Source: Arenibacter arenosicollis
Lineage (GTDB): Bacteria; Bacteroidota; Bacteroidia; Flavobacteriales; Flavobacteriaceae
Length of the DNA: 64,000 nt
Direction of reading: 5' to 3'
Assembly (NCBI RefSeq): GCF_014397245.1
Contig: NZ_JACLHY010000001.1
Coordinates: 186,001-250,000, forward strand
Each line of letters opens with the position of its first letter. The stretch's first letter is position 1. Of this stretch, positions 1-64,000 are shown piece after piece. The translations under genes were made by a program, and so were the position numbers. The notes beneath the pieces were generated by a model. The model did no database searches. It had not been told where the DNA came from and was given only the letters and a program-made list of their open reading frames with translations.

Positions 1-1024
1 GGAACATAGGAATTCTACCATTCTTACGGACAGGGAAGGATTGGCAGAAGGCGGCATGAAAAACAATATAGGCACGGTTGCCCATGAATTTTTTCACGGA
101 TGGAATGTGGAACGTATTCGGCCCCAGGCTTTGGAACCCTTCAATTTTGCCGAAGCCAATATGAGCGGAGAGCTTTGGTTTGCTGAAGGTTTTACCAGTT
201 ATTACACCAATTTCATTCTTTGTCGCGCAGGAATCATTACCCCTAAGGAATACGTAGAGGGGCTTACGGGCACTTTTAACTATGTTTGGAACTCTCCAGC
301 CAGACAATTCTTTAACCCAATAGAAATGAGCTATCAAGCTCCCTTTGTAGATGCCTCTACCTCCGTAGATCCGGTAAATAGGGACAATACTTTTATCTCA
401 TATTATTCATATGGCAGTGTTTTGGGATTGGCCCTGGACCTATCGTTGCGACAAAACAAGTTGAATTTGGACGATTACATGAAATTGGTCTGGCAGACCT
501 ATGGGAAAAAGGAAATTCCCTATACCCTGTCCGATCTACGTAAAACTTTGGTACAATACGCCGGAAAGGAATTCGGAAATCGTTTTTTTGATCAATATAT
601 CCATAACAGTGAAATGCCCAATTATGAGGAGCTGTTCAATTCAGTTGGCGTAGTGCTGAAACGTGCCACTGACAAACCTTATTTTGGGGCAAGTGTCAAC
701 ATCAACCAATTTGGGGTGGGCATTGTACAACGTAATACCACTATTGGGAGTCCAGCCTATACCGCAGGGTTGGACAATGGGGATGTGATTACGGCGATAA
801 ACAATATCCCCTTGACCACTAACCAGAGTTTTGGGGAACTAATAGCACAATTCAAGGTAGGGGAAAGTGTGCAGGTAGCCTACACCCGATTTGGAATTCC
901 AAAATCCACCACTGTTGTTTTAAGTGCGGATCCCACCTATACCATAGAATTAATGGAGGAAAATGGCGGTAAAGTCAGCAAACAGTTATTAAAAAATAGA
1001 AAGGATTGGCTAAAAGTGGAATAG
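1..1024 (+). CDS. M61 family peptidase with C-terminal PDZ domain (5' end outside the window)
   Basis: The reading frame is open from base 2, so the gene enters from upstream and only its C-terminal part (about 340 residues) is present. It begins with EHRNST followed by the zinc motif HEFFH and then WNVERIRP, which together are the signature of M61 (glycyl aminopeptidase-like) metallopeptidases. A downstream Glu in WFAEGFTSYY is the likely third zinc ligand. The last ~100 residues (VGIVQRNTTIGSPAYTAGL and DGDVITAINN-like text) form a PDZ domain, the normal tail of this family. The family is usually secreted or periplasmic, but the signal peptide cannot be seen here. The stop codon is 1 base before the next ATG, so it is probably cotranscribed with the acetyltransferase. 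Confidence 0.9.
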   Translation, partial: EHRNSTILTDREGLAEGGMKNNIGTVAHEFFHGWNVERIRPQALEPFNFAEANMSGELWFAEGFTSYYTNFILCRAGIITPKEYVEGLTGTFNYVWNSPARQFFNPIEMSYQAPFVDASTSVDPVNRDNTFISYYSYGSVLGLALDLSLRQNKLNLDDYMKLVWQTYGKKEIPYTLSDLRKTLVQYAGKEFGNRFFDQYIHNSEMPNYEELFNSVGVVLKRATDKPYFGASVNINQFGVGIVQRNTTIGSPAYTAGLDNGDVITAINNIPLTTNQSFGELIAQFKVGESVQVAYTRFGIPKSTTVVLSADPTYTIELMEENGGKVSKQLLKNRKDWLKVE

Positions 1025-1025
1025 G

Positions 1026-1559
1026 ATGGAGGTAATCTTTAAGAGCTGTACCAATGACAGCGAATTACGACAAATACTGAGCTTGCAACAAAAGAACCTG
1101 ATTAGCAACCTAGATTCTGGCGAAAAGGAAAAAGAAGGCTTTGTGACCGTATCCCATACTTTGGAACTCCTGACAAAGATGAATACCGCCTGTCCACATA
1201 TCATAGCCAAGGTCCAAGATAAAGTGGTGGGCTATGCACTTTGCATGCACCCTAGTTTTGGGAACGATATTGAGGTTTTAAAACCCATGTTCAAGGAAAT
1301 AGCTTCTACAGTGCCCAAAACAGAACCCTATATGGTCATGGGGCAAATATGCATAGATAAGGAGTATCGGCGGCGGGGCATTTTTAGAAAGCTGTATGAG
1401 ACTATGAAGAATACCATTCAACCCCAGTTTAACAGTATCATCACTGAGGTGGATGCCACCAACCTGCGTTCGTTGGAAGCCCATTATGCGGTGGGGTTTA
1501 AAGATCTAAAGACCTATAGTGCTGGTGGACAGGATTGGAAATTGATTGTGTTGAGGTAG
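1026..1559 (+). CDS. GNAT family N-acetyltransferase
   Basis: This 177-residue protein has the acetyl-CoA binding pattern of the GNAT fold. The stretch GQICIDKEYRRRGIFRKLYE, near residues 105-125, matches motif A (R/Q-x-x-G-x-G/A), and the C-terminal LEAHYAVGFKDL matches the usual motif B helix and strand. It starts 1 base after the M61 peptidase stop, so the two genes very likely share a transcript. The substrate cannot be told from sequence; GNAT members modify small amines, antibiotics or protein N-termini. Confidence 0.85.
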   Translation: MEVIFKSCTNDSELRQILSLQQKNLISNLDSGEKEKEGFVTVSHTLELLTKMNTACPHIIAKVQDKVVGYALCMHPSFGNDIEVLKPMFKEIASTVPKTEPYMVMGQICIDKEYRRRGIFRKLYETMKNTIQPQFNSIITEVDATNLRSLEAHYAVGFKDLKTYSAGGQDWKLIVLR

Positions 1560-1649
1560 GGCGTTTTAGTGAATATATTTGAATAGCTGGTGGCAATATG
1601 TTCGACATTAAGGTTTGGCCAATCTGGGGAGTTTGATAACATAATAATT

Positions 1650-2042
1650 ATGGGACCATTGAGTTTTAAAGACTTTAAGGAAGATGTTACTGAAATTACT
1701 CATGGGGCAATCAACAAATATGGTCTAACAATTAATCTGATTGATGAATATCAAATTTATGCAAGTAATAAAATGGGGGGCTTTTGGTTTTATCATGAAG
1801 ATATATACATTTTAAATATGGTATATGTGGACGTAAAAACAGATATAAAAACGCCATTTTTAGAATTATTTAAAAACAAAAATATTGAGTGCTTATATCC
1901 CTTTGAGGCTGGAGAAGAATGCGTTAAAAGTATGATTCTCAAAAGACAAAATACAGATAAAACTCAACGCTATCATAAAGATATTTGTAGAATTAAAAAA
2001 ATGAGTGATTTGTTAATAGAATATTTTACGGATGAATTCTGA
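1650..2042 (+). CDS. hypothetical protein
   Basis: I do not recognise the family. I placed the start at the ATG at 1650, giving 130 residues beginning MGPLSFKDF. A longer in-frame reading back to 1590 would use a non-ATG start and adds residues that look untypical. The protein is soluble, acidic in the middle (DVKTDIKTPF) and basic toward the end (KRQNTDKTQRYHK), with no signal peptide or membrane segment. Its AT content is higher than that of the adjacent acetyltransferase. The size and isolated setting would fit an immunity-like or orphan accessory protein, but nothing proves it. Confidence 0.5.
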   Translation: MGPLSFKDFKEDVTEITHGAINKYGLTINLIDEYQIYASNKMGGFWFYHEDIYILNMVYVDVKTDIKTPFLELFKNKNIECLYPFEAGEECVKSMILKRQNTDKTQRYHKDICRIKKMSDLLIEYFTDEF

Positions 2043-2092
2043 AGTGGAGTTAAGCTTAAAGACTATGATAAATAATCCAGAAATGAAATATG

Positions 2093-2126
2093 CCCCCGCT
2101 AGAGCGAGCGTCACGCTAGTGCCGAG
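2093..2126. repeat. dispersed hairpin repeat, delta copy 1
   Basis: The core GCTAGAGCGAGCGTCACGCT can fold on itself around GCGTCACGC. A related copy with a better stem sits at 52956-52986. The rest of the 2043-2262 gap is AT-rich and shows no gene; a 23-codon ORF at 2157-2228 has no support. Confidence 0.5.
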
Positions 2127-2262
2127 TAAAAGTAAGAGAATGAGATTGAACAGAAAATGGATACAAGACAGATATTAGGACAAAGTTATAAGTACACAAA
2201 AAGGATTCTTGAGCTAGTGAAAAAATAGATAATGAAGACATTGACAGGACAGAATTCTTAAA

Positions 2263-2862
2263 TCAAACAAAAGGTTTCAGCTGAATATATTGAAACTTTA
2301 TTTCCCCCAAATGTTCTTCATGGATAAATCCTTGTTTATAGGTACCCCAATCAATTGGATATTCTTTCTCATTTGTCCCAAACTGGGAAAGCAACCCCTC
2401 CGATATTAATATATATTCATCGTTGGGAATGTCGTTTTTAAGAAGTCTATGGGCTGTAATTACATCCTCCCCGATGAGTTTTATTCGTTTGCCTACAGGA
2501 ACCAAACCAACTTCTTCCCCATAGTGCAAAATAATTTTCAACCCTAATACCTCCGGAATCATTTCCGCCGCCTTATCACCATTATAACGGGCCTTGAGGG
2601 CATGAAGTTGTTTGTAAAACTCGGTATAAAAAAACCGACATTGATCTAGCAGTTCCTTAATGGATGGAAGCTCACCTGTTTTATAGAACAATACGGCATC
2701 CCCTTCTATTTCCGAGATTTTAAGTCCTATTTCATTGGAATAGACAATCTTGTTCAAAAGTGAAGGAATTACCTTTGAGCTCAACTCAAAATCGGTTTTA
2801 CTCATAAATTGAGTGAATCCACTAATGTCCGGTATACATAATAAAGTAGGTAAGGCTTTCAT
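2263..2862 (-). CDS. DUF2652 family protein, cyclase-homology-like
   Basis: This 199-residue soluble protein matches what I know of the DUF2652 family. The pattern is that of a class III nucleotidyl cyclase domain. IPDISGFTQF near residues 10-19 carries Asp12 where cyclases have their first metal ligand. EGDAVLFY near 54-61 carries Asp55 at the second metal position. GEDVITAHRLL near 131-141 lines up with the G-x-x-V-N-x-A-x-R-L segment and keeps Arg139, but the usual Asn is missing. Cyclase activity is therefore possible but unproven; the family has no assigned function as far as I know. It is monocistronic with a 400-bp upstream gap. An HD/Pycsar-effector gene lies about 5 kb away. Confidence 0.75.
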   Translation of the reverse strand: MKALPTLLCIPDISGFTQFMSKTDFELSSKVIPSLLNKIVYSNEIGLKISEIEGDAVLFYKTGELPSIKELLDQCRFFYTEFYKQLHALKARYNGDKAAEMIPEVLGLKIILHYGEEVGLVPVGKRIKLIGEDVITAHRLLKNDIPNDEYILISEGLLSQFGTNEKEYPIDWGTYKQGFIHEEHLGEIKFQYIQLKPFV

Positions 2863-3018
2863 ATTATAAAAAATTGAAAATTAATTTAACCTATAAAATC
2901 GCAGGCAATTGTATGAATTATAGCTTATTGTGTTTCAACAATAGTATTTTGTAGTTTGACATAATCATCCAAAAATTTTGGTTATAAATTGGCTGCCAAT
3001 TTTCTCGGTAAACTCCGA

Positions 3019-3251
3019 TCAATCCACTTTTATATCCCTTTCAAGGAGGTTATTATTCGCATGATCAATCTTTTTGTTATTGAATATAGCGCTAAAAAAC
3101 GAAATATTTTTTGCCTTTTCCCTGCCTGAAGCGTTAGGGACAATGATTTTCCCATTTGAATCAAATTCAATATGGTTTCGAGCTAAAATTTTGTACCTAG
3201 ATCTATAATTTTACCATTATTAAAAGAACATTTAAAACTTGGTCTTGACAT
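3019..3251 (-). pseudogene. frameshifted small ORF remnant
   Basis: The 2863-3263 gap is not empty. On the minus strand an ATG at 3251 opens a 22-residue reading (MSRPSFKCSFNNGKIIDLGT) that stops at a TAG near 3187. A different frame then runs to a stop at 3019, reading LARNHIEFDSNGKIIVPNAS followed by GREKAKNISFF and ending ERDIKVD. The two pieces join smoothly as protein (GTK/ILARNH) if one base is gained or the frame slips by -1 at ACAAAATTTTAG. I do not recognise the family. It could be a decayed gene, a sequencing error, or a slippage-dependent small protein. The site is not a canonical slippery heptamer. Confidence 0.4.
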
Positions 3252-3263
3252 AAATTAAATATC

Positions 3264-3479
3264 ATGAAAAAATCCATATTTATTTTGCCACTGCTTTTTG
3301 CAGCCGCTATTTCTTTATCGGGTTGCCGAGAGACGAAAACAGTTAAGGATGAGCCTAAAGGAGATATAGAACGTGCTGTAGATGAGGCCGAAGATGGCGT
3401 AAAGCGTGCAGGAGAAGAAGTAAAGGGAGCCTATAAAGAGGTTAAAGAGGAAGTAGATGGGAGTACCGATGACAACTAG
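3264..3479 (+). CDS. small lipoprotein
   Basis: This 71-residue protein has a short lipoprotein signal peptide with lipobox LSGC (Cys20). The remaining 50 residues are highly charged and helical, built from repeats of the kind AVDEAEDGVKRAGEEVKGAY that would form an amphipathic helix. It is likely anchored in the inner leaflet of the outer membrane or the periplasmic face. It resembles small envelope-stress lipoproteins by composition only. The next gene, also exported, begins 83 bases downstream on the same strand. Confidence 0.75.
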   Translation: MKKSIFILPLLFAAAISLSGCRETKTVKDEPKGDIERAVDEAEDGVKRAGEEVKGAYKEVKEEVDGSTDDN

Positions 3480-3562
3480 GCCAAAAACCAACCTAATTGT
3501 AAATGTTTTGACGTAGGACAAACACCTACAAATACAAGAAAAAATTAGAAAATCAATTCTCT

Positions 3563-3994
3563 ATGAAACTTTCAATATTTTATTATTCCTTAATGACAAT
3601 GATTTTATGTATTGGTTGTAACACAGCTGCTGAAGGTCAAGTTCCCAAAGAAGTTAAGACCACCTTTAAGAATATGTATCCAAAGGAAAACGACCCGGAT
3701 TGGCACACGGATAAAAACGGGAATTTTGAATCCAATTTCAAAAAGGACGGAGAACATTACAAAGCCGATTTCAGTCCCGAGGGAAAGTGGTTGGAAACGG
3801 AACGCCGCATATCAAAAAAAGATTTGCCAGATGCCATCAAAGAAAAAATTGACAAGGATTTTAAGGATTATGAGCTTGTAGAAATCGAAGAGGTGGACCA
3901 CAATTCAAAAGGAAGGTTTTATGATGTTGAATTTAAAAAAGATGGAGAAAAAAAAGATGTAGAATTCAATACTCAAGGAAATATCATCAATTAA
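3563..3994 (+). CDS. PepSY-like (DUF2874) exported protein
   Basis: This 143-residue protein has an N-terminal export signal with a possible lipobox (LCIGC, Cys19). The body has two repeats of the PepSY-like pattern. Each has a helix (VPKEVKTTFKNMYP; LPDAIKEKIDKDFKDY) followed by strands rich in W/Y, Lys and Asp (WHTDKNGNFESNF; RFYDVEFKKDGEKKDVEF). This is typical of the BLIP-like/DUF2874 group common in Bacteroidota, whose role is unknown. The gene ends in an 8-base convergent overlap with the phosphoesterase on the other strand. Confidence 0.8.
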   Translation: MKLSIFYYSLMTMILCIGCNTAAEGQVPKEVKTTFKNMYPKENDPDWHTDKNGNFESNFKKDGEHYKADFSPEGKWLETERRISKKDLPDAIKEKIDKDFKDYELVEIEEVDHNSKGRFYDVEFKKDGEKKDVEFNTQGNIIN

Positions 3995-4898
3995 TTGGCA
4001 AATCGGCTTTTTGATAATCTTTAAGCTGCTGTGGGCCTTCCAACAGAATCCTTACAATTTGCAAAGTTCCGTCATCTTTTGTGGCTATTTCCCATTTGAT
4101 TAGAGCTATGGTACCTTTTTGAATTTCAATTCCAGTAATACTGCGTGGATGCACGCAACTACCATCATTAAAAAACGGAATTTCCCCAGGTACCGGAAAG
4201 CGTGGCCTGTGCGTATGGCCTACAATGGTCAACAATTCATTATTGGCCATAATCCATTTTTTTATGCGCCTTTCAATTTTAATAAGTTCCTTGTAATTTT
4301 TGGCAGGACTTGTGGGATCCGCAATACCCCAGACCTGTAATGGTTTCCATAAGACACGTACCAGGAATCGGCCCCAACTCCAAAAAGTATAGTTCCACCA
4401 ATCCGCCTGATGCCCATGGGTCAAGAATAATTCCTGTCCACTTAATTTATGTTTTAAAATTATGGCCTCGTGATAGTTAATATCCTCAAACAATTCTTTA
4501 TTGCAATCATCGATAGGTTCAAAATAGTGCGACAAATTACTCTTTACATATTCCGGGTCTTTGTAAACCATATCATGGTTTCCCCAGATCATATGAAGTC
4601 TTTTTTCCAAATGGAACTGCTTCAAAAGTTTGTAAACGTTTTTATGGGCCGTAAAAATGGAATCAAAGGAATGATTTTCCCAAAGCTCATCACCATCTCC
4701 CAATTCACAATAAGTAAATCCCTCATTAAGATAATGCCTTAAGGCATGGAAATAAATATTGCGATTGTTAGCAAATTCGTCCGCAAAACTACTATCCCCC
4801 CTATGGCAATCACTGAACAGGATAATTTTGGAAGTATCATCAAAGGACAGGGTTTTGGCATTGTTATAAGCCCTTGTCAATCTGGTAAATGAGGACAT
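3987..4898 (-). CDS. metallophosphoesterase (calcineurin-like)
   Basis: This 303-residue cytoplasmic protein shows the full set of calcineurin-like motifs: FSDCHRGD (D-x-H), GDGDEL (GD), WGNHD (GNHD), THGHQADW and GHTH. The layout, with a short helical insertion (WWNYTFWSWGRFLVRVLW) after the fourth motif, resembles LpxH-like UDP-2,3-diacylglucosamine hydrolases. However, it is longer than LpxH, and the spacing fits the general bacterial group better, so I keep the broad name. It overlaps the PepSY-like gene by 8 bases tail to tail and is read alone. Confidence 0.85.
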   Translation of the reverse strand: MSSFTRLTRAYNNAKTLSFDDTSKIILFSDCHRGDSSFADEFANNRNIYFHALRHYLNEGFTYCELGDGDELWENHSFDSIFTAHKNVYKLLKQFHLEKRLHMIWGNHDMVYKDPEYVKSNLSHYFEPIDDCNKELFEDINYHEAIILKHKLSGQELFLTHGHQADWWNYTFWSWGRFLVRVLWKPLQVWGIADPTSPAKNYKELIKIERRIKKWIMANNELLTIVGHTHRPRFPVPGEIPFFNDGSCVHPRSITGIEIQKGTIALIKWEIATKDDGTLQIVRILLEGPQQLKDYQKADLPIN

Positions 4899-5104
4899 TT
4901 GTTTTAGGTTAAAAGTTAGTGCTTTTTTTGGTTAAGGACATAATATGTCCTATTTTGTATAGGGGAAATACTCGTGGTATACCACCAAAAGACCTTAACG
5001 GAATAAATATCAGAAAAAAGTAGGTTATCCCCTTATCGATCCAAAAATACAAGAAAGCATTTTCTTTTGTAATTTTACGGTGCAAACTTGGACTAATATA
5101 GGCA

Positions 5105-7474
5105 ATGAAGGGATTCACGGATAAAATATCACCTTTGGAGCATCATATAAGCTTTAATAAATTATTAAAGCAATATGATGAAATGGCACAGAGCGAGGAT
5201 TCGTATTTGGCTTCCAAGGCAAATTATATTGTAAATGCCCAAGCCCCCTACCCCGAACTCCGTGAAGGTTTCACCGATATATCCTTACTGGAAAAACACA
5301 AAGAAGTTATACAAATTATCTTGCAGGATTTGTTTTCCTCAGTACTTACCACCAATGAAATAAAAACGGCATCCACGCCATATACAAACATAACATTTAA
5401 CTCCAGTAAGCGCTTTGAGCGAATATTGGAAGCGGCAGGGCAAAATTATGAGCCGGAAATAAGAAACCAGGAAGAAGAGGTAAGCTATATTATGGCCTGT
5501 GTGGTAATCCTTAACTTTTACTACGGATTTAATCTTGATTTTAAGAGGCCCTTTTTCTACGATATCCCTGATGCCAATGGAGTAATGAGACATTACCGCA
5601 TTTTGTACAATGCGGATTTCATAGAAATCTTGCCGAAAAGCACCCCATTGAAAATTACCCAAAAGGATGTGGACGAGCTATTGGAAAATATAGACAATGT
5701 GGAACTCTGGAAAGAGAAGATTCCCCCCAATAGTTTTATCAGTAAAGGCTTTGTAATATCGAACATGTTCGATGTTACGGCTGAACATTCCATATCTGAA
5801 ATAAAATCCAACTTGATCGTCAATGATAAAAGTGGGGGTAATTTCATTAAAGGTGTGGAAAACACCTTTAAATCGCTATTTGGATTGCCAAATATGCGCA
5901 TTGGATTTGCGGTATACAATTCCAAGGATGAGCAATTTGAGAGGGTTTCTGTAAATGGCATTGATAGTTTTATTTTGCAAAAAAAGAAAGTTGAGACCTG
6001 CAATGAATCCCTTTGCAAGGCATCTTACAGTAAACTAATTGATCAAAACAGGTTCTTTGTAATCAGTGATGTAGAAAAATATTATAAACTCTCGGGTGGT
6101 ATGCCGCCGTATAAGGGCTTACACGACCAAAAAATTAAAAGTGCGCTTTTGGCCCCCATTGCCAAAGATGGGCGATTATTAGGGGTATTGGAACTGGTGT
6201 CGGACAAGGCAAATGACCTCAACAGTGTTAATGCCAAGAAACTGGAAGATGTAATACCCTATATCGTCTCCGCTGTTTTGCGTTCTTTGGAGGAGGAAGA
6301 AAATTTAATCGATGCCGTAATCCAGAACGAATGTACCTCTGTACATTCATCCGTGTACTGGAAATTTAAAGAGGAGGCCAAACGATTTATATTGGAAGAC
6401 CAGGAAGGGTTGCAGCCGTCATTTAGGGAAATTGTTTTTGATGAAGTTTATCCCCTATACGGACAAACAGATATTAAAGATTCATCCCAAGCAAGAAATA
6501 CGGCCATTCAACGAGACCTCATGATCCAGTTATCGGAGATAAATAGTGTTCTTTCCGAGGCTTGGGAGAAAAATAAATTGCCCATATATGAAGAACTTAT
6601 TTTTAGGGTAAACAACCATATAGACGATATAAAGGAGGTGTTGCACACCAACAGTGAGCAGGCGGTTTTCGATTTTGTAAATGATGAAATTAATCCCGTA
6701 TTCGCACATCTGAAAAAATCTTCCAAATACTATCAGGACTTATTGTTGTCATACGAGTCCAAAATTGATATGGGAACAGGATCCTACTATGATCATAGAA
6801 AAAATTATGACGAAAGCGTAACACTGATCAATAAGAAACTGGCAGCTGTCATCGACAAAAAACAGGAAGAAGCGCAAAAAATGTACCCGCATTATTTTGA
6901 GCGCTATAAGACAGACGGCGTAGAGCACAATATGTACATTGGGGACTCCATTACTGGGGCAAGGGAATTTGATCTTCTTTACCTAAGCAATCTAAGGTTG
7001 TGGCAATTACAGGTGATGTGCGAAATGGAAAATAAGCACTACGCCCTGAAATCAAAGCTGCAGGTTCAACTTGATGTAGCCTCGCTTATCCTTGTCTATA
7101 ATGGCTCGTTATCTATCCGGTTTAGGATGGATGAGAAACGTTTTGATGTGGACGGCACCTACAACGCCAGATACGAAATCATAAAAAAACGCATAGACAA
7201 ATCATATATTAAGGGCACCAACCAACGTCTTACCCAGCCTGGAAAAATTGCCATAGTCTATTCACAAAAGAAAGATGAATTGGAGTACCTTAGGTACATA
7301 AAATTCCTCAAATCCAAGGGTTATTTTGATGGCAAGGTCGAAATAGTTGAATTGGAAGGCCTCCAAGGAGTGTCCGGTCTAAAAGCCATAAGGGCATCCG
7401 TATGCTACAATCCTAACAATGAAAAGGGCAAGACCTATTCCTATAACGATCTCCTAGATGAATTGAAGGCCTAA
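5105..7474 (+). CDS. GAF domain-containing protein
   Basis: This is a 789-residue soluble protein. Residues roughly 235-400 read as a GAF domain: FGLPNMRIGFAVYN, then ISDVEKYYKLSG, then the strand pair KSALLAPIAKDGRLLGVLEL. The N-terminal 230 residues and the long C-terminal half (helical, QEEAQKMYPHYFERYKTDGV) have no motif I can name. There is no kinase, GGDEF or HTH output domain, so the output is unknown; it may bind a small ligand or partner. The start at 5105 gives a compact N-terminus. The gene overlaps the HD/Pycsar-effector gene by 4 bases, tail to tail. Confidence 0.75.
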   Translation: MKGFTDKISPLEHHISFNKLLKQYDEMAQSEDSYLASKANYIVNAQAPYPELREGFTDISLLEKHKEVIQIILQDLFSSVLTTNEIKTASTPYTNITFNSSKRFERILEAAGQNYEPEIRNQEEEVSYIMACVVILNFYYGFNLDFKRPFFYDIPDANGVMRHYRILYNADFIEILPKSTPLKITQKDVDELLENIDNVELWKEKIPPNSFISKGFVISNMFDVTAEHSISEIKSNLIVNDKSGGNFIKGVENTFKSLFGLPNMRIGFAVYNSKDEQFERVSVNGIDSFILQKKKVETCNESLCKASYSKLIDQNRFFVISDVEKYYKLSGGMPPYKGLHDQKIKSALLAPIAKDGRLLGVLELVSDKANDLNSVNAKKLEDVIPYIVSAVLRSLEEEENLIDAVIQNECTSVHSSVYWKFKEEAKRFILEDQEGLQPSFREIVFDEVYPLYGQTDIKDSSQARNTAIQRDLMIQLSEINSVLSEAWEKNKLPIYEELIFRVNNHIDDIKEVLHTNSEQAVFDFVNDEINPVFAHLKKSSKYYQDLLLSYESKIDMGTGSYYDHRKNYDESVTLINKKLAAVIDKKQEEAQKMYPHYFERYKTDGVEHNMYIGDSITGAREFDLLYLSNLRLWQLQVMCEMENKHYALKSKLQVQLDVASLILVYNGSLSIRFRMDEKRFDVDGTYNARYEIIKKRIDKSYIKGTNQRLTQPGKIAIVYSQKKDELEYLRYIKFLKSKGYFDGKVEIVELEGLQGVSGLKAIRASVCYNPNNEKGKTYSYNDLLDELKA

Positions 7475-8673
7475 GTTGGCAATTCAATAATCTTTTCCGG
7501 ACCGTAAAACTTTAAAGCCACAAAAAAGGCGATTACGGATAAAATCATTCCAACCATAAAGATTGTATAGGTCCACCTTAGAAGTTTGTATTTTCTGTTC
7601 AATACCAACCCTAAAAAATAAAGATCTTTGGTCAGTGATGTATAGACATAGGTTTGATCTTTGATCAATTCCTGAATGGCCCATTCGTAATCTTGCAACT
7701 TCATTTTGTGGAAATTTCCAAAAAACAGGAGATTAACCTTTTTTTGTTGTACATCTTCCTTGGTAAACTCTCCACCGGTAACATTGGGTCGTGTGGCCAG
7801 TACCGACATAATCATGGAAGCAACGCTAAAAAGAACAAATATGGCTGCGGGGTAAATCAAATAATCATTTTGTGGATCATCTAATTTTGGAATAAGGTTC
7901 GATAGCATTAAGGAAATAATAATGGCATTAACAGACAGGAGAATATTAGCTTTGGTATCCGCAATATCACTCAATTTTAAATGGTTCCTCATGGTCACTC
8001 GAAACATGGTCTGAATTCCACGTTCCGGACTTTCATTTTTCAGTTTAACCTTTAGCTCTTCCTTTCTTGTAAGCTTCTTTAACTTCTTTTTACTTTTTAC
8101 TAATTTTTTTAAATTCTTATCCTTGCCATCCTGCCAGTTTTTTCGGGCGTGGTCCGTATAAAACCTATGTTCGGTTCTGAACATTTTAATGTTTTCATTA
8201 CGCCATTTCTTGGGCGAAAATTCCGCAATCTCTAATTTGGAAAGTTCTTCCCGCAAAAGTTCAGAGGTTTCCAAATAGGATTTGCTGCGCAGGTGGGACG
8301 AGTCCGCATCCTTTATGATTTCTTCTGAAAGATTTTTAGGTTCGTAGTACCGCTGTGTGGCTAGAATTAATTCACTCACTTTTTTTATACCCTCTTCATC
8401 ATATCCCTGTTCTTTTAAAAACTTAGTGGCAATTATGCTACTATTTTTCTCATGGTCATTGAAACCTTGGGTATATCCAGTATCGTGAAGCCATGCAGCC
8501 AATTCAATTGCTTCACTTTCTTTGTCATTTAAGTCATAGGCATCCAGTAATTCTTTAGTATTTTTGACTACACGTTGTGTATGCCTAAGATTATGGTACA
8601 AATAATTGCTATCCAGTTGGTGTGTCAACAAATCAGTAACAAAATCTTCAGTATCTTTAACAATGTGTGCCAT
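7471..8673 (-). CDS. HD domain fused to Pycsar-type membrane effector domain
   Basis: This is a 400-residue protein with two parts. Residues ~20-130 form an HD phosphohydrolase domain: HNLRH (27-31), WLHD (61-64), HEKNS (74-78) and a late Asp in KDADSSH (124). A lysine-rich linker follows (190-215). Residues ~225-390 contain three membrane segments (about 245-261, 273-293 and 368-388) and the MRNHLKLSDIADTKANILLS entry that marks the PycTM/DUF5706 family. In Pycsar defence, PycTM-type proteins are activated by cyclic nucleotides and disrupt membranes. The HD half could degrade a nucleotide signal. No cyclase gene is directly adjacent. Confidence 0.8.
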   Translation of the reverse strand: MAHIVKDTEDFVTDLLTHQLDSNYLYHNLRHTQRVVKNTKELLDAYDLNDKESEAIELAAWLHDTGYTQGFNDHEKNSSIIATKFLKEQGYDEEGIKKVSELILATQRYYEPKNLSEEIIKDADSSHLRSKSYLETSELLREELSKLEIAEFSPKKWRNENIKMFRTEHRFYTDHARKNWQDGKDKNLKKLVKSKKKLKKLTRKEELKVKLKNESPERGIQTMFRVTMRNHLKLSDIADTKANILLSVNAIIISLMLSNLIPKLDDPQNDYLIYPAAIFVLFSVASMIMSVLATRPNVTGGEFTKEDVQQKKVNLLFFGNFHKMKLQDYEWAIQELIKDQTYVYTSLTKDLYFLGLVLNRKYKLLRWTYTIFMVGMILSVIAFFVALKFYGPEKIIELPT

Positions 8674-8727
8674 CTATCATTTTTATAACTCCCAAATTAC
8701 GAAATTATATTTTCTATTATTAGCACT

Positions 8728-11700
8728 ATGAATAAACATTTTACACTTTTTGCTTTACTGTTGTTGTTTTGGAACTGTGCTACCTACGACACCAAATATG
8801 CTGATAAGAATACGGGTCAGGACACACCAAATACAAAAGAAATTTCGCATACTTTTTATTTAATAGGCGATGCCGGCCTGTCTCCAATTAAAGGTATGAA
8901 TCCGGCTTTGAAAATTTTCAAGGCAAAACTGGAAAAGGCTACCGAGAACAGTACTGCCATTTTTTTAGGGGACAACATTTATCCGTCTGGCCTTCCCGAC
9001 CCCCAAGATTCTACCATTGCCTATAGGACGGCAAGAAGTCATTTGGACGCGCAGCTGAATACCGTAAAAAATTATAAGGGTCGTGTGGTTTTTATACCAG
9101 GAAATCACGATTGGTATACCCAAGGTCTTGTAGGCTTAAAAAGACAGGAAAAATATGTAGAACGAACGTTGGATAGAAAGGATTCCTTTATCCCGGAAGA
9201 TGGTTGTCCGCTGGAGACTATAGACATCAATGATGAAGTCATGGTCATTGCCATGGACACGGAATGGTACTTGACCAATTGGGACAAACGCCCTTCAATT
9301 AATGAGGATTGCGAAATAAAAAGTCGGGAACATTTTTTCGAGGAGCTGGAAAGCCAGATAAAAAAGAATGCAGGGAAAACCATTATTTTGGCAATGCACC
9401 ACCCGCTGTTTAGCTACGGTCCCCATGGGGGCCAATTTACCCTTCACCAACAGTTTTACCCAAAAGATAAATTTGGGCCTGCCCCAGTATTGGGTACGTT
9501 GGTGAATCTATTTAGAAAAACGGCAGGAGCCTCCTCGGAAGACATGCAGAATATAAGATATCGGGAATTGATTAATCGCGTCACCACCTTGGCACAATTC
9601 GCCGAAAAGACAATAGTTACCTCAGGTCACGAACATTCCCTACAATATATTGTGGAAAAAAATATTCCCCAAATTGTAAGTGGTTCAGGAGCCAAAACCG
9701 GTGCAACCAATTTATTGAACGGGAGTAAATTTTCTACTGGTGAAATGGGTTATGCTGTTTTGGAAATTTATAAGGACGGCTCCTCACATGTACGCTATTA
9801 TGGTATTGGTGATGACGGCAAGGAAAAATTCCTTTTTAAAAGTGGGATATACGTGCGAGATACCACGGTTAATGAAAACAAGTATTCCGATGACTTCCCT
9901 AAAGCTATAAAGGCATCGGTTTACACCGAAGAAGAGGTTAAAAAGAGTCCTTTGTTCAAGTTGATTTGGGGTGAACGCTATCGCAAATACTACGGCACCA
10001 AAGTACTGGCAACAACTGTTAATTTGGACACGTTGCATGGTGGTCTAAGCCCTGTGCGAAAAGGAGGCGGCCATCAATCCAAATCACTAAGACTGGAAGA
10101 TGCCAACGGCAAACAATACGTTATGAGAGCGCTACGAAAGGAGGCAGAACGTTATTTACAGGCCATGGCCTTTAAGGACCAATATATCATAGGGGAATTT
10201 GAAGACACCTATACCGAAAGCCTTTTGGAAGACTTTTATACCGGTGCCCATCCTTACGCTTCCTTGACCATTGGGGCACTCTCGGATGCCGCCAAAATAT
10301 ACCATACAAATCCAAGATTATTCTATATTCCCAAGCAACCCGCCCTAGAGGATTTCAATTCCGATTTTGGGGACGAGCTATACCTTCTGGAAGAACATGT
10401 ATCGGACGAACATAGCGATTTGGAGAGTTTTGGTTTTCCAGAGAAAATTGAAAGCACCTATGATTTTTTAAATAAATTAAGATCGGATGAAAAATATAAG
10501 GTAGATGTGGACATGTACATTAGGGCCCGATTATTTGACATGGTCATAGGCGACTGGGACCGACATGTAGATCAATGGCGTTGGGCCGAAAATAAGGTTA
10601 AGAAAACCGGTGATGTTATATTCCAGCCAATACCACGGGACAGAGACCAAGTTTTTTCCATAATGGGCGATGGATTATTAATGAACATAGCTACCCGCAT
10701 TATCCCTCCACTAAAGCTTATGGAAGGTTATGCCGAAAATATAAGAAATGTGAAAACCTTTAATGCCAGCCCATTTTCATTGGATATGACCTTACTTAAT
10801 AGTTCGGTGAAAATGCAATGGGAGGAACAGGTCGCCTTTTTGCAGGACAACCTAACAGAAAAAGTCATTGATGAATCATTTGTTCTATTCCCTGAGGAGG
10901 TCCAAGATAAAACCCTGGACAAGATCAAAAAGATACTATTGTCCCGTTTGGAAAAATTGCCAAAAATAGCGGATGAGTACTATAAAGCTTTGAACAAATT
11001 TGTGGTAATAAAAGGTACTGATAAGGACGATTGGTTCCAGATTACTGTACTCCCCGACAACAGGACCCAGATAAGTGCATATAGAATTATTGGAGGAGAA
11101 AAGAAAAAACTTTTTTATGACAAAGTATTCGATTCCAAGACCACCAACGAAATTTGGATTTACGGATTGGATGATGGCGATTATTTTGAAGCCAAAGGAG
11201 CTTCGAAAAACATGATAAACATACGTCTTGTTGGAGGAAATGGAACAGACACCTACGATATTGTTGATAGTAGGAATATTTCCATTTACGATTATAAAAC
11301 GAAGGACAATAAATTTAAGAATACCTCAGGTTCAAAAGTTAGGTTAACGGACGATTATGAACTAAATACATATCAACCATTAAAATTAATTAAAACCCAA
11401 AACCAGCTTGTGCCGACCATAGGTTACAATCCTGACGATGGTTTTAAAATAGGTGTTGCCAACACTCTTACCAACTATGGTTTTAGGCAGAATCCTTTTA
11501 CCAGTCAACATCAAATAAGCGCTTCAATCTTTTTTGCGACAAGTGGGATCGACCTTAATTACTCCGGCGAATTTGCCCATTTATTTGAAAACTGGAATTT
11601 TGGTATCGATGCAAGATTTACCAGCCCCAATTTCAGTACCAATTTTTTTGGTTTAGGTAACAGCACCCAAAATTTGGATGATGACCTTGGTATGGATTAC

Positions 11701-12435
11701 AACAGGGTGAGAATTCGAAATATAAGCTTTTCACCATCGCTAATATGGAGGGGTCAATTAGGTGCAAGCCTAAAGGCCGGGATTTCATATGAACATATTA
11801 CTGTTGAGGAAACCGAAAATAGGTTTGTAAACTTATTCTACGTTCAGAATAATGAAGATAGCATTAATAGCTTTTTAGGAGTGGATGCCAAATACCATTA
11901 TAGCAATACGGACAGTAATGCGTTTCCTACCTTGGGAATGTCCTCCTCCCTTCAAATTGGAGCCAAAAGAAACCTGGCATCAGATGGCAACAGTTTTGGC
12001 TATGTAGTACCCAGTTTATCCCTGACACACAAAATAATTCCAAGTGGCAAATTAGTTTTGGCCACGAAATGGAAAGCCCATTTTAATATTGGTAATGGAT
12101 TTGAATTTTATCAAGGAGCAAGTATTGGAGCCAATGATGGCCCAAGAGGGTATAGAAACCAGCGTTTCATAGGAAAAACCTCCTACTACCAAAACACAGA
12201 CCTAAGACTTCAACTTAAAAAGATGAGAACAGGTATTTTACCAATATCCTTAGGCATGTATGGTGGTTACGATTATGGTAGGGTATGGTCTTCCAGCCTT
12301 GAATCGGACAAATGGCACACCTCATATGGGGGTGGATTCTTCTTAAATGGGGCAGATATTCTTACCGCAAGAATTGCATTGTTTGCATCCAATGAAGGAC
12401 CGTTATTTTCCTTTGGTCTTGGCTTTGGATTTTAA
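8728..12435 (+). CDS. metallophosphoesterase, kinase-like region and outer-membrane beta-barrel fusion
   Basis: This is a 1235-residue protein with a lipoprotein-like signal (FWNC, Cys17). Residues 40-380 are a calcineurin-like phosphoesterase: IGDAG (Asp48), LGDNIYP (Asp82, Asn83), PGNHDW (His127), MHHPLFS and SGHEH. Residues ~440-700 look like an atypical kinase fold: KSLRLED and YVMRALRKE (Lys471), then GDWDRHVDQW (Asp611-His613) and PIPRDRDQVF (Asp638/640). The last ~350 residues alternate strands and end in GLGFGF, as in BamA/TamA-type barrels. This suggests a surface or periplasmic enzyme anchored by its own barrel. The kinase-like reading is an inference from motif spacing, and the substrate is unknown. 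Confidence 0.75.
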   Translation: MNKHFTLFALLLLFWNCATYDTKYADKNTGQDTPNTKEISHTFYLIGDAGLSPIKGMNPALKIFKAKLEKATENSTAIFLGDNIYPSGLPDPQDSTIAYRTARSHLDAQLNTVKNYKGRVVFIPGNHDWYTQGLVGLKRQEKYVERTLDRKDSFIPEDGCPLETIDINDEVMVIAMDTEWYLTNWDKRPSINEDCEIKSREHFFEELESQIKKNAGKTIILAMHHPLFSYGPHGGQFTLHQQFYPKDKFGPAPVLGTLVNLFRKTAGASSEDMQNIRYRELINRVTTLAQFAEKTIVTSGHEHSLQYIVEKNIPQIVSGSGAKTGATNLLNGSKFSTGEMGYAVLEIYKDGSSHVRYYGIGDDGKEKFLFKSGIYVRDTTVNENKYSDDFPKAIKASVYTEEEVKKSPLFKLIWGERYRKYYGTKVLATTVNLDTLHGGLSPVRKGGGHQSKSLRLEDANGKQYVMRALRKEAERYLQAMAFKDQYIIGEFEDTYTESLLEDFYTGAHPYASLTIGALSDAAKIYHTNPRLFYIPKQPALEDFNSDFGDELYLLEEHVSDEHSDLESFGFPEKIESTYDFLNKLRSDEKYKVDVDMYIRARLFDMVIGDWDRHVDQWRWAENKVKKTGDVIFQPIPRDRDQVFSIMGDGLLMNIATRIIPPLKLMEGYAENIRNVKTFNASPFSLDMTLLNSSVKMQWEEQVAFLQDNLTEKVIDESFVLFPEEVQDKTLDKIKKILLSRLEKLPKIADEYYKALNKFVVIKGTDKDDWFQITVLPDNRTQISAYRIIGGEKKKLFYDKVFDSKTTNEIWIYGLDDGDYFEAKGASKNMINIRLVGGNGTDTYDIVDSRNISIYDYKTKDNKFKNTSGSKVRLTDDYELNTYQPLKLIKTQNQLVPTIGYNPDDGFKIGVANTLTNYGFRQNPFTSQHQISASIFFATSGIDLNYSGEFAHLFENWNFGIDARFTSPNFSTNFFGLGNSTQNLDDDLGMDYNRVRIRNISFSPSLIWRGQLGASLKAGISYEHITVEETENRFVNLFYVQNNEDSINSFLGVDAKYHYSNTDSNAFPTLGMSSSLQIGAKRNLASDGNSFGYVVPSLSLTHKIIPSGKLVLATKWKAHFNIGNGFEFYQGASIGANDGPRGYRNQRFIGKTSYYQNTDLRLQLKKMRTGILPISLGMYGGYDYGRVWSSSLESDKWHTSYGGGFFLNGADILTARIALFASNEGPLFSFGLGFGF

Positions 12436-12465
12436 ATATCTTAAACGAGCCAAGTATAGCAACAG

Positions 12466-13323
12466 TTAATCCTTAAGAATATAGGAATAAAGGTTTCTTC
12501 CAATTTTACTGGACTCCTCGTCCGAAAGTAATAAGGTATTGTTATTGGTAAAACAAACGGATTCCAATTGCGTATATACCCCTAGGTCTATAGTCTTTAA
12601 GGTTCCAGTGGAAAGGAAATTATCCATTGCAAAATCTGTAAACACCCATAAGGTGCCATTTCCCAATAGCACTATGGTTCTGCCATCAGGGGAAATATCG
12701 GCAGAAGTTACTTGTCCATTTATCTTTCCTTTCGGAGGTACAAAGGAACCTAAATATTGTGCCTGATGTTTCCCCTCTATGGCCGGAACCTTATATAACA
12801 ATGCTTCACCGTTAAAAGGATGTGTCCTATTCTTTGTTACGATATAAAAGTTGTTCTGGTAATAAAAAAAGGCCTCGGCATCAAAAAGCAATTTTTTCTT
12901 TTTTGGAGGAAAATCCTTCTGTTCCGGATAATTAAATTCAATCTTTATCGCTTCAATATCATCTCCCGTTGCAGCATTGGGATTTGGGATCTTGTAGATG
13001 GCCAAATTCTTCCGGTCATTACTATTATTTCCAAAATCCCCTATATATACATTATCCCCATCGCTGGCCAAATCCTCCCAATCGTGATTTTTGGCATTTT
13101 TTACCTTTAATTCCTTTAAAAGGTCACCCTCATAATTTACCTGATAAATCTTATCGGGATTACCTCTATCCATAACGAACCAAAGCGTAGAATCCTTAGC
13201 AGGGACTATTCCTGAATTCTCCGTTAATTTATGGGGAAGTTTGGTAACGTATGTCAATTGTCCATAGTTGTGGGCACACCCCACAACAATGATCCAGAGC
13301 AATAAAAAAAAGTATTTTTTCAT
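12466..13323 (-). CDS. beta-propeller-like lipoprotein
   Basis: This 285-residue protein has a lipobox at VVGC (Cys16), so it is probably an envelope lipoprotein. The body is a series of short strand repeats (LTENSGIVPA, HDWEDLASDGDNVYIGDFGNN, DAEAFFYYQNNFYIVTKN, VTSADISPDGRTIVLLGNG, QLESVCFTNNNTLLLSDEE). These look like blades of a six-bladed propeller. The E-D-L-A and D-F-G-N-N residues recur in this Bacteroidota group, whose function is not known. It starts 1 base after the upstream gene (13325-14221), so the two form an operon. Confidence 0.7.
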   Translation of the reverse strand: MKKYFFLLLWIIVVGCAHNYGQLTYVTKLPHKLTENSGIVPAKDSTLWFVMDRGNPDKIYQVNYEGDLLKELKVKNAKNHDWEDLASDGDNVYIGDFGNNSNDRKNLAIYKIPNPNAATGDDIEAIKIEFNYPEQKDFPPKKKKLLFDAEAFFYYQNNFYIVTKNRTHPFNGEALLYKVPAIEGKHQAQYLGSFVPPKGKINGQVTSADISPDGRTIVLLGNGTLWVFTDFAMDNFLSTGTLKTIDLGVYTQLESVCFTNNNTLLLSDEESSKIGRNLYSYILKD

Positions 13324-13324
13324 C

Positions 13325-14221
13325 TTATTCTTTTAAAGGCATGTATATTTCTGCTATCCATTCAATTTCATTTCCGCCAATATTTGGGTTATTAAAAAAC
13401 ACCTCAACAGGGGTTTCAGAGACTTTTATCCCGTTCTTTTCGGCATAGTTCAACAAAGCGTACCAAGCACGATCAGAGGTAATATAATTACCGTTGTACA
13501 CCGCTTTTAAAGCTTTAAATCCATTAAACTTCTTATACTTAATGATTCCATTTTGTGGTAGGCTATCACTTTTTATAATTGGATAACAAAAATTATAGGA
13601 AATACTGTCCACCTCCCTATCCCAATTGGTTATTTCCAAGAATGGCCTTCCATTTAGTTCAACATTATTATCAACAAGAACCGTACTAAGAATGGGGTAA
13701 TTTTGCATCATTCCTTTTGCTTTGGAAAGTTGGGAAGCTTTTAATGGTATATAGGCACAATAGGTTTCAGGAAGCTGTTGAAGGGTATCCACTACGGTAA
13801 CCCTAAACTTTTCAATATGCTCATTCAACATATCGTTAAATTCAAGAATGGTCCTTTTGGTCCGTTTTTCGAAGTTGGTGTCGGAAAAAGGAATACTTAA
13901 TTTGTTCATTAAACTATGGTCAACATCCTTGATGTATACCCCTATCTTGGAGGTAGAATCATTAATAGGAGTGATTCTCCACTGATATTGAAATATGGAA
14001 TCATTGAACAATAACTGCTGATCAATGGTCAAAAAATCTTTTTGTTTCAGCAATACCGTATTTTTATTGGCATTGCCCCATAATTTAATACTCTGATTTA
14101 TGGTACCTGGGAATGTCTTGGATTTAATGGAAACCGAATAATCATAGGGTCGTAAAAAAAGATACCAAACCAAGGATGTCATTAGAAGGAAAGCTACAAA
14201 GAAAATAATTTTGTTTCTCAC
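13325..14221 (-). CDS. membrane-anchored protein with GyrI-like effector-binding domain
   Basis: This 298-residue protein has one N-terminal membrane anchor (FFVAFLLMTSLVWYLFL). Residues ~25-140 resemble an SRPBCC/lipid-binding half. The C-terminal ~150 residues fit the AraC effector-binding (GyrI-like) fold: CAYIPLKASQL, RPFLEITNWD, YKKFNGFKALKAVYNG, ending EVFFNNP and EWIAEIYMPLKE. There is no HTH, so it is not a regulator in the usual sense and may bind small ligands at the envelope. It is followed after 1 base by the propeller lipoprotein. Confidence 0.65.
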   Translation of the reverse strand: MRNKIIFFVAFLLMTSLVWYLFLRPYDYSVSIKSKTFPGTINQSIKLWGNANKNTVLLKQKDFLTIDQQLLFNDSIFQYQWRITPINDSTSKIGVYIKDVDHSLMNKLSIPFSDTNFEKRTKRTILEFNDMLNEHIEKFRVTVVDTLQQLPETYCAYIPLKASQLSKAKGMMQNYPILSTVLVDNNVELNGRPFLEITNWDREVDSISYNFCYPIIKSDSLPQNGIIKYKKFNGFKALKAVYNGNYITSDRAWYALLNYAEKNGIKVSETPVEVFFNNPNIGGNEIEWIAEIYMPLKE

Positions 14222-14294
14222 GAATTTTAATTTTACTCCAGGTATGTGACTCTTGTAAATTATTGAAGGGTTGTTATGTAATTGACAATTGACA

Positions 14295-15641
14295 TTATTT
14301 GGATGTCAACGCCTTTTCCCCCTTCATATCCAGTTTATCCACAATAAATTTACCCAAATTTCTACCCTGTCCTACTCCAATTTCAACAGCAGCCCTATAA
14401 TGGATGCCGCCGTACATTCGGCTAATAGCCGCTTCATCTGCAGCCTGATTGAATGATGTAAAACTTCTTATTGGCAAGCCATAAGGTATTTCCGTATCGT
14501 CATCAAAAGAAAAATTATCCCCAAAAATACTTGTCAATGCCGTAGCCGCCGCACCGGAAACCACAGAATGTCCACTTGTGTATTCCGGAAAGGGAGGGGT
14601 TTGCAATACTGGCTGCCAGTTCTCATCAATATACTGGTTTATTACCGTTTCGGGGCGTATAAGATTGGAGCGGTATTTTTCGTCCCAACAACTTATAAAG
14701 GCATCCGCTATGGCCATTGAGGTCTTGGTATAGGCAAATACGGTTTGATCGAAATCGGAATTTGTTTTTTCACAAGCTATTTTGGTAATCCCGATCCAAT
14801 GTGCCCCTGGTGTTATTTTTTTAGTGGCAAACATTAAATGGCCCCTAGTTACGGAGACATAGGGATTACAATCCCAAAACTTTGCAATGGCTATTTCTTC
14901 GGAATTATCCCCTTTTGAGGTAATCTCATTGCTTATATCATAGACCTCTTTTACCTCTTTATAGAAATCAGAACCCAATTCCATGGAAAATACTGGCGGT
15001 GGTGCAGGTACAAATTGATTGGCCGAGTCTATAACGAAAGGTCGAATTTTGCTCCAATGTGGTTCTATACCATCCATATACGCAGGAGGCGTTGGCTGCC
15101 AACGTGAGGTGTCGTCCGTATTGATGGTAAATTTGGGCATCGTTCTCGTCTGTTTATAATTATCCTTATCCAACCAATCTCCTATGTGCTTTGCTACCTC
15201 AAGGCCATATTCCATGGAATTATTGAACATAGTCAAGTTTTTATCCTGCCAATTTGCGTACAAACTATCCCGATGCGCTTCAATTTTATCCTCGGAAAAA
15301 ATTAATCGCTTACTTATTTCCATATGTGCAATAAGGGCTGCCATTTGGTAATTGATAGATTTGTCCTGGCCAGGTTTCGGTATGGGCATTAAATCGGTTA
15401 CCTGACCTACCAAAGACTTATATTCCTCATTGTTGAGCGCTATAATTTCATAAGCCGCAATATTGGGATATGCAAAAATTCTACTTGCCACTGGAGGCGA
15501 GAAAATATCATGGATCATAACTTCCGTCACCTTGTGTATGGAATAATGCAGATCCTGGGGAGTAATAACAATTGGCTCCTCTTTTTTATCACAGGAGACT
15601 ATAATTGCAAATAATAGGATTAATCTTAAATATTGTTTCAT
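14295..15641 (-). CDS. vanadium-dependent haloperoxidase-like lipoprotein
   Basis: This 448-residue protein has a lipobox at IVSC (Cys17). The C-terminal half carries the vanadate/PAP2 pocket: WDEKYRSNLIRP gives Lys322 and Arg329, PEYTSGHS gives Ser356-Gly357-His358, and SRMYGGIHYR gives Arg408 and His414. That set matches vanadium-dependent haloperoxidases, which oxidise halides with peroxide, and the related acid phosphatases. The segment between the first and second boxes is short, as in bacterial members. It is read alone, with a 224-base AT-rich gap before the FG-GAP lipoprotein operon upstream; that gap shows no gene. Halide specificity cannot be told. Confidence 0.85.
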   Translation of the reverse strand: MKQYLRLILLFAIIVSCDKKEEPIVITPQDLHYSIHKVTEVMIHDIFSPPVASRIFAYPNIAAYEIIALNNEEYKSLVGQVTDLMPIPKPGQDKSINYQMAALIAHMEISKRLIFSEDKIEAHRDSLYANWQDKNLTMFNNSMEYGLEVAKHIGDWLDKDNYKQTRTMPKFTINTDDTSRWQPTPPAYMDGIEPHWSKIRPFVIDSANQFVPAPPPVFSMELGSDFYKEVKEVYDISNEITSKGDNSEEIAIAKFWDCNPYVSVTRGHLMFATKKITPGAHWIGITKIACEKTNSDFDQTVFAYTKTSMAIADAFISCWDEKYRSNLIRPETVINQYIDENWQPVLQTPPFPEYTSGHSVVSGAAATALTSIFGDNFSFDDDTEIPYGLPIRSFTSFNQAADEAAISRMYGGIHYRAAVEIGVGQGRNLGKFIVDKLDMKGEKALTSK

Positions 15642-15865
15642 CAGTTTATACTTATTTGTTTTTAAAAGGTCAGATGTAATTAGTCATGACCTTTACCGTT
15701 GTTTTTATACGGTGTACATGAATTTTGTATTTCACTATTAAACACCTTAGTGGGCATCAAGAATTGTTATGACCTATTTCATTTTAATTTTGTGTCCCAA
15801 TAATCTTTCACCTCATTCTAACTCCAAAATATCCCTTTAGGAATAGTGTAGTCCTTCTATGATTC

Positions 15866-18800
15866 TTATTCTCCCAAATCATATACCTGAGCCTGATCGT
15901 TGTTGTAGGTGACCAACAAATAGGGCCTACCGTTCAAATCTATCATATTTAAATGTCTTACCGATTTAAATTGCAACTCCAGACCTATTTTGTTGCCCAA
16001 AATTACATCATTTTCATTTTTTATCAGGGCTCCTGAAAAAGAATCCAACCTCCCGTGATAGGGCTTGATTCCAAAATAGTTCCCTGCTGCCAAAATCTCT
16101 GTACTTCCGTCCTTATCAAAATCATATTCTAAAAATGCCCTTATGGGAGCAACCTGAAGTTCCTCCTTAAAGGGGACAAAGGAATATTTACCACCATTAT
16201 TCTCCAAATAACCGGATTGCAGGGTATTTACCTCTAAAACAGTACTACTCTTTAGGGCCTTTTGATCCAAAATCTCGGTTATGGGTTTTCCTGCAAAGGC
16301 CTTATAAGTGGTAAACTTCTTTCTTAGGCCTACCATTTGGGCAGAAAGTTCATCCAAACCTTCCAATGGATAATAGTCACCATTTTTTTCTGTGGCCACA
16401 ATGGTCTCGGTACTGCCGTTCTGGTCGAAGTCCGAATAAATCATTTTCATGGGATAATCATGTGAAGCCTTGAACTTAGTGTTGTTCCCCCAATTTCCCA
16501 GTAGATAATCCAGATCTCCGTCCTTATCAATATCAAAGGGTATTATGCATTCCCAAAGTCCATTGTAACTATTATCCAATAGCACCTGCTCCGTAAGCTG
16601 ACCTTTGTTGTTCTTATAAAATTTTGGCGACATCCACTCTCCTACAACAATTAAATCCAATGTTCCATCATTATCAAAATCGCTCCAGACCGCATCCGTT
16701 ACCATTCCGGCTTTTTGCAGTTCCTTATTTTCCACGATGGAGAATTTACCCCGATCGTTCCTTAGCAAATAGGAATTTGGGATATTGCCAAAATCGTTCG
16801 TTATAGCATTATTGCCAACAAATAAATCCAGATCTCCATCATTGTCAAAATCACATTCCCGTACTACTGCCGCATTTTCAAAAAACTCCGGGAATTCACT
16901 TGCCTCAAAACCCGTTTCATCTTGAAGATAATAGCTATCTGTTAAGGGAGCCATCTCATTGTAAAAGTCGGCTCCTCCACTTCCTATAAAAAGATCCTTT
17001 TTACTGTCATTATTTAGGTCTGCTATAATGGCGGTAACATCTTCCTTTATGGAGTCGGTGGCAATATTTGCAATCCTTTTTTCCACATAAGTGGTATCGC
17101 CCTGCAGAAATATTCTTGACGGAATGTATTTGGAACCTCCAAAAAATAAATCCTTTTTTCCATCGCCATTTAAATCACCCGTAGCCAAGGCTGGACCACG
17201 ATCGGATATTTGATATGGGATTAATTTTTGTCTATTGATATCCAAATAATTATCTTCCTCATGGGTAAAATTGATGCCCAAGTTACCTTCCACCTTATTA
17301 AATATCTTCTGGGATAAAGGCCGTAGCAAATTATAATTGAAGGGTTTGGTGTTTTCCGGGGAAATAATCAAGGATTGATTTACCGCAACCTCTTTTAAAA
17401 CCTGATAGGTCCTATTTGGCCAAACTATTTTTAATGAGTCAATCTTGTCCTGCTTTCCAAAACCAAAATGAACCATAGGTTCCGATGAGGCTTGGAATCC
17501 CCGAACGGTATACAATTCCTTATACTGTAAATTTCCATTTAGATAGGCAAAGACTTTGGTGCCAATACCGAACTTATTCTTGGCGGTATAATTAAACCTC
17601 AATTTTATATAGTTGGCCTTGGCGTCCGTTTTGTTGATGTACAAAGCTGTTGGACTGTTTAGTGTATTGATTATCAAGTCCAGATCGCCGTCATTGTCCA
17701 GATCGGCCATGGCCGTAGCTCCTGAAATAAGAGTATCCTTTACCGTCCAAATCCCGGACATATCCTTATATTTCACATCTTCCCCTCCCTTAAAAATATA
17801 ATTATGGGTCACCCCTGAAGGCATCATATTCAAGGCCTGCTGATCCACCAGTTTAGTATTGCTAAGCTTATTTTTAATTTGTTCATCAGAGGCGAATTTT
17901 ATAAAGTCCAGATCGTTAGGCCTTTTTGGAATACCATTGGAAATAAAAATATCCTGTTCCCCGTCCTGGTCGTAATCCCCAAATAATGCACTCCAACTCC
18001 AGTCGGTAGCTGCAATGCCACTTTGGATCGCCGTTTCAGCATATGGAGTATTTTGTTGGTTTACAAACAACATGTTCCTCGAATATTGGTAGTGGTATCC
18101 AAATCGGTCTACCCTTAATATTTGAGTTTGGGTAAGGTCATCCCCTTCGGAAGATTTTAGAACCTTTTCGTCTTCGGGAAGCATGTCCAAAGAAATTAGA
18201 TCTGGCCATCCGTCATGGTTTATATCGGCAACATCGTTCCCCATGGAAAACTTGGTAGTGTGCCCAAAATATTTGCGTAATTGTTCAGAAAATGTGCCAT
18301 TTCCATTATTGATATAGTAATAGTCATCCTCGTGAAAATCGTTCCCAACATAGATATCAGGATATCCATCCTGATTAAAATCCGCCACGGCAATACCCAA
18401 TCCATATCCGTTGGCGCCACCGTAAATTCCGGCCTCTTCACTAACATCTACAAATATTCTCCCGTCATTGCGCAAAAGCCTGTCCCCCGACTGTGCATTT
18501 CTCTTTTCCCTTAGTTCGGCCTTCCCATAGGATTGCTGTGTATGTACGGCATGGTTCAGTAGATACATATCCAAATCCCCATCCAAATCGAAATCAAGCA
18601 AAGCGGCAGAACTGCTGTAAGTATCAAAATCGAGACCAAATTCAGCTGCACTTTCTGTGAAAGTATTATCTCCGTTATTTATATAAAGTTCATTCTGCCC
18701 ATTAAATCCATTTATACCAACTACCGAGCAAACGTAGATATCCAATAGTCCGTCCCCATTTATGTCGCCCATTATGGCCCCGGTGTTCCAAGTACTATTC

Positions 18801-19114
18801 CCAGAGATACCCGCAGTTTCGGATATGTCCCTAAATTTCAAGTTCCCCTCATTAAGGTATAATCTATTTTTTACCTGATTACCGGACAGGAAAATATCGG
18901 GCAGCCCATCCCCATTAATATCACCAGTGGCCACTCCTCCGCCATTATAGAAATATAGGTAATCCAGAATGTTCAGATCATCGGTTTCTGTAATGGTATT
19001 CCGAAAGTCTATCCCCGTTTCACTTGGTGATGGGTTCCTAAAAATTTCACCTTCCTTAGAGCCACAACCATATAGAAGCACTGCACATAAAATATATAAT
19101 GTAACTTTACTCAT
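15866..19114 (-). CDS. FG-GAP/VCBS repeat lipoprotein with ASPIC/UnbV domain (second of pair)
   Basis: I chose the ATG at 19114 because it directly gives a lipoprotein signal (MSKVTLYILC..LLYGC). A longer frame back to 19174 would bury it. The protein is about 1082 residues. It is filled with calcium-loop repeats of the form D-x-[DN]-x-D-G (GDINGDGLPDI, ADFNQDGYPDI, ADLDNDGDLDL), as in FG-GAP/VCBS propellers. It also has an ASPIC/UnbV segment (VHFGFGKQDKIDSLKIVWPN). It is a surface or periplasmic face protein. The start overlaps the stop of the upstream paralogue in ATGAGTAA, so translation is coupled. Such pairs often accompany SusCD loci in Bacteroidota. Confidence 0.85.
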   Translation of the reverse strand: MSKVTLYILCAVLLYGCGSKEGEIFRNPSPSETGIDFRNTITETDDLNILDYLYFYNGGGVATGDINGDGLPDIFLSGNQVKNRLYLNEGNLKFRDISETAGISGNSTWNTGAIMGDINGDGLLDIYVCSVVGINGFNGQNELYINNGDNTFTESAAEFGLDFDTYSSSAALLDFDLDGDLDMYLLNHAVHTQQSYGKAELREKRNAQSGDRLLRNDGRIFVDVSEEAGIYGGANGYGLGIAVADFNQDGYPDIYVGNDFHEDDYYYINNGNGTFSEQLRKYFGHTTKFSMGNDVADINHDGWPDLISLDMLPEDEKVLKSSEGDDLTQTQILRVDRFGYHYQYSRNMLFVNQQNTPYAETAIQSGIAATDWSWSALFGDYDQDGEQDIFISNGIPKRPNDLDFIKFASDEQIKNKLSNTKLVDQQALNMMPSGVTHNYIFKGGEDVKYKDMSGIWTVKDTLISGATAMADLDNDGDLDLIINTLNSPTALYINKTDAKANYIKLRFNYTAKNKFGIGTKVFAYLNGNLQYKELYTVRGFQASSEPMVHFGFGKQDKIDSLKIVWPNRTYQVLKEVAVNQSLIISPENTKPFNYNLLRPLSQKIFNKVEGNLGINFTHEEDNYLDINRQKLIPYQISDRGPALATGDLNGDGKKDLFFGGSKYIPSRIFLQGDTTYVEKRIANIATDSIKEDVTAIIADLNNDSKKDLFIGSGGADFYNEMAPLTDSYYLQDETGFEASEFPEFFENAAVVRECDFDNDGDLDLFVGNNAITNDFGNIPNSYLLRNDRGKFSIVENKELQKAGMVTDAVWSDFDNDGTLDLIVVGEWMSPKFYKNNKGQLTEQVLLDNSYNGLWECIIPFDIDKDGDLDYLLGNWGNNTKFKASHDYPMKMIYSDFDQNGSTETIVATEKNGDYYPLEGLDELSAQMVGLRKKFTTYKAFAGKPITEILDQKALKSSTVLEVNTLQSGYLENNGGKYSFVPFKEELQVAPIRAFLEYDFDKDGSTEILAAGNYFGIKPYHGRLDSFSGALIKNENDVILGNKIGLELQFKSVRHLNMIDLNGRPYLLVTYNNDQAQVYDLGE

Positions 19115-22100
19115 CCAGCGCAAATACTTTTGGTTTGTTATCATTAATGGCAACAATGACGTATCGTTTTCCATTTTTATCCTTGAACTGTTCTATATTT
19201 TTCACTTCCTCTTTAATAAAAAATCCACTTTCATCGTAATTTTGCCATTCAAAGTCGAGCTTATCATTTCCTAAAAGTATACTTCCAAAATTGGCGTCAA
19301 GGCGTGAATACTGAGGTTTGAATTCAAAATTATTACCGCCCATTATTAGATCTAAATAACCATCATTGTTGACATCGGCACATGTAATACCGCAAACACA
19401 CGACAATTGTACTCGCCCGGGCAATTTCTTAATGGTAAATTTCCCACCTCCTTCATTTATTGCGATTACGGATTCCTGTACGGTACCTTCCTTGACAATA
19501 GTATTGTTAAAGTTGTCATTTGAAAATAATTCGTCAATTGTCCTTTTGGCATATTCGGAGGATTTAAGGTTCTGCTTTTTTAAGGCTACCATTTGCGTAG
19601 TCAGTTCCTTCTTTTGATGAATGGGATAGTCTTTTCCTTCAAAATTACGAGTGGTAATCTGTTCTATGGTCCCATTGTTATCAAAATCATTCACCCACAA
19701 TTTCATGGGGTTGGCTTTGGAACAAGAATAGGGTACATTACTCCCCTGATTTCCCAGAATTAGATCATAATCCCCATCATTGTCCAAATCCTCGGCACTT
19801 ATAGCATTCCACCATCCGCTTAGGCTATCCAATGCTGTGTTTATTTTTGATAATCGCTTACCGGAGTTTTTATAAATTATAGGCTTTCCCCAATCGGCAA
19901 CGGTTATTAAATCTTTCTTTTCATCGCCATCGATATCAACCCAAATAGCATCCGTTATCATCCCTGCTTGTTTGGTATCGTATGCCAAACGTTCCGTGGC
20001 ATCACCAAAAGTTCCGTCGCCGTTATTTTCCAGGAATAAATGGTCAGGATCCAAGCCATAATTTCCAACAACACTTCTGGACCCGATAAATACATCCATA
20101 TCACCGTCATTATCAAAATCTTGGGGAGCGATTACTGCAATATTTTTAAAGGTACTTGGCAAAACTGCATTTGAAACTTCAAAAATTCCCTTTCCATTAT
20201 TAATATAGAGCCTTGCCCTATACTGTTTTTCATCTCCTACCTGATTTCCTCCATTTCCTACCATAAGATCCATATCCCCATCAACATCTACGTCCAAAAA
20301 TGCTGCAGCGGTATCCTCCAGAGCCTCATCCTTTTCAAAAGCTTTTTGTCTGGTAGGCGTTAATGCACCCTTACCATCATGAAGATAGAGTACTCCGGCC
20401 TGGTTGGCTCCGCCTCCAATAAAAACATCTTCATTACCGTCACCATTTACGTCGGCTACCGTTAGTGCCGGCCCTTCCTGGGAAAGCATTTTAGATATTA
20501 GACCCTCGTAATCAAAGTCGTTGTAATTATTCTCTTTGTGCACCAAGAGTTTGGAATTGCCCAATTCTCTGAGAAGTGGATTCGCAATTGTTTTTTTATT
20601 GGGAACAAATATATCCTGGGCTTCAGAATTTTTAAGGGTCAGGAATTGATTTGCCTTAATATTATTAAATTTTTGGGTACGATCATCCGGCCATATTACC
20701 TGCATGGAATCTATGGTGGCATTCTTGCCCAAACCAATGGTCATAACATAATCTACAGAGGATTGAAACCCTCTGGAAGGCATCAATTCCTGTACTATGA
20801 CCTGATTGTCAAAAAAAAGTTTCACCGTGGTTCCAATGGCAAATTTATTGCCACCGCTACCTTCAAATTTTAATTTGAGATAATTGTTTTCCGACTTTTT
20901 ATCGCTGTGATTCTCATATATAAAAGCTTCAATATTTACATTATTGACCACAATATCCAAATCCCCGTCATTGTCCAAATCTCCGTAAGCGGCACCGTTG
21001 GACATACTGGGCAAATCCAGTCCCCACTTTTTGGTTTCATTGGAAAATGTAATATCACCTTTGTTCCTATAAGCGTAATTGGGTTGTGGAGCTATGGGCA
21101 TTTTCGCAATGATGGAGTCAATGGATTGTTTCTCACCGGTAAGCGCCATTTTCTGGATAATTTCATTGGCAAAAAAGTCCACAAAATCCAGATCTGTCAA
21201 ATCGTGATTTATACCGTTGGTAATGTAAATATCCTTTAATCCATCGTTATCCATATCAAATAATAGACCGGCCCAGCTCCAATCGGTTTTGGCAACCCCA
21301 CTGTAATAGGCTACTTCGGAAAACGAATTGTTCCCATTGTTCAACTGCAAGGTATTTTGAATGTACTGTTGGTAAAAATCCTTACTCTGCTTTAATTTAA
21401 ACACATTGTAACCCTCAAACTCCATAACCGATTTTACCCTTTGATCCCCCTCTGGAAGCATGTCCGTAATAAAGATATCGGCAAAGCCGTCATTGTTTAT
21501 ATCAGCCATATCTATACCCATGGCCGATAAACTTAAATGGGAGGTCCATTGTTCTATTTCTTCCTTGAAGGTCCCATCTTTTTGATTAATATAGAGGTAA
21601 TCCCTTTCATAAAAATCGTTGGAAACGTAGATGTCCGGATAGAGATCTCCATTGATATCACTGACCATGACCCCTAATCCAAAACCAATTAAACTACCGT
21701 AAATACCAGCTTCTTCGCTAACATCCACAAATTTTCCGTTATCATTTCTAAGGAGCATATCCCCTACACCTTTAAATATATCAGGAACTCCTGCCCAATC
21801 CTGGGCCCTTACCTCTCGCTGTTCAGCATAGCCCAAACTACTAACGGGCACATTACTGTTATTTAAGATATAGGCGTCCAGATCGCCATCCTTATCATAA
21901 TCAAAGAATGAGGCATGAGTAGAAAAACCGGTCTTAGCCAAATTGTACTCAGCTGCCTTTTCAGTGAAAGTATGGTCTCCATTATTAATATATAGATCAT
22001 TATCATGGTTATTGCCCTCCATATTTCCGGCATTACTAACATATAGGTCCAGAAATCCGTCATTATTAATATCTACCATGGTTACCCCTGTAGACCACGG

Positions 22101-22463
22101 CTTGTTGCCTTCTACCCCTGCCGCGGCAGAAATGTCTTCAAATTTTAAGCCCCCTTTGTTCAAATACAACTTATTGGGGACCATATTTCCGGTAAGATAT
22201 ATATCAGGAAGGCCATCGTTATTAATGTCGCCAATGGCAACGCCTCCTCCATTGTAGAAATTTCTGTATTTAAAAATGTTAAAATTTTTCTGGTTTACCA
22301 CTTTGTTTACAAAGTCGATTCCCGTTTTTTCGGAAGCCAACAAGGAGAATAAAGTCTCCTCCTTCAGGTCAGTTGTTTTATCAACTTCTTTTTTTTGGGA
22401 ACAAGAACCCAACGATAGCAATACCAATAAAATAAGGCTTACCCTTATATTTAGTTTACCCAT
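19107..22463 (-). CDS. FG-GAP/VCBS repeat lipoprotein with ASPIC/UnbV domain (first of pair)
   Basis: This 1118-residue lipoprotein has lipobox LGSC (Cys20). It has the same order as its downstream partner: FYNGGGVAIGDINNDGLPDI near residue 70, several Ca-loop repeats (GDLDNDGDLDI, QDFDNDGDMDV, EDLDNDGDYDL), and an ASPIC/UnbV region (MTIGLGKNATIDSMQVIWPD). The two are clear tandem paralogues. The family (CRTAC1-like) binds calcium and probably glycans or protein partners; it is not an enzyme by any visible motif. The neighbours upstream are a symporter and SusD/SusC, which suggests a role at the cell surface in the same sugar system. Confidence 0.85.
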   Translation of the reverse strand: MGKLNIRVSLILLVLLSLGSCSQKKEVDKTTDLKEETLFSLLASEKTGIDFVNKVVNQKNFNIFKYRNFYNGGGVAIGDINNDGLPDIYLTGNMVPNKLYLNKGGLKFEDISAAAGVEGNKPWSTGVTMVDINNDGFLDLYVSNAGNMEGNNHDNDLYINNGDHTFTEKAAEYNLAKTGFSTHASFFDYDKDGDLDAYILNNSNVPVSSLGYAEQREVRAQDWAGVPDIFKGVGDMLLRNDNGKFVDVSEEAGIYGSLIGFGLGVMVSDINGDLYPDIYVSNDFYERDYLYINQKDGTFKEEIEQWTSHLSLSAMGIDMADINNDGFADIFITDMLPEGDQRVKSVMEFEGYNVFKLKQSKDFYQQYIQNTLQLNNGNNSFSEVAYYSGVAKTDWSWAGLLFDMDNDGLKDIYITNGINHDLTDLDFVDFFANEIIQKMALTGEKQSIDSIIAKMPIAPQPNYAYRNKGDITFSNETKKWGLDLPSMSNGAAYGDLDNDGDLDIVVNNVNIEAFIYENHSDKKSENNYLKLKFEGSGGNKFAIGTTVKLFFDNQVIVQELMPSRGFQSSVDYVMTIGLGKNATIDSMQVIWPDDRTQKFNNIKANQFLTLKNSEAQDIFVPNKKTIANPLLRELGNSKLLVHKENNYNDFDYEGLISKMLSQEGPALTVADVNGDGNEDVFIGGGANQAGVLYLHDGKGALTPTRQKAFEKDEALEDTAAAFLDVDVDGDMDLMVGNGGNQVGDEKQYRARLYINNGKGIFEVSNAVLPSTFKNIAVIAPQDFDNDGDMDVFIGSRSVVGNYGLDPDHLFLENNGDGTFGDATERLAYDTKQAGMITDAIWVDIDGDEKKDLITVADWGKPIIYKNSGKRLSKINTALDSLSGWWNAISAEDLDNDGDYDLILGNQGSNVPYSCSKANPMKLWVNDFDNNGTIEQITTRNFEGKDYPIHQKKELTTQMVALKKQNLKSSEYAKRTIDELFSNDNFNNTIVKEGTVQESVIAINEGGGKFTIKKLPGRVQLSCVCGITCADVNNDGYLDLIMGGNNFEFKPQYSRLDANFGSILLGNDKLDFEWQNYDESGFFIKEEVKNIEQFKDKNGKRYVIVAINDNKPKVFALDE

Positions 22464-22871
22464 ATATATTCGTGATTATATTTAAGAAAGCCTTAAAACA
22501 CCTTAATAGTATTCTATGCCTTTTCACCATTTTTAAGATTTAATCCATTTCCCACCAATTTTTATCTACGTGCATTAAGGAATAGTAGTTTCTGCAAAAA
22601 AACTATATCATTCATTACAATTCATAAGATTTAAAATGGTTAAACAGACTGGTATCTAAAGAGAGAAAAATCAAGTTTTAAAATTTAAGACCAAGATAAC
22701 TAAAGTTCAATAAATTACATTGCCGGCACTGTTAATAATTGATATTTTTTTGCGTTTCTATGATAGTAATTTGATATTTCTTTGAGGATGATTTTGTGAT
22801 ATATTAATTATGCTTGCAGTATATTATAAATAATCCAATATATTTAGCCAATCAATTAAACTTTATTCATA
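22464..22871. other. AT-rich divergent intergenic region
   Basis: This 408-base gap lies between the divergent FG-GAP lipoprotein operon and the symporter, so promoters for both must sit here. I see no gene, no strong hairpin and no full TAnnTTTG box. The nearest matches (TAATTTG, around 22770) are one base short. Confidence 0.5.
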
Positions 22872-24524
22872 ATGTTAGGAATTCTTTCTTTTGTGGGCTT
22901 TACCCTTTTGGTTGCCCTTATTGCCTATCTAGCTACCCGAAAAACCGATGAAAGTTCCTCTGACGGTTACTTCTTGGGAGGCAGAAGCCTCACCGCCGGA
23001 GTAATTGCGGGTTCATTACTACTTACCAACCTTTCCACAGAACAAATAGTTGGTCTTAATGGAAGTGCCTATACGGACGGTTTATCTGTTATGGCATGGG
23101 AAACATTGGCGGCTATTGCCATGGTGGTCACTGCCGTTTTTTTATTACCCAGATATTTAAAAGGAGGACTTACCACAATTCCCCAATTTCTAGCGAAGAG
23201 ATTTGATGTTACTACAAAAACCATTACCTCAGGGCTGTTTCTTACAGGATATGTGGTAGTATTATTGCCGGTTATCCTGTATTCCGGATCGGTGGCAATA
23301 AGCGGAATGTTCAATGTTCCTGAACTTTTGGGTGTTTCCGAAACTACGGCCTTAGTACTATGTATTTGGGGAATTGGAATAATAGGTTCTATATATGCGG
23401 TTTTTGGAGGATTAAAGGCCGTAGCTGTTTCGGATAGTATCAATGCTGTTGGTCTTATCGTTGGAGGTATACTTATCCCAATTTTTGGTTTGATGGCTAT
23501 TGGGGACGGAAATATGTTTACTGGTCTTGACAATCTAATTACCTCGGATGCCGCAAGATTCGACTCAACAGGTGAAACGGGACAGGAAGTACCATTTTCC
23601 ACAATTTTTACGGGAATGATGCTTGTACAACTTTTTTATTGGGGTACCAACCAACAGATCATTCAAAGGGCTTTGGGAGCCAAAAATTTGGCAGAGGGGC
23701 AAAAGGGATTGTTATTGGCCTCTTTTTTAAAGATTCTGGGACCCTTAATCTTGGTGTTGCCAGGAATGATAGCCTATCATTATTTTGATGGTGGACTAGC
23801 ATCCAGCGACCTTGCCTATCCAGAACTGGTGCGGGCCGTATTACCCAAACCCTTGGTCGGATTTTTTGCCGCTGTACTTTTTGGGGCCATTTTAAGTTCC
23901 TTTAACAGTGTTCTAAACAGCTCGGTGACCTTATTCGGAATAGACATCTACAAGCAGCATATAAATAAAGAGGCCCCTGAAAAAACGGTAGTTAAATACG
24001 GTAAGATTTTCGGGATTTGTTTGGCATTGGCTGCCATGTTCATTGCTCCCTTGATTGCCAATGCGGGAAGTCTTTTTAATTACCTACAGGAAATAAACGG
24101 TATATATAGTATCCCAATTTTTACTATCATCGTAGTGGGATATTTAACCAAAAGAGTCCCAGCCATCGCTGCCAAAATAGGCATCTTTTCAGGATCACTA
24201 TTATATATAATAAGTCAGTTCATCCTTAAAGGTCAGTTCGTGGATAAGGCATTGGAATCGGCCAAAGCCTCTGGGATTACCGATCCTGCAGCATTGAAAT
24301 TGGTGGAAGCAGATGCTTATCCGCACTATTTACACATCATGGCTATTTTATTTGTGACCAATGCGGCGATCATGCTTCTTATAGGTAAGTTTTACCCAAG
24401 AAAAGAAGCCTTTGAATTGGAATATACCAAGCAAGTTTCCATTGAACCCTATAAATATGTAAATCAAGTTGGGATCGCCATTTGCGTTATAGTAATTGGA
24501 ATTTATATCTATTTTGCGAAATAA
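22872..24524 (+). CDS. sodium:solute symporter (SSS family)
   Basis: This 550-residue polytopic protein has about 13-14 membrane segments. The N-terminal FLGGRSLTAGVIAGSLLLTN and NLSTEQIVGLNG regions, and SSFNSVLNSSVTLFGIDIY near residue 340, are typical of SGLT-like members of the sodium:solute symporter family. It carries a solute, most likely a sugar judged by the neighbourhood, into the cytoplasm with Na+. The locus has no MFS maltose carrier between lacI and pgmB, so this gene may be the inner-membrane step of the system. That is an inference from position only. A bidirectional terminator follows. Confidence 0.9.
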   Translation: MLGILSFVGFTLLVALIAYLATRKTDESSSDGYFLGGRSLTAGVIAGSLLLTNLSTEQIVGLNGSAYTDGLSVMAWETLAAIAMVVTAVFLLPRYLKGGLTTIPQFLAKRFDVTTKTITSGLFLTGYVVVLLPVILYSGSVAISGMFNVPELLGVSETTALVLCIWGIGIIGSIYAVFGGLKAVAVSDSINAVGLIVGGILIPIFGLMAIGDGNMFTGLDNLITSDAARFDSTGETGQEVPFSTIFTGMMLVQLFYWGTNQQIIQRALGAKNLAEGQKGLLLASFLKILGPLILVLPGMIAYHYFDGGLASSDLAYPELVRAVLPKPLVGFFAAVLFGAILSSFNSVLNSSVTLFGIDIYKQHINKEAPEKTVVKYGKIFGICLALAAMFIAPLIANAGSLFNYLQEINGIYSIPIFTIIVVGYLTKRVPAIAAKIGIFSGSLLYIISQFILKGQFVDKALESAKASGITDPAALKLVEADAYPHYLHIMAILFVTNAAIMLLIGKFYPRKEAFELEYTKQVSIEPYKYVNQVGIAICVIVIGIYIYFAK

Positions 24525-24658
24525 TAAGATTCACAAGCCAAAAGGTGTTGTTTTACAACAAAGCAGATACCTTCCTTGACGATGATGGGTGTGGGATTAG
24601 GAGATAATCGACCTTTTGACCATAGAATAAACCGAAGGTTTATGAGCCATAGAAAATA

Positions 24659-24692
24659 AAAAGAGGGCTGTTCAAATGAACAGCCCTCTTTT
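24659..24692. terminator. bidirectional intrinsic terminator
   Basis: This is a perfect inverted repeat with 16-base arms (AAAAGAGGGCTGTTCA and its complement) and a 2-base loop, flanked by A-run and T-run. It lies between the convergent symporter and SusD genes and can stop both transcripts. Confidence 0.92.
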
Positions 24693-24721
24693 ACAATATA
24701 TAATATACTTAAACTAAATTC

Positions 24722-26278
24722 TTAGTATCCCGGGTTCTGAACCAAATTAGGATTGGAAAGCAATGCAGTTTCTGGAATTGGGAAAAGATTCAAATTCGGA
24801 TCTCCACTTACCTCCTTTAAGTTCCATGGTGCGGTGAATTTATCAAATCTTACCAAATCGTTCCTTCTCCAAAATTCTATATACAACTCCCTACCTCTTT
24901 CTGCCAGTAATACATCCTCGGTTACACTGGGCAAATCTGGAGTATTGGTCCTTGCTTGGCGCAATTCATTTACCATTGCCGTAGCGTCTCCACCCAAACG
25001 CATCATTGCCTCTGCTTTCATTAGATGGGCATCCGAATATCTAAAAAGAATCTGGTGCTTTCTAAAGGAGTTAATTTCTCCCCCGTCATTTGGATGGTAT
25101 TTAAGAATTCGCATTCCTGCAGCTTCACCATTACCAACCAAAGAGGTCAATTCCTTGGTCAAAATTAGGTCGCCACCCTGTCTGTTTTTCAGTTTAGTAC
25201 CATCTTCGTTGTATTGTTGGTTAATTAAAAAACCATACCCAAGTCCTAAATTAATATTGTTTGCATTGGAAGCATCAGGCACCCAGCCTCTTCGTTCTTC
25301 CTGGCCATCACCCACATAATTGGAGTTGGGAGCACCTTCAAAAGAGTCATAGAATTCGGCCAATGTGGAAAATCCGTTCCAGCCTCCACCAGTATTATCC
25401 GGAGAGTTCATATTGTAATGCATACTATTCCAAATTCTGGCTCCAATATCACTCTTCAAGTAAAATATGGTCTCGTTATCATCCGAGGATTCAAATATTT
25501 GAAAATATCCCGTTTCTATGCCAAAACCTTGAGCCGCAATAGCGTCTACCGCATCAATAACTTTTTGCATATTTGCGTTATCAACGGTACCTCCATTATA
25601 GATATGGGCATTTAGGTACATTTTCGCCAATAAGAAATTTGCAGCCGCCTTGGTTGCGGTGCCTGTATTAGCTGTTCCTGGACTACCATCGGGCAATCCC
25701 GGCAATGCAGCCAACAAATCGCTCTCTACCAAACTAAAAGCCTCACTACGGGTCAACACTCTTGGGTTGACCTCAGGTCCTTCATCTACTTCCCTAAAAG
25801 GTACGGAACCAAAAAAGTCCACTAGAAAAAACATGTTGAAAGCCCTAAGGAATTTAGCTTCCGCCAAAACCGCTGCGTCTGGGTTACTTTCAATAATCTC
25901 GGAGGCACGAAATACATTCTGATTTAAATTGTTCCATGCATTCTTTATAAATAAATGCGCAGGAGTCCAGGTATGTGTGTGTAACTGTCGCCAAATTCCG
26001 TTATCTCCCCAGTCGGTTCCCCGTGTTGGAATCAACAGTTCGTCCGTTGTTACTTCAGACATGGCATACATGGTTTCTTGGGTTGCAAAATCCCCTCCTA
26101 CTTTGTTATAAAGGTCACTAAGTGAAGATGCCGGATTAGCCACTGGCTGAAAACCACCGCCGGTTGCCTTAGTTATGATCGAATCCGTTTCTTCTATCTC
26201 CAGATTGGTACAGGCTACAAGGCCTACCAATACAAATATGGAGCCGAAAACGGGTTTCATATATTTTTGTATGTTCAT
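24722..26278 (-). CDS. SusD/RagB family nutrient-binding lipoprotein
   Basis: This 518-residue protein has a lipoprotein signal ending VGLVAC (Cys23). It shows the SusD plan: an N-terminal helical region with TPR-like pairs (AVLAEAKFLRAFNMFFLVDFFG; NFLLAKMYLNAHIYNG) and a C-terminal RagB segment (FRYSDAHLMKAEAMMRLGG, then VLLAERGRELYIEFWRRNDLVRF and FPIPETALLSNPNLVQNPGY). It lies on the outside of the outer membrane, caps the SusC channel and binds the glycan. It follows SusC with a 10-base gap, so the two are cotranscribed. The neighbours point to maltodextrin or another alpha-glucan, but ligand residues cannot be read from sequence. Confidence 0.95.
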   Translation of the reverse strand: MNIQKYMKPVFGSIFVLVGLVACTNLEIEETDSIITKATGGGFQPVANPASSLSDLYNKVGGDFATQETMYAMSEVTTDELLIPTRGTDWGDNGIWRQLHTHTWTPAHLFIKNAWNNLNQNVFRASEIIESNPDAAVLAEAKFLRAFNMFFLVDFFGSVPFREVDEGPEVNPRVLTRSEAFSLVESDLLAALPGLPDGSPGTANTGTATKAAANFLLAKMYLNAHIYNGGTVDNANMQKVIDAVDAIAAQGFGIETGYFQIFESSDDNETIFYLKSDIGARIWNSMHYNMNSPDNTGGGWNGFSTLAEFYDSFEGAPNSNYVGDGQEERRGWVPDASNANNINLGLGYGFLINQQYNEDGTKLKNRQGGDLILTKELTSLVGNGEAAGMRILKYHPNDGGEINSFRKHQILFRYSDAHLMKAEAMMRLGGDATAMVNELRQARTNTPDLPSVTEDVLLAERGRELYIEFWRRNDLVRFDKFTAPWNLKEVSGDPNLNLFPIPETALLSNPNLVQNPGY

Positions 26279-26288
26279 AATGCTATGA

Positions 26289-29200
26289 TTAAAAAGTTAC
26301 GTTAAATCCTAATGTATATGTTCTTGGTCGTGGGAAAGCACTGTAATCTATCCCCGCTATAGGTAAACCATTTAGTAGGGCAGCACTGGCTGGTGCTACA
26401 CTAACTTCAGGATCAAGACCACTATAATCCGTAATCACAAAAAGGTTCTGACCTGTAAGACTTAGTCTCATTGACTTGAACAAGCCTTCCTTTAATGGAA
26501 CATCATACGAAATTGATGCTGTCTGCAATCTTACAAAATCTCCTTTTTCCAAGAATCTTGACGAAACCGATGCTTCAGCAAATCTACCTTCCTGTCCGGC
26601 CAATTCCACTACATTCTGTGTTACGTTATTACCACTACCAATAGCACCTCCGGTAAAAAAGGCGTTGGCAGTATTGTTGTATATATAGTTTCCAAACTGA
26701 CCATTGAAATACATGGATGCAGACCAATTTTTATAATTGGCACTAGTAGAGAAACCTCCTGTGATATCTGGAAGGGCACTCTTACCCAAAAACTGTTGAT
26801 TATCCACACCACCTTCATGAACAGGGTTTCCGTTAGCATCGAAGCCTGTAAACTTCCTTAAATAAAAGGAATACAAAGGTTGTCCCGAAGCCAAGCGTTG
26901 TGCAAAGGCATTGGACAATCCCGCACCTCGAATTGTTCCTGCGGCAATCTCTCCATCAAAATCGGTAATTTCGTTTTTGTTGTAGGAGACATTAAAACCA
27001 GCGTTCCAACCAAAATCCTCTCCCTGTAAAATATCATAATTAAGGGAAAATTCAGCTCCTTGATTCAACACTACTGCATCCAAATTTTGGAAAAACGTAG
27101 GTTGAGGTGAAGGCTGTGCTGCTTCTATATTAAGCAGTAAATCCCTGGTTTCCTTTCGGTATACATCAATTGACCCACTAAAGCGATCATTGCCAAACCC
27201 AAAATCCAGACCTGCGTTGTACTGTGTAGTTTCCTCCCATTTTAAATCGGGATTAGCAAACTCAACTGTAGAAATTCCAGGCACACTTACTGCCCCACCA
27301 TCGCCAATGTTTGGATCTCCATTTGTAGTTGTGGAATATCGCTCCCTTCTCGCGAACCTACCATAACCCAAACCATCCTGGTTACCAGTAATACCGTAGC
27401 TTAACCTAAGTTTTAAGGTAGACATGGCATCGCCCATGAAATCCTCCTCATTGATTTTCCAAGCAAAGGCTGCAGACGGGAAAATACCATAACGGTTATT
27501 CTCACCAAAACGGGACGAACCATCGGCCCTAACCGTTGCAGTAAACAAATACTTACTTGCTATGCTGTAATTGGCACGGGCAAAAAATGATTGCAGCTCA
27601 TCTGTGTTATCAAAAGTATTGGTAAAAACAGATTTTACAGGAATACTTACCTCTCCCAAAAAGTCCGTTTTCGGATCAGGGAATAGTCGGTTTACAAAAA
27701 CATCGGCATCACCTCCAGAAGCATACCCATATTGTTGGTAGGAGCCTGTGATCATAGACTCCAACTTATTGGCCGCGTTTGTAAGGTCCCTGGCCATATT
27801 ATTTAAATTTGAAGTTCCATAACCCCAACCTTCAACATTTCTACCTTGGGTATTAAAATCCTGGTACGAGAATCCACCTAGTGCCTCCAATACAGAATTA
27901 CCAAAGTCTTTTTTGTAGTTCAAGGTTAATTCCAACAGCCTATTTTCTAGATTAAGATCGTTAAGGGTACCTCTACCATTACCACCTGCACCACGACCTA
28001 CATTAAAGGATTTACTTCCCAATTCAGCTTCTCGCGTAGATTCGGATTTATCATACCCCACAGTAACCTTTGCCGTTAAGTCTTCCACGATATCATAGGA
28101 GGCTGAAAAATTGATCAGAAAACGATCGGTGTAAGTTAAACTTTGCCAGTTCTGCAACAAATTCAACGGGTTGATTCTATCTCCCGGGTTGAATATACTA
28201 TTAGCTGGCCAGGTAGGGTTGGCGGAGTAGGCAGAGCCCAACATATCCCCAGTGGACCCTGCACTACCACTTAACGGTGGTGCCTCGTCATTTACACGGG
28301 AAATGGTACTTTGCAAATCCAACCTTAATTTATCATCAAATACTCTTTGGGTAAGATTAACCCTTCCGGTAACCCGCTCTTGGGACGATTTTGGAACTAT
28401 ACCAAACTGCTTACCGTAGTTAAAAGTTGCCCGTACGTTACCTGAACCATAATTTTGGGAATAAGCAAGGTTATTATTGGTCGAAGATGAATTTCTAGTG
28501 ACCAATGATTGCCAATCCGTATCATTCCCTAAATCTGTTGCAGTTCCACCAAAGGCAGAAACAGCTGATAAGAATTCGCTTCTATTCAATAAATCAAATT
28601 CACTGGACGGTGATGAAAAACTTAGGTCTGAAGAAAACTCCCAGGTACCTCCTTGAGCACCACCTTTACCACTCTTAGTAGTAATGATAACTACTCCATT
28701 GGCACCCCTAGAACCATAAATAGCGGTCGAAGAAGCATCCTTTAGGATACTCATGCTTTCTATATCATTTGGGTTCAAAAAGCTAAGTGGGTTTCTAGCA
28801 GAACTAGACCCTACACCAATATCCGTTCCTTCAGAAGAACTACCTCCAGAAGGAAGTGGAACACCATCGACCACAAATAATGGATCGTTGTTGGATCTAA
28901 CCGAGGAAGTACCACGAATCCTAATTGAAACACCGGAACCAGGTTCCCCACTACCTTGGGAAATTTGAACACCGGCCGTTTTTCCTTGAATTAATTGTTC
29001 AGGTGAGGAAATAACACCTCCATTAAAGTCTTCCGAGGTTACTGCCGAAACAGCACCTGTTGCATCCTTAATAGTTGTAGTACCATAACCAATGATAACT
29101 ACCTCTGCCAAAGCCTGGGCATCTTCCTCCATCATTATATTGATAGTGGTCTGGTTACCTACCGCCACCTCCTGTGTTTTGTAGCCGATATAGCTGATAA

Positions 29201-29411
29201 CAAGGATGGAACTTGCATCCACATCACTAAGAGTGAAATTGCCATCAAAATCTGTTTGTGCGCCATTGGTAGTTCCCTTTACCACGACGCTGGCTCCCGG
29301 TAAGGGGCCAGTTGCATCAGATACAGTACCTGACACCTCTTGCGCCGATGCCATTCCGAAACATAAAAATGTTCCAAATAGCAAAAAGCTTTTGAGTAAT
29401 TTAAGCTTCAT
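26289..29411 (-). CDS. SusC/RagA family TonB-linked outer-membrane transporter
   Basis: This 1040-residue protein has a signal peptide (LLLFGTFLCFGMASA) and then a carboxypeptidase-regulatory-like domain (EVSGTVSDATGPLPGASVVV). Next comes the plug with SusC-specific text (GVSIRIRGTSS, DPLFVVDGVPL, SMSILKDASSTAIYGSRGANG). The rest is a 22-strand-type barrel ending in FPRPRTYTLGFNVTF, with a terminal aromatic. It imports oligosaccharides using TonB energy, with SusD as the lid. No N-terminal sigma-regulator (STN) domain is present, so control is likely through the LacI gene transcribed divergently rather than an anti-sigma relay. Confidence 0.95.
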   Translation of the reverse strand: MKLKLLKSFLLFGTFLCFGMASAQEVSGTVSDATGPLPGASVVVKGTTNGAQTDFDGNFTLSDVDASSILVISYIGYKTQEVAVGNQTTINIMMEEDAQALAEVVIIGYGTTTIKDATGAVSAVTSEDFNGGVISSPEQLIQGKTAGVQISQGSGEPGSGVSIRIRGTSSVRSNNDPLFVVDGVPLPSGGSSSEGTDIGVGSSSARNPLSFLNPNDIESMSILKDASSTAIYGSRGANGVVIITTKSGKGGAQGGTWEFSSDLSFSSPSSEFDLLNRSEFLSAVSAFGGTATDLGNDTDWQSLVTRNSSSTNNNLAYSQNYGSGNVRATFNYGKQFGIVPKSSQERVTGRVNLTQRVFDDKLRLDLQSTISRVNDEAPPLSGSAGSTGDMLGSAYSANPTWPANSIFNPGDRINPLNLLQNWQSLTYTDRFLINFSASYDIVEDLTAKVTVGYDKSESTREAELGSKSFNVGRGAGGNGRGTLNDLNLENRLLELTLNYKKDFGNSVLEALGGFSYQDFNTQGRNVEGWGYGTSNLNNMARDLTNAANKLESMITGSYQQYGYASGGDADVFVNRLFPDPKTDFLGEVSIPVKSVFTNTFDNTDELQSFFARANYSIASKYLFTATVRADGSSRFGENNRYGIFPSAAFAWKINEEDFMGDAMSTLKLRLSYGITGNQDGLGYGRFARRERYSTTTNGDPNIGDGGAVSVPGISTVEFANPDLKWEETTQYNAGLDFGFGNDRFSGSIDVYRKETRDLLLNIEAAQPSPQPTFFQNLDAVVLNQGAEFSLNYDILQGEDFGWNAGFNVSYNKNEITDFDGEIAAGTIRGAGLSNAFAQRLASGQPLYSFYLRKFTGFDANGNPVHEGGVDNQQFLGKSALPDITGGFSTSANYKNWSASMYFNGQFGNYIYNNTANAFFTGGAIGSGNNVTQNVVELAGQEGRFAEASVSSRFLEKGDFVRLQTASISYDVPLKEGLFKSMRLSLTGQNLFVITDYSGLDPEVSVAPASAALLNGLPIAGIDYSAFPRPRTYTLGFNVTF

Positions 29412-29531
29412 AAATTAATAGATTTAATTGAGTTAGATAATAAATTGAGTTTAAAGTTCCTATTCCGAAGATAAATCATATAATTACGATATTTTGTTAT
29501 ATTTTTAATTTTAACACTGAAATATTACCGA

Positions 29532-29541
29532 AAACGTTTTA
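29532..29541. promoter_or_regulatory. candidate LacI-family operator between susC and lacI
   Basis: The perfect palindrome AAAACGTTTT (in GAAAACGTTTTA) has the central CG typical of LacI-family operators. A half-like site, AAAAACGCAA, follows at 29561-29570. It lies about 120 bases upstream of the susC start and 240 bases upstream of lacI, so it could regulate either. The rest of the 29412-29782 gap is AT-rich with no gene. Confidence 0.55.
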
Positions 29542-29782
29542 GTAGCCTTCAATATTTTCAAAAACGCAATTATTAAACTTTGTACGAATATACATCTTTT
29601 TTAGATATAATGATATTTTGACCAACTTCAATACTATTTTAACATTTATCTAAATTTAGTCTTACTACTTAAATCATTGTATTATTTTTACACCTCTGAT
29701 TTTATATATTCATATTTGAGCCAAAAAGGTCCAAATGCTTTTGTATTTTTAGCAGTATATTCACCTTGAAAAAAAATCACCT

Positions 29783-30802
29783 TTGAAAAAGAAAATCACC
29801 CTCAAACATATTGCAAGGGAATTAGGGGTTTCCATTTCCACAGTTTCCAAAGCATTGAAAAATAGTGAGGAAATTGGGGCGGACACTAAGGAGAAGGTCC
29901 AGGCTTTTGCCAAACTATATAACTACAAGCCCAATAATATTGCCATCAGCTTAAAGAACAAGCGCACCAAGAATATTGGGGTAATTATTCCTGACATTGT
30001 CCACCATTTTTTTACTACTGTGTTTAGGGGCATTGAAAAATACGCCAACGCCAAAGGTTATAATGTCATTGTATGTGTATCCGACGAATCTTTCGACAGG
30101 GAGGTCATCAATATGGAATTATTGGCCAATGGAAGTATAGACGGATTTATAATGGCCCTTTCTGCCGGTACACAATTAAAGAACGACTATAACCATTTGA
30201 AGGAAGTTACCGAACAAGGAATTCCCTTAGTGTTGTTTGATCGTGTAACTGAGGATATAAAATGTGATAAAGTCATTATCAATGACAAAAAAGGTGCCTA
30301 CAACGCCGTGACCAAATTCATAAAAGACGGCCGGAAAAGAATTGCCATGATCACTACTGAGGACTATTTTAGTGTTAGTAGGGAAAGAGCTGCTGGTTAT
30401 CGCGACGCATTGTCCGATAATGGAATTGCCTTTAACGAGGATTTGATCCTAAAATTTCCTTCCATGACCATTGATGAAAAGGTGATTGAAGATTTTTTTA
30501 ATCGTGAAAAAGTAGACGCCGTACTGAGTGTGAATGAAATTTTTGCCATCCACAGCATGAGGTTGGTACAAAGCAAGGGCTTAAAAATTCCAGAGGATAT
30601 TTCCTTTATTGGTTTTACGGATGGTCTTTTGTCCAAATACGCCTCTCCAGGGCTAACGGCAGTGGCACAACATGGCGAGCATATGGGAGAAATAGCTGCA
30701 GAAATGCTTATTGAAAAAGTAGAAAGTGAGTTGGAGGAGGAAACTTACACCACAAGGGTTTTGGAGCCCACTATAATAGAACGGGGATCAACCGTGAATT
30801 AG
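29783..30802 (+). CDS. LacI family transcriptional regulator
   Basis: This 339-residue protein has an N-terminal LacI HTH (TLKHIARELGVSISTVSKAL, residues 5-24). Hinge residues follow (YNYKPNNIAISLKNKRTKNI), then a periplasmic-binding-protein-like ligand domain (IGVIIPDIVHHFFTTVFRGI; AVLSVNEIFAIHSMRL; DISFIGFTDG). The start is a TTG at 29783; the frame just upstream does not offer an ATG. It is transcribed away from susCD and toward pgmB and GH65, so it very likely controls the maltodextrin genes through the palindrome at 29532. The effector is unknown. Confidence 0.93.
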   Translation: MKKKITLKHIARELGVSISTVSKALKNSEEIGADTKEKVQAFAKLYNYKPNNIAISLKNKRTKNIGVIIPDIVHHFFTTVFRGIEKYANAKGYNVIVCVSDESFDREVINMELLANGSIDGFIMALSAGTQLKNDYNHLKEVTEQGIPLVLFDRVTEDIKCDKVIINDKKGAYNAVTKFIKDGRKRIAMITTEDYFSVSRERAAGYRDALSDNGIAFNEDLILKFPSMTIDEKVIEDFFNREKVDAVLSVNEIFAIHSMRLVQSKGLKIPEDISFIGFTDGLLSKYASPGLTAVAQHGEHMGEIAAEMLIEKVESELEEETYTTRVLEPTIIERGSTVN

Positions 30803-30968
30803 GTTTAACAATATTACATTTAGAAAGCTGGTCGTTGAAAAAGGAGCTAGCCTAGTATACCCGTTATTCTAGGAAATTTAAAAGTGGGATGCGAGCGTCC
30901 TGACACTCTCCGCTATGATAAATCTAATTTTTGTAACCCTGCCAGATTTTAATTGATATCATTAAAGA

Positions 30969-31622
30969 ATGAAGAAAACAGGATTTATATTTGATTTGGA
31001 TGGTGTTATTGTAGACACCGCCAAATACCATTATTTGGCATGGAGAAAATTAGCCAATGCTCTAGGCTTTGAATTCACCCAAGAACAAAATGAACAATTT
31101 AAAGGGGTTAGTCGCAAAAGATGCTTGGAAATCCTTTTGGATATTGGCGGCATCCACGCCTCACAAGAACAATTTAACAATTGGCTGATAGAGAAGAATG
31201 AGGATTATTTGTCCCTTATTGAGAAGATGGATGAATCTGAAATCCTGCCGGATGTCCAAAAAGTACTTACTCTTCTTAAAAAACATAATATGCCAATTGC
31301 ACTAGGGTCAGCAAGTAAAAATGCCCGTCCTATTTTGGAAAAGGTAAAATTAATGGATTATTTTGATGTCATTGTAGACGGCACCCACGTTACCAAAGCC
31401 AAGCCCGATCCAGAAGTTTTTTTGATAGCCGCTGAACAACTTGGGGTGCGTCCCGAAGATTGTGTAGTCTTTGAAGATGCAGTTGCAGGAATAGAAGCCG
31501 CCAACAATGCGGGAATGCTGAGCATAGGCATAGGCGAAGCAAAAGTGCTTTCCAAGGCAAAATTTGTATTTGCGAATTTTACGGAAATTGATGTTAAATT
31601 CATAAATCGCCTTATGAAATAA
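30969..31622 (+). CDS. pgmB: beta-phosphoglucomutase
   Basis: This is a 217-residue HAD-superfamily enzyme. The nucleophile motif is FDLDGVIVDT (Asp9/Asp11), followed by the cap helix YHYLAWRKLANALGF and the KGVSRKRCLEILL substrate loop seen in beta-PGM. Then come GSASKNARPILEKV (motif II) and KPDPEVFLIAAEQLGV with FEDAVAGIEAA (motifs III/IV). It turns beta-D-glucose 1-phosphate, the product of the neighbouring GH65 phosphorylase, into glucose 6-phosphate. It is directly upstream of that gene with a 105-base gap. A 166-base gap after lacI holds no gene. Confidence 0.93.
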   Translation: MKKTGFIFDLDGVIVDTAKYHYLAWRKLANALGFEFTQEQNEQFKGVSRKRCLEILLDIGGIHASQEQFNNWLIEKNEDYLSLIEKMDESEILPDVQKVLTLLKKHNMPIALGSASKNARPILEKVKLMDYFDVIVDGTHVTKAKPDPEVFLIAAEQLGVRPEDCVVFEDAVAGIEAANNAGMLSIGIGEAKVLSKAKFVFANFTEIDVKFINRLMK

Positions 31623-31727
31623 AGTTTAGGGTGAACATTGACAATATTTGGTTAATTTGGTAATTTCTGGTTTGAAAACAACAGAAACCCCATACGCCTA
31701 TTACGATAACGCACAAACACTAGCATA

Positions 31728-34043
31728 ATGAATCAAGATTACATAAAGCCCAACAACTGGTCTATCATTGAGGAAGGATTTGAAAAGGACAGTGTAAAAT
31801 CCTCCGAAAGTTTATTCAGTCTTGGGAACGGAGCCATGGGTCAACGTGCCAATTTTGAAGAAAAATATACAGGTCCAACTTTTCAAGGAAGCTATATAGG
31901 TGGGGTGTACTACCCAGATAAAACACGGGTCGGCTGGTGGAAAAATGGCTATCCCGAGTATTTTGCAAAAGTATTGAACGCTCCTAATTGGATTGGAATA
32001 AATGTACTTATCAATGGGGAAACCTTAGATCTAAATACCTGTAAAAATGTAGCAGACTTTCGGAGGGAATTAAACATGCAGGAAGGATGGTATACCCGGA
32101 GTTTTAGGGCAACCCTGCCCAATGATGCCGTTATAGAGGTAAAGATTACGCGATTCCTAAGTTTGGACCATGATGAAGTGGGTGCCATTAAATATGAAAT
32201 CACTCCAATAAACCAAGATACTTCTATAGCTTTTCACCCTTATATAGATAGCGGCATAACCAATGAGGACACCAATTGGGACGACCAATTTTGGAACACT
32301 ACCGGGGTTTCATCGGATGGTTTTCAGGCGTTTATTGAGGCCCATACCATGAAGACCAATTTCTCTACCTGCACATTTATGGAGTCCAGGTTGTACCATA
32401 ACAATAATCTGGAAAAAGAAAAGCCCTTGGAGGCAATTTCCGAGACTACAATAGTTCATCACTTTAAAAAGGACATCAAAAAAGGGGATACTCTATCATT
32501 GATTAAATTTGGTGGTTATACGGTCTCTACAAACCATAAGGCCAATGAATTGATCTCGGCTGCAAAAAAGGCCTTGCACAAGGTAACCGAATTAGGTTTT
32601 GATGCCCTACTGGAGCTACAAAAAAAATCCTGGGCCAAAATATGGGAAATGAGCGATATCATGATCGATGGCGATGTAAGGGCGCAACAGGGAATTCGAT
32701 TTAATATTTTTCATTTAAACCAAACTTATTTAGGGAAAGATTCCAGACTTAATATTGGGCCCAAAGGATTCACCGGTGAAAAATACGGCGGTAGTACTTA
32801 CTGGGATACAGAAGCCTATTGTATTCCATTTTATATGGCTACCAAAAACAAAAAAGTAGCAAGAAATCTACTGACCTATAGGTACAATCATTTAGAAAAG
32901 GCCATTGAAAATGCCCGAAAACTAGGGTTTGTAGATGGGGCGGCCCTATACCCAATGGTTACCATGAATGGTGAAGAATGCCATAACGAGTGGGAAATAA
33001 CCTTTGAAGAAATACATCGCAATGGCGCCATAGCCTTTGCCATATATAATTACTACCGGTTTACTGGAGATTACACCTACATCCCGGAAATGGGACTGGA
33101 GGTTTTGATAGGAATAGCGCGTTTTTGGCATCAAAGAGCTACTTTTTCTTCCCAAAAAGACAAATATGTAATTCTAGGGGTCACGGGTCCCAATGAATAC
33201 GAAAACAACGTAAACAACAACTGGTACACGAATTATATTGCCAAATGGTGCATTAATTATGCCCTTCAGGAACTACAAAAGGTAAAAGAGGGCTATCCGG
33301 AGGATTATCATAGAATTATAGGAGTCACCAAACTTTCAGAAAAGGAGACCAAATCCTGGAGCAAGGTGGCCAAAAAAATGTACTTCCCCTATGATGAAAA
33401 ATTAGGTGTTTATTTGCAACAAGATGGCTTCTTGGACAAAGAACTAATCCCTGTGAAAGAATTGAACAAAAAGGATCGACCCATTAACCAGAAATGGAGT
33501 TGGGACCGCATTCTAAGATCGCCTTATATAAAACAGGCAGATACCCTTCAAGGGTTTTATTTCTTTGAAGACCATTTTACCACCGAAGAACTGGAAAAGC
33601 ATTTCGATTTTTACGAACCTTTTACAGTGCACGAATCGTCACTATCCCCATGTGTACATAGTATTCAAGCTGCAAAATTGAACAGAATGGATCAGGCGTA
33701 CGCCTTCTATCTACGTACCTCCAGATTGGATTTGGATGATTACAATAAGGAAGTGAAAGAAGGACTCCATATTACTTCAATGGCAGGCACATGGATGAGC
33801 ATAGTGGAAGGTTTTGGGGGGATGAGGATTTTGGATGATAAATTATCCTTTACCCCAAGAATACCAAAGGAATGGACATCCTACTCCTTCAAGGTAAATT
33901 TTAGAAATAGAATTCTAAAGGTCATGGTTACAGAAAACGAAACTACCTTCGACTTGGAAGGAACGGATGAAATGTCTATTCGGGTAAATGGAAGACGTGT
34001 GGTTTTAACCGCTGGCAAAAAAAACTATTCACCAGCACCTTAG
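31728..34043 (+). CDS. GH65 family glycoside phosphorylase (probably maltose phosphorylase)
   Basis: This is a 771-residue cytoplasmic enzyme without a signal peptide. The hallmark MNGEECHNEWEITFEEIHRN near residue 412 holds the catalytic Glu. FTVHESSLSPCVHS near 632 holds the His-Ser-Ser phosphate-binding loop. GGSTYWDTEAYCIPFY and GVTGPNEYENNVNNNWYTN are also conserved in the family. GH65 phosphorylases split maltose or other alpha-glucobioses with phosphate to give beta-glucose 1-phosphate. The pgmB gene next to it fits maltose phosphorylase, but kojibiose, nigerose or trehalose cannot be ruled out. A strong terminator follows the stop. Confidence 0.92.
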   Translation: MNQDYIKPNNWSIIEEGFEKDSVKSSESLFSLGNGAMGQRANFEEKYTGPTFQGSYIGGVYYPDKTRVGWWKNGYPEYFAKVLNAPNWIGINVLINGETLDLNTCKNVADFRRELNMQEGWYTRSFRATLPNDAVIEVKITRFLSLDHDEVGAIKYEITPINQDTSIAFHPYIDSGITNEDTNWDDQFWNTTGVSSDGFQAFIEAHTMKTNFSTCTFMESRLYHNNNLEKEKPLEAISETTIVHHFKKDIKKGDTLSLIKFGGYTVSTNHKANELISAAKKALHKVTELGFDALLELQKKSWAKIWEMSDIMIDGDVRAQQGIRFNIFHLNQTYLGKDSRLNIGPKGFTGEKYGGSTYWDTEAYCIPFYMATKNKKVARNLLTYRYNHLEKAIENARKLGFVDGAALYPMVTMNGEECHNEWEITFEEIHRNGAIAFAIYNYYRFTGDYTYIPEMGLEVLIGIARFWHQRATFSSQKDKYVILGVTGPNEYENNVNNNWYTNYIAKWCINYALQELQKVKEGYPEDYHRIIGVTKLSEKETKSWSKVAKKMYFPYDEKLGVYLQQDGFLDKELIPVKELNKKDRPINQKWSWDRILRSPYIKQADTLQGFYFFEDHFTTEELEKHFDFYEPFTVHESSLSPCVHSIQAAKLNRMDQAYAFYLRTSRLDLDDYNKEVKEGLHITSMAGTWMSIVEGFGGMRILDDKLSFTPRIPKEWTSYSFKVNFRNRILKVMVTENETTFDLEGTDEMSIRVNGRRVVLTAGKKNYSPAP

Positions 34044-34062
34044 TATTTTAGCATAAAATTAT

Positions 34063-34110
34063 ACAATCCCAAAAATGTTTCAGAAAATACACGATTGGGA
34101 TTGTTTTTTA
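34063..34110 (+). terminator. intrinsic terminator after the GH65 gene
   Basis: A 10-base stem (ACAATCCCAA pairing with TTGGGATTGT) encloses a 22-base loop and is followed by a T run. It lies 20 bases after the GH65 stop, so the GH13 gene probably has its own promoter or depends on read-through. Confidence 0.85.
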
Positions 34111-34256
34111 AAAAAAGTTAAATAAATTGAGGCAAAAGGTGTCGCTGAAAAAAAAATTATTAAAAAATTAACACTAATTCCAAAAACATGTATCATTATT
34201 GCATAGAAAAGCACAATAACACCTAGTTGGCTTTTCTTTCCGAAAAGAAGCATAAA

Positions 34257-36047
34257 ATGAAACAGACCACTGAAATTCGAAAAGCAGTAGTTTACCAAGT
34301 ATTTACCAGATTGTTCGGCAATACCAATACCACCAATAAACCTTGGGGGACCATAGAGGAAAATGGGGTTGGCAAATTCCGTGACTTCACCCAGAAAGCT
34401 TTAAAGGAAATTAAGAATTTGGGAGTAACCCATATATGGTATACGGGTATTCCACATCACGCCCTGGTTAGGGATTATACCGCATACGACATTTCTAACG
34501 ACGACCCGGACATTGTAAAGGGCCGAGCGGGCTCGCCTTATGCCGTCAAGGATTATTACAGCGTTAATCCAGATTTGGCGCATAATCCCAAAAATAGATT
34601 AACGGAGTTTAAAGCCTTAATTACTAGGAGCCATAAAGCGGATTTAAAAGTTATTATTGATATAGTTCCAAATCATATCGCCAGAAAATACGAAGGAAAA
34701 AATAATCCCAAGGGCGTGGTAGATTTTGGGGCCAAAGACAATACAAATGTAGTCTATGACAAGGACAACAATTTCTATTACACTCCAGGAGAGTCCTTTA
34801 CCGTCCCGGATTGGAGAGATGGCTACCTGCCGTTAGGTGGAGAACAAAATAAGTTGGCCGATAACAAATTTACCGAAACTCCCGCAAAATGGACTGGAAA
34901 TGGGTCCCGGTCACCCAAACCCGATTTTAATGATTGGTATGAGACCGTAAAAATTAACTACGGAATTAGTCCGGACGGACATAGGGATTTTGAATCCCTC
35001 CCGGAAGATTTTGGCCATAAAGACTTTTCTGAACATTTTGAGTTTTGGAGAAACAAGGAGGTACCCGATTCCTGGATAAAATTTAGGGATATTGCCCTCT
35101 ACTGGTTGGGCCAGGGAGTGGACGGATTTCGTTATGATATGGCTGAAATGGTTCCCGTGGAATTCTGGAGCTTTATGAATTCGTCCATAAAAATGAATAA
35201 TCCAGATGCATTTTTAATGGCCGAAGTATATAACCCACAGCTATACCGGGATTATATCTTTAAAGGGAAAATGGACTATTTATATGACAAAGTGGAATTT
35301 TATGATTCCTTAAAACATATTATGCAGGGCCATGGGTGGACAGACCACATACCGGTAGTTCAAAGCGGACTCATGGATATTGAGCACCAAATGCTTCATT
35401 TTCTAGAGAATCATGACGAGCAGCGTATTGCCTCCCCGGAATTTTTAGGAAATGCGGACAAGGCCAAACCGGGCATGGTGGTTTCCGCAACCATAAGTAC
35501 CTCACCTACTATGATCTACTTTGGGCAAGAGGTGGGAGAACCGGCCGCCGAAAGTCCTGGGTTTGGGTCACCAAGTAGAACCTCCATCTTCGATTATGTT
35601 GGGGTACCCCACTTTCAACGCTGGGTCAACAATAAAAAATTTGACGGAGGACAATTATCTACAAAAGAGAAAGAACTTAGGACATTTTACAAAAACTTGC
35701 TCAATTTCACCATTAACAGCAGTGCTTTAATGGGCAACTATAGGGATATTCATTTTTTCAACAAGGACACCACAGAATATTACAATCACCATGTCCTGTC
35801 CTTTGTAAGATGGTCCAAAAACGAAAAACTCATTATTATTTCTAATTTTGATGCCGATGAAACATTTGGATTCGATTTAAAACTACCGAGGGACATTGTT
35901 CAGGCATGGGGTCTGCAGAATAAGACATACTATGTAAAGGACGAATTGTTCAAAGATAAGGAGTTTCCCTTGATCATCGAAGATGAAATTGGCCATATCA
36001 GAATAGATATACAACCATTGGAATCATTAATTTTAAGTTTAAAATAG
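34257..36047 (+). CDS. GH13 family alpha-glycosidase (cytoplasmic)
   Basis: I placed the start at the ATG at 34257 (MKQTTEIRKAVVYQVFTRLF); an upstream TTG would add ten unlikely residues. This gives 596 residues without a signal peptide. The GH13 catalytic trio is present: GFRYDMAEM (Asp294 nucleophile), FLMAEVYNP (Glu323 acid/base) and ENHDEQR (Asp387). The barrel strand DIVPNHIAR (VxPNH) is also clear. It probably trims maltodextrins inside the cell to maltose for the GH65 phosphorylase, or acts on branched dextrins. The product and subfamily are not readable from sequence. The glycerophosphodiesterase follows after 16 bases. Confidence 0.9.
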   Translation: MKQTTEIRKAVVYQVFTRLFGNTNTTNKPWGTIEENGVGKFRDFTQKALKEIKNLGVTHIWYTGIPHHALVRDYTAYDISNDDPDIVKGRAGSPYAVKDYYSVNPDLAHNPKNRLTEFKALITRSHKADLKVIIDIVPNHIARKYEGKNNPKGVVDFGAKDNTNVVYDKDNNFYYTPGESFTVPDWRDGYLPLGGEQNKLADNKFTETPAKWTGNGSRSPKPDFNDWYETVKINYGISPDGHRDFESLPEDFGHKDFSEHFEFWRNKEVPDSWIKFRDIALYWLGQGVDGFRYDMAEMVPVEFWSFMNSSIKMNNPDAFLMAEVYNPQLYRDYIFKGKMDYLYDKVEFYDSLKHIMQGHGWTDHIPVVQSGLMDIEHQMLHFLENHDEQRIASPEFLGNADKAKPGMVVSATISTSPTMIYFGQEVGEPAAESPGFGSPSRTSIFDYVGVPHFQRWVNNKKFDGGQLSTKEKELRTFYKNLLNFTINSSALMGNYRDIHFFNKDTTEYYNHHVLSFVRWSKNEKLIIISNFDADETFGFDLKLPRDIVQAWGLQNKTYYVKDELFKDKEFPLIIEDEIGHIRIDIQPLESLILSLK

Positions 36048-36063
36048 ATTAGCGCATTACATT

Positions 36064-36816
36064 ATGAAAACATCATCACTAGTTGGAACATTATTCCTAT
36101 TACTATTAATTTTAAGTTGTGACAATATGAACAAACCCTTGGTTATTGGCCATAGAGGTGCCATGGGGCATGAAACGGAAAACACCTTGGCATCCATACA
36201 AAAAGCAATAGATCTTGGTGCGGATATGATAGAAATCGACGTTTTTAAAATAAAAAGTGGTGAAACCGTAGTATTCCACGATAAAGATGTGGAAAGACTT
36301 ACCGATAGTGTTGGAAAAATAGAGGACTATAATTTTGAAGACCTGCAGAAATTAACCTTGGTCGGCAACCACAAAATTCCTACCCTGCAGGAGGTGCTGA
36401 ATGTAATTGATAAAAAAGTACAATTAAACATTGAGCTTAAGGGCTCCAATACGGCTGATAGGGTAAACTTTATTATAAATTACTACATAAAGGAAAAAGG
36501 TTGGCCTATTGATAAATTCCTTATTTCCAGTTTTAGATGGGATGAACTTCAGGCCATGCGAAAGCTCAACAATAAAGTACCGATTGCCATCCTAATAAGT
36601 GGCGATCCATTGGAAGCGTTGGACATTGCCAACGAATTAGGAGCTGTCGCCATCAACCCATACTTTGAAGATTTGACCTTGGAGAATGTTCACGAGATGA
36701 AAAAAGCCGGATTTAAAATCTATCCATGGACCGTAAATGAACCAGAAGAAATTGAAGCGGTAGAGCGATTGGGAGTAGACGGCATCATCACCAATTTTCC
36801 AGAACGCATTAATTAA
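36064..36816 (+). CDS. glycerophosphodiester phosphodiesterase lipoprotein
   Basis: This 250-residue protein has a lipobox at LILSC (Cys19). The GDPD signature follows: IGHRGAMGHETENTLAS (His-Arg and Glu), then DMIEIDVFKIKSG and VVFHDKDVERLTD. It closes with KIYPWTVNEPEEIEAV and GVDGIITNFPE. It hydrolyses glycerophosphodiesters to glycerol 3-phosphate at the envelope. It sits 16 bases after the GH13 gene and 1 base overlaps the flavoprotein (TAATG). The nearby glpF and glpK genes suggest a shared glycerol theme. Confidence 0.92.
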   Translation: MKTSSLVGTLFLLLLILSCDNMNKPLVIGHRGAMGHETENTLASIQKAIDLGADMIEIDVFKIKSGETVVFHDKDVERLTDSVGKIEDYNFEDLQKLTLVGNHKIPTLQEVLNVIDKKVQLNIELKGSNTADRVNFIINYYIKEKGWPIDKFLISSFRWDELQAMRKLNNKVPIAILISGDPLEALDIANELGAVAINPYFEDLTLENVHEMKKAGFKIYPWTVNEPEEIEAVERLGVDGIITNFPERIN

Positions 36817-38105
36817 TGTTCGATGTCATTGTACTAGGAGGAGGTGCCGCCGGTTTTTATGGCGCCATACACATTGCGGAGTCCAATCCCAAGTTGCAAG
36901 TGGCAATCTTGGAACGCGGCAAAGATGTATTGGGCAAAGTTAAAGTATCCGGGGGTGGACGCTGTAACGTTACCCATGCCGAATTTGACCCCAAAGAACT
37001 TACCAAAAATTACCCTAGGGGAGAAAGGGAACTATTAGGTCCGTTCCACAACTATTGTACTGGTGATACAATGGCTTTCTTTGAAAAACGAGGAGTGCCA
37101 TTGAACATTGAAGCTGATGGCAGAATGTTCCCCTCTACTAATTCTTCCCAAACTATCATAGACTGTTTTGTTGGGGAAACAGAGCGACTTGGAATTAAAG
37201 TACTCAAGAACAGTTCCGTTGTCGGGATAACACCATTGGACAAAAATAAAGGGAAGGACGATTACTCCTGGGAAATTAAATCGATTAGAAACTCCTACAA
37301 AGCCAAAAAAATATTGGTTGCCACAGGTAGCAATCCTAAAATATGGGAGCTATTAAGACAAATGGGGCATACCATAGTCCCACCGGTACCTTCACTGTTC
37401 ACCTTTAATATTAAGGATGAAAGAATTACCGGCATACAAGGGGTGAGTACCAACGCCAGCATCAAGATAGTTCCCACCAAGGTAAATAATGGTAAATACA
37501 AGGCGGCCTTAAAAAACTATACCATACACCCATCGGACCTAGAGTCCGAAGGCCCCCTCTTAATAACACATTGGGGAATGAGCGGTCCTGGAATATTGAG
37601 GCTATCGGCTTGGGGGGCTCAGTTGCTGAATGAGTTAAATTATAAGTTTTCAATAAAAATAAATTGGCTTCCAGCCTATCATGAGGAAGGAGTGCTAAGT
37701 CAACTTCAACAAATAAAGGAAATCGAAGGCAAGAAAACAGTCCTTCGCACCAAAGCGTTTCAACTTCCAAAGCGATTATGGATCAGTCTGGTAAAAGCGT
37801 CGGGCATTTCAGATACCGATAAATGGGCGGATATTTCCAAAAATCAAATACAAAACTTAGCGAAGCAATTAACGAATTCCAAGTTTAATGTAGATGGGAA
37901 AAGCACCTTCAAGGAGGAATTTGTCACTGCCGGAGGGGTAGACCTAAAAGAAATCAATTTTAAAACTTACGAAAGTAAAATACTTCCCAACCTCTTTTTT
38001 GCCGGGGAAGTAATCAATATAGATGCCATTACTGGTGGATTTAACTTTCAGAATGCTTGGACCGGGGCATATATTGCGGCTCAAGCAATTGCAAAAGGTC
38101 TATAA
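36816..38105 (+). CDS. NAD(P)/FAD-dependent oxidoreductase (HI0933/BaiN family)
   Basis: This is a 429-residue soluble flavoprotein. The Rossmann loop is VIVLGGGAAGFYGAI at residues 3-17, followed by VSGGGRCNVTHAEF, the hallmark of the HI0933-like family. It ends with VTAGGVDLKEINFKTYES and FFAGEVINIDAITGGFNFQNAW, the second FAD contact. Family members are poorly characterised flavoproteins (BaiN acts on bile acids in one lineage, which is not implied here). It begins on the last base of the glycerophosphodiesterase stop, so the genes are coupled. It ends tail to tail with glpF. Confidence 0.88.
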   Translation: MFDVIVLGGGAAGFYGAIHIAESNPKLQVAILERGKDVLGKVKVSGGGRCNVTHAEFDPKELTKNYPRGERELLGPFHNYCTGDTMAFFEKRGVPLNIEADGRMFPSTNSSQTIIDCFVGETERLGIKVLKNSSVVGITPLDKNKGKDDYSWEIKSIRNSYKAKKILVATGSNPKIWELLRQMGHTIVPPVPSLFTFNIKDERITGIQGVSTNASIKIVPTKVNNGKYKAALKNYTIHPSDLESEGPLLITHWGMSGPGILRLSAWGAQLLNELNYKFSIKINWLPAYHEEGVLSQLQQIKEIEGKKTVLRTKAFQLPKRLWISLVKASGISDTDKWADISKNQIQNLAKQLTNSKFNVDGKSTFKEEFVTAGGVDLKEINFKTYESKILPNLFFAGEVINIDAITGGFNFQNAWTGAYIAAQAIAKGL

Positions 38106-38112
38106 AAACGGA

Positions 38113-38841
38113 TCAACTCAATAGTAACATCAACAAGGCAGCCATTGTAGCTCCAATGATAGGACCAACTACGGGTATCCAAGCATAACCCCAATCGCTT
38201 CCTCCCTTACCCTTTATGGGCATGATAGCGTGCATTATACGAGGTCCAAGATCTCTGGCAGGATTTATGGCATAGCCTGTGGTACCACCCAAGGAAAGAC
38301 CTATCGCCCAAACTAGAAAAGCAACTGGAAGTGCCCCCAGAGACCCTAATCCTATTACCGTTTCCGTTTCGGTTATTGAGGCATCCGTAAAATAGAGTAC
38401 CACAAATACCAAGGTAAAAGTACCCACTACTTCACTAAATAAATTATTAATGGGATTCCTTATAGCCGGAGCAGTACAAAATACCGCTTTTTTGGTGTCC
38501 TGGTCCTCAGTTGCATCAAAATGATCTTTGTAAAAGAGCCAAACGATCAAGGCACCCAACATGGCCCCTATGAATTGCCCCAATACATAGGTGGGGACCA
38601 AGGCCCATTCAAACTTCTCGGCAACCGCCAGTCCAATGCTAACGGCCGGATTCAGATGTGCCCCGCTATAGGGTGCGGCAACCGCCACCCCCACGTACAC
38701 GGCCAATCCCCAGGCAGTGGTAATCACCATCCAGCCCATGTCGTTAGATTTTGTTTTGTTAAGTATTACGTTGGCTACTACTCCGCCCCCCAAAAGGATC
38801 AGAAAAAAAGTGCCGATGATTTCAGCAATAAATGGAGTCAT
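38113..38841 (-). CDS. glpF: MIP family glycerol facilitator (GlpF-type aquaporin)
   Basis: This is a 242-residue protein with six membrane segments and both NPA half-helices: AHLNPAVSIG and AINPARDLGPR. The Asp after NPAR is typical of glyceroporins rather than water channels. It follows glpK by 18 bases in the same direction, which supports glycerol uptake and immediate phosphorylation. A G-G-G-V-V-A-N-V segment in the first helix is normal for the family. Confidence 0.93.
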   Translation of the reverse strand: MTPFIAEIIGTFFLILLGGGVVANVILNKTKSNDMGWMVITTAWGLAVYVGVAVAAPYSGAHLNPAVSIGLAVAEKFEWALVPTYVLGQFIGAMLGALIVWLFYKDHFDATEDQDTKKAVFCTAPAIRNPINNLFSEVVGTFTLVFVVLYFTDASITETETVIGLGSLGALPVAFLVWAIGLSLGGTTGYAINPARDLGPRIMHAIMPIKGKGGSDWGYAWIPVVGPIIGATMAALLMLLLS

Positions 38842-38859
38842 ATTTAGTTGGTTTATTAT

Positions 38860-40359
38860 TTAAGCGTTTTGTTTGGACCAATAATCTACAGCATCGATGG
38901 CCCTGTACCAGCCTTTAATATTTTTGTCAATTTCTTCCCTCTCGGAACTAGGATTAAAATTAACGTCGGTTTTCCATATTTCCTGAATTTCTTCCAAATT
39001 TTCCCAGAATCCTACTGCCAAACCAGCTAAATAAGCCGCTCCCATAACCGTGGTCTCAATTACCTTTGGGCGTACAGTTGCCGTGTTAAGAACATCGGCC
39101 TGGAATTGCATCAGCATATTATTTACGGTTGCTCCTCCATCTACCCGTAATTCCTTGATGGAAATTTTTGAATCTGCTTCCATAGCCTTTAAAACATCCA
39201 TGGTCTGAAAGGCAATAGATTCTATAGCCGCTCTGGCAATGTGGGCATCCGTACTACCCCTTGTGAGCCCAAAAATGGTTCCCTGCGCATGTTGGTTCCA
39301 GTAGGGCGCACCCAGACCTGCAAAGGCAGGTACAAAATAAACTCCATCGGTACTGCTTACAGATTCCGCCAACTTTTCTACATCCTCAGACCTTTTAATG
39401 ATCTTTAAGCTATCCCTCAACCATTGAACTACAGCTCCAGCAATAAAAATACTTCCCTCCAAGGCATATTGGGTTTTCCCATTAATGGTCCACGCTACGG
39501 TGGTTAAAAGATTATTTTCAGAAACAATGGGCTTTTCCCCAATGTTCATTAGCATAAAGCAACCGGTACCATAGGTGTTTTTGACCATTCCTGGTTTGGT
39601 ACACATTTGGCCGAAAAGTGCCGCCTGTTGATCACCCGCAATTCCGGCAATAGGAATTTTACTGGCAAAAAAATTGGGATTGGTATTACCGTATACTTCA
39701 CTGGACTGTTTTACTTTGGGCAACATGCTCTTGGGAATAGTAAAAAGCTCCAATAACTCATCATCCCATTCCAAGGTATTTATATTAAAGAGCAATGTTC
39801 TAGAGGCATTGGTAACATCGGTAATATGTAGTTCGCCTTTGGTCATATTCCAAATTAACCACGAATCTATGGTTCCCAGGATCAAGTCTCCTGCCTCCGC
39901 CTTTTTCCTAGCCCCTTCCACATTATCCAAAATCCATTTCACCTTGGTACCCGAAAAGTAGGAGTCGATCACCAAACCCGTTTTTTCCCTAATAAGCCGG
40001 GATCTCCCTTGCTTCTTTAATTCATCACAATAATTGGATGTCCGCTTATCCTGCCAAACAATGGCATTATAAACTGGTTTTCCTGTTTTTTTATCCCAAA
40101 CAACTACTGTTTCCCGTTGGTTGGTAATTCCTATAGCTGCTATATCAGCCCCGTAAATCCCCTTTTTGGTGGTCGCTTCTGCGGCCGTACTGACTTGTGA
40201 GGACCATATTTCCAAGGGATCATGCTCTACCCAACCCGGCTTTGGAAAATACTGCGTAAATTCTTTTTGGGAGACCGAAACAATATTGCCTTTTCTGTCA
40301 AAAACAACGGAACGGGAACTGGTTGTACCTTGATCTAACGCTAGTATATATTTTTCCAT
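38860..40359 (-). CDS. glpK: glycerol kinase
   Basis: This 499-residue protein has the length and motifs of GlpK. The N-terminal [16 protein letters not shown] loop binds phosphate, followed by [13 protein letters not shown], the substrate segment [32 protein letters not shown] and the C-terminal [20 protein letters not shown]. It converts glycerol and ATP to glycerol 3-phosphate in the cytoplasm. It is first in a two-gene operon with glpF. The 244-base gap upstream toward the DUF1697 gene shows no other gene. No glpD is visible in the window. Confidence 0.96.
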
Positions 40360-40603
40360 ATGGGTGGTATATTTTTAAAATGGGTATCAAGATAACAAAA
40401 TATAGGCACTAATTTTGAAAAATTAATAATCAGGTTCCCAAGATTTCAACAATAATCCCTATCCCACTTAATACATTAAGCTAATTTATAAACAGCCTTA
40501 AATTATAACTGCCCATGAAGAAATTTGTAGATAAAAAATATGCTTGTTCCCGCTTAGCGGTTAAATTGTTATTTTTATTGGCTTCTCTTAAAACTGGACC
40601 ATC

Positions 40604-41149
40604 ATGACAACGTATATTATTTTACTGAGAGGAATCAATGTTGGTGGCCAGAAAAAAATTATAATGTCCAATTTAAGGACCATGCTCCAAGATTTGAATT
40701 TTGCCATGGTACGTACCTATATACAAAGCGGCAATATTGTTTTAAAAAGCGATGTAACCTCGCCTACAGCAGTATCACAAATAATCAAAGACGGTATTTA
40801 CACCACTTTCGGCTTTGATGTTCCCGTATTGGCAAAGACATTTAATGAATTGAAAGAAATTATAGAAGAATCCCCTTTTGAAAAACACAACGACTTGGAG
40901 ACCAAAAAGTGGTATTATGTGCTGTTACAGGAAGCTCCTAAGAAGGAACTCGTCCATGGTTTACAACAAGAACAATTTCCGAATGAACGGTTTGTAATTA
41001 CGAATAACTGCGTCTACCTAAGTTGCGACCAGGGATATGGCAATACAAAATGTAACAATAATTTCTTTGAAAAAAGACTTGAGGTGCCGGCCACTACCAG
41101 AAATCACAGGACTATCATGAAATTGTTGGAAATGGCAGAAAAAATTTAA
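40604..41149 (+). CDS. DUF1697 family protein
   Basis: This 181-residue soluble protein begins MTTYIILLRGINVGGQKKI, the very conserved DUF1697 start, and continues with the family's TYIQSGNIVLKSD strand. The end, RNHRTIMKLLEMA, is the family's C-terminal helix. The function is not known. It overlaps the TspO gene by 4 bases tail to tail. Confidence 0.85.
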   Translation: MTTYIILLRGINVGGQKKIIMSNLRTMLQDLNFAMVRTYIQSGNIVLKSDVTSPTAVSQIIKDGIYTTFGFDVPVLAKTFNELKEIIEESPFEKHNDLETKKWYYVLLQEAPKKELVHGLQQEQFPNERFVITNNCVYLSCDQGYGNTKCNNNFFEKRLEVPATTRNHRTIMKLLEMAEKI

Positions 41150-41619
41150 TTCAATTCCCAAATTTTATAGTTCAGGGCCGTGGCAAAACAAACCCAGAGC
41201 AGATAAGGAATTAATAGATAAGCGGCAGTTTTGCTTACAACCTTAAACCATTTTATGGTAAAGATCAATAACACCAATAAAGTAAGAATAACAAGCAAGG
41301 CCCCAAACGTATTTTTGAATCCAAAGAAAATTATACTCCAAAGTGCATTGAACAACAACTGAATGCCGAAATGGTACAAGGCCGTTTTCACCCAAATATG
41401 ATAAAACCCTTTTGCCCAGACAATCCCCGCGGCAACGCCCATCATAATATAGAGTATGGTCCACACCGGGGCAAAAATCCAGTTTGGAGGATTAAAGCTA
41501 GGCTTATTCAATTCCAAATACCAATCATTTACCGAGGATTGCGTTGCAAAACTGGATAAAAATCCAATCGTTAAGCACACTGCTACAGAAATTGCGATAT
41601 AGGTAAGTTGCTTTTTCAA
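41146..41619 (-). CDS. TspO/MBR family protein
   Basis: This is a 157-residue protein with five membrane helices. Motifs of the family are NKPSFNPPNWIFAPVWTILYIMMG (the WAPVWT-type helix), ALWSIIFFGFKN and YLLWVCFATALNYKIW. TspO proteins bind porphyrins and other hydrophobic ligands in the membrane and are used as a stress or light-linked sensor in some bacteria. No partner gene helps to narrow the role here. Confidence 0.92.
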   Translation of the reverse strand: MKKQLTYIAISVAVCLTIGFLSSFATQSSVNDWYLELNKPSFNPPNWIFAPVWTILYIMMGVAAGIVWAKGFYHIWVKTALYHFGIQLLFNALWSIIFFGFKNTFGALLVILTLLVLLIFTIKWFKVVSKTAAYLLIPYLLWVCFATALNYKIWELN

Positions 41620-41688
41620 AGGTTGGTTGTTAATCCCCTAAATTAACAATTTATTTTAACAGGATCTACAGCAAAACTCCTTAAAAAC

Positions 41689-41696
41689 TATCTTTG
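41689..41696 (+). promoter_or_regulatory. -7 box upstream of mvaD
   Basis: TATCTTTG followed by CA matches the Bacteroidota -7 consensus TAnnTTTG exactly and lies 18 bases before the mvaD ATG. No clear -33 TTG is seen at the expected distance. Confidence 0.6.
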
Positions 41697-41713
41697 CACA
41701 AATTGATTCCATT

Positions 41714-42796
41714 ATGACCGATAAAGACTTTAGCCCTTCCGGGTATACCATAGACAAAACCGAAGGAAAAGTTACCTATAAATCGCCCAGCAATATTGCC
41801 TTGGTAAAGTACTGGGGCAAGAGGCAGCATCAGATTCCCGCCAACCCATCGATCAGTTTTACTTTGGATACCTGTACTACTACAACAACTCTTACTTATA
41901 AAAAATTGGACAACCGAAGTACCGACTTTTCCTTCGACCTCCTTTTCGAGGGCAAACCAAAGGAGGATTTTAAACCCAAAATAAGTACGTTCTTCAAAAG
42001 GACAGAGCCATATCTGCCTTTCTTAAAAAATTATCATTTCAGCATAGAAACTTCCAATTCCTTTCCCCACAGCAGTGGCATTGCATCATCGGCCAGTGGG
42101 ATGTCTGCCCTAGCGCTGTGTCTAATGGAACTGGAAAGGGAGTTGAACCCGGGGATGGACTCCAACTTTTTTAAAAAGAAAGCCTCTTTTTTGGCACGAT
42201 TGGGATCCGGTAGCGCCTGCAGGAGTATAGAAGGTGATTTAATGCAGTGGGGTGATCATAAGGACACATTGAACAGCTCCGATCTTTATGCCATAAAATA
42301 TCCATATAAGGTACACCCGATTTTTAAGAACTATCAGGATACCATTCTTCTGGTGGACAAAGGATCTAAAGAGGTGAGCAGTAGCCTTGGCCATAATTTA
42401 ATGCACGATCATCCTTTTGCAGAACAACGGTTCGACCAAGCGCATAAAAATCTGTCTAAATTAAAATCGATTTTTGAGGAAGGAAATTTATTGGAATTTA
42501 TTAAAATCGTGGAAAGCGAAGCACTTACATTGCATGCCATGATGATGACCAGCATGCCTTATTTTATGCTGATGAAACCCAATACTCTGGAGATTATCAG
42601 TAAAATATGGGCCTTTAGGGCCTCTTCCAAAACCCATGTCTGTTTTACATTGGACGCAGGAGCCAATGTGCATGTACTGTATCCTGAAAAAGAAAAAGAA
42701 AAAGTTTACCAATTTATTAGTAATGAGTTGGTTGCATATTGCGAAAACGGGCAGTATATTTGCGATCAAATTGGAAAAGGAGCGAAAAAGCTGTAA
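41714..42796 (+). CDS. mvaD: diphosphomevalonate decarboxylase
   Basis: This is a 360-residue GHMP-fold enzyme. ALVKYWGKR near residue 32 binds substrate, and PHSSGIASSASGMSALALC near 117 is the ATP phosphate loop. GSGSACRSIEGDLMQW follows, as in mevalonate 5-diphosphate decarboxylases. It makes isopentenyl diphosphate from mevalonate 5-diphosphate. It begins a run of isoprenoid genes: a mevalonate-kinase-like gene 141 bases on, then a prenyltransferase. The gene has an exact -7 box. Confidence 0.92.
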   Translation: MTDKDFSPSGYTIDKTEGKVTYKSPSNIALVKYWGKRQHQIPANPSISFTLDTCTTTTTLTYKKLDNRSTDFSFDLLFEGKPKEDFKPKISTFFKRTEPYLPFLKNYHFSIETSNSFPHSSGIASSASGMSALALCLMELERELNPGMDSNFFKKKASFLARLGSGSACRSIEGDLMQWGDHKDTLNSSDLYAIKYPYKVHPIFKNYQDTILLVDKGSKEVSSSLGHNLMHDHPFAEQRFDQAHKNLSKLKSIFEEGNLLEFIKIVESEALTLHAMMMTSMPYFMLMKPNTLEIISKIWAFRASSKTHVCFTLDAGANVHVLYPEKEKEKVYQFISNELVAYCENGQYICDQIGKGAKKL

Positions 42797-42937
42797 ATTC
42801 AATTTGAAAATTAAATAATTAATAGCGGGAGATTGCGTTAATTATTAAGGTAATTGGTGAGTATCGTGAAATCATCGGAACTCTAATTACAGATTATTAA
42901 ATATTACGGTTTAATTATTTATGCTTAACTTAAAGAA

Positions 42938-43876
42938 ATGAAAGGACCATTATTTTACTCTAAAATTCTGCTTTTCGGGGAATATGGAATCATTAAAGAT
43001 TCCAAGGGACTTTCTATACCCTATAATTTTTTTAAGGGGGCATTAAAATCCAAGAATAAGGATTCTGAAGAGGCAAAGAAATCCAACGCCAGCCTTAAAG
43101 CCTTTGCGGAATATTTAAAAAACTTACAGCAAAAAGATCACGAATTGGTGACCTTTGACCTGGAGGCCTTGAATAAAGATGTAGCCAACGGCATGTATTT
43201 TGACAGTTCCATTCCACAAGGATATGGAGTGGGGAGCAGTGGCGCTTTGGTAGCCGCTATCTACGACAAATATGCTATTGAAAAAATCACTGTTCTAGAG
43301 AACCTTACTAGGGAGAAACTACTAAAACTGAAGACTATTTTTGGAAAAATGGAATCGTTTTTCCACGGTAAATCCTCAGGCCTTGATCCTTTAAACAGCT
43401 ATTTAAGCCTACCAATACTCATAAATTCCCAAGACAATATAGAATCTACCAGCATTCCGTCCCAAAATTTGGATGGCAAGGGAGCTGTATTCCTTTTGGA
43501 CAGTGGTAGCACTGGAGAAACTGCTCCGATGGTACATTTGTTTATGGAGCAAATGAAACACGAAGGATTCCGGGCCATGCTAAAAGATCAGTTTATTAAA
43601 CATACAGACGCCTGTGTGGAAGATTTCATAAATGGGAACGTAAAATCCCTGTTTGGGAATTTAAAGCAGTTGTCCCATGTGGTCTTGGATAATTTTAAAC
43701 CTATGATTCCTGTGGAATTCCATAAACTTTGGAAGCAGGGAATAGATACCAACGACTATTATTTAAAACTCTGCGGCTCTGGCGGTGGAGGCTATATTTT
43801 AGGATTTACCGAAGACATCAATAAGGCAAAAAAAGCCCTGAAAGGCTATAATTTAGAAGTGGTTTATAACTTCTAA
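42938..43876 (+). CDS. GHMP kinase, mevalonate kinase-like
   Basis: This 312-residue protein starts with SKILLFGEYGIIKDSKGL, the family's first strand, and has the ATP loop QGYGVGSSGALVAAIY near residue 90. GKSSGLDPLNSY and LCGSGGGGYILGF close the active site. The neighbours mvaD and UbiA make mevalonate kinase the best reading, though phosphomevalonate kinase is possible. The sequence is rather diverged from classical mevalonate kinases. It is 11 bases before the prenyltransferase gene. Confidence 0.8.
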   Translation: MKGPLFYSKILLFGEYGIIKDSKGLSIPYNFFKGALKSKNKDSEEAKKSNASLKAFAEYLKNLQQKDHELVTFDLEALNKDVANGMYFDSSIPQGYGVGSSGALVAAIYDKYAIEKITVLENLTREKLLKLKTIFGKMESFFHGKSSGLDPLNSYLSLPILINSQDNIESTSIPSQNLDGKGAVFLLDSGSTGETAPMVHLFMEQMKHEGFRAMLKDQFIKHTDACVEDFINGNVKSLFGNLKQLSHVVLDNFKPMIPVEFHKLWKQGIDTNDYYLKLCGSGGGGYILGFTEDINKAKKALKGYNLEVVYNF

Positions 43877-43887
43877 ACGCAACCCCT

Positions 43888-44793
43888 ATGCTTAGTAGAA
43901 AAAACAAGCTCTTGCTATTAAAGTTCCTGAGCTTGTTTTCTGTGGTCAGAGGCTACAACATTCTTATGATCACCTTGGCGCAGTACCTGGCGTCCATTTA
44001 TATTTTAGCTCCCCATTTACCACTCCGGAAAGTTGTTTTTGATGGCAACCTGTTCGTTATCGTACTCAGCTCGGCTTTGGTAATTGCTGCTGGCTATATC
44101 ATCAATAATTTTTACGACGCGGAAAAAGACCTTATCAATAAGCCTCGAAAGAGCATGTTAGATCGCTTGGTAAGTCAGCGTACCAAACTCACCACCTATT
44201 TTGTATTAAATTTTCTTTCGGTATTCTTTGCCAGTTATGTCTCCTTTAAGGCCGTTGTGTTCTTTTCTGCCTATATTTTTGGCATTTGGTTCTATTCCCA
44301 CAAGTTAAAACGAGTGCCGTTTTTGGGCAATTTTGTTTCCGCAACCTTGGCCATTGCCCCCTTTTTCGCCGTTTTTGTGTATTATAAGAATTTTGATGCC
44401 GTGATTTTTGTCCATGCCCTTTTTCTTTTCCTATTGATATTGGCCAGGGAAATGATCAAAGATCTGGAAAACATTGCAGGGGATATGGCCCAAAATTATA
44501 AGACCATTCCTATATTGTACGGAGCAAAATTTTCCAAGACCTGTATCTCCATTTTGATTGGACTAACGCTACTACCCTCCTTTCTCTTGATCGAATATTT
44601 TGATGTGGGCTATATGTACCTCTATTTTATATTCTGTATTTTATTGCTTTTGGGGTTTTTAGTTCTTTTGGTAAAATCCAACAGCAAAAAACACTATGTT
44701 TGGCTCCACAACATTCTAAAACTGATCATTATACTGGGAGTATTCAGTATTTTATTGATCAATGTTGATCTGGTATTGAACAGAATTCTCTAA
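43888..44793 (+). CDS. UbiA family prenyltransferase (geranylgeranylglycerol-phosphate transferase-like)
   Basis: This is a 301-residue membrane protein with eight or nine helices. It has the first Asp-rich motif NNFYDAEKDLINKPRKSM and the second REMIKDLENIAGDMAQNYKT of UbiA enzymes. The spacing and YSHKLKRVPFLGN loop resemble the archaeal-type digeranylgeranylglyceryl-phosphate synthase group, as commonly annotated in Bacteroidota. The prenyl acceptor is not proven; menaquinone, heme or an ether lipid are all possible. It lies 11 bases after the mevalonate-kinase-like gene. Confidence 0.75.
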   Translation: MLSRKNKLLLLKFLSLFSVVRGYNILMITLAQYLASIYILAPHLPLRKVVFDGNLFVIVLSSALVIAAGYIINNFYDAEKDLINKPRKSMLDRLVSQRTKLTTYFVLNFLSVFFASYVSFKAVVFFSAYIFGIWFYSHKLKRVPFLGNFVSATLAIAPFFAVFVYYKNFDAVIFVHALFLFLLILAREMIKDLENIAGDMAQNYKTIPILYGAKFSKTCISILIGLTLLPSFLLIEYFDVGYMYLYFIFCILLLLGFLVLLVKSNSKKHYVWLHNILKLIIILGVFSILLINVDLVLNRIL

Positions 44794-44841
44794 GAATCAG
44801 TAATAACCACTCCAATAGCCTAAACATATGATTTCCTTTGC

Positions 44842-44849
44842 TACCTTTG
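44842..44849 (+). promoter_or_regulatory. -7 box upstream of the pseudouridine synthase
   Basis: TACCTTTG is an exact TAnnTTTG match, 19 bases upstream of the ATG I prefer at 44868. It argues that the coding region does not begin at the earlier in-frame start at 44838, which lies upstream of this box. Confidence 0.6.
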
Positions 44850-44867
44850 CAAAAAATTATAGTACTT

Positions 44868-45710
44868 ATGAGTAGGTCAGATTCCAATAACGACAAAAAG
44901 GCATCAGGTAGGCAAGGCGGCACTTTTAGAAAAAAAAGTTATGCAAGGGGCAACGCACCGGTAAAAAAGAAAACGGAAGCAAAGCCACCTTCGGACCCCA
45001 ATGTAATGCGACTAAATCGTTATGTAGCCAACTCAGGAGTCTGTTCACGTAGGGATGCCGATATTTATATCTCTGCAGGAAACATCACCGTAAACGGGAA
45101 GCCGATCACCGAAATGGGCTACAAAGTAAAACTGACCGATGAAGTAAAATTTGACGGTCGTTTACTAAATCCAGAGAAAAAGGAATACGTCCTTTTAAAT
45201 AAGCCTAAGGATTTTGTTACCACTCCCAAAGATGAGCACGGAAGAAGAACCGTGGCCTCCCTGGTTTCAAGTGCTTCCAAATCCAAACTTACCGTAGTGG
45301 GTAAAATGGACAAGAGTACCACTGGTCTTTTATTGTTTACCAATGATGGTGAGATGACGAAGCGACTTACAAAGCCTAAAAACGGACTTCGCAAAATATA
45401 TCACGTAGAGCTTAACAAGAACCTTAGGGGCGAAGACCTCCTAAAGATCAAGGAAGGCATCTCTATAGAAGATAGTGTTGTAAGGGTAGATGATATTAGT
45501 TTTATTGAAAATGCTCCCAAGAGGGAAGTAGGAATAGAACTAAAGAGCACCCGTAACAAAATTGTACGCCGTATTTTTGAAGAATTGGAATACGAGGTCG
45601 TAAAATTGGATCGAGTGGTCTATGCCGGACTTACCAAAAAAGACCTTCCAAGAGGACACTGGAGACATCTTACCGAACAGGAAGTTATTAATTTAGGCAT
45701 GATAAAATAG
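44868..45710 (+). CDS. RNA pseudouridine synthase (RsuA/RluB family)
   Basis: About 280 residues from the ATG at 44868 (MSRSDSNNDKK). The first 55 residues are a lysine-rich disordered tail. An S4 RNA-binding domain follows (LNRYVANSGVCSRRDADIYI, residues ~56-100), then the catalytic domain. VGKMDKSTTGLLLFTNDGEM has the catalytic Asp in place of the usual GRLD, with Lys-Met at the Arg-Leu positions. YHVELNKNL and KLDRVVYAGLTKKDLPRGHWR are the family's other motifs. It isomerises one uridine of rRNA; which site is not clear. Confidence 0.9.
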   Translation: MSRSDSNNDKKASGRQGGTFRKKSYARGNAPVKKKTEAKPPSDPNVMRLNRYVANSGVCSRRDADIYISAGNITVNGKPITEMGYKVKLTDEVKFDGRLLNPEKKEYVLLNKPKDFVTTPKDEHGRRTVASLVSSASKSKLTVVGKMDKSTTGLLLFTNDGEMTKRLTKPKNGLRKIYHVELNKNLRGEDLLKIKEGISIEDSVVRVDDISFIENAPKREVGIELKSTRNKIVRRIFEELEYEVVKLDRVVYAGLTKKDLPRGHWRHLTEQEVINLGMIK

Positions 45711-45859
45711 GACCTAATGCCTATTATCATTACTACCTTTATTCGTCCTCTATTATTGGCAGCAAATTCCCTATCACCCAGTTAGAAAGTACATTTTGTT
45801 GTTAACATTATTATAAGGTTCGTGAAATTTTGTTGATATTTAAGATTAAACAACCAACT

Positions 45860-46078
45860 ATGAATACTAAAAAAGTAATCGGAATCCTTCTAATAATTGG
45901 CGGCCTGGCCCTAGGTTATGTAGGTTTGAATAAAATAGAAAATAGCGGGGCCTCTGTAAAGGTGTTGGATATAGAACTGGATGTTTCAGATAAAGGGAGC
46001 AAGCAACAGGGATATATCTATTTAGGATTAGGTATACTTTTGGTTGCTGGAGGTGTCTATACTGTGAATAAGAAATAA
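45860..46078 (+). CDS. small two-helix membrane protein
   Basis: I chose the ATG at 45860, giving 72 residues, because it starts cleanly with MNTKKVIGILLIIGGLALGY. An upstream start at 45830 adds a non-conserved tail. Two membrane helices (residues ~6-24 and ~50-66) flank a short loop rich in Ser, Lys and Asp. It resembles DUF3185-type small membrane proteins. The role is unknown. Confidence 0.6.
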   Translation: MNTKKVIGILLIIGGLALGYVGLNKIENSGASVKVLDIELDVSDKGSKQQGYIYLGLGILLVAGGVYTVNKK

Positions 46079-46315
46079 CACTTTGAAATCATAATAGTTC
46101 GGATAATTATAGTTCACAGGGCCATACAAAATCTAGGACGCTAATTGAATCACATACATTTACTATTTCCAAAAGGGAATTGAATTTGATTTCGGAATAG
46201 TCTTTCCAGAAAAATAACCACAATATTTGCCGCACCTAATCCGCCAAGAGAACATGGCGAGAAAACATGGTACACCTTGGGAAAAATCTATCTTTTTAGC
46301 AACTGCAATCCAGCT

Positions 46316-46374
46316 GACATTTTACCGTCATTACAAGCCTGCCTAACATCTAAATAGGTCCAGCGCAAGAATCT
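46316..46374. repeat. dispersed repeat P, degenerate copy
   Basis: It reads GACATTTTACCGTCATTAC, then AAGCCTGCCTAAC and ends CAGCGCAAGAATC. It aligns over about 60 bases with the better copy at 47491-47550. The whole 46079-46752 gap (674 bases) contains this, repeat Q and AT-rich DNA, with no credible gene. Confidence 0.6.
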
Positions 46375-46435
46375 ATTTTTTTTTGCAGTAGAAGATGCTT
46401 CGTTACGACTACACCTCACACTGTCTGTTGTAGTC

Positions 46436-46524
46436 ACTTCGACAGTGTCCCATTTTTCTGGAACGAGGAGAAGTCGCACACCATTGGTCTTTCCTTATAG
46501 GTCTCGACTGCGCCCGACCAGACA
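46436..46524. repeat. direct repeat Q, left copy
   Basis: It begins ACTTCGACAGTGTCCC, contains GAGAAGTCGCACACCATTGG and ends TCGACTGCGCCCGACCAGAC. The right copy, on the other side of the XRE gene, lies in the same orientation at 47392-47494. Confidence 0.75.
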
Positions 46525-46752
46525 ATCCCTTTCATTACTTTTTCGACAACACTTGGATATATAATAAGTAGTCCAAAAAAATGTAATTAACTATTTTTGG
46601 ATTATAGAGAAATACTATTTACCATTCCCGCTTAATGCCTCTCAAATAAGGGCCTGACATTAATGACGTAAATATGTCGTACAAGAGACGCTATTAAAAC
46701 TATAAACCAGGATTACATTTACATCAGATTAAAACAATATAAAGTCAATAAT

Positions 46753-47340
46753 ATGAATTTATCACAGCGAGTTAAGGAATTGAGATGTAGAAAAGGGTTG
46801 TCTCAAGAATTACTGGCCGAAGAGTCCAGATTGAGTCTAAGAACCATTCAAAGAATAGAAAATAACGAATCAGAACCTCGGGGGGATACTTTAAAAAGAT
46901 TGGCAATTGCACTGGATACTTCTCCCGATGAAATTTTGGACTGGAAAATTCTTGAGGACAAAGGATATTTAACACTTATGAGTTTATCGGCACTGGGGTT
47001 TTTGTTCTTCCCAATTTTAGGGATTATTCTTCCCCTAATTTTTTGGATACTGAAAAAGGATAAATTGAAAAATGCAAATGAACTCGGCAAGTCGATTTTA
47101 AATTTTGAAATCACATGGTGCCTCCTTCTTTTCTCTTATTTTATTATAATATTCTCAGGATTGTTGGGGGTAATAATGGGATACTTAGATAACATCGTAG
47201 GACCGGCAAGTATCTTAAAATTATACATTCCAGTCATACTCCTATATATTTATAATATTACAGTAATAATATTAAGCACTATCAAAGTCTTTAAAAATAA
47301 AAGACATAGTTATAAACCTGCCTTGAAAATATTCAAATAA
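46753..47340 (+). CDS. XRE family regulator with C-terminal membrane domain (DUF4870-like)
   Basis: This 195-residue protein starts with a compact HTH (LSQRVKELRCRKGLSQELLA, residues 3-22; RTIQRIENNESEPRGDTLKR, residues 30-49). From residue ~73 it has about four membrane helices. GFLFFPILGIILPLIFWIL followed by KLKNANELGKSILNFEITW is the DUF4870 pattern. A membrane-held XRE protein may sense an envelope signal, but its target is unknown. The gene is bracketed by direct repeats Q at 46436-46524 and 47392-47494, which suggests a mobile or duplicated cassette. Confidence 0.8.
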   Translation: MNLSQRVKELRCRKGLSQELLAEESRLSLRTIQRIENNESEPRGDTLKRLAIALDTSPDEILDWKILEDKGYLTLMSLSALGFLFFPILGIILPLIFWILKKDKLKNANELGKSILNFEITWCLLLFSYFIIIFSGLLGVIMGYLDNIVGPASILKLYIPVILLYIYNITVIILSTIKVFKNKRHSYKPALKIFK

Positions 47341-47391
47341 AAAATACCCCTTAACTAGACCATCTTTAATCTGTAAAGCCCTGAAGTAATT

Positions 47392-47494
47392 ACTTCGACA
47401 GAGTCCCCTTTTTCTGAACTCCTGATATCTTTCGGGAGAGAAGTCGCACACCATTGGCCCCTCCTTATTGGACTCGACTGCGCCCGACCAGACA
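47392..47494. repeat. direct repeat Q, right copy
   Basis: It has the same start and end as the left copy but carries a 14-base insertion that makes a small hairpin (CTCCTGATATCTTTCGGGAG). It abuts repeat P. The 47341-47847 gap contains these repeats and AT-rich DNA with no gene. Confidence 0.75.
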
Positions 47495-47550
47495 TTTTAT
47501 CGTCATTGCGAGCCCGCCTGACGGCTAGGCAGGCGTAGCGCGGCAATCCT
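47491..47550. repeat. dispersed repeat P, good copy
   Basis: It reads GACATTTTATCGTCATTGCG, then AGCCCGCCTGACGGCTAGGC and ends GTAGCGCGGCAATCCT. GCCTG/CAGGC forms an internal stem. Related copies are at 46316-46374, near 48480-48600 and, inverted, at 52752-52845. Confidence 0.7.
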
Positions 47551-47856
47551 CTTTCTAACTTTGGATCTGACCCACTGTTCTCTGTTATATTGTATAGCAA
47601 AAAACATAAGTGTATTAAAAGAAGGTTAATTTTTTAGGCGTCTTAATTCACCACCTGCTGATATTCAGTATTTTACCAACAATTATTAACCCAACCCCTA
47701 CTTACTTCACTTATTTAACACCCAATATTTGTTAACTTAGGTACTGGATTCCCTTTACTTGCTGAATTGTATACAGAAAATTCGAAATTTACTGTAAAGG
47801 AACATCTTGGCTTTAATAAAACACAAAAAATAATTTTTTAACCCTAAATGATAACA

Positions 47857-48432
47857 ATGAAAAAAGTATTGTTTTTAACTGGCGATTTCACCGAAGATTA
47901 TGAAACCATGGTCCCTTTCCAGATGTTGGAAATGGTTGGGTACACTGTACATACCGTATGCCCGGACAAGAAAAAGGGAGATATCGTTAAAACAGCCATA
48001 CACGATTTTGAAGGCGACCAGACCTACACGGAAAAGCCGGGTCATAATTTTGCGTTGAACTACAGCTTTGCGGATGTAAATGTGAACGACTATGATGGAT
48101 TGGTAATTGCCGGAGGAAGGGCTCCAGAATATTTGAGATTGAACAAAAAAGTACTTGAAATGGTACAACATTTTTTCACTACCAATAAACCCGTAGCCGC
48201 AATCTGCCATGGTATTCAAATTTTGACCGCTGCAGGTGTGGTAAAGGGAAGAAAGCTGACGGCTTACCCTGCCGTAGGCCCTGAAGTAAATTTGGCTGGA
48301 GGAGAATTTCAATCTATCCCCGTAGACGGAGCCTATGTAGATGGCAACCTAATAACCTCCCCAGCTTGGCCAGCACATCCAAGTTTTATAAGGGAATTTC
48401 TTAAAGTTATGGGAGCTAAAATTCAGCTATAA
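47857..48432 (+). CDS. DJ-1/PfpI family protein
   Basis: This is a ~191-residue protein from the ATG at 47857 ([16 protein letters not shown]); another ATG nine bases upstream is possible. [19 protein letters not shown] and [20 protein letters not shown] (nucleophile Cys followed by His) match the DJ-1/PfpI superfamily. Members are glyoxalases, chaperone-like proteins or amidotransferase-like hydrolases; which role this one has is not readable. It is monocistronic, with a long 5' gap. Confidence 0.88.
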
Positions 48433-48479
48433 CAAACCAACTTCTTTTGTGTGAAAAATGCAGGTAGTAATACCTTTTC

Positions 48480-48600
48480 ACGTAATTGCGAGCATAGGAG
48501 GGGTCTGGCCATCTTAACTTTTGAGATAAAGAAAAGAATCCAGGTCTCGACTGCGCCTGCCTAGCCACCAGGCACCCTCGAAAGGACGGACATTGGACTT
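48480..48600. repeat. dispersed repeat, P/Q-related variant
   Basis: It contains GTAATTGCGAGC, then AATCCAGGTCTCGACTGCGCC and TGCCTAGCCACCAGGC. These are P- and Q-like pieces in a new order. It is followed by ACATTGAACATTGAACC tandem text. No gene is visible in 48433-48715. Confidence 0.45.
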
Positions 48601-48715
48601 TAAACATTGAACATTGAACCCTGTACCTTGACCCACGAAGGAGAAACAAAGAATTGCTATATTAGAGATTTCATTAGAATCATTATTCCATAATTTAGGC
48701 AGTCCTAAAACATCA

Positions 48716-49165
48716 ATGATCAAAGCAATATTCCATTCCGAAATTTCCAATGCAGAAAAACTTCACGATCTTTTTCAAGTCTCCTATCGCATTGAGGCTG
48801 CATTATTGGGTGCTACAGATTTTCCGCCTTTAAACAGAAGCATTATTGATTTTCAAAACAGCAACACCCAATTTTATGGATTTTGGAAAGATGATGTTTT
48901 GGCCGCTGCAGTTGAAATAGACCAACTAAAAAACACTCTTAAAATCTGTAGCTTGGTAGTACATCCCAACTATTTTAGGCAGGGAATTGCCCGTAAGCTG
49001 TTATTGTTCGTTGAAGATTATGACGATTCCGAGACCCTTGTTGTAGAAACCGGTTGGGCCAATGCCCCGGCAATGGCCTTATATGAGAAGTTTGGGTTTC
49101 AGGAAACACGGGAATATATTGGTCCGGGAGGGATCAAAAAAAAATGTTTTAGCAAATTGAAATAA
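48716..49165 (+). CDS. GNAT family N-acetyltransferase
   Basis: This is a 149-residue GNAT protein. Motif A is ICSLVVHPNYFRQGIARKLL near residue 80 and the C-terminal half has NAPAMALYEKFGFQETREY. The substrate is unknown. It is followed after 5 bases by the BNR-repeat protein on the same strand, so the two may be cotranscribed. Confidence 0.88.
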   Translation: MIKAIFHSEISNAEKLHDLFQVSYRIEAALLGATDFPPLNRSIIDFQNSNTQFYGFWKDDVLAAAVEIDQLKNTLKICSLVVHPNYFRQGIARKLLLFVEDYDDSETLVVETGWANAPAMALYEKFGFQETREYIGPGGIKKKCFSKLK

Positions 49166-49170
49166 GAAGA

Positions 49171-50583
49171 ATGAAAAGCAACATTATTGGAAGAAATCTC
49201 AAATTATTAGTACTTGTTTTTACTGTTTTTTGTGTTGGAAATACCTTCGGCCAAAGCCTGACCAATACCAAGATCAACGGCTACAGGGGCATTTGGTTCG
49301 AATTAAATCAGAAGTACGAGTATGGGGACAAATACTCAGGGGCGCTGGGAACCTACACTGCAAAGCATGTTCCCCTGGCCATTTATTCCCCCGAAGTTGA
49401 AAAAACCTTTTTTGTATATGGGGGAACGCCGTCCGAGGACCAACGTTACCTTCTGTGTATGATCGGGGAGTTCGACCATAAAACGGAAATGGTCTCACAA
49501 CCCACCGTTGTCTTTGACAAAAATGGAGTAGACGACCCTCATGACAATCCCTCCATTCTAATCGATGGCTCAGGGTATATTTGGGTGTTTATCAGTGGGC
49601 GCGGTGCCAAAAGACCAGGTTATAAATACAAAAGCAAAGCGCCGTATTCCATTAAGGAATTTGTACAGATAACGGAAGAGGAAATGACCTACCCACAACC
49701 CAGGTACACCGATTTTGGCTTCTTTCAATTTTTTACAAAATATACAGGGGTACGCCAACTCTACTTTGAAACCAGTAAGGACGGCATTTCTTGGACCAAT
49801 GATAAATTACTCGCCGCCATCCCCGAAAAGGAAGGTGAAAAATCAGGGCATTATCAGACCTCTGATCTATTTAATGGCAAGGTGTTAGGAACGTTTTTTA
49901 ATAGACATCCCAATGGCAATGTCGACAAAAGGACCGACCTGTACTACATCCAATCGGCCGACTTTGGATCCACATGGACCACTGTGAATGGTATTAACAC
50001 CCCAGTACCAGTAACGGACCTGGCCAGTCCCGCCAGAGCTGTGGATTATGCCTCCCAAAATAAAAACCTGTATCTAAAGGATATGGGCTTTACAGCTGAT
50101 GGCTATCCTGCCTGCCTATACATTAGAAGCAATGGTCACGAACCCGGACCCAAAAGTGCCCCATACGAATGGTGCATTACCAAATGGAACGGTGCGGAAT
50201 GGCAAACTAATGTGGTAACCACCTCCGACCACAATTATGATATGGGGAGTCTCTTTATAAGCGAAGATAACTGGAAAATTGTTGGACCTACGGAAAAAGG
50301 TGCCCAGGATTGGGGTGTTGGCGGTGAATTGGCCATCTGGCAATCCACCGATAAGGGAGAAACTTGGAAAAAGATAAACACTATAACGGAGCATAGTTCT
50401 TTAAGTCATTCCTATGTGAGAAGACCTGTAAATTACAAGGCCCCGTTTTCATTTTTCTGGGCCGATGGTGATTCGCACCAGCTAAGTAAATCCGAACTAT
50501 ATTTTGGAAATTTCAAGGGCGACATTTGGAAAATGCCCTATAACATGTCCAAAGATTATGAAATGCCAATTAAGATCAAATGA
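49171..50583 (+). CDS. secreted BNR-repeat (BNR_4-like) protein
   Basis: This 470-residue protein has a signal peptide (LLVLVFTVFCVGNTFGQ). A propeller follows with BNR-type elements (DDPHDNPSILIDGSGYIWVF, TSKDGISWTND, SADFGSTWTT, STDKGETWKK). Asp-boxes of the S-x-D-x-G-x-x-W type occur several times. The GYRGIWFELNQKYEYGDKYS start is conserved in an uncharacterised Bacteroidota group near the BNR_4 fold, which includes sialidase-like proteins and some polysaccharide lyases. It is likely a secreted glycan-active enzyme, but I cannot name the substrate. Confidence 0.75.
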   Translation: MKSNIIGRNLKLLVLVFTVFCVGNTFGQSLTNTKINGYRGIWFELNQKYEYGDKYSGALGTYTAKHVPLAIYSPEVEKTFFVYGGTPSEDQRYLLCMIGEFDHKTEMVSQPTVVFDKNGVDDPHDNPSILIDGSGYIWVFISGRGAKRPGYKYKSKAPYSIKEFVQITEEEMTYPQPRYTDFGFFQFFTKYTGVRQLYFETSKDGISWTNDKLLAAIPEKEGEKSGHYQTSDLFNGKVLGTFFNRHPNGNVDKRTDLYYIQSADFGSTWTTVNGINTPVPVTDLASPARAVDYASQNKNLYLKDMGFTADGYPACLYIRSNGHEPGPKSAPYEWCITKWNGAEWQTNVVTTSDHNYDMGSLFISEDNWKIVGPTEKGAQDWGVGGELAIWQSTDKGETWKKINTITEHSSLSHSYVRRPVNYKAPFSFFWADGDSHQLSKSELYFGNFKGDIWKMPYNMSKDYEMPIKIK

Positions 50584-50609
50584 TTAAATTAGGACTTCAA
50601 TAGAACCAC

Positions 50610-51599
50610 ATGAAAGCTATTAAATGTGAATCCTATGGTCCTCCCGAAAAGGTGGTTAGGATAACCGAAGTCGCCATACCCTCACCTAAAGACAATGAGG
50701 TTTTAATAAAGATCCATGCCACTACCGTAAACGACTACGACTGGATTCTGGCTTTGGGCAAACCCTATTTGTACCGATTAATGCTCGGGCTTTTTAAACC
50801 CAAAAATGGCCTTTTGGGAATGGAATTGTCCGGTACCGTTGCAGCCATTGGGGCAAAGGCCAAGAAATTTAAAATTGGGGATGCAGTTATGGGCGATACC
50901 TCGGAATATGGCTTTGGCACCTTTGCCGAATATATAAGTATTAACGAAAATGCGGTTATCCAAAAACCCCGAACCCTAAGTTTTGAGGAAGCGGCTGCCA
51001 TACCGCATGCCTCCTGTCTGGCATTACAGGCTTTGCGGGACATAGGAGAAATAAAAGAGGGGCAAAAAATACTGATCAACGGTGGCGGTGGCGGCGTAGG
51101 AACCATTGGACTACAGTTGGCCAAACTCCATAATTGTGCAGTTACTGGAGTGGATTCACAAGAAAAATTAGCCATAATGACGGCCATTGGTTATGACCAG
51201 GTGATCGACTATAAAAAGGTAAATTTCACCAAGGCAGGGAAACGGTACGACCTCATCTTGGATTGTAAGTCCAACAAAGCTTCACTTACCTATCTCAAAG
51301 CCTTGAACCCCAATGGGCGGTATGTAAGTATAGGCGGCAAGCCTTTCAATCTAATTGGATTGTTGCTGTGGGGTAAACTTATGCCCCTGTTCAGCTCTAA
51401 AAGGTTAAAGATACTAGCACTAAAATCAAATAGTGGTTTGGAGTTTATCTGTGACCTCCTCGCGCAGCGGAAAATCCAATGCCAGATAGACGGTCCATAT
51501 CCCATGGAAGATGCAGGGCGATTGATCCAGTATTTTGGTGAGGGAAAACATAAGGGGAAAATTGTGATTAGTATCAAAGCCCAAACACATAAAGAATGA
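50610..51599 (+). CDS. quinone-oxidoreductase-like zinc-independent dehydrogenase (MDR family)
   Basis: This 329-residue protein has the MDR two-domain plan. An N-terminal GroES-like half has PKNGLLGMELSGTVAAIGAK (residue ~67). A Rossmann domain follows with INGGGGGVGTIGLQLAKLHN near residue 158 and Asp-Ser after the second strand, consistent with NAD(P)H use. The Cys ligands of zinc alcohol dehydrogenases are missing. The stop overlaps the start of the Crp-type gene by 4 bases (ATGA), so the genes are coupled. Confidence 0.88.
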   Translation: MKAIKCESYGPPEKVVRITEVAIPSPKDNEVLIKIHATTVNDYDWILALGKPYLYRLMLGLFKPKNGLLGMELSGTVAAIGAKAKKFKIGDAVMGDTSEYGFGTFAEYISINENAVIQKPRTLSFEEAAAIPHASCLALQALRDIGEIKEGQKILINGGGGGVGTIGLQLAKLHNCAVTGVDSQEKLAIMTAIGYDQVIDYKKVNFTKAGKRYDLILDCKSNKASLTYLKALNPNGRYVSIGGKPFNLIGLLLWGKLMPLFSSKRLKILALKSNSGLEFICDLLAQRKIQCQIDGPYPMEDAGRLIQYFGEGKHKGKIVISIKAQTHKE

Positions 51600-52132
51600 A
51601 TCCCATTGCCCACCTAAAAGAACAAATAGACCGGGAAGGTTTATGGAGCACGGAACTGCAACTGGATAGGAACCAATATTTAAAAGTTCAGGGAAGTATG
51701 GATACCAACCTCTATTGGGTGGCAGAAGGGAGTTTAAGGATTTTTGTGGTAGAGGAAAATGAGGAACACACCATTAGATTTGGCTATAAAGATAATTTTA
51801 TAGTTGCGCTGGATTCTTTTCTAAACGAAATGCCTTCCGATTTATATATACAGGCCCTAAAAAAAACAAAACTAAAAGTCATTGGCAAGTCGGTCTTTAC
51901 CAAGTATATAAAGTCCACTCCTGAGAATATGGAAACATGGCAACTTATTTTGGAGCAGCTGGTATTACAGCAAATGGAAAGGGAGCGGGATATCTTAACC
52001 ATGTCTCCCTTGGAAAGGTATAAAAGAGTCCTAAAGCGCAGCCCTCAACTCTTTCAGGAAATACCCAACAAATACATTGCCTCCTATCTAAGGATGACCC
52101 CTGAAACACTTTCTAGGATCAAAAAATCTTAA
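51596..52132 (+). CDS. Crp/Fnr family regulator (cyclic-nucleotide-binding domain)
   Basis: This 178-residue protein has a cNMP-binding beta-roll (NLYWVAEGSLRIFVVEENEE, residues ~38-57, then IRFGYKDNFIVALDSFL). A helix and a short C-terminal winged-helix half follow (NKYIASYLRMTPETLSRIKKS). The usual Arg of the cAMP pocket is not obvious, so its ligand may be different. The start overlaps the oxidoreductase stop. It may control the oxidoreductase, but that is inference. Confidence 0.85.
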   Translation: MNPIAHLKEQIDREGLWSTELQLDRNQYLKVQGSMDTNLYWVAEGSLRIFVVEENEEHTIRFGYKDNFIVALDSFLNEMPSDLYIQALKKTKLKVIGKSVFTKYIKSTPENMETWQLILEQLVLQQMERERDILTMSPLERYKRVLKRSPQLFQEIPNKYIASYLRMTPETLSRIKKS

Positions 52133-52185
52133 TTTCAATCAATGTTTTAGTAGCTAAAAGCAGCGAATTTTGCCATAAAAAAGCA

Positions 52186-52743
52186 ATGGAAATAGCATCT
52201 AAAGATTTATTGCAGGATTTGTTGGAGCGCAGCCAGGATTATAAGGCCAAGGCAGAACAATTTCAAAAACTGCCTTTGGAAACCTTAAATTGGAAAGCCT
52301 CCCCAGAAAGCTGGAGTATATTGGAATGCCTTGAACATTTAAACCGATATGGGGATTTTTATATTCCTGAAATTGAAAAGCGGCTAATAGCGTCCCGACA
52401 CCTACCTTCCAAAAAATTCAAAAGCGGATGGTTGGGCAACTATTTTGCCAATACCATGCTTCCCAAGGAAAAGCTAAACAGGATGAAAACCTTTAAATCC
52501 ATGGATCCAGTAGGCAGCAGCCTGGATAAGGGGGTACTCTCCAAATTTATTGCCCAACAACTGGCCTTGATCAATATATTGAAGCTGGCCTCTCGGGCAG
52601 ACCTCACCAAAACCAAAACGGGCATCTCCATTTCCAAATGGATCAAGCTTAGATTGGGAGATACGTTTAGAGTGGTCATCTATCACAATCATAGACACAT
52701 GGTCCAGGCGGAAAGGGTCTTGAAGGAGGCTGGTAGACAGTAA
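52186..52743 (+). CDS. DinB family protein
   Basis: This is a 185-residue four-helix protein. The metal-site pattern is spread: ILECLEHLNRYGDFY (His near residue 50) and VVIYHNHRHMVQAERVL (His-x-x-His near the end). This is typical of DinB/YfiT-like hydrolases or thiol-dependent transferases. The SPESWSILECLEHLN segment is well conserved in the family. Its substrate is unknown. Confidence 0.85.
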   Translation: MEIASKDLLQDLLERSQDYKAKAEQFQKLPLETLNWKASPESWSILECLEHLNRYGDFYIPEIEKRLIASRHLPSKKFKSGWLGNYFANTMLPKEKLNRMKTFKSMDPVGSSLDKGVLSKFIAQQLALINILKLASRADLTKTKTGISISKWIKLRLGDTFRVVIYHNHRHMVQAERVLKEAGRQ

Positions 52744-52751
52744 GCTTGGTC

Positions 52752-52845
52752 CCAGCTATGGAGAGATTACTTCGTCGCCACAGCTCCCTGTCTTCCGACG
52801 AGGCAGGCCTTTCTACCGCCAAGGCAGGCTCGCAATGACGAATTG
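52752..52845. repeat. dispersed repeat P, inverted copy
   Basis: It contains GAGATTACTTCGTCGCCACA and ends GCTCGCAATGACG. Read on the other strand it starts CGTCATTGCGAGCCTGCC, matching repeat P at 47491-47550. It begins just after the DinB stop. Confidence 0.65.
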
Positions 52846-52926
52846 GTTTTAATAGCAAATAATCACATTAAAAAATTTAGACCTGAGACACTTCGCCTAC
52901 TGTTCACTTTTTACTATTTACTTCCC

Positions 52927-53171
52927 ACTGTTTACCGCTCACTGACCACTGTTTACCCCCCGCTAGCGCGAGCATCATGCTCGTGCTTAAGAATCTAGGT
53001 GCACAAAGCTCCTAGGCTTGGGTTTTCAATCCCTTCCGTCTTCTCCTACTTTGGTCGGAGAATCCACCTTATCCTCCCGCGGAAAACGCGGGACAGGCTT
53101 AACTAAGGGAAGGAACCCCTTATTGTTGACATTGCGGTTTTACTGTTTACCGCTCACTGACCACTGTTTAC
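52927..53171. repeat. repeat cluster: 30-base direct repeats around hairpins delta-2 and gamma-1
   Basis: An exact 30-base direct repeat (ACTGTTTACCGCTCACTGAC then CACTGTTTAC) occurs at 52927-52956 and 53142-53171. Between the copies lie hairpin delta-2 (52956-52986, CGAGCATCATGCTCG core) and gamma-1 (53024-53118). Gamma-1 matches gamma-2 at 57630-57724 over about 95 bases, including the stem CTCCCGCGGAAAACGCGGGA. The 52744-53174 gap holds no gene; the cluster stops 4 bases before the argH stop. Confidence 0.8.
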
Positions 53172-53174
53172 TAA

Positions 53175-54455
53175 TTAAGAAATCTTGTCCATTTTCTTTC
53201 TGATCTCTGCTAGGCAAAGATTGCCAAAACTACCTTCATGGGTATGCCTTATGTCCCTCTTAGGGGTAAAGGTGCCTTCGTTGATCTCCTTACCCATTTT
53301 CTTATAGGCATCACGGAAAGGAGTGCCACTCAATACCAGTTCGTTCAAGGTATCCACACTAAACAGATAATCGTATTTGGGGTCGTCCAAGATGTTTTCA
53401 TTTACCCTTATTTCCTTTAGGCTAAAGGTCATGATTTCCAAACAGGCCTTTAGGTCCTGAATGGCCGGTACGATTACCTCTTTTACCAATTGCAGGTCCC
53501 TATGATAGCCACTCGGCAGATTATTGGTTATTAATATCAATTGGTTGGGTACGGTTTGAAGTCGGTTACACTTACCGCGCACCAGTTCAAAGACATCCGG
53601 GTTTTTCTTGTGGGGCATAATACTGGAACCAGTAGTTAGCTCATCCGGGAAGGAGACAAAATTAAAGTTCTGGCTCATATACAGACAGATATCCATAGCC
53701 ATTTTAGACAGGGTGGCTGCAATACTGCTCATGCCAAATGCTGCTGCCTTTTCTACCTTGCCACGGCCCATTTGGGCGGCTACCACATTGTATTTCATGG
53801 TCTCAAAGCCCATTTCCTCCGTGGTAAAACTACGGTCTATAGGGAAAGAGCTGCCATAACCCGCAGCACTACCCAAGGGGTTTTGGTCGGCTACCTTATA
53901 GGCAGCATCCACAAAATAAAGGTCGTCTACCAAACTTTCGGCATAGGCAGAGAACCATAGTCCAAAGGAAGAGGGCATGGCCACCTGTAAATGGGTATAA
54001 CCCGGCAACATAACGTTCTTGTGCTTGTCCGCCAAATTCAGTAGCAGGTGGAACAAATCCTTGGTCAGATCTTTGATTTCCGTTAACTCATTCTTTAGGT
54101 ACAGATGCATGGCCACCAAAACTTGATCGTTCCTTGAACGTGCGGTATGAATCTTTTTTCCAGCATCGCCCAACCTTAGTGTCAGCAGGAACTCAATTTT
54201 GGAATGCATGTCCTCAAAACTGTCCTCAATAGTAAAAGTGCCATTTTCTATGGTCTTGGCTATATTGTCCAGCTCATTTACCAAGGAATCGGTTTCTTTA
54301 AGGGTCAACAGCCCGATTTTGCCCAGCATTTTGGCATGTGCTTTGGAGGCAATTACATCGTATTTTGCCAAAAGCAAATCCAGTTCCCTATCATTGCCCA
54401 CCGTGAAATGGTCTATTTTTTTGTCCGTGCTAAATCCTTTGTCCCAAAGTTTCAT
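53175..54455 (-). CDS. argH: argininosuccinate lyase
   Basis: This 426-residue member of the fumarase/aspartase superfamily has LHTARSRNDQVLVAMHLY-type text near residue 105 (KIHTARSRNDQV), PGYTHLQVAMP, and the signature GSSIMPHKKNPD. It cleaves argininosuccinate to arginine and fumarate, the last step of arginine synthesis. It is the last visible gene of the operon. The 182-base gap after argE is AT-rich with GTTTATTGTT-type tandem text and no gene. It is slightly shorter than the E. coli enzyme (457). Confidence 0.96.
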   Translation of the reverse strand: MKLWDKGFSTDKKIDHFTVGNDRELDLLLAKYDVIASKAHAKMLGKIGLLTLKETDSLVNELDNIAKTIENGTFTIEDSFEDMHSKIEFLLTLRLGDAGKKIHTARSRNDQVLVAMHLYLKNELTEIKDLTKDLFHLLLNLADKHKNVMLPGYTHLQVAMPSSFGLWFSAYAESLVDDLYFVDAAYKVADQNPLGSAAGYGSSFPIDRSFTTEEMGFETMKYNVVAAQMGRGKVEKAAAFGMSSIAATLSKMAMDICLYMSQNFNFVSFPDELTTGSSIMPHKKNPDVFELVRGKCNRLQTVPNQLILITNNLPSGYHRDLQLVKEVIVPAIQDLKACLEIMTFSLKEIRVNENILDDPKYDYLFSVDTLNELVLSGTPFRDAYKKMGKEINEGTFTPKRDIRHTHEGSFGNLCLAEIRKKMDKIS

Positions 54456-54637
54456 TTGTCGTTTTTATTTGTTTTTTTTAAAGGTCAAATGTTGTTCGCC
54501 TTTAAACCTCTCTAATAAATAAACAGGTTCGTTCTGGCTCGGTTCATTTGATGTCTTTTATAGTTTTTTATAGGTCATTTACAATGAACAAATCAACATT
54601 GTTTATTGTTAATTGATTATTGATTACTTATCATTGT

Positions 54638-55705
54638 TTATTGTTTCAGGAAGCCTTGTAAAATTTGAATATACAAATCTATTCCCTCTTCTATTTCTGC
54701 CACATAAATAAATTCGTCTGCAGAATGACTGCGCGTACTATCGCCAGGTCCCAGTTTTAAGGACTGACAATATAGGGCCGCCTGATCGGATAAAGTGGGT
54801 GAACCGTAGCTACTTCTACCCAATGCCAAGCCCGATTTAACCAAGGGATGGTCCTTATTGATCGAGGAGGAATTTAAACGTAACGAACGTGGCTTTACCT
54901 CACAAGGGGCTTCGGCAGTAAGTATGTCCGCTATTTCCTTGTTGGAATAACAGTCGTTTACCCGCACATCTATTACCAGATCTACATGACCGGGTACAAC
55001 ATTGTGCTGATTTCCAGCACTTATTTGGGTTACCGTAAGCTTTACTTCCCCCAACACTTCCGATACTTTGGGAAACTTATAATCCTTGAACCACTGCAGT
55101 ACCTCTATGGTATTGTAAATGGCATTATTGTTATTGGGATGCGCGGCATGGGATGGTGTTCCACTAACCTTACCTTCAAAAACCACCAGCCCTTTTTCAG
55201 CTATGGCCAAATTCATCAAAGTAGGTTCCCCTACTATAGCCACATCTATTCTTGGAAGGATTAATAACATACTATTCAAGCCGTTGGGGCCAGAACTTTC
55301 CTCCTCCGCAGAGGCCACGATCACCATATTATGGCTCAGGTTTTCCTGGGCATAAAAATGGGTAAAGGTAGCGATCAGGGATACCAAGCATCCGCCAGCA
55401 TCGTTACTTCCTAAACCAAATAATTTTCCATCCTCAATATGTGGATAAAAAGGATTTTTGGTATAAGCCGAATTGGGCTTTACCGTATCGTGATGCGAGT
55501 TTAGCAGTAATAATGGCTTGCTCTCATCAAAGTGTTTATTAAAGGCGTACACATTGTTCTTCTCCCGTTTAAAAGGGATGTCGAAGGATTGAAACCATGC
55601 TTCAATTGCATCTGCCGTTTTATCTTCTTCGGAGGAAAACGACTGAATTGAAATCAATTCCTGTAACAATGCAATAGCCTTTTCCGTAAGTTTTTGTTGA
55701 TCCAT
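54638..55705 (-). CDS. argE: M20 family deacylase (acetyl/succinylornithine-type deacetylase)
   Basis: I chose the ATG at 55705 (MDQQKLTEKAIALLQELISI), 2 bases after the argB stop. A longer frame to 55771 runs into argB. This gives 355 residues. The metal site is NSHHDTVKP (His-x-Asp), GSNDAGG (Asp), SAEEESSGPNG (Glu-Glu) and EPTLMN. SHSADEFIYVAEIEEG gives the last His. It frees ornithine or a later intermediate from its acyl group. Because the operon carries a succinylornithine-type transferase, the acyl group may be succinyl. Confidence 0.9.
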   Translation of the reverse strand: MDQQKLTEKAIALLQELISIQSFSSEEDKTADAIEAWFQSFDIPFKREKNNVYAFNKHFDESKPLLLLNSHHDTVKPNSAYTKNPFYPHIEDGKLFGLGSNDAGGCLVSLIATFTHFYAQENLSHNMVIVASAEEESSGPNGLNSMLLILPRIDVAIVGEPTLMNLAIAEKGLVVFEGKVSGTPSHAAHPNNNNAIYNTIEVLQWFKDYKFPKVSEVLGEVKLTVTQISAGNQHNVVPGHVDLVIDVRVNDCYSNKEIADILTAEAPCEVKPRSLRLNSSSINKDHPLVKSGLALGRSSYGSPTLSDQAALYCQSLKLGPGDSTRSHSADEFIYVAEIEEGIDLYIQILQGFLKQ

Positions 55706-55707
55706 GT

Positions 55708-56487
55708 TTATAAGGTAATCGTGGTAAATAAGGTAGATTTTGGGTTTAACATATCCAAGTCCCCAATACAAACCTTGCCCACATTTTTATGAAGCGCATG
55801 GAAGCAATTCTCCAATTTTGGAAGCATGCCATCCGCTATAATTTTCTTTTCCAATAATTCCTGGTAGTTCTTAGGTTCCAGGTGTTTTACTACAGTGGTC
55901 TCGTCCGAAACATCCAACAACACCCCTTTCTTTTCAAAGCAATAGTAGAGGGTGGTCTCGTAGTTCCCGCTCATCCCAATTGCCACTTCCGAGGCAATGG
56001 TATCGGCATTGGTGTTCAACAACTGCCCTTCCTTGTTATGGGTGATCGCACAAAACACCGGAACAAATTCCGCCTGCAACAACTTGTCTATGGCCTCTGC
56101 ATTTACTTCCTCTACATCCCCTGCAAACCCGTAATCAATTTCCCGTACCGGTCTTTTCACGGCACGGATGGTATTGCCATCGGCACCGCTCAATCCTATA
56201 GCGTTGGTACCTCTGGCCTGCAATTGTGCCACAATATTCTTGTTTGCCAATCCGCCATAGACCATGGTAATTACTTTTAGTCCCTCTTCATCAGTAATAC
56301 GTCTTCCGCCTACCAATTTGGATTCTATTCCTAATTTTTCAGCGATTTGGGTAGCTAGTTTCCCACCTCCGTGTACCAAAATCTTAGGGCCTGCCATAGC
56401 AGAAAAGGAATCCAGGAATTTGTTGAGCTCCCCTTCATTCTCTATTACGTTCCCTCCTATTTTTATTATAGATAGTTTTTGTTTCAT
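55708..56487 (-). CDS. argB: acetylglutamate kinase (or N-succinylglutamate kinase)
   Basis: This is a 259-residue amino-acid kinase. SIIKIGGNVIE binds phosphate, KILVHGGGKLATQIAEKLG and GGRRITDEEGLKVITMVYGG are the substrate segments, and NTNADTIASEVAIGM binds ATP. It phosphorylates the gamma-carboxyl of an N-acylglutamate. The acyl group is acetyl in most bacteria, but argF' in this operon suggests succinyl. Upstream is the repeat block with the DUF559 gene; argE begins 2 bases after its stop. Confidence 0.93.
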   Translation of the reverse strand: MKQKLSIIKIGGNVIENEGELNKFLDSFSAMAGPKILVHGGGKLATQIAEKLGIESKLVGGRRITDEEGLKVITMVYGGLANKNIVAQLQARGTNAIGLSGADGNTIRAVKRPVREIDYGFAGDVEEVNAEAIDKLLQAEFVPVFCAITHNKEGQLLNTNADTIASEVAIGMSGNYETTLYYCFEKKGVLLDVSDETTVVKHLEPKNYQELLEKKIIADGMLPKLENCFHALHKNVGKVCIGDLDMLNPKSTLFTTITL

Positions 56488-56584
56488 CTCTTTTTTTACT
56501 TCCCGCTTGGGGTGACCTTAATCATTTTTCTAGGCTAGGACTTGCAAACCTACAAATCCAGAAGCAACCCCCCCGGCTTGATTG

Positions 56585-56693
56585 AATTTCAAAATTATAT
56601 TTTTAACTTAAACCAAACAGCTCCCCTCTTGGAACGAAGAGGGGAATGAATTTTCTGCTCTTTGGCAGAAAAGAAAGGGGAGTTCGAAATCCC
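56585..56693. repeat. hairpin module alpha, copy 1
   Basis: It starts AATTTCAAAATTATATTTTT, then CAGCTCCCCTCTTGGAACG and AAGAGGGGAATGAATT, and ends GGGGAGTTCGAAATCCC. The 8-base stem CCCCTCTT/AAGAGGGG is followed by an inner hairpin TTTTCTGC/GCAGAAAA (56651-56672). The 56488-56812 gap has no gene besides this and beta-1. Confidence 0.85.
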
Positions 56694-56744
56694 AACTCTT
56701 CTGATTTTATCCCGACACCTCTTTATTCATACATACTGGCTATC

Positions 56745-56810
56745 AGAACCCTCCGTCTTCTCCTCCTATGGTCGGAGAAGCCACCTTCCCTTCACTGAGG
56801 GGAAGTGCTT
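56745..56810. repeat. two-hairpin module beta, copy 1
   Basis: It contains ACCCTCCGTCTTCTCC..GGAGAAG, then CACCTTCCCTTCACTGAGGG and GAAGTG. It touches the DUF559 stop codon. Copies beta-2 and beta-3 lie at 57222 and 57452. Confidence 0.8.
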
Positions 56811-56812
56811 TT

Positions 56813-57178
56813 TTAAGTCTTAAAATTATCTTTTATTTCATTTAATACCGATTCTAAATGGTCAAATACCATTTTGTTTTCAAACCGTATCACCTTGTAA
56901 CCCATAATCATGAAATATCCAGTTCTTTCGTCATCATAGTCAATGGCCTGGGGATTATTGTGGATTTCTCCATCCAACTCCACTATCAACCGCTCTGCTG
57001 CACAATAAAAATCCACCACGTATTTTGAAATACTATGTTGCCTAGTAAATCGTCTGCCCTCAAGTTTACGGGAACTTAATTGCTTCCAAAGAAAGGCTTC
57101 GGCTGGCGTCAGGTTAGACCGGAGCTCATTTCTGAATCCCGAAAGTTCTTTTTTGGTATGTAGCTTATCCTTTGTCAT
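56813..57178 (-). CDS. DUF559 domain protein (Vsr-like endonuclease fold) inside a repeat array
   Basis: This 121-residue protein follows the DUF559 pattern throughout: ELRSNLTPAEAFLWKQL, RRFTRQHSISKYVVDFYCAA, ERLIVELDGEIHNNP, ERTGYFMIMGYKVIRFEN. The family is related to Vsr-type very short patch repair nucleases. Asp56 (VVDFYC) and Glu67-Leu-Asp69 fit a PD-(D/E)xK-like active site. It sits inside the arginine operon between argF' and argB, with hairpin modules on both sides. Its 3' end and the region upstream of its start have matches in the gene-less repeat units. It may act on the hairpins, but that is inference. Confidence 0.85.
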   Translation of the reverse strand: MTKDKLHTKKELSGFRNELRSNLTPAEAFLWKQLSSRKLEGRRFTRQHSISKYVVDFYCAAERLIVELDGEIHNNPQAIDYDDERTGYFMIMGYKVIRFENKMVFDHLESVLNEIKDNFKT

Positions 57179-57221
57179 TCCTTTTTTACAGCTCGCCTAA
57201 CTTTCGTCCTTATTCCAAAAT

Positions 57222-57297
57222 CCGCGCTTTCAAAACCCTCCGTCTTCGCTTGTGGCGAAGCCACCTCCCTTCGTCTGAAGGGAGGTGCCGTGTTAAC
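57222..57297. repeat. two-hairpin module beta, copy 2
   Basis: It begins CCGCGCTTTCAAAACCCTCC. Hairpin one is CTTCGCTTGTGGCGAAG (57244-57260) and hairpin two is CACCTCCCTTC..GAAGGGAGGTG (57262-57287). It runs directly into alpha-2. Confidence 0.85.
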
Positions 57298-57406
57298 ATT
57301 TCAAAATTATATTTATTACTCAAATCAAACAGCTCCCCTCTTGGAACGAAGAGGGGAATGAATTTCCCCGCCTCCAGCGGGGGAAGAAAGGGGAGTTTGA
57401 AATCCC
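57298..57406. repeat. hairpin module alpha, copy 2
   Basis: It matches alpha-1 in order and most bases, but the inner hairpin (57364-57385) is TTCCCCGC..GCGGGGGAA instead of TTTTCTGC..GCAGAAAA. The sequence is different yet still a stem. Confidence 0.85.
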
Positions 57407-57451
57407 TAACATTTGGTCTAAACCCTAACTTTCTCTTTTGTTCCAATATCC

Positions 57452-57560
57452 GCGCTTTCAAAACCCTTCTTCTTCGCTTGGGGCGAAACCACCTCCCTTC
57501 GTCTGAAGGGAGGTGCCATGATTGTATTTCAAAATTATATTTTTGTTCAAATTAAATCGT
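57452..57560. repeat. two-hairpin module beta, copy 3, with truncated alpha
   Basis: It begins CCGCGCTTTCAAAACCCTTC, with hairpins CTTCGCTTGGGGCGAAA and ACCTCCCTTCGTCTGAAGGG. It then continues ATTTCAAAATTATATTTTTG as a cut-off alpha. The preceding linker (57407-57451) matches the DNA just upstream of the DUF559 start. Confidence 0.8.
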
Positions 57561-57629
57561 TCTCCACTGTGCAAAGTCTCCTAGCTTGGCACTATATAAA
57601 ACCATTCGAGCACAACAACCAACCTTTGG

Positions 57630-57724
57630 TTTCAATCCCTTCCGTCTTCTCCTCCTATGGTCGGAGAAGCTACCTTGTCCTCCCGCGGAAAACGCGGGAC
57701 AGGCTTGCTAAGGGAAGGAGCACC
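57630..57724. repeat. multi-hairpin module gamma, copy 2
   Basis: It starts TTTCAATCCCTTCCGTCTTC, has CTCCCGCGGAAAACGCGGGA, and ends AAGGGAAGGAGCACC. The CCCTTCC/GGAAGGG ends pair around two inner hairpins. It matches gamma-1 at 53024-53118. TGTTCACTGCAAAC tandem text follows to the argF' stop. Confidence 0.85.
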
Positions 57725-57796
57725 CTATTTTCGTCATTGTTCACTGACAACTGTTTACTGATTACTGTTCACTGCAAACTGTTCACTGCAAACTGC

Positions 57797-58741
57797 CTAC
57801 CCCTTCAAGCTCTCCAACAACTTCTTCAACACGATTTGTGCGGAATAGGTTCTATTATGAGCCTGTTTTATGGCCAAGGAATTATTTCCATCCAAAACCT
57901 CATCGGCTACTACCACATTTCGCCTTACGGGCAAACAGTGCATAAATTTAGCATTGCCCAACTTTTTATTGGTAATGGTCCAGTTCTTGTCCTGACTTAC
58001 CACCTTACCATAATCCTGGTAACTACTCCAGTTCTTTACATATACAAAATCGGCATCTTCCAGAGCCTTATCCTGATCGTATTCTATTTTGGCACCCTTG
58101 GTCACCTCAGGATTTAAATCGTATCCTTTGGGATGGGTAATAACAAAATCGGCATCCTGCAAATGCATCATTTCCACGAAGGAATTGGCTACAGCATGCG
58201 GCAATGCTTTTGGATGTGGTGCCCAGGACAATACTACTTTTGGTCTTTTCTTGGTATTGTTCTCGGCTAGGGTAATGGCATCTGCCAAAGCCTGCAAAGG
58301 ATGGCCCACGGAACTTTCCATGTTTACTACCGGAATACCGGCATATTTTTTAAAGCCGTTCATGACTACTTCCGCCTCGTCCTGTTCCTTATCGGTCAAG
58401 GAGGCAAAGGCTCTAATGGCCACTATATCGCAATATTGGGCTACTACCTGAGCTGCTTCCTTAATGTGTTCAGAGGTACCTTGGTCCATTACGGTACCGT
58501 CTCCGTACTCCAACGCCCATCCTTCGCTTCCAAAGTTCATCACAATAACTTCCATGCCCAGATTCATGGCCGCTTTTTGCGTGCTTAAACGGGTTCTAAG
58601 GCTGTTATTGAAGAATAATAAACATATGGTCTTTGCCTGTCCCAAGGCTTTGAATTGAAGCGGATTCGCCTTTAATGATCTAGCTTCTTCCACCCACTGC
58701 GGTAGGGAATCGATATCTTTTAAGGATAAATAGTGTTGCAT
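57797..58741 (-). CDS. argF': ornithine-type carbamoyltransferase, probably N-succinylornithine-specific
   Basis: This is a 314-residue member of the aspartate/ornithine carbamoyltransferase family. FNNSLRTRLST near residue 44 binds carbamoyl phosphate, MESSVGHPLQALADAITL gives His-Pro-x-Gln, and MHCLPVRRNVVVADEVLD is the family's closing loop. The operon content and the Bacteroidota setting make N-succinylornithine the likely acceptor, as shown biochemically for the Bacteroides enzyme. Exact selectivity residues cannot be confirmed here. It lies 4 bases after the proB stop. The repeat block begins just past its own stop. Confidence 0.9.
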   Translation of the reverse strand: MQHYLSLKDIDSLPQWVEEARSLKANPLQFKALGQAKTICLLFFNNSLRTRLSTQKAAMNLGMEVIVMNFGSEGWALEYGDGTVMDQGTSEHIKEAAQVVAQYCDIVAIRAFASLTDKEQDEAEVVMNGFKKYAGIPVVNMESSVGHPLQALADAITLAENNTKKRPKVVLSWAPHPKALPHAVANSFVEMMHLQDADFVITHPKGYDLNPEVTKGAKIEYDQDKALEDADFVYVKNWSSYQDYGKVVSQDKNWTITNKKLGNAKFMHCLPVRRNVVVADEVLDGNNSLAIKQAHNRTYSAQIVLKKLLESLKG

Positions 58742-58745
58742 TTCT

Positions 58746-59507
58746 TTATTTTATGGTTGTAAAAGCGGTTTTGTTCTCTATCGCATCGATGATAAAATTG
58801 TCCTTTAGGCCATTTACGATCCAAGTTTCTATATTGGCCTGTCTGGCGATGTTGGCTGCCTCAATTTTGGATTCCATTCCTCCTGTACCATGGGAGGATT
58901 TTGAACTACTGACCTCATTTTGCAAATCGGCCAGATCGCTCGCCAAACGAATGGTTTCTGGAACCTTGTTGGCAAACGATTCCTTGGTGTAAATGCCATC
59001 GGTGTTGGTAGCAATAATCAAGAGATCCACCTTCATCAAAGCAGCTGTCAATGCCGCCAACTTATCGTTATCTCCAAACTGGATCTCATCGGTGGCTACA
59101 GTATCGTTCTCGTTGATGATCGGGATAAAGTTATTAGCTACCAAGACATTGATGGTATTGCAGATATTTTCCTTGGAAACTTCCCTCTCAAAATCGGAAT
59201 AGGACAAAAGACATTGGGAGGTAAACAATCCCAATTCCCTAAAATTTTCTTGGAAAATACGCATTAAATGGGGCTGACCTATGGAGGCCAAGGCCTGCTT
59301 AACGGTAATCTCCTGCCCGTTATGTTCCAATTTTACAAACTGCTTGGCGGCGGCTATGGCTCCTGAACTTACAATGATGAATTCGTATTGATCCTTAAGT
59401 TTAGCAATCTGCCTACCAATATCCTCAATTTTTCCTCTGGATATATGGTCCGTTTCCTTGGTGAGGGTGTTGGATCCTATTTTTAATAATATTCTTTTCT
59501 TCTGCAT
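58746..59507 (-). CDS. proB: glutamate 5-kinase without PUA domain
   Basis: This is a 253-residue amino-acid kinase: ILLKIGSNTLTKE, FIIVSSGAIAAAKQFVKL, NENDTVATDEIQFGDNDKLAAL and SSHGTGGMESKIEAANIA are the kinase motifs. It phosphorylates glutamate, the first step of proline synthesis. The E. coli enzyme is about 367 residues because of a C-terminal PUA domain, which is absent here; short forms are known. It is embedded in the arginine operon, 35 bases after the proA stop. Confidence 0.95.
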   Translation of the reverse strand: MQKKRILLKIGSNTLTKETDHISRGKIEDIGRQIAKLKDQYEFIIVSSGAIAAAKQFVKLEHNGQEITVKQALASIGQPHLMRIFQENFRELGLFTSQCLLSYSDFEREVSKENICNTINVLVANNFIPIINENDTVATDEIQFGDNDKLAALTAALMKVDLLIIATNTDGIYTKESFANKVPETIRLASDLADLQNEVSSSKSSHGTGGMESKIEAANIARQANIETWIVNGLKDNFIIDAIENKTAFTTIK

Positions 59508-59542
59508 GTTCTTTTTTTTAGACCTATTGTTAGGTCTGGGTA

Positions 59543-60739
59543 CTACCTTATTTGACCATCACCTTTAACATACCATTTGTTGGTCACCAAATGTTGAAGT
59601 CCTATGGGGCCCCTTTGGTGTAATTTATCCGTACTTATGGCCAGTTCCCCGCCAAGTCCAAATTGCCCTCCATCCGTAAATCGCGTGGATACATTATGGT
59701 ACACTGCCGCAGAATCCACAGAATTCATAAATAGGGTGGCCTCTTGCTCTTCTTCAGTAACGATTACCGCGGAATGGCCACCGCCATAGGTATTTATCTT
59801 TTCAACAGCTTCCTCCGTGTTTCCCACTTCCCCGATAAGGATTTTATAATCCAAAAATTCTTCAAACCAGGTGTTTTCTTCCGTTATTACTGAAGTATCT
59901 GCCGTTCCGACCAGACTGTTGTCGACCAAAATCTCTACTTTTTTCGCTTTTAATTCCGCGATCAAATCCTTTATAAAGGCCGCTTTGTTGGGCAATTCAC
60001 TATCTATTAACACCTTGTCCAAGGCATTACAGGCCGATATTTTTGTGGTTTTGGCATTCAGGATAATACTCAATGCTTTTTTTAGGTCTGCCTTGGGATG
60101 AACATATAAGAAGTTATTTCCCCTTCCACTGACGATCACTGGGCAAGTAGCATGCTTTTTGGTAAAAGCAATCAATTTTTCCCCTCCCCTTGGCACAATT
60201 AGATCCAGCTTTTGAGTGGGTTTTTCCAAAAAGGCCTGGGTCTGTTCCCTATTGAATTCCAAATAAGTGACCCAATCTTTGGAAATGCCATGTTCCTCCA
60301 AGGATTTATGCCAAAAATTAACTAGGACCAAATTGCTTTGAAGTGATTCCTTTCCGCCTTTCAACAAAATTTTATTCCCCGATTTAAAGGCAATTGCTGC
60401 AGCTTCTATGGTAACATCGGGTCTAGATTCATATATGATCAAGACTGTACCAAAAGGTGCCGTTTTATTACTGACATGCATCCCATTTTCATGGACAAAA
60501 TTAAATCGCTCCAAACCCAAGGGGTCCTCCTGGCTCGCCAACTGCTGTAATGATAGGATCATACCTTCAATCTTGGCATCATCAACCTTTAGTCGGTCGT
60601 ACATGGCCAAATCATTTCCCTTATAAGCCTCCAGGTCCTTCTTATTGATTTCCAGAATGGTGCTGCGTTCCCCATCGATCAACTGTGCCATGGTACTGAG
60701 TACCGCATTCCTTTGGGATATGTCTAAATACAAACTCAT
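59543..60739 (-). CDS. proA: glutamate-5-semialdehyde dehydrogenase (gamma-glutamyl phosphate reductase)
   Basis: This 398-residue aldehyde-dehydrogenase-like enzyme has FGTVLIIYESRPDVTIEAAA, the NADPH segment, then KISACNALDKVLID with the catalytic Cys, and STRFTDGGQFGLGGELAIST near the end. It makes glutamate 5-semialdehyde. The start overlaps the argD stop by 4 bases (ATGA), so translation is coupled. It supplies the proline branch next to ProB and ProC. Confidence 0.96.
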   Translation of the reverse strand: MSLYLDISQRNAVLSTMAQLIDGERSTILEINKKDLEAYKGNDLAMYDRLKVDDAKIEGMILSLQQLASQEDPLGLERFNFVHENGMHVSNKTAPFGTVLIIYESRPDVTIEAAAIAFKSGNKILLKGGKESLQSNLVLVNFWHKSLEEHGISKDWVTYLEFNREQTQAFLEKPTQKLDLIVPRGGEKLIAFTKKHATCPVIVSGRGNNFLYVHPKADLKKALSIILNAKTTKISACNALDKVLIDSELPNKAAFIKDLIAELKAKKVEILVDNSLVGTADTSVITEENTWFEEFLDYKILIGEVGNTEEAVEKINTYGGGHSAVIVTEEEQEATLFMNSVDSAAVYHNVSTRFTDGGQFGLGGELAISTDKLHQRGPIGLQHLVTNKWYVKGDGQIR

Positions 60740-61863
60740 GACAATTCCTTTTTTAGGGCATCAAAAAATTGATCCAAATTTTCTTTGGTAATATTCAATG
60801 CCGGTAATATCCGCAATACATATTTGTCACTGGCACCACCTGTGAACATATGTTGGTTGTGGATGAGTTTTTTTCTCAATTCAGCCACTTCAAAATCAAA
60901 TTCCAACCCCAACATTAGTCCCATTCCCTTTACTCTTTTTACCTGTGGGATGGCAGATGCCTTTTCCTTAAAATATTCAAAAAGCTCGGCGGCATTATCT
61001 ATTAAATTTTCTTTCTCGATTACTTCCAACACTGCCAATCCAGCGGCACAGGCCAAATGATTGCCTCCAAACGTGGTTCCCAACATTCCGTAGGAAGCCT
61101 TAATACTTTCATGGATAAGGACTCCACCAATAGGAAATCCGTTACCCATTCCCTTGGCTACTGTAATTATGTCCGGTTGAATGCCATAGTGTTGGAAGGC
61201 AAAAAACTTGCCGCTTCTTCCATAACCACATTGCACCTCATCTGCAATAAGCAGTGCGCCATTTTCCTTACATAGTGCCGCTATATTTTGATAAAATTCT
61301 TGGGAAGGCTGGTCCAGACCACCTACCCCTTGAATGGTCTCTATGATTACACTACAAACATCACCTTTGGAAATTTCGCTTTTAAAAGCTGCCAAATCCT
61401 CGAAAGGAAGTATGGTTACCTTTTGTTGCTTGTTTATGGGTGCGTTTATCTTCTCATTATCGGTAGCGGCCACAGCGGCAGAAGTTCTACCGTGAAATCC
61501 GTGTTTAAAGGCGATTACCCTAGATTTACCTGTTTGGAACGATGTCAGTTTTAAGGCATTTTCGTTGGCCTCTGCCCCTGAATTGCATAGGAACAGATTG
61601 TAATCTTCGCAGCCCGAAAGTTTCCCCAATTTATGCGCCAAGGCTTCTTGAATCGGGTTCTGGACGGCATTGCTATAAAATCCGATCTTATCCAGCTGGT
61701 TTTTTAATCGGTCTACATAATGTGGATGCGAATGCCCAATCGAAATTACGGCATGTCCACCGTAGAAATCCATATAATCCTGTCCTTTTTCATCGGTAAC
61801 CACAATTCCTTTAGCCGAAACGGGAGTCACGTCGTATAATGGGTATACATCAAATAATTCCAT
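60736..61863 (-). CDS. argD: acyl-ornithine aminotransferase (class III)
   Basis: This is a 375-residue PLP enzyme. CNSGAEANENALKLT and KHGFHGRTSAAVAATD are the usual class III motifs. LLIADEVQCGYGRSG has the Asp that holds PLP, and Lys237 in ITVAKGMGNG is the Schiff-base Lys. It swaps an amino group between glutamate and an N-acylglutamate semialdehyde. It overlaps proA by 4 bases. Confidence 0.94.
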   Translation of the reverse strand: MELFDVYPLYDVTPVSAKGIVVTDEKGQDYMDFYGGHAVISIGHSHPHYVDRLKNQLDKIGFYSNAVQNPIQEALAHKLGKLSGCEDYNLFLCNSGAEANENALKLTSFQTGKSRVIAFKHGFHGRTSAAVAATDNEKINAPINKQQKVTILPFEDLAAFKSEISKGDVCSVIIETIQGVGGLDQPSQEFYQNIAALCKENGALLIADEVQCGYGRSGKFFAFQHYGIQPDIITVAKGMGNGFPIGGVLIHESIKASYGMLGTTFGGNHLACAAGLAVLEVIEKENLIDNAAELFEYFKEKASAIPQVKRVKGMGLMLGLEFDFEVAELRKKLIHNQHMFTGGASDKYVLRILPALNITKENLDQFFDALKKELS

Positions 61864-61922
61864 CTTCTATCTTATATTTTGAACCTCTTTTGCGTTAATA
61901 CCCGGTAGGTCTAATAGCGAGG

Positions 61923-62717
61923 TTATCCTTTTTTAATCTCGTTTATCTTATCGAATGAGGCCACTATACCTCTGATCAGGGAGGAGCTTAGTCCTTGGTG
62001 TTCCATTTCGTTCAATCCGGAAATGGTACATCCCCTGGGGGTGGTAACCTTATCTATTTCATTTTCTGGGTGACTGTCAGATTCTATAAGAAGACTGGCA
62101 GCCCCATTGCAGGTATGCATGGCCAATTCCTGTGCTTCCTTGGCATCGAATCCCAATTGAATGGCTCCTTGTGTGGTGGCTCGTATCAATCGCATCCAAA
62201 ACGCAATTCCACTGGCACAAATAACGGTAGCGGCCTGCATTTGGTCTTCCGGAATTTGCATGGAATGCCCCATACGGTTAAAGATGGCCTTGGCCAAATC
62301 TACCCTTTTGGCACCCTTCTCATTGCTACAGATACAGGTCATGGATTTCCCTACAGAAATAGCGGTATTGGGCATGGCACGAATAATATAGTGATCAGGA
62401 CCAATAACTTCTTCCATTCGGGCTATACTAAAACCGGTGATGGTGGAAATAATAACATGCTTGTCCGTAAGGATGTCCTTAACCTCTCCCAATATCTTTA
62501 CAAATTGGCTGGGCTGAACTGCAAATATTAGAATGTCCGATTTGGACACTGCTTCCCTATTATCCGTGGTAGTGGTCACAATTCCAAATTTCTCTATTTC
62601 CTTAAGACCACTAAGATTTCTCTTGGTAAGGACCATTGATGTGGCCCCGTTAGTGTTCAAAATGCCTTTTGCTATGGACAACCCTAAATTACCTGCTCCA
62701 ATTATGGCTATTTTCAT
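61923..62717 (-). CDS. proC: pyrroline-5-carboxylate reductase
   Basis: This is a 264-residue protein. The Rossmann start is IAIIGAGNLGLSIAKGIL, followed by IFAVQPSQF, IRAMPNTAISVGKSMT and VTTPRGCTISGLNEME, which are the family's signature segments. It makes proline from pyrroline 5-carboxylate with NAD(P)H. Together with proB and proA it gives a full proline pathway inside the arginine operon. It lies 59 bases before argD and about 108 bases after the argC stop. Confidence 0.95.
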   Translation of the reverse strand: MKIAIIGAGNLGLSIAKGILNTNGATSMVLTKRNLSGLKEIEKFGIVTTTTDNREAVSKSDILIFAVQPSQFVKILGEVKDILTDKHVIISTITGFSIARMEEVIGPDHYIIRAMPNTAISVGKSMTCICSNEKGAKRVDLAKAIFNRMGHSMQIPEDQMQAATVICASGIAFWMRLIRATTQGAIQLGFDAKEAQELAMHTCNGAASLLIESDSHPENEIDKVTTPRGCTISGLNEMEHQGLSSSLIRGIVASFDKINEIKKG

Positions 62718-62825
62718 TCCTTAATAGTTATTAGTTTCCTTCCCAAAACCGTGGGAACCTGTTGATTGGTTTAATTGTTTTTTAGTCGGCTTAATATTGC
62801 CATTAACCCTCAAGGGCCAACAATA

Positions 62826-63800
62826 CTAAAATACACCTGCTTTTAATTGCAAGCCTTCCGTTTCCTTAAATCCGAAGGCCAAGTTCATATTTTGAACTGC
62901 CTGCCCTGAAGCCCCTTTCAATAAATTATCTATGGCAGAGGTAATCAGTAGGGTATTGTTGTGCTTGTGCAAATGAATATGGCATTGGTTGGTATTCACC
63001 ACCTGCTTTAGGTTGATGTCTTCCTCCGTTACCTGGGTAAAGACAGCATCCTTATAAAAATCGTTGTAAAGTTCATAGGCTTCTTCCAAACTACCATCAA
63101 AATCGGTATATGCCGTGGCCAATATCCCTCGGGTAAAATTACCCCTATTGGGAAGGAAAAATAGATCTCCTGTATTTTCTTGAAGACTGTGCAAACTTTC
63201 ATTTATCTCCCCAAGGTGCTGGTGCGTAAAAGGCTTGTACCAGGATACATTGTTATTCCTCCAACTAAAATGCGAAGTTGATGAAAGGCTTACTCCAGCT
63301 CCGGTACTTCCGGTAACAGCATTGATATGTACCGGTTTATCCAATTTATGGGCCTTTGCCAATGGCAATAATCCCAACTGGATAGCGGTAGCAAAACAAC
63401 CAGGGTTAGCAATATATTTCGCCTTTTTAATTTCTTCCTTTTTTAGTTCGGGCAAGCCGTAGACAAAAGATTTTCCGTCCAGTACGGCATCGGCCTCCAG
63501 CCTAAAGTCATTACTCAAATCTATGATCCTGGTGTCTTTGGAAAACTCGTTTTCCTTTAAAAAACTAGTGGAGTTTCCATGCCCAAGACAAAGAAATACC
63601 ACATCTACATCCTTGTTAACCTCTCCTGTAAATGCCAGATCGGTAACCCCTAACAGGTCCGGATGGGCCGTGGTAACCTTTTTACCCGCCCTGGTGGTAC
63701 TAAAAACAAAATCTATAGTTGCATTGGGGTGGTTCAGGAGAATTCTGATGAGTTCCCCACCAGTATACCCTGAACCACCAATGATACCTACTTTAATCAT
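62826..63800 (-). CDS. argC: N-acetyl(or succinyl)-gamma-glutamyl-phosphate reductase
   Basis: This is a 324-residue protein. VGIIGGSGYTGGELIRILL at residues 4-22 is the NADP Rossmann loop, DLSNDFRLE follows, and IANPGCFATAIQLGLLPLA has the catalytic Cys135. The SYGLPEL-type loop (VYGLPELKKEEI) is also present. It reduces the acyl-glutamyl phosphate to the semialdehyde. The ATG overlaps the argG stop by 8 bases. With ArgB upstream in the pathway it forms the first half of the route to ornithine. Confidence 0.95.
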   Translation of the reverse strand: MIKVGIIGGSGYTGGELIRILLNHPNATIDFVFSTTRAGKKVTTAHPDLLGVTDLAFTGEVNKDVDVVFLCLGHGNSTSFLKENEFSKDTRIIDLSNDFRLEADAVLDGKSFVYGLPELKKEEIKKAKYIANPGCFATAIQLGLLPLAKAHKLDKPVHINAVTGSTGAGVSLSSTSHFSWRNNNVSWYKPFTHQHLGEINESLHSLQENTGDLFFLPNRGNFTRGILATAYTDFDGSLEEAYELYNDFYKDAVFTQVTEEDINLKQVVNTNQCHIHLHKHNNTLLITSAIDNLLKGASGQAVQNMNLAFGFKETEGLQLKAGVF

Positions 63801-64000
63801 TATTCTGATTTACGTGGTTATATATTTTTCCCGAATTGGAAAGTATTTTAATAAATCCTTTGGCATCATCTGCAGTCCATCCTTTGTTCATCTCGCCATA
63901 ACTACCAAAAGAGGCGTTCATTAAATCGTGCGAAGAGGATATCCCGTCCAATTCAAATCGATACGGGTGCAGACTTACAAAGACATCACCACTAACGTTC
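63793..64000 (-). CDS. argG: argininosuccinate synthase, C-terminal end (start outside the window)
   Basis: Minus-strand reading from the window edge to a TAA at 63793 gives 68 residues. They include SGDVFVSLHPYRFELDG, SHDLMNASFGSYGEMNKGWT and DDAKGFIKILSN, which is the typical C-terminus of Bacteroidota ArgG. The stop lies inside the first codons of argC (8-base overlap), so this gene leads the visible operon. Confidence 0.85.
   Translation of the reverse strand, partial: NVSGDVFVSLHPYRFELDGISSSHDLMNASFGSYGEMNKGWTADDAKGFIKILSNSGKIYNHVNQNND

Follow-up and report, generated by a model that had tools for sequence, protein, structure and literature searches.

The DUF559 gene described here probably forms, together with the array of hairpin repeats that surrounds it, a single functional selfish mobile system of a RAYT- or homing-like kind, in which the encoded protein would cut or move the repeat modules. 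The preliminary description of this DNA had placed a 121-residue DUF559 gene between hairpin modules termed alpha, beta and gamma; both the gene and the repeats on its two sides are confirmed in the window—the whole stretch of 64,000 nucleotides analysed in this work (Table 1). Its further proposal, a RAYT-like system that relies on a different nuclease fold, is supported by the linkage between genes and palindromes, by the matching of palindrome types to nuclease subfamilies and by a predicted fold of the Vsr/homing type.

Table 1. Features of the DUF559 locus and its borders (positions within the window).
Feature	Position	Strand	Remarks
gamma-1	53024–53114		solo module without gene; blast, 92%
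argB-like amino-acid kinase gene	55708–56487	minus	left border; orthologues in 18/18 genus genomes
alpha-1	56586–56693		palindrome TCCCCTCTTGGAACGAAGAGGGGA (56622–56645), inner hairpin, outer mirror
beta-1	56747–56806		hybrid with gamma-type inner hairpin; adjoins 3' end of DUF559 gene
DUF559 gene	56813–57178	minus	121 aa, ATG start; intact; PF04480 match and predicted fold
beta-2	57234–57289		AACCCTCCGTC, inner hairpin, palindrome CACCTCCCTTCGTCTGAAGGGAGGTG (57262–57287); upstream of DUF559 gene
alpha-2	57298–57406		84% to alpha-1 over 109 nt (blast)
beta-3	57462–57517		palindrome 57490–57515; repeat search and blast
cut alpha	57526–57544		first 19 nt only; blast
gamma-2	57630–57724		CCCTTCCGTC, inner hairpin, interrupted palindrome
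argF-like carbamoyltransferase gene	57797–58741	minus	right border

The order of modules given earlier (alpha-1, beta-1, gene, beta-2, alpha-2, beta-3, cut alpha, gamma-2) agrees with that obtained by blast, with one amendment: by reading, beta-1 is a hybrid that joins a beta-like start, AACCCTCCGTC, to a gamma-like inner hairpin. Repeat pairs connect the two alpha modules (56586-56653 and 57298-57365, 94% identical) and, further, positions 56749-56787 with 57638-57676 (95% identical), while a 119-nt block occurs twice (57196-57314 and 57424-57542) with 87% identity and a spacing of 228. The outer mirror of alpha-1, CTCCCCTT, lies on the minus strand at about 56671-56684. By reading, modules of the palindrome class termed A below carry CCGTC, and the GTAG tag of REP/RAYT repeats was not found in them. 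Rfam offered no fitting family, its three matches at E≤1 (RsaJ twice and RefA5) scoring about 20 bits against gathering thresholds of 91-100.

Profile matches of the protein were limited to DUF559 and MTES_1575. PF04480 (DUF559) matched with an E-value of 1.5e-31, scoring 108.9 bits where 20.6 would suffice, and the NCBIfam model PRK09767 (DUF559) reached 1e-20 yet remained, at 74 bits, under its cut-off of 218; a Y1 (HUH) tyrosine transposase domain was not detected. The AlphaFold2 model, built from 38 sequences (mean pLDDT 85.3, pTM 0.78), had as its best PDB match 3hrl, the structure of the DUF559 protein NGO0050 that sequence search also finds (E 2.6e-7); the homing endonuclease I-Bth0305I was among the best matches (E 4.6e-4) and Vsr was a weaker one (E 0.064). 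Residues D56, E67, D69 and H73 are invariant across the 38 sequences. By its modelled fold, the protein is thus a PD-(D/E)XK nuclease of the Vsr/homing type and not an HUH enzyme, as the preliminary description had anticipated in calling DUF559 Vsr-related and distinct in fold from RAYT. The dN/dS values of 0.08-0.28 among five orthologues of the genus, all at the common argB-argF site, indicate purifying selection on the protein. According to excerpts of earlier work, YcjD was placed among PD-(D/E)XK nucleases in 2005 and its profile finds Vsr (PMC1189080). An excerpted study of Caulobacter reports that the DUF559 protein VsrA triggers the SOS response on loss of the methylase ScmA, its authors preferring mismatch repair as the role of VsrA (PMC12907096); this is in vivo, albeit indirect, support for a DUF559 family that acts on DNA.

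The association between gene and repeats extends well beyond this locus. In the same genome PF04480 matches at four places, and the three full genes are each embedded in a tandem array of a different repeat, with spacings of 223 nt (C11), 228 nt (window) and about 170 nt (C22); the fourth place is a weak partial match (26.9 bits) with no motif. We also asked whether the short repeat units could be deleted copies of the gene, a possibility that was set aside: the C11 spacer resembles the 3' end of the gene (score 21, p 0.002) and not its 5' end (p 0.84), and the corresponding values in the window are p 0.09 and 0.85. Since significance was reached at one end of one locus (C11) only, no such origin is claimed for the window.

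Across the host family, PF04480 matched in 89 of 199 genomes, weak partial matches counted. Standalone DUF559 genes were fetched with their surroundings and 93 different proteins were kept, genus genes included; 267 genes of similar size, drawn from the same stretches, served as controls. The left and right 400-nt flanks were alike (score ≥30) at 53 of 91 DUF559 genes, two of the 93 having been dropped because no flank was present, as against 4 of 267 controls (Fisher 1.5e-33). Perfect hairpins within 150 nt occurred on both sides of 22/93 DUF559 genes and 0/267 controls, and on either side of 59/93 and 39/267, respectively. Raw flank 8-mers, compared by a Mantel test, carried a real, weak signal (rho -0.23; null SD 0.04), and we therefore turned to typed palindromes. 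The resulting classes A, B and C, defined post hoc on data already inspected, mark 73 of the 93 standalone family genes within 300 nt versus 3 of the 267 controls; class C, with the palindrome CCCC-NN-CCCTAAAGGG, is present in 11 of 12 members of a third nuclease subfamily. No class A, B or C motif was found within 300 nt of the remaining 20 family genes, 13 of which belong to the IIPY subfamily (34 genes in all). As a separate observation, the flank score of three of the 53 genes (L096, L102 and L121) seems, by reading, to come from a neighbouring gene whose start is duplicated.

Outside the host family, 42 plasmid records were matched when the window protein was used as a tblastn query. C-rich palindromes were seen by eye near the gene in all 12 plasmid loci inspected, and 11 of these satisfy the counting rule, the exception presumably being L185, a cyanobacterial locus with 7-bp stems. 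In Deinococcus psychrotolerans the DUF559 gene, flanked by paaD and paaZ, is enclosed by 55-bp inverted ends that differ, by reading, at one base; in Sphingomonas parapaucimobilis its neighbours are sufB and sufC, and the palindromes accompanying it are inverted. The palindrome rule was fixed after these 12 loci and before a second set was read, namely the best 80 of 513 confirmed relatives from a contig scan, mainly Rhizobiales and other proteobacteria. With four loci near contig ends dropped, 76 were usable, many of them from related rhizobia: 68 had a palindrome with pyrimidine-rich arms within 250 nt, 35 had one on both sides, and 8 had none within that distance. Random placements at the same loci gave 108/1520 for either side and 14/1520 for both, and control genes of at least 200 aa gave 27/175 and 0/175. 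The expectation that DUF559 genes adjoin hairpin modules more often than by chance was thus borne out in the genome of origin, in the host family and in the second set; the converse possibility raised in the preliminary description, DUF559 genes elsewhere standing apart from such modules, is not what we found.

Moreover, the main palindrome types track the nuclease subfamily on two protein trees. On the family tree, classes A and B require 2 changes against a shuffled mean of 17.0 and a minimum of 12 in 200 shuffles, a count that left out 3 of the 93 proteins as shorter than 100 aa, 5 with both labels and 30 unlabelled. On the second-set tree, from which 17 of the 80 rows with no label or several were left out, all labels together require 9 changes, fewer than in any of 200 shuffles (mean 24.3). 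Taken singly, the label ATCTCCCC requires 3 changes (shuffled 20.3), CCTTCTCCC 2 (10.4) and CCCTCTCCC 5 (8.6), and the minor label CCYTCCCC, at 5 changes (shuffled 4.9), is unclustered on this tree; L246 and L256 carry ATCTCCCC yet fall outside its main clade. Clustering of this kind could arise from genome kinship alone. In Mesorhizobium M1B (L200, L231) and in M. mediterraneum (L208, L229), however, two subfamilies with two palindrome types coexist within one genome, which argues against kinship as the whole account.

These results also bear on the possibility that RAYT-type (Y1_Tnp) or other transposases move the modules, with DUF559 riding along or merely accumulating there. The preliminary description had reported no transposase of a known type nearby; the genome does have two Y1_Tnp genes of RAYT type, outside the window. 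These genes speak for such a mover, as do the CGTC-like tag and CCA-like tail that class A modules bear by reading. Both Y1_Tnp genes, however, are set among different hairpins. Alpha and beta have no significant match there (best E 0.024), motifs of classes A, B and C are absent from both loci, and RAYT was rejected as the mover. Control genes are seldom linked to palindromes, a passenger would not be expected to match them by type, and the excerpted text of Di Nocera 2013 states that a transposase was not found next to CGTC REPs (PMC3733652). We consider a passenger role for DUF559 very improbable.

Beyond the immediate surroundings of the gene, the palindromes are dispersed through genomes. 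Class A or B patterns occur in 36 of 199 host-family genomes, as compared with 2/199 and 0/199 for the reversed patterns, and one genome (G033) holds 129 class B matches on both strands together. Standalone DUF559 genes are present in 27 of the 36 pattern-bearing genomes and in 22 of the 163 pattern-less ones among the matches listed (Fisher 8e-13), the 49 genomes concerned having been hand-picked from those matches by a frame of at most 215 aa and an E-value <1e-20; no standalone gene was found, among the matches listed, in the other 9 of the 36. Among the 20 genomes or records behind a choice of loci, 13 contain ATCTCCCC palindromes and 16 contain CCTTCTCC palindromes, with maxima of 300 and 91 per genome, respectively, copy numbers like those of REPs; the reversed patterns gave 0 except for 1 in one genome. 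Among the matches listed, many ATCTCCCC places form inverted pairs with a distance of about 88 nt. As in REP/RAYT systems, an enzyme gene is flanked here by palindromes that occur dispersed as well.

Such dispersal weighs on a further explanation, namely that DUF559 is a repair or defence nuclease whose hairpins act as terminators or RNA elements limiting its expression or toxicity. Type III toxin-antitoxin loci, in which a nuclease stands beside tandem repeats, come to mind, and the array contains 10 terminator-like stems against a shuffle mean of 1.0; the SOS response triggered by the Caulobacter DUF559 protein upon methylase loss, excerpted above (PMC12907096), is a further point in favour. 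The modules, on the other hand, stand on both sides of the gene and recur far away, several genomes having between tens and hundreds of them, those in LeuS and methionine synthase genes are translated in frame (see below), and PADLOC returned a single match, a weak local one to DpdF (E 0.0057). The terminator-like shape is real, and the control genes rule out chance or ordinary terminators as a full account of the linkage; regulation or toxicity control as the explanation appears highly improbable.

The argB-argF intervals of the genus form a natural gradation between empty and filled sites. The preliminary description had called for a comparison of empty and filled sites in close relatives, and both states are indeed present there: with argB found in all 18 genus genomes, the interval measures 82-96 nt in 7, holds a DUF559-bearing array in 5 (our genome counted) and spans 222-1269 nt without DUF559 in 6. 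The L056 and L057 intervals, two of the five gene-bearing ones, are incomplete since the stretches stop before argF. Of the gene-less intervals, L051 contains, by reading, gamma units in tandem, and L055 has no clear module. L058 and L060 share both outer flanks, one with a single gamma and the other with a gene-bearing array. Growth of arrays by recombination between modules fits this series and does not require the nuclease; a target duplication was not established.

DUF559 elements have also entered protein-coding genes. Of 20 DUF559 loci with large frames, which had been expected to act as a negative control, 10 held a motif, and this led to the recognition of in-frame insertions or fusions: by reading, the loci comprise 11 in LeuS (leucyl-tRNA synthetase), 3 in methionine synthase (MetH), 5 before HemD and 1 after HisD, with one of each kind confirmed by Pfam (L024, L025, L029 and L028). 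LeuS, the product of an essential gene, was found in 195 of 199 family genomes, and DUF559 adjoins it in 15 according to coordinates among the matches listed. Of 30 fetched loci, 25 allowed the LeuS loop to be read, the other five being unmatched by the search expression. It has 9 residues in 11 loci and 13 to 48 in 8, and in the 6 that contain DUF559 it reaches 141 to 162. All six filled alleles start with CCCCATCCTAWCCTTCCCC and five of them end with GGGGGYTAGGGGGA, whereas neither was present in the four empty alleles examined. The modules in LeuS and MetH are translated in frame. Several of the 13-48-residue inserts, by reading, resemble other palindromic repeats in frame (VIASEAKQS, RHSELDSES). 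Both the LeuS loop and the argB-argF interval thus exist in an empty and in a filled state, as is expected of sites used by homing endonucleases.

These alleles permit a view on whether homing-type DUF559 genes simply prefer, as landing sites, palindromic repeats that were spread by another agent. Palindromes do exist without a DUF559 gene, the fold resembles that of a homing endonuclease, and REPs are, according to the title of one paper (PMC1525189), targets for insertion sequences. The empty LeuS site, however, has no palindrome, whereas in the filled alleles the gene comes with a palindrome at either end, and the match between main palindrome type and nuclease subfamily holds even inside one genome. 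Mere target-site preference is unlikely on these grounds.

Examination of the modules revealed a shared architecture, in that the sequence outside each palindrome is a mirror of that palindrome's 5' arm in alpha, beta and gamma alike. The mirror/arm pairs are CTCCCCTT/TTCCCCTC for alpha, CCCTCC/CCTCCC for beta and CCCTTCC/CCTTCCC for gamma. Near DUF559 genes, mirror copies outnumber direct copies by 111:5 (of 149), 73:14 (of 147) and 13:2 (of 23), the rest being ties, and the idea of the arm as a direct, guide-like copy was dropped because mirror copies far outnumber direct ones. A palindrome followed by its mirror, or third strand, is the layout of the published intrastrand triplex motifs (TM/PIT), and the window modules display it. 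They do not match the TM-ECO consensus CCCTCNCCCN3-6GGGNGAGGGN3GGGNGAGGG, their arms being by reading TTCCCCTC, CCTCCC and CCTTCCC, whereas the motif beside E. coli ycjD does. Alpha, beta and gamma are one local type in a far wider family of palindromes with mirrors.

The E. coli gene ycjD is itself a DUF559 gene and was matched in 3365 of 5426 E. coli genomes. A 36-mer beside it is letter-identical to TM nos. 9, 16, 19 and 22 as listed in excerpts of PMC4666352, and from its position TM no. 9 would be the copy next to ycjD. A 121-nt stretch containing the ycjD-side motif occurs in 5100 of the 5426 genomes, at a median of 4 places; with 5100 genomes carrying the motif and 3365 the gene, at least 1735 carry the motif without ycjD. 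The preliminary description had regarded modules widespread in genomes that lack DUF559 as evidence against its proposal: this objection applies in part, for such genomes exist, as the E. coli count and the 9 family genomes attest; the gene is carried by the rest of the pattern-bearing family genomes. The excerpted survey of Holder 2015 counts 23 TM motifs in E. coli MG1655, describes triplex formation by TM-ECO in vitro and as unsupported in vivo, finds TM sites more variable between strains, and found neither transposase or integrase remnants nearby nor a functional class of neighbouring genes (PMC4666352). A literature search, mostly outside subscription journals, gave no link between DUF559 and triplex motifs among its best-ranked matches, and none between DUF559 and REP among the matches listed for REP repeats or DUF559.

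Taken together, the findings suggest the following mechanism. The DUF559 protein would be a small nuclease of the Vsr/homing type and the modules its cognate DNA. In each module the 5' arm of the palindrome recurs just outside as a mirror repeat, so that one strand could fold into a hairpin plus third strand, i.e., an intrastrand triplex. A full element would consist of the DUF559 gene with modules at both ends, and the solo or tandem gene-less modules would be its non-autonomous copies. The nuclease may recognise the folded module while it is single-stranded, during replication or repair, and cut near it; repair or recombination may then fill the break with a copy of a module or of the entire element, and as a consequence of such copying modules would spread and tandem arrays would grow and shrink. 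That the nuclease recognises a folded, triplex-like strand is a tentative element of this scheme, to which we give somewhat less than an even chance. Equally tentative is a broader generalisation, possible rather than probable in our estimate: DUF559 proteins may be the mobility enzymes of pan-bacterial triplex-capable palindromes (TM/PIT, RIME-like, CCTTCTCC and flavobacterial), acting through folded-strand recognition and able to invade essential genes in frame.

According to the literature, palindromes of this kind occur in over 260 bacterial genomes, and neither of two surveys, Holder 2015 on TM/PIT motifs and Di Nocera 2013 on CGTC REPs, found a transposase. DUF559 is a good candidate for the missing spreading agent of TM/PIT-type repeats. 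If so, the matter can be put to the test in E. coli K-12 by way of one gene, ycjD. REP-type systems would acquire a second enzyme fold and triplex-forming DNA a partner protein, between-strain variability of such sites would have a possible reason, selfish nucleases would have a route into essential proteins in frame, and a role would be suggested for the PF04480 family, widely matched in the host family as given above.

Among known systems, REP/RAYT and REPINs come close: a DNA-processing enzyme gene lies in palindromic repeats, gene-less copies are dispersed, repeats form inverted pairs, enzyme and repeat types are matched, and the repeats outlast an absent enzyme. The DUF559 protein, however, has a Vsr/homing-type predicted fold instead of a Y1 HUH transposase fold, its palindromes carry an outer mirror and its elements occur in frame inside proteins. 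Since no Y1 domain is present and the RAYT-type genes of this genome have other hairpins, the system is not a RAYT. With I-Bth0305I and Vsr-like homing endonucleases it shares the predicted fold and a selfish insertion with empty and filled alleles; in contrast to them, DUF559 has no intron or intein and palindromic modules travel with the gene. Rickettsia palindromic elements are palindromic selfish DNA that likewise lies in frame in protein genes; to our knowledge they lack a nuclease gene, whereas the DUF559 insert includes one. The ATCTCCCC type beside rhizobial DUF559 genes, with its closely spaced inverted pairs, resembles what we take to be the RIME-type repeats of rhizobia. The CGTC REPs, in the excerpted definition of PMC3733652, share with class A the CGTC tag before the hairpin, a CCA-like tail and no known transposase, yet the stems seen here are shorter and variable and not of 8-9 bp starting with A-T pairs, and membership in that group was rejected on account of the stem. 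Finally, TM-ECO/PIT motifs as excerpted from PMC4666352 are alike in their palindrome with mirror third strand, intergenic position and inverted pairs; the window modules differ in their arms and in an extra hairpin between palindrome and mirror, and the excerpted Holder 2015 survey found no mobility gene with its motifs, whereas a DUF559 gene accompanies the motifs described here.

DUF559, a predicted Vsr/homing-type nuclease, was found in frame within or fused to the housekeeping proteins LeuS (leucyl-tRNA synthetase), MetH (methionine synthase), HisD and HemD, with linkers that consist of translated palindromes. Reading of the fetched loci identified 20 such insertions or fusions, of which Pfam confirmed 4 (L024, L025, L028 and L029). 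The LeuS loop, for which both empty and DUF559-filled alleles exist, also carries other short in-frame inserts (sequence stretches L277-L280, L283, L288 and L296); these resemble in-frame translations of different palindromic repeats, which by reading are apparently of a CGTC type. Several repeat families seem to use the LeuS loop as a landing place.

Features located at the fetched loci (L-numbers), in the window and in the A. arenosicollis genome
Feature	Location	Basis or context
LeuS with in-frame DUF559	L020-L022, L024, L026, L027, L030, L032, L034, L037, L041	Reading
MetH with in-frame DUF559	L025, L044, L049	Reading
HisD with in-frame DUF559	L028	Reading
HemD with in-frame DUF559	L023, L029, L033, L039, L040	Reading
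Tandem 14-nt repeats, TGTTCACTGACAAC and variants	57738-57807 (window)	Directly after repeat module gamma-2
Y1_Tnp (RAYT-type) genes, own genome	L006:917-2251 (contig C23); L005:1372-2074 (contig C1)	

DUF559 frames, whether annotated or called, extend into palindromes at L176, L187, L071 and L093—the frame at L187, for example, ends in APHPNPSPEGEG—and DUF559 proteins in databases may therefore bear spurious, repeat-encoded tails. A further caveat concerns the plasmid collection, in which some records from Neisseria gonorrhoeae and E. coli (L180, L268 and L269) are chromosome-sized, at 2.2-4.9 Mb, and look like mislabelled chromosomes.

Partial gene copies were also observed at DUF559 loci. 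At L096, L102 and L121, DUF559 with its class C palindrome (the type associated with a third DUF559 subfamily in Flavobacteriaceae) comes after a truncated copy of the next gene's beginning, as if the gene start had been duplicated or restored by insertion. At L082, a fragment matching the 3' end of the DUF559 gene was recognized by reading upstream of the intact gene in the array, and is likely a remnant of tandem duplication.

Similar ACTGTTCACTG strings to the 14-nt repeats of the window end the argB-argF interval of several congeners. Among the genus arrays, CGTCATTGCGAG..GCAATC palindromes constitute a further REP-like family (L053, L009 and other own-genus stretches). As for the RAYT-type transposase genes of the A. 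arenosicollis genome, one lies within a tandem array of another hairpin, with units of ~160 nt (CCTGCAAGGTTTCCAAAACCTTGTAGG), and the second is flanked by inverted copies of GCGCGAGCGTCACGCTCGTGC.
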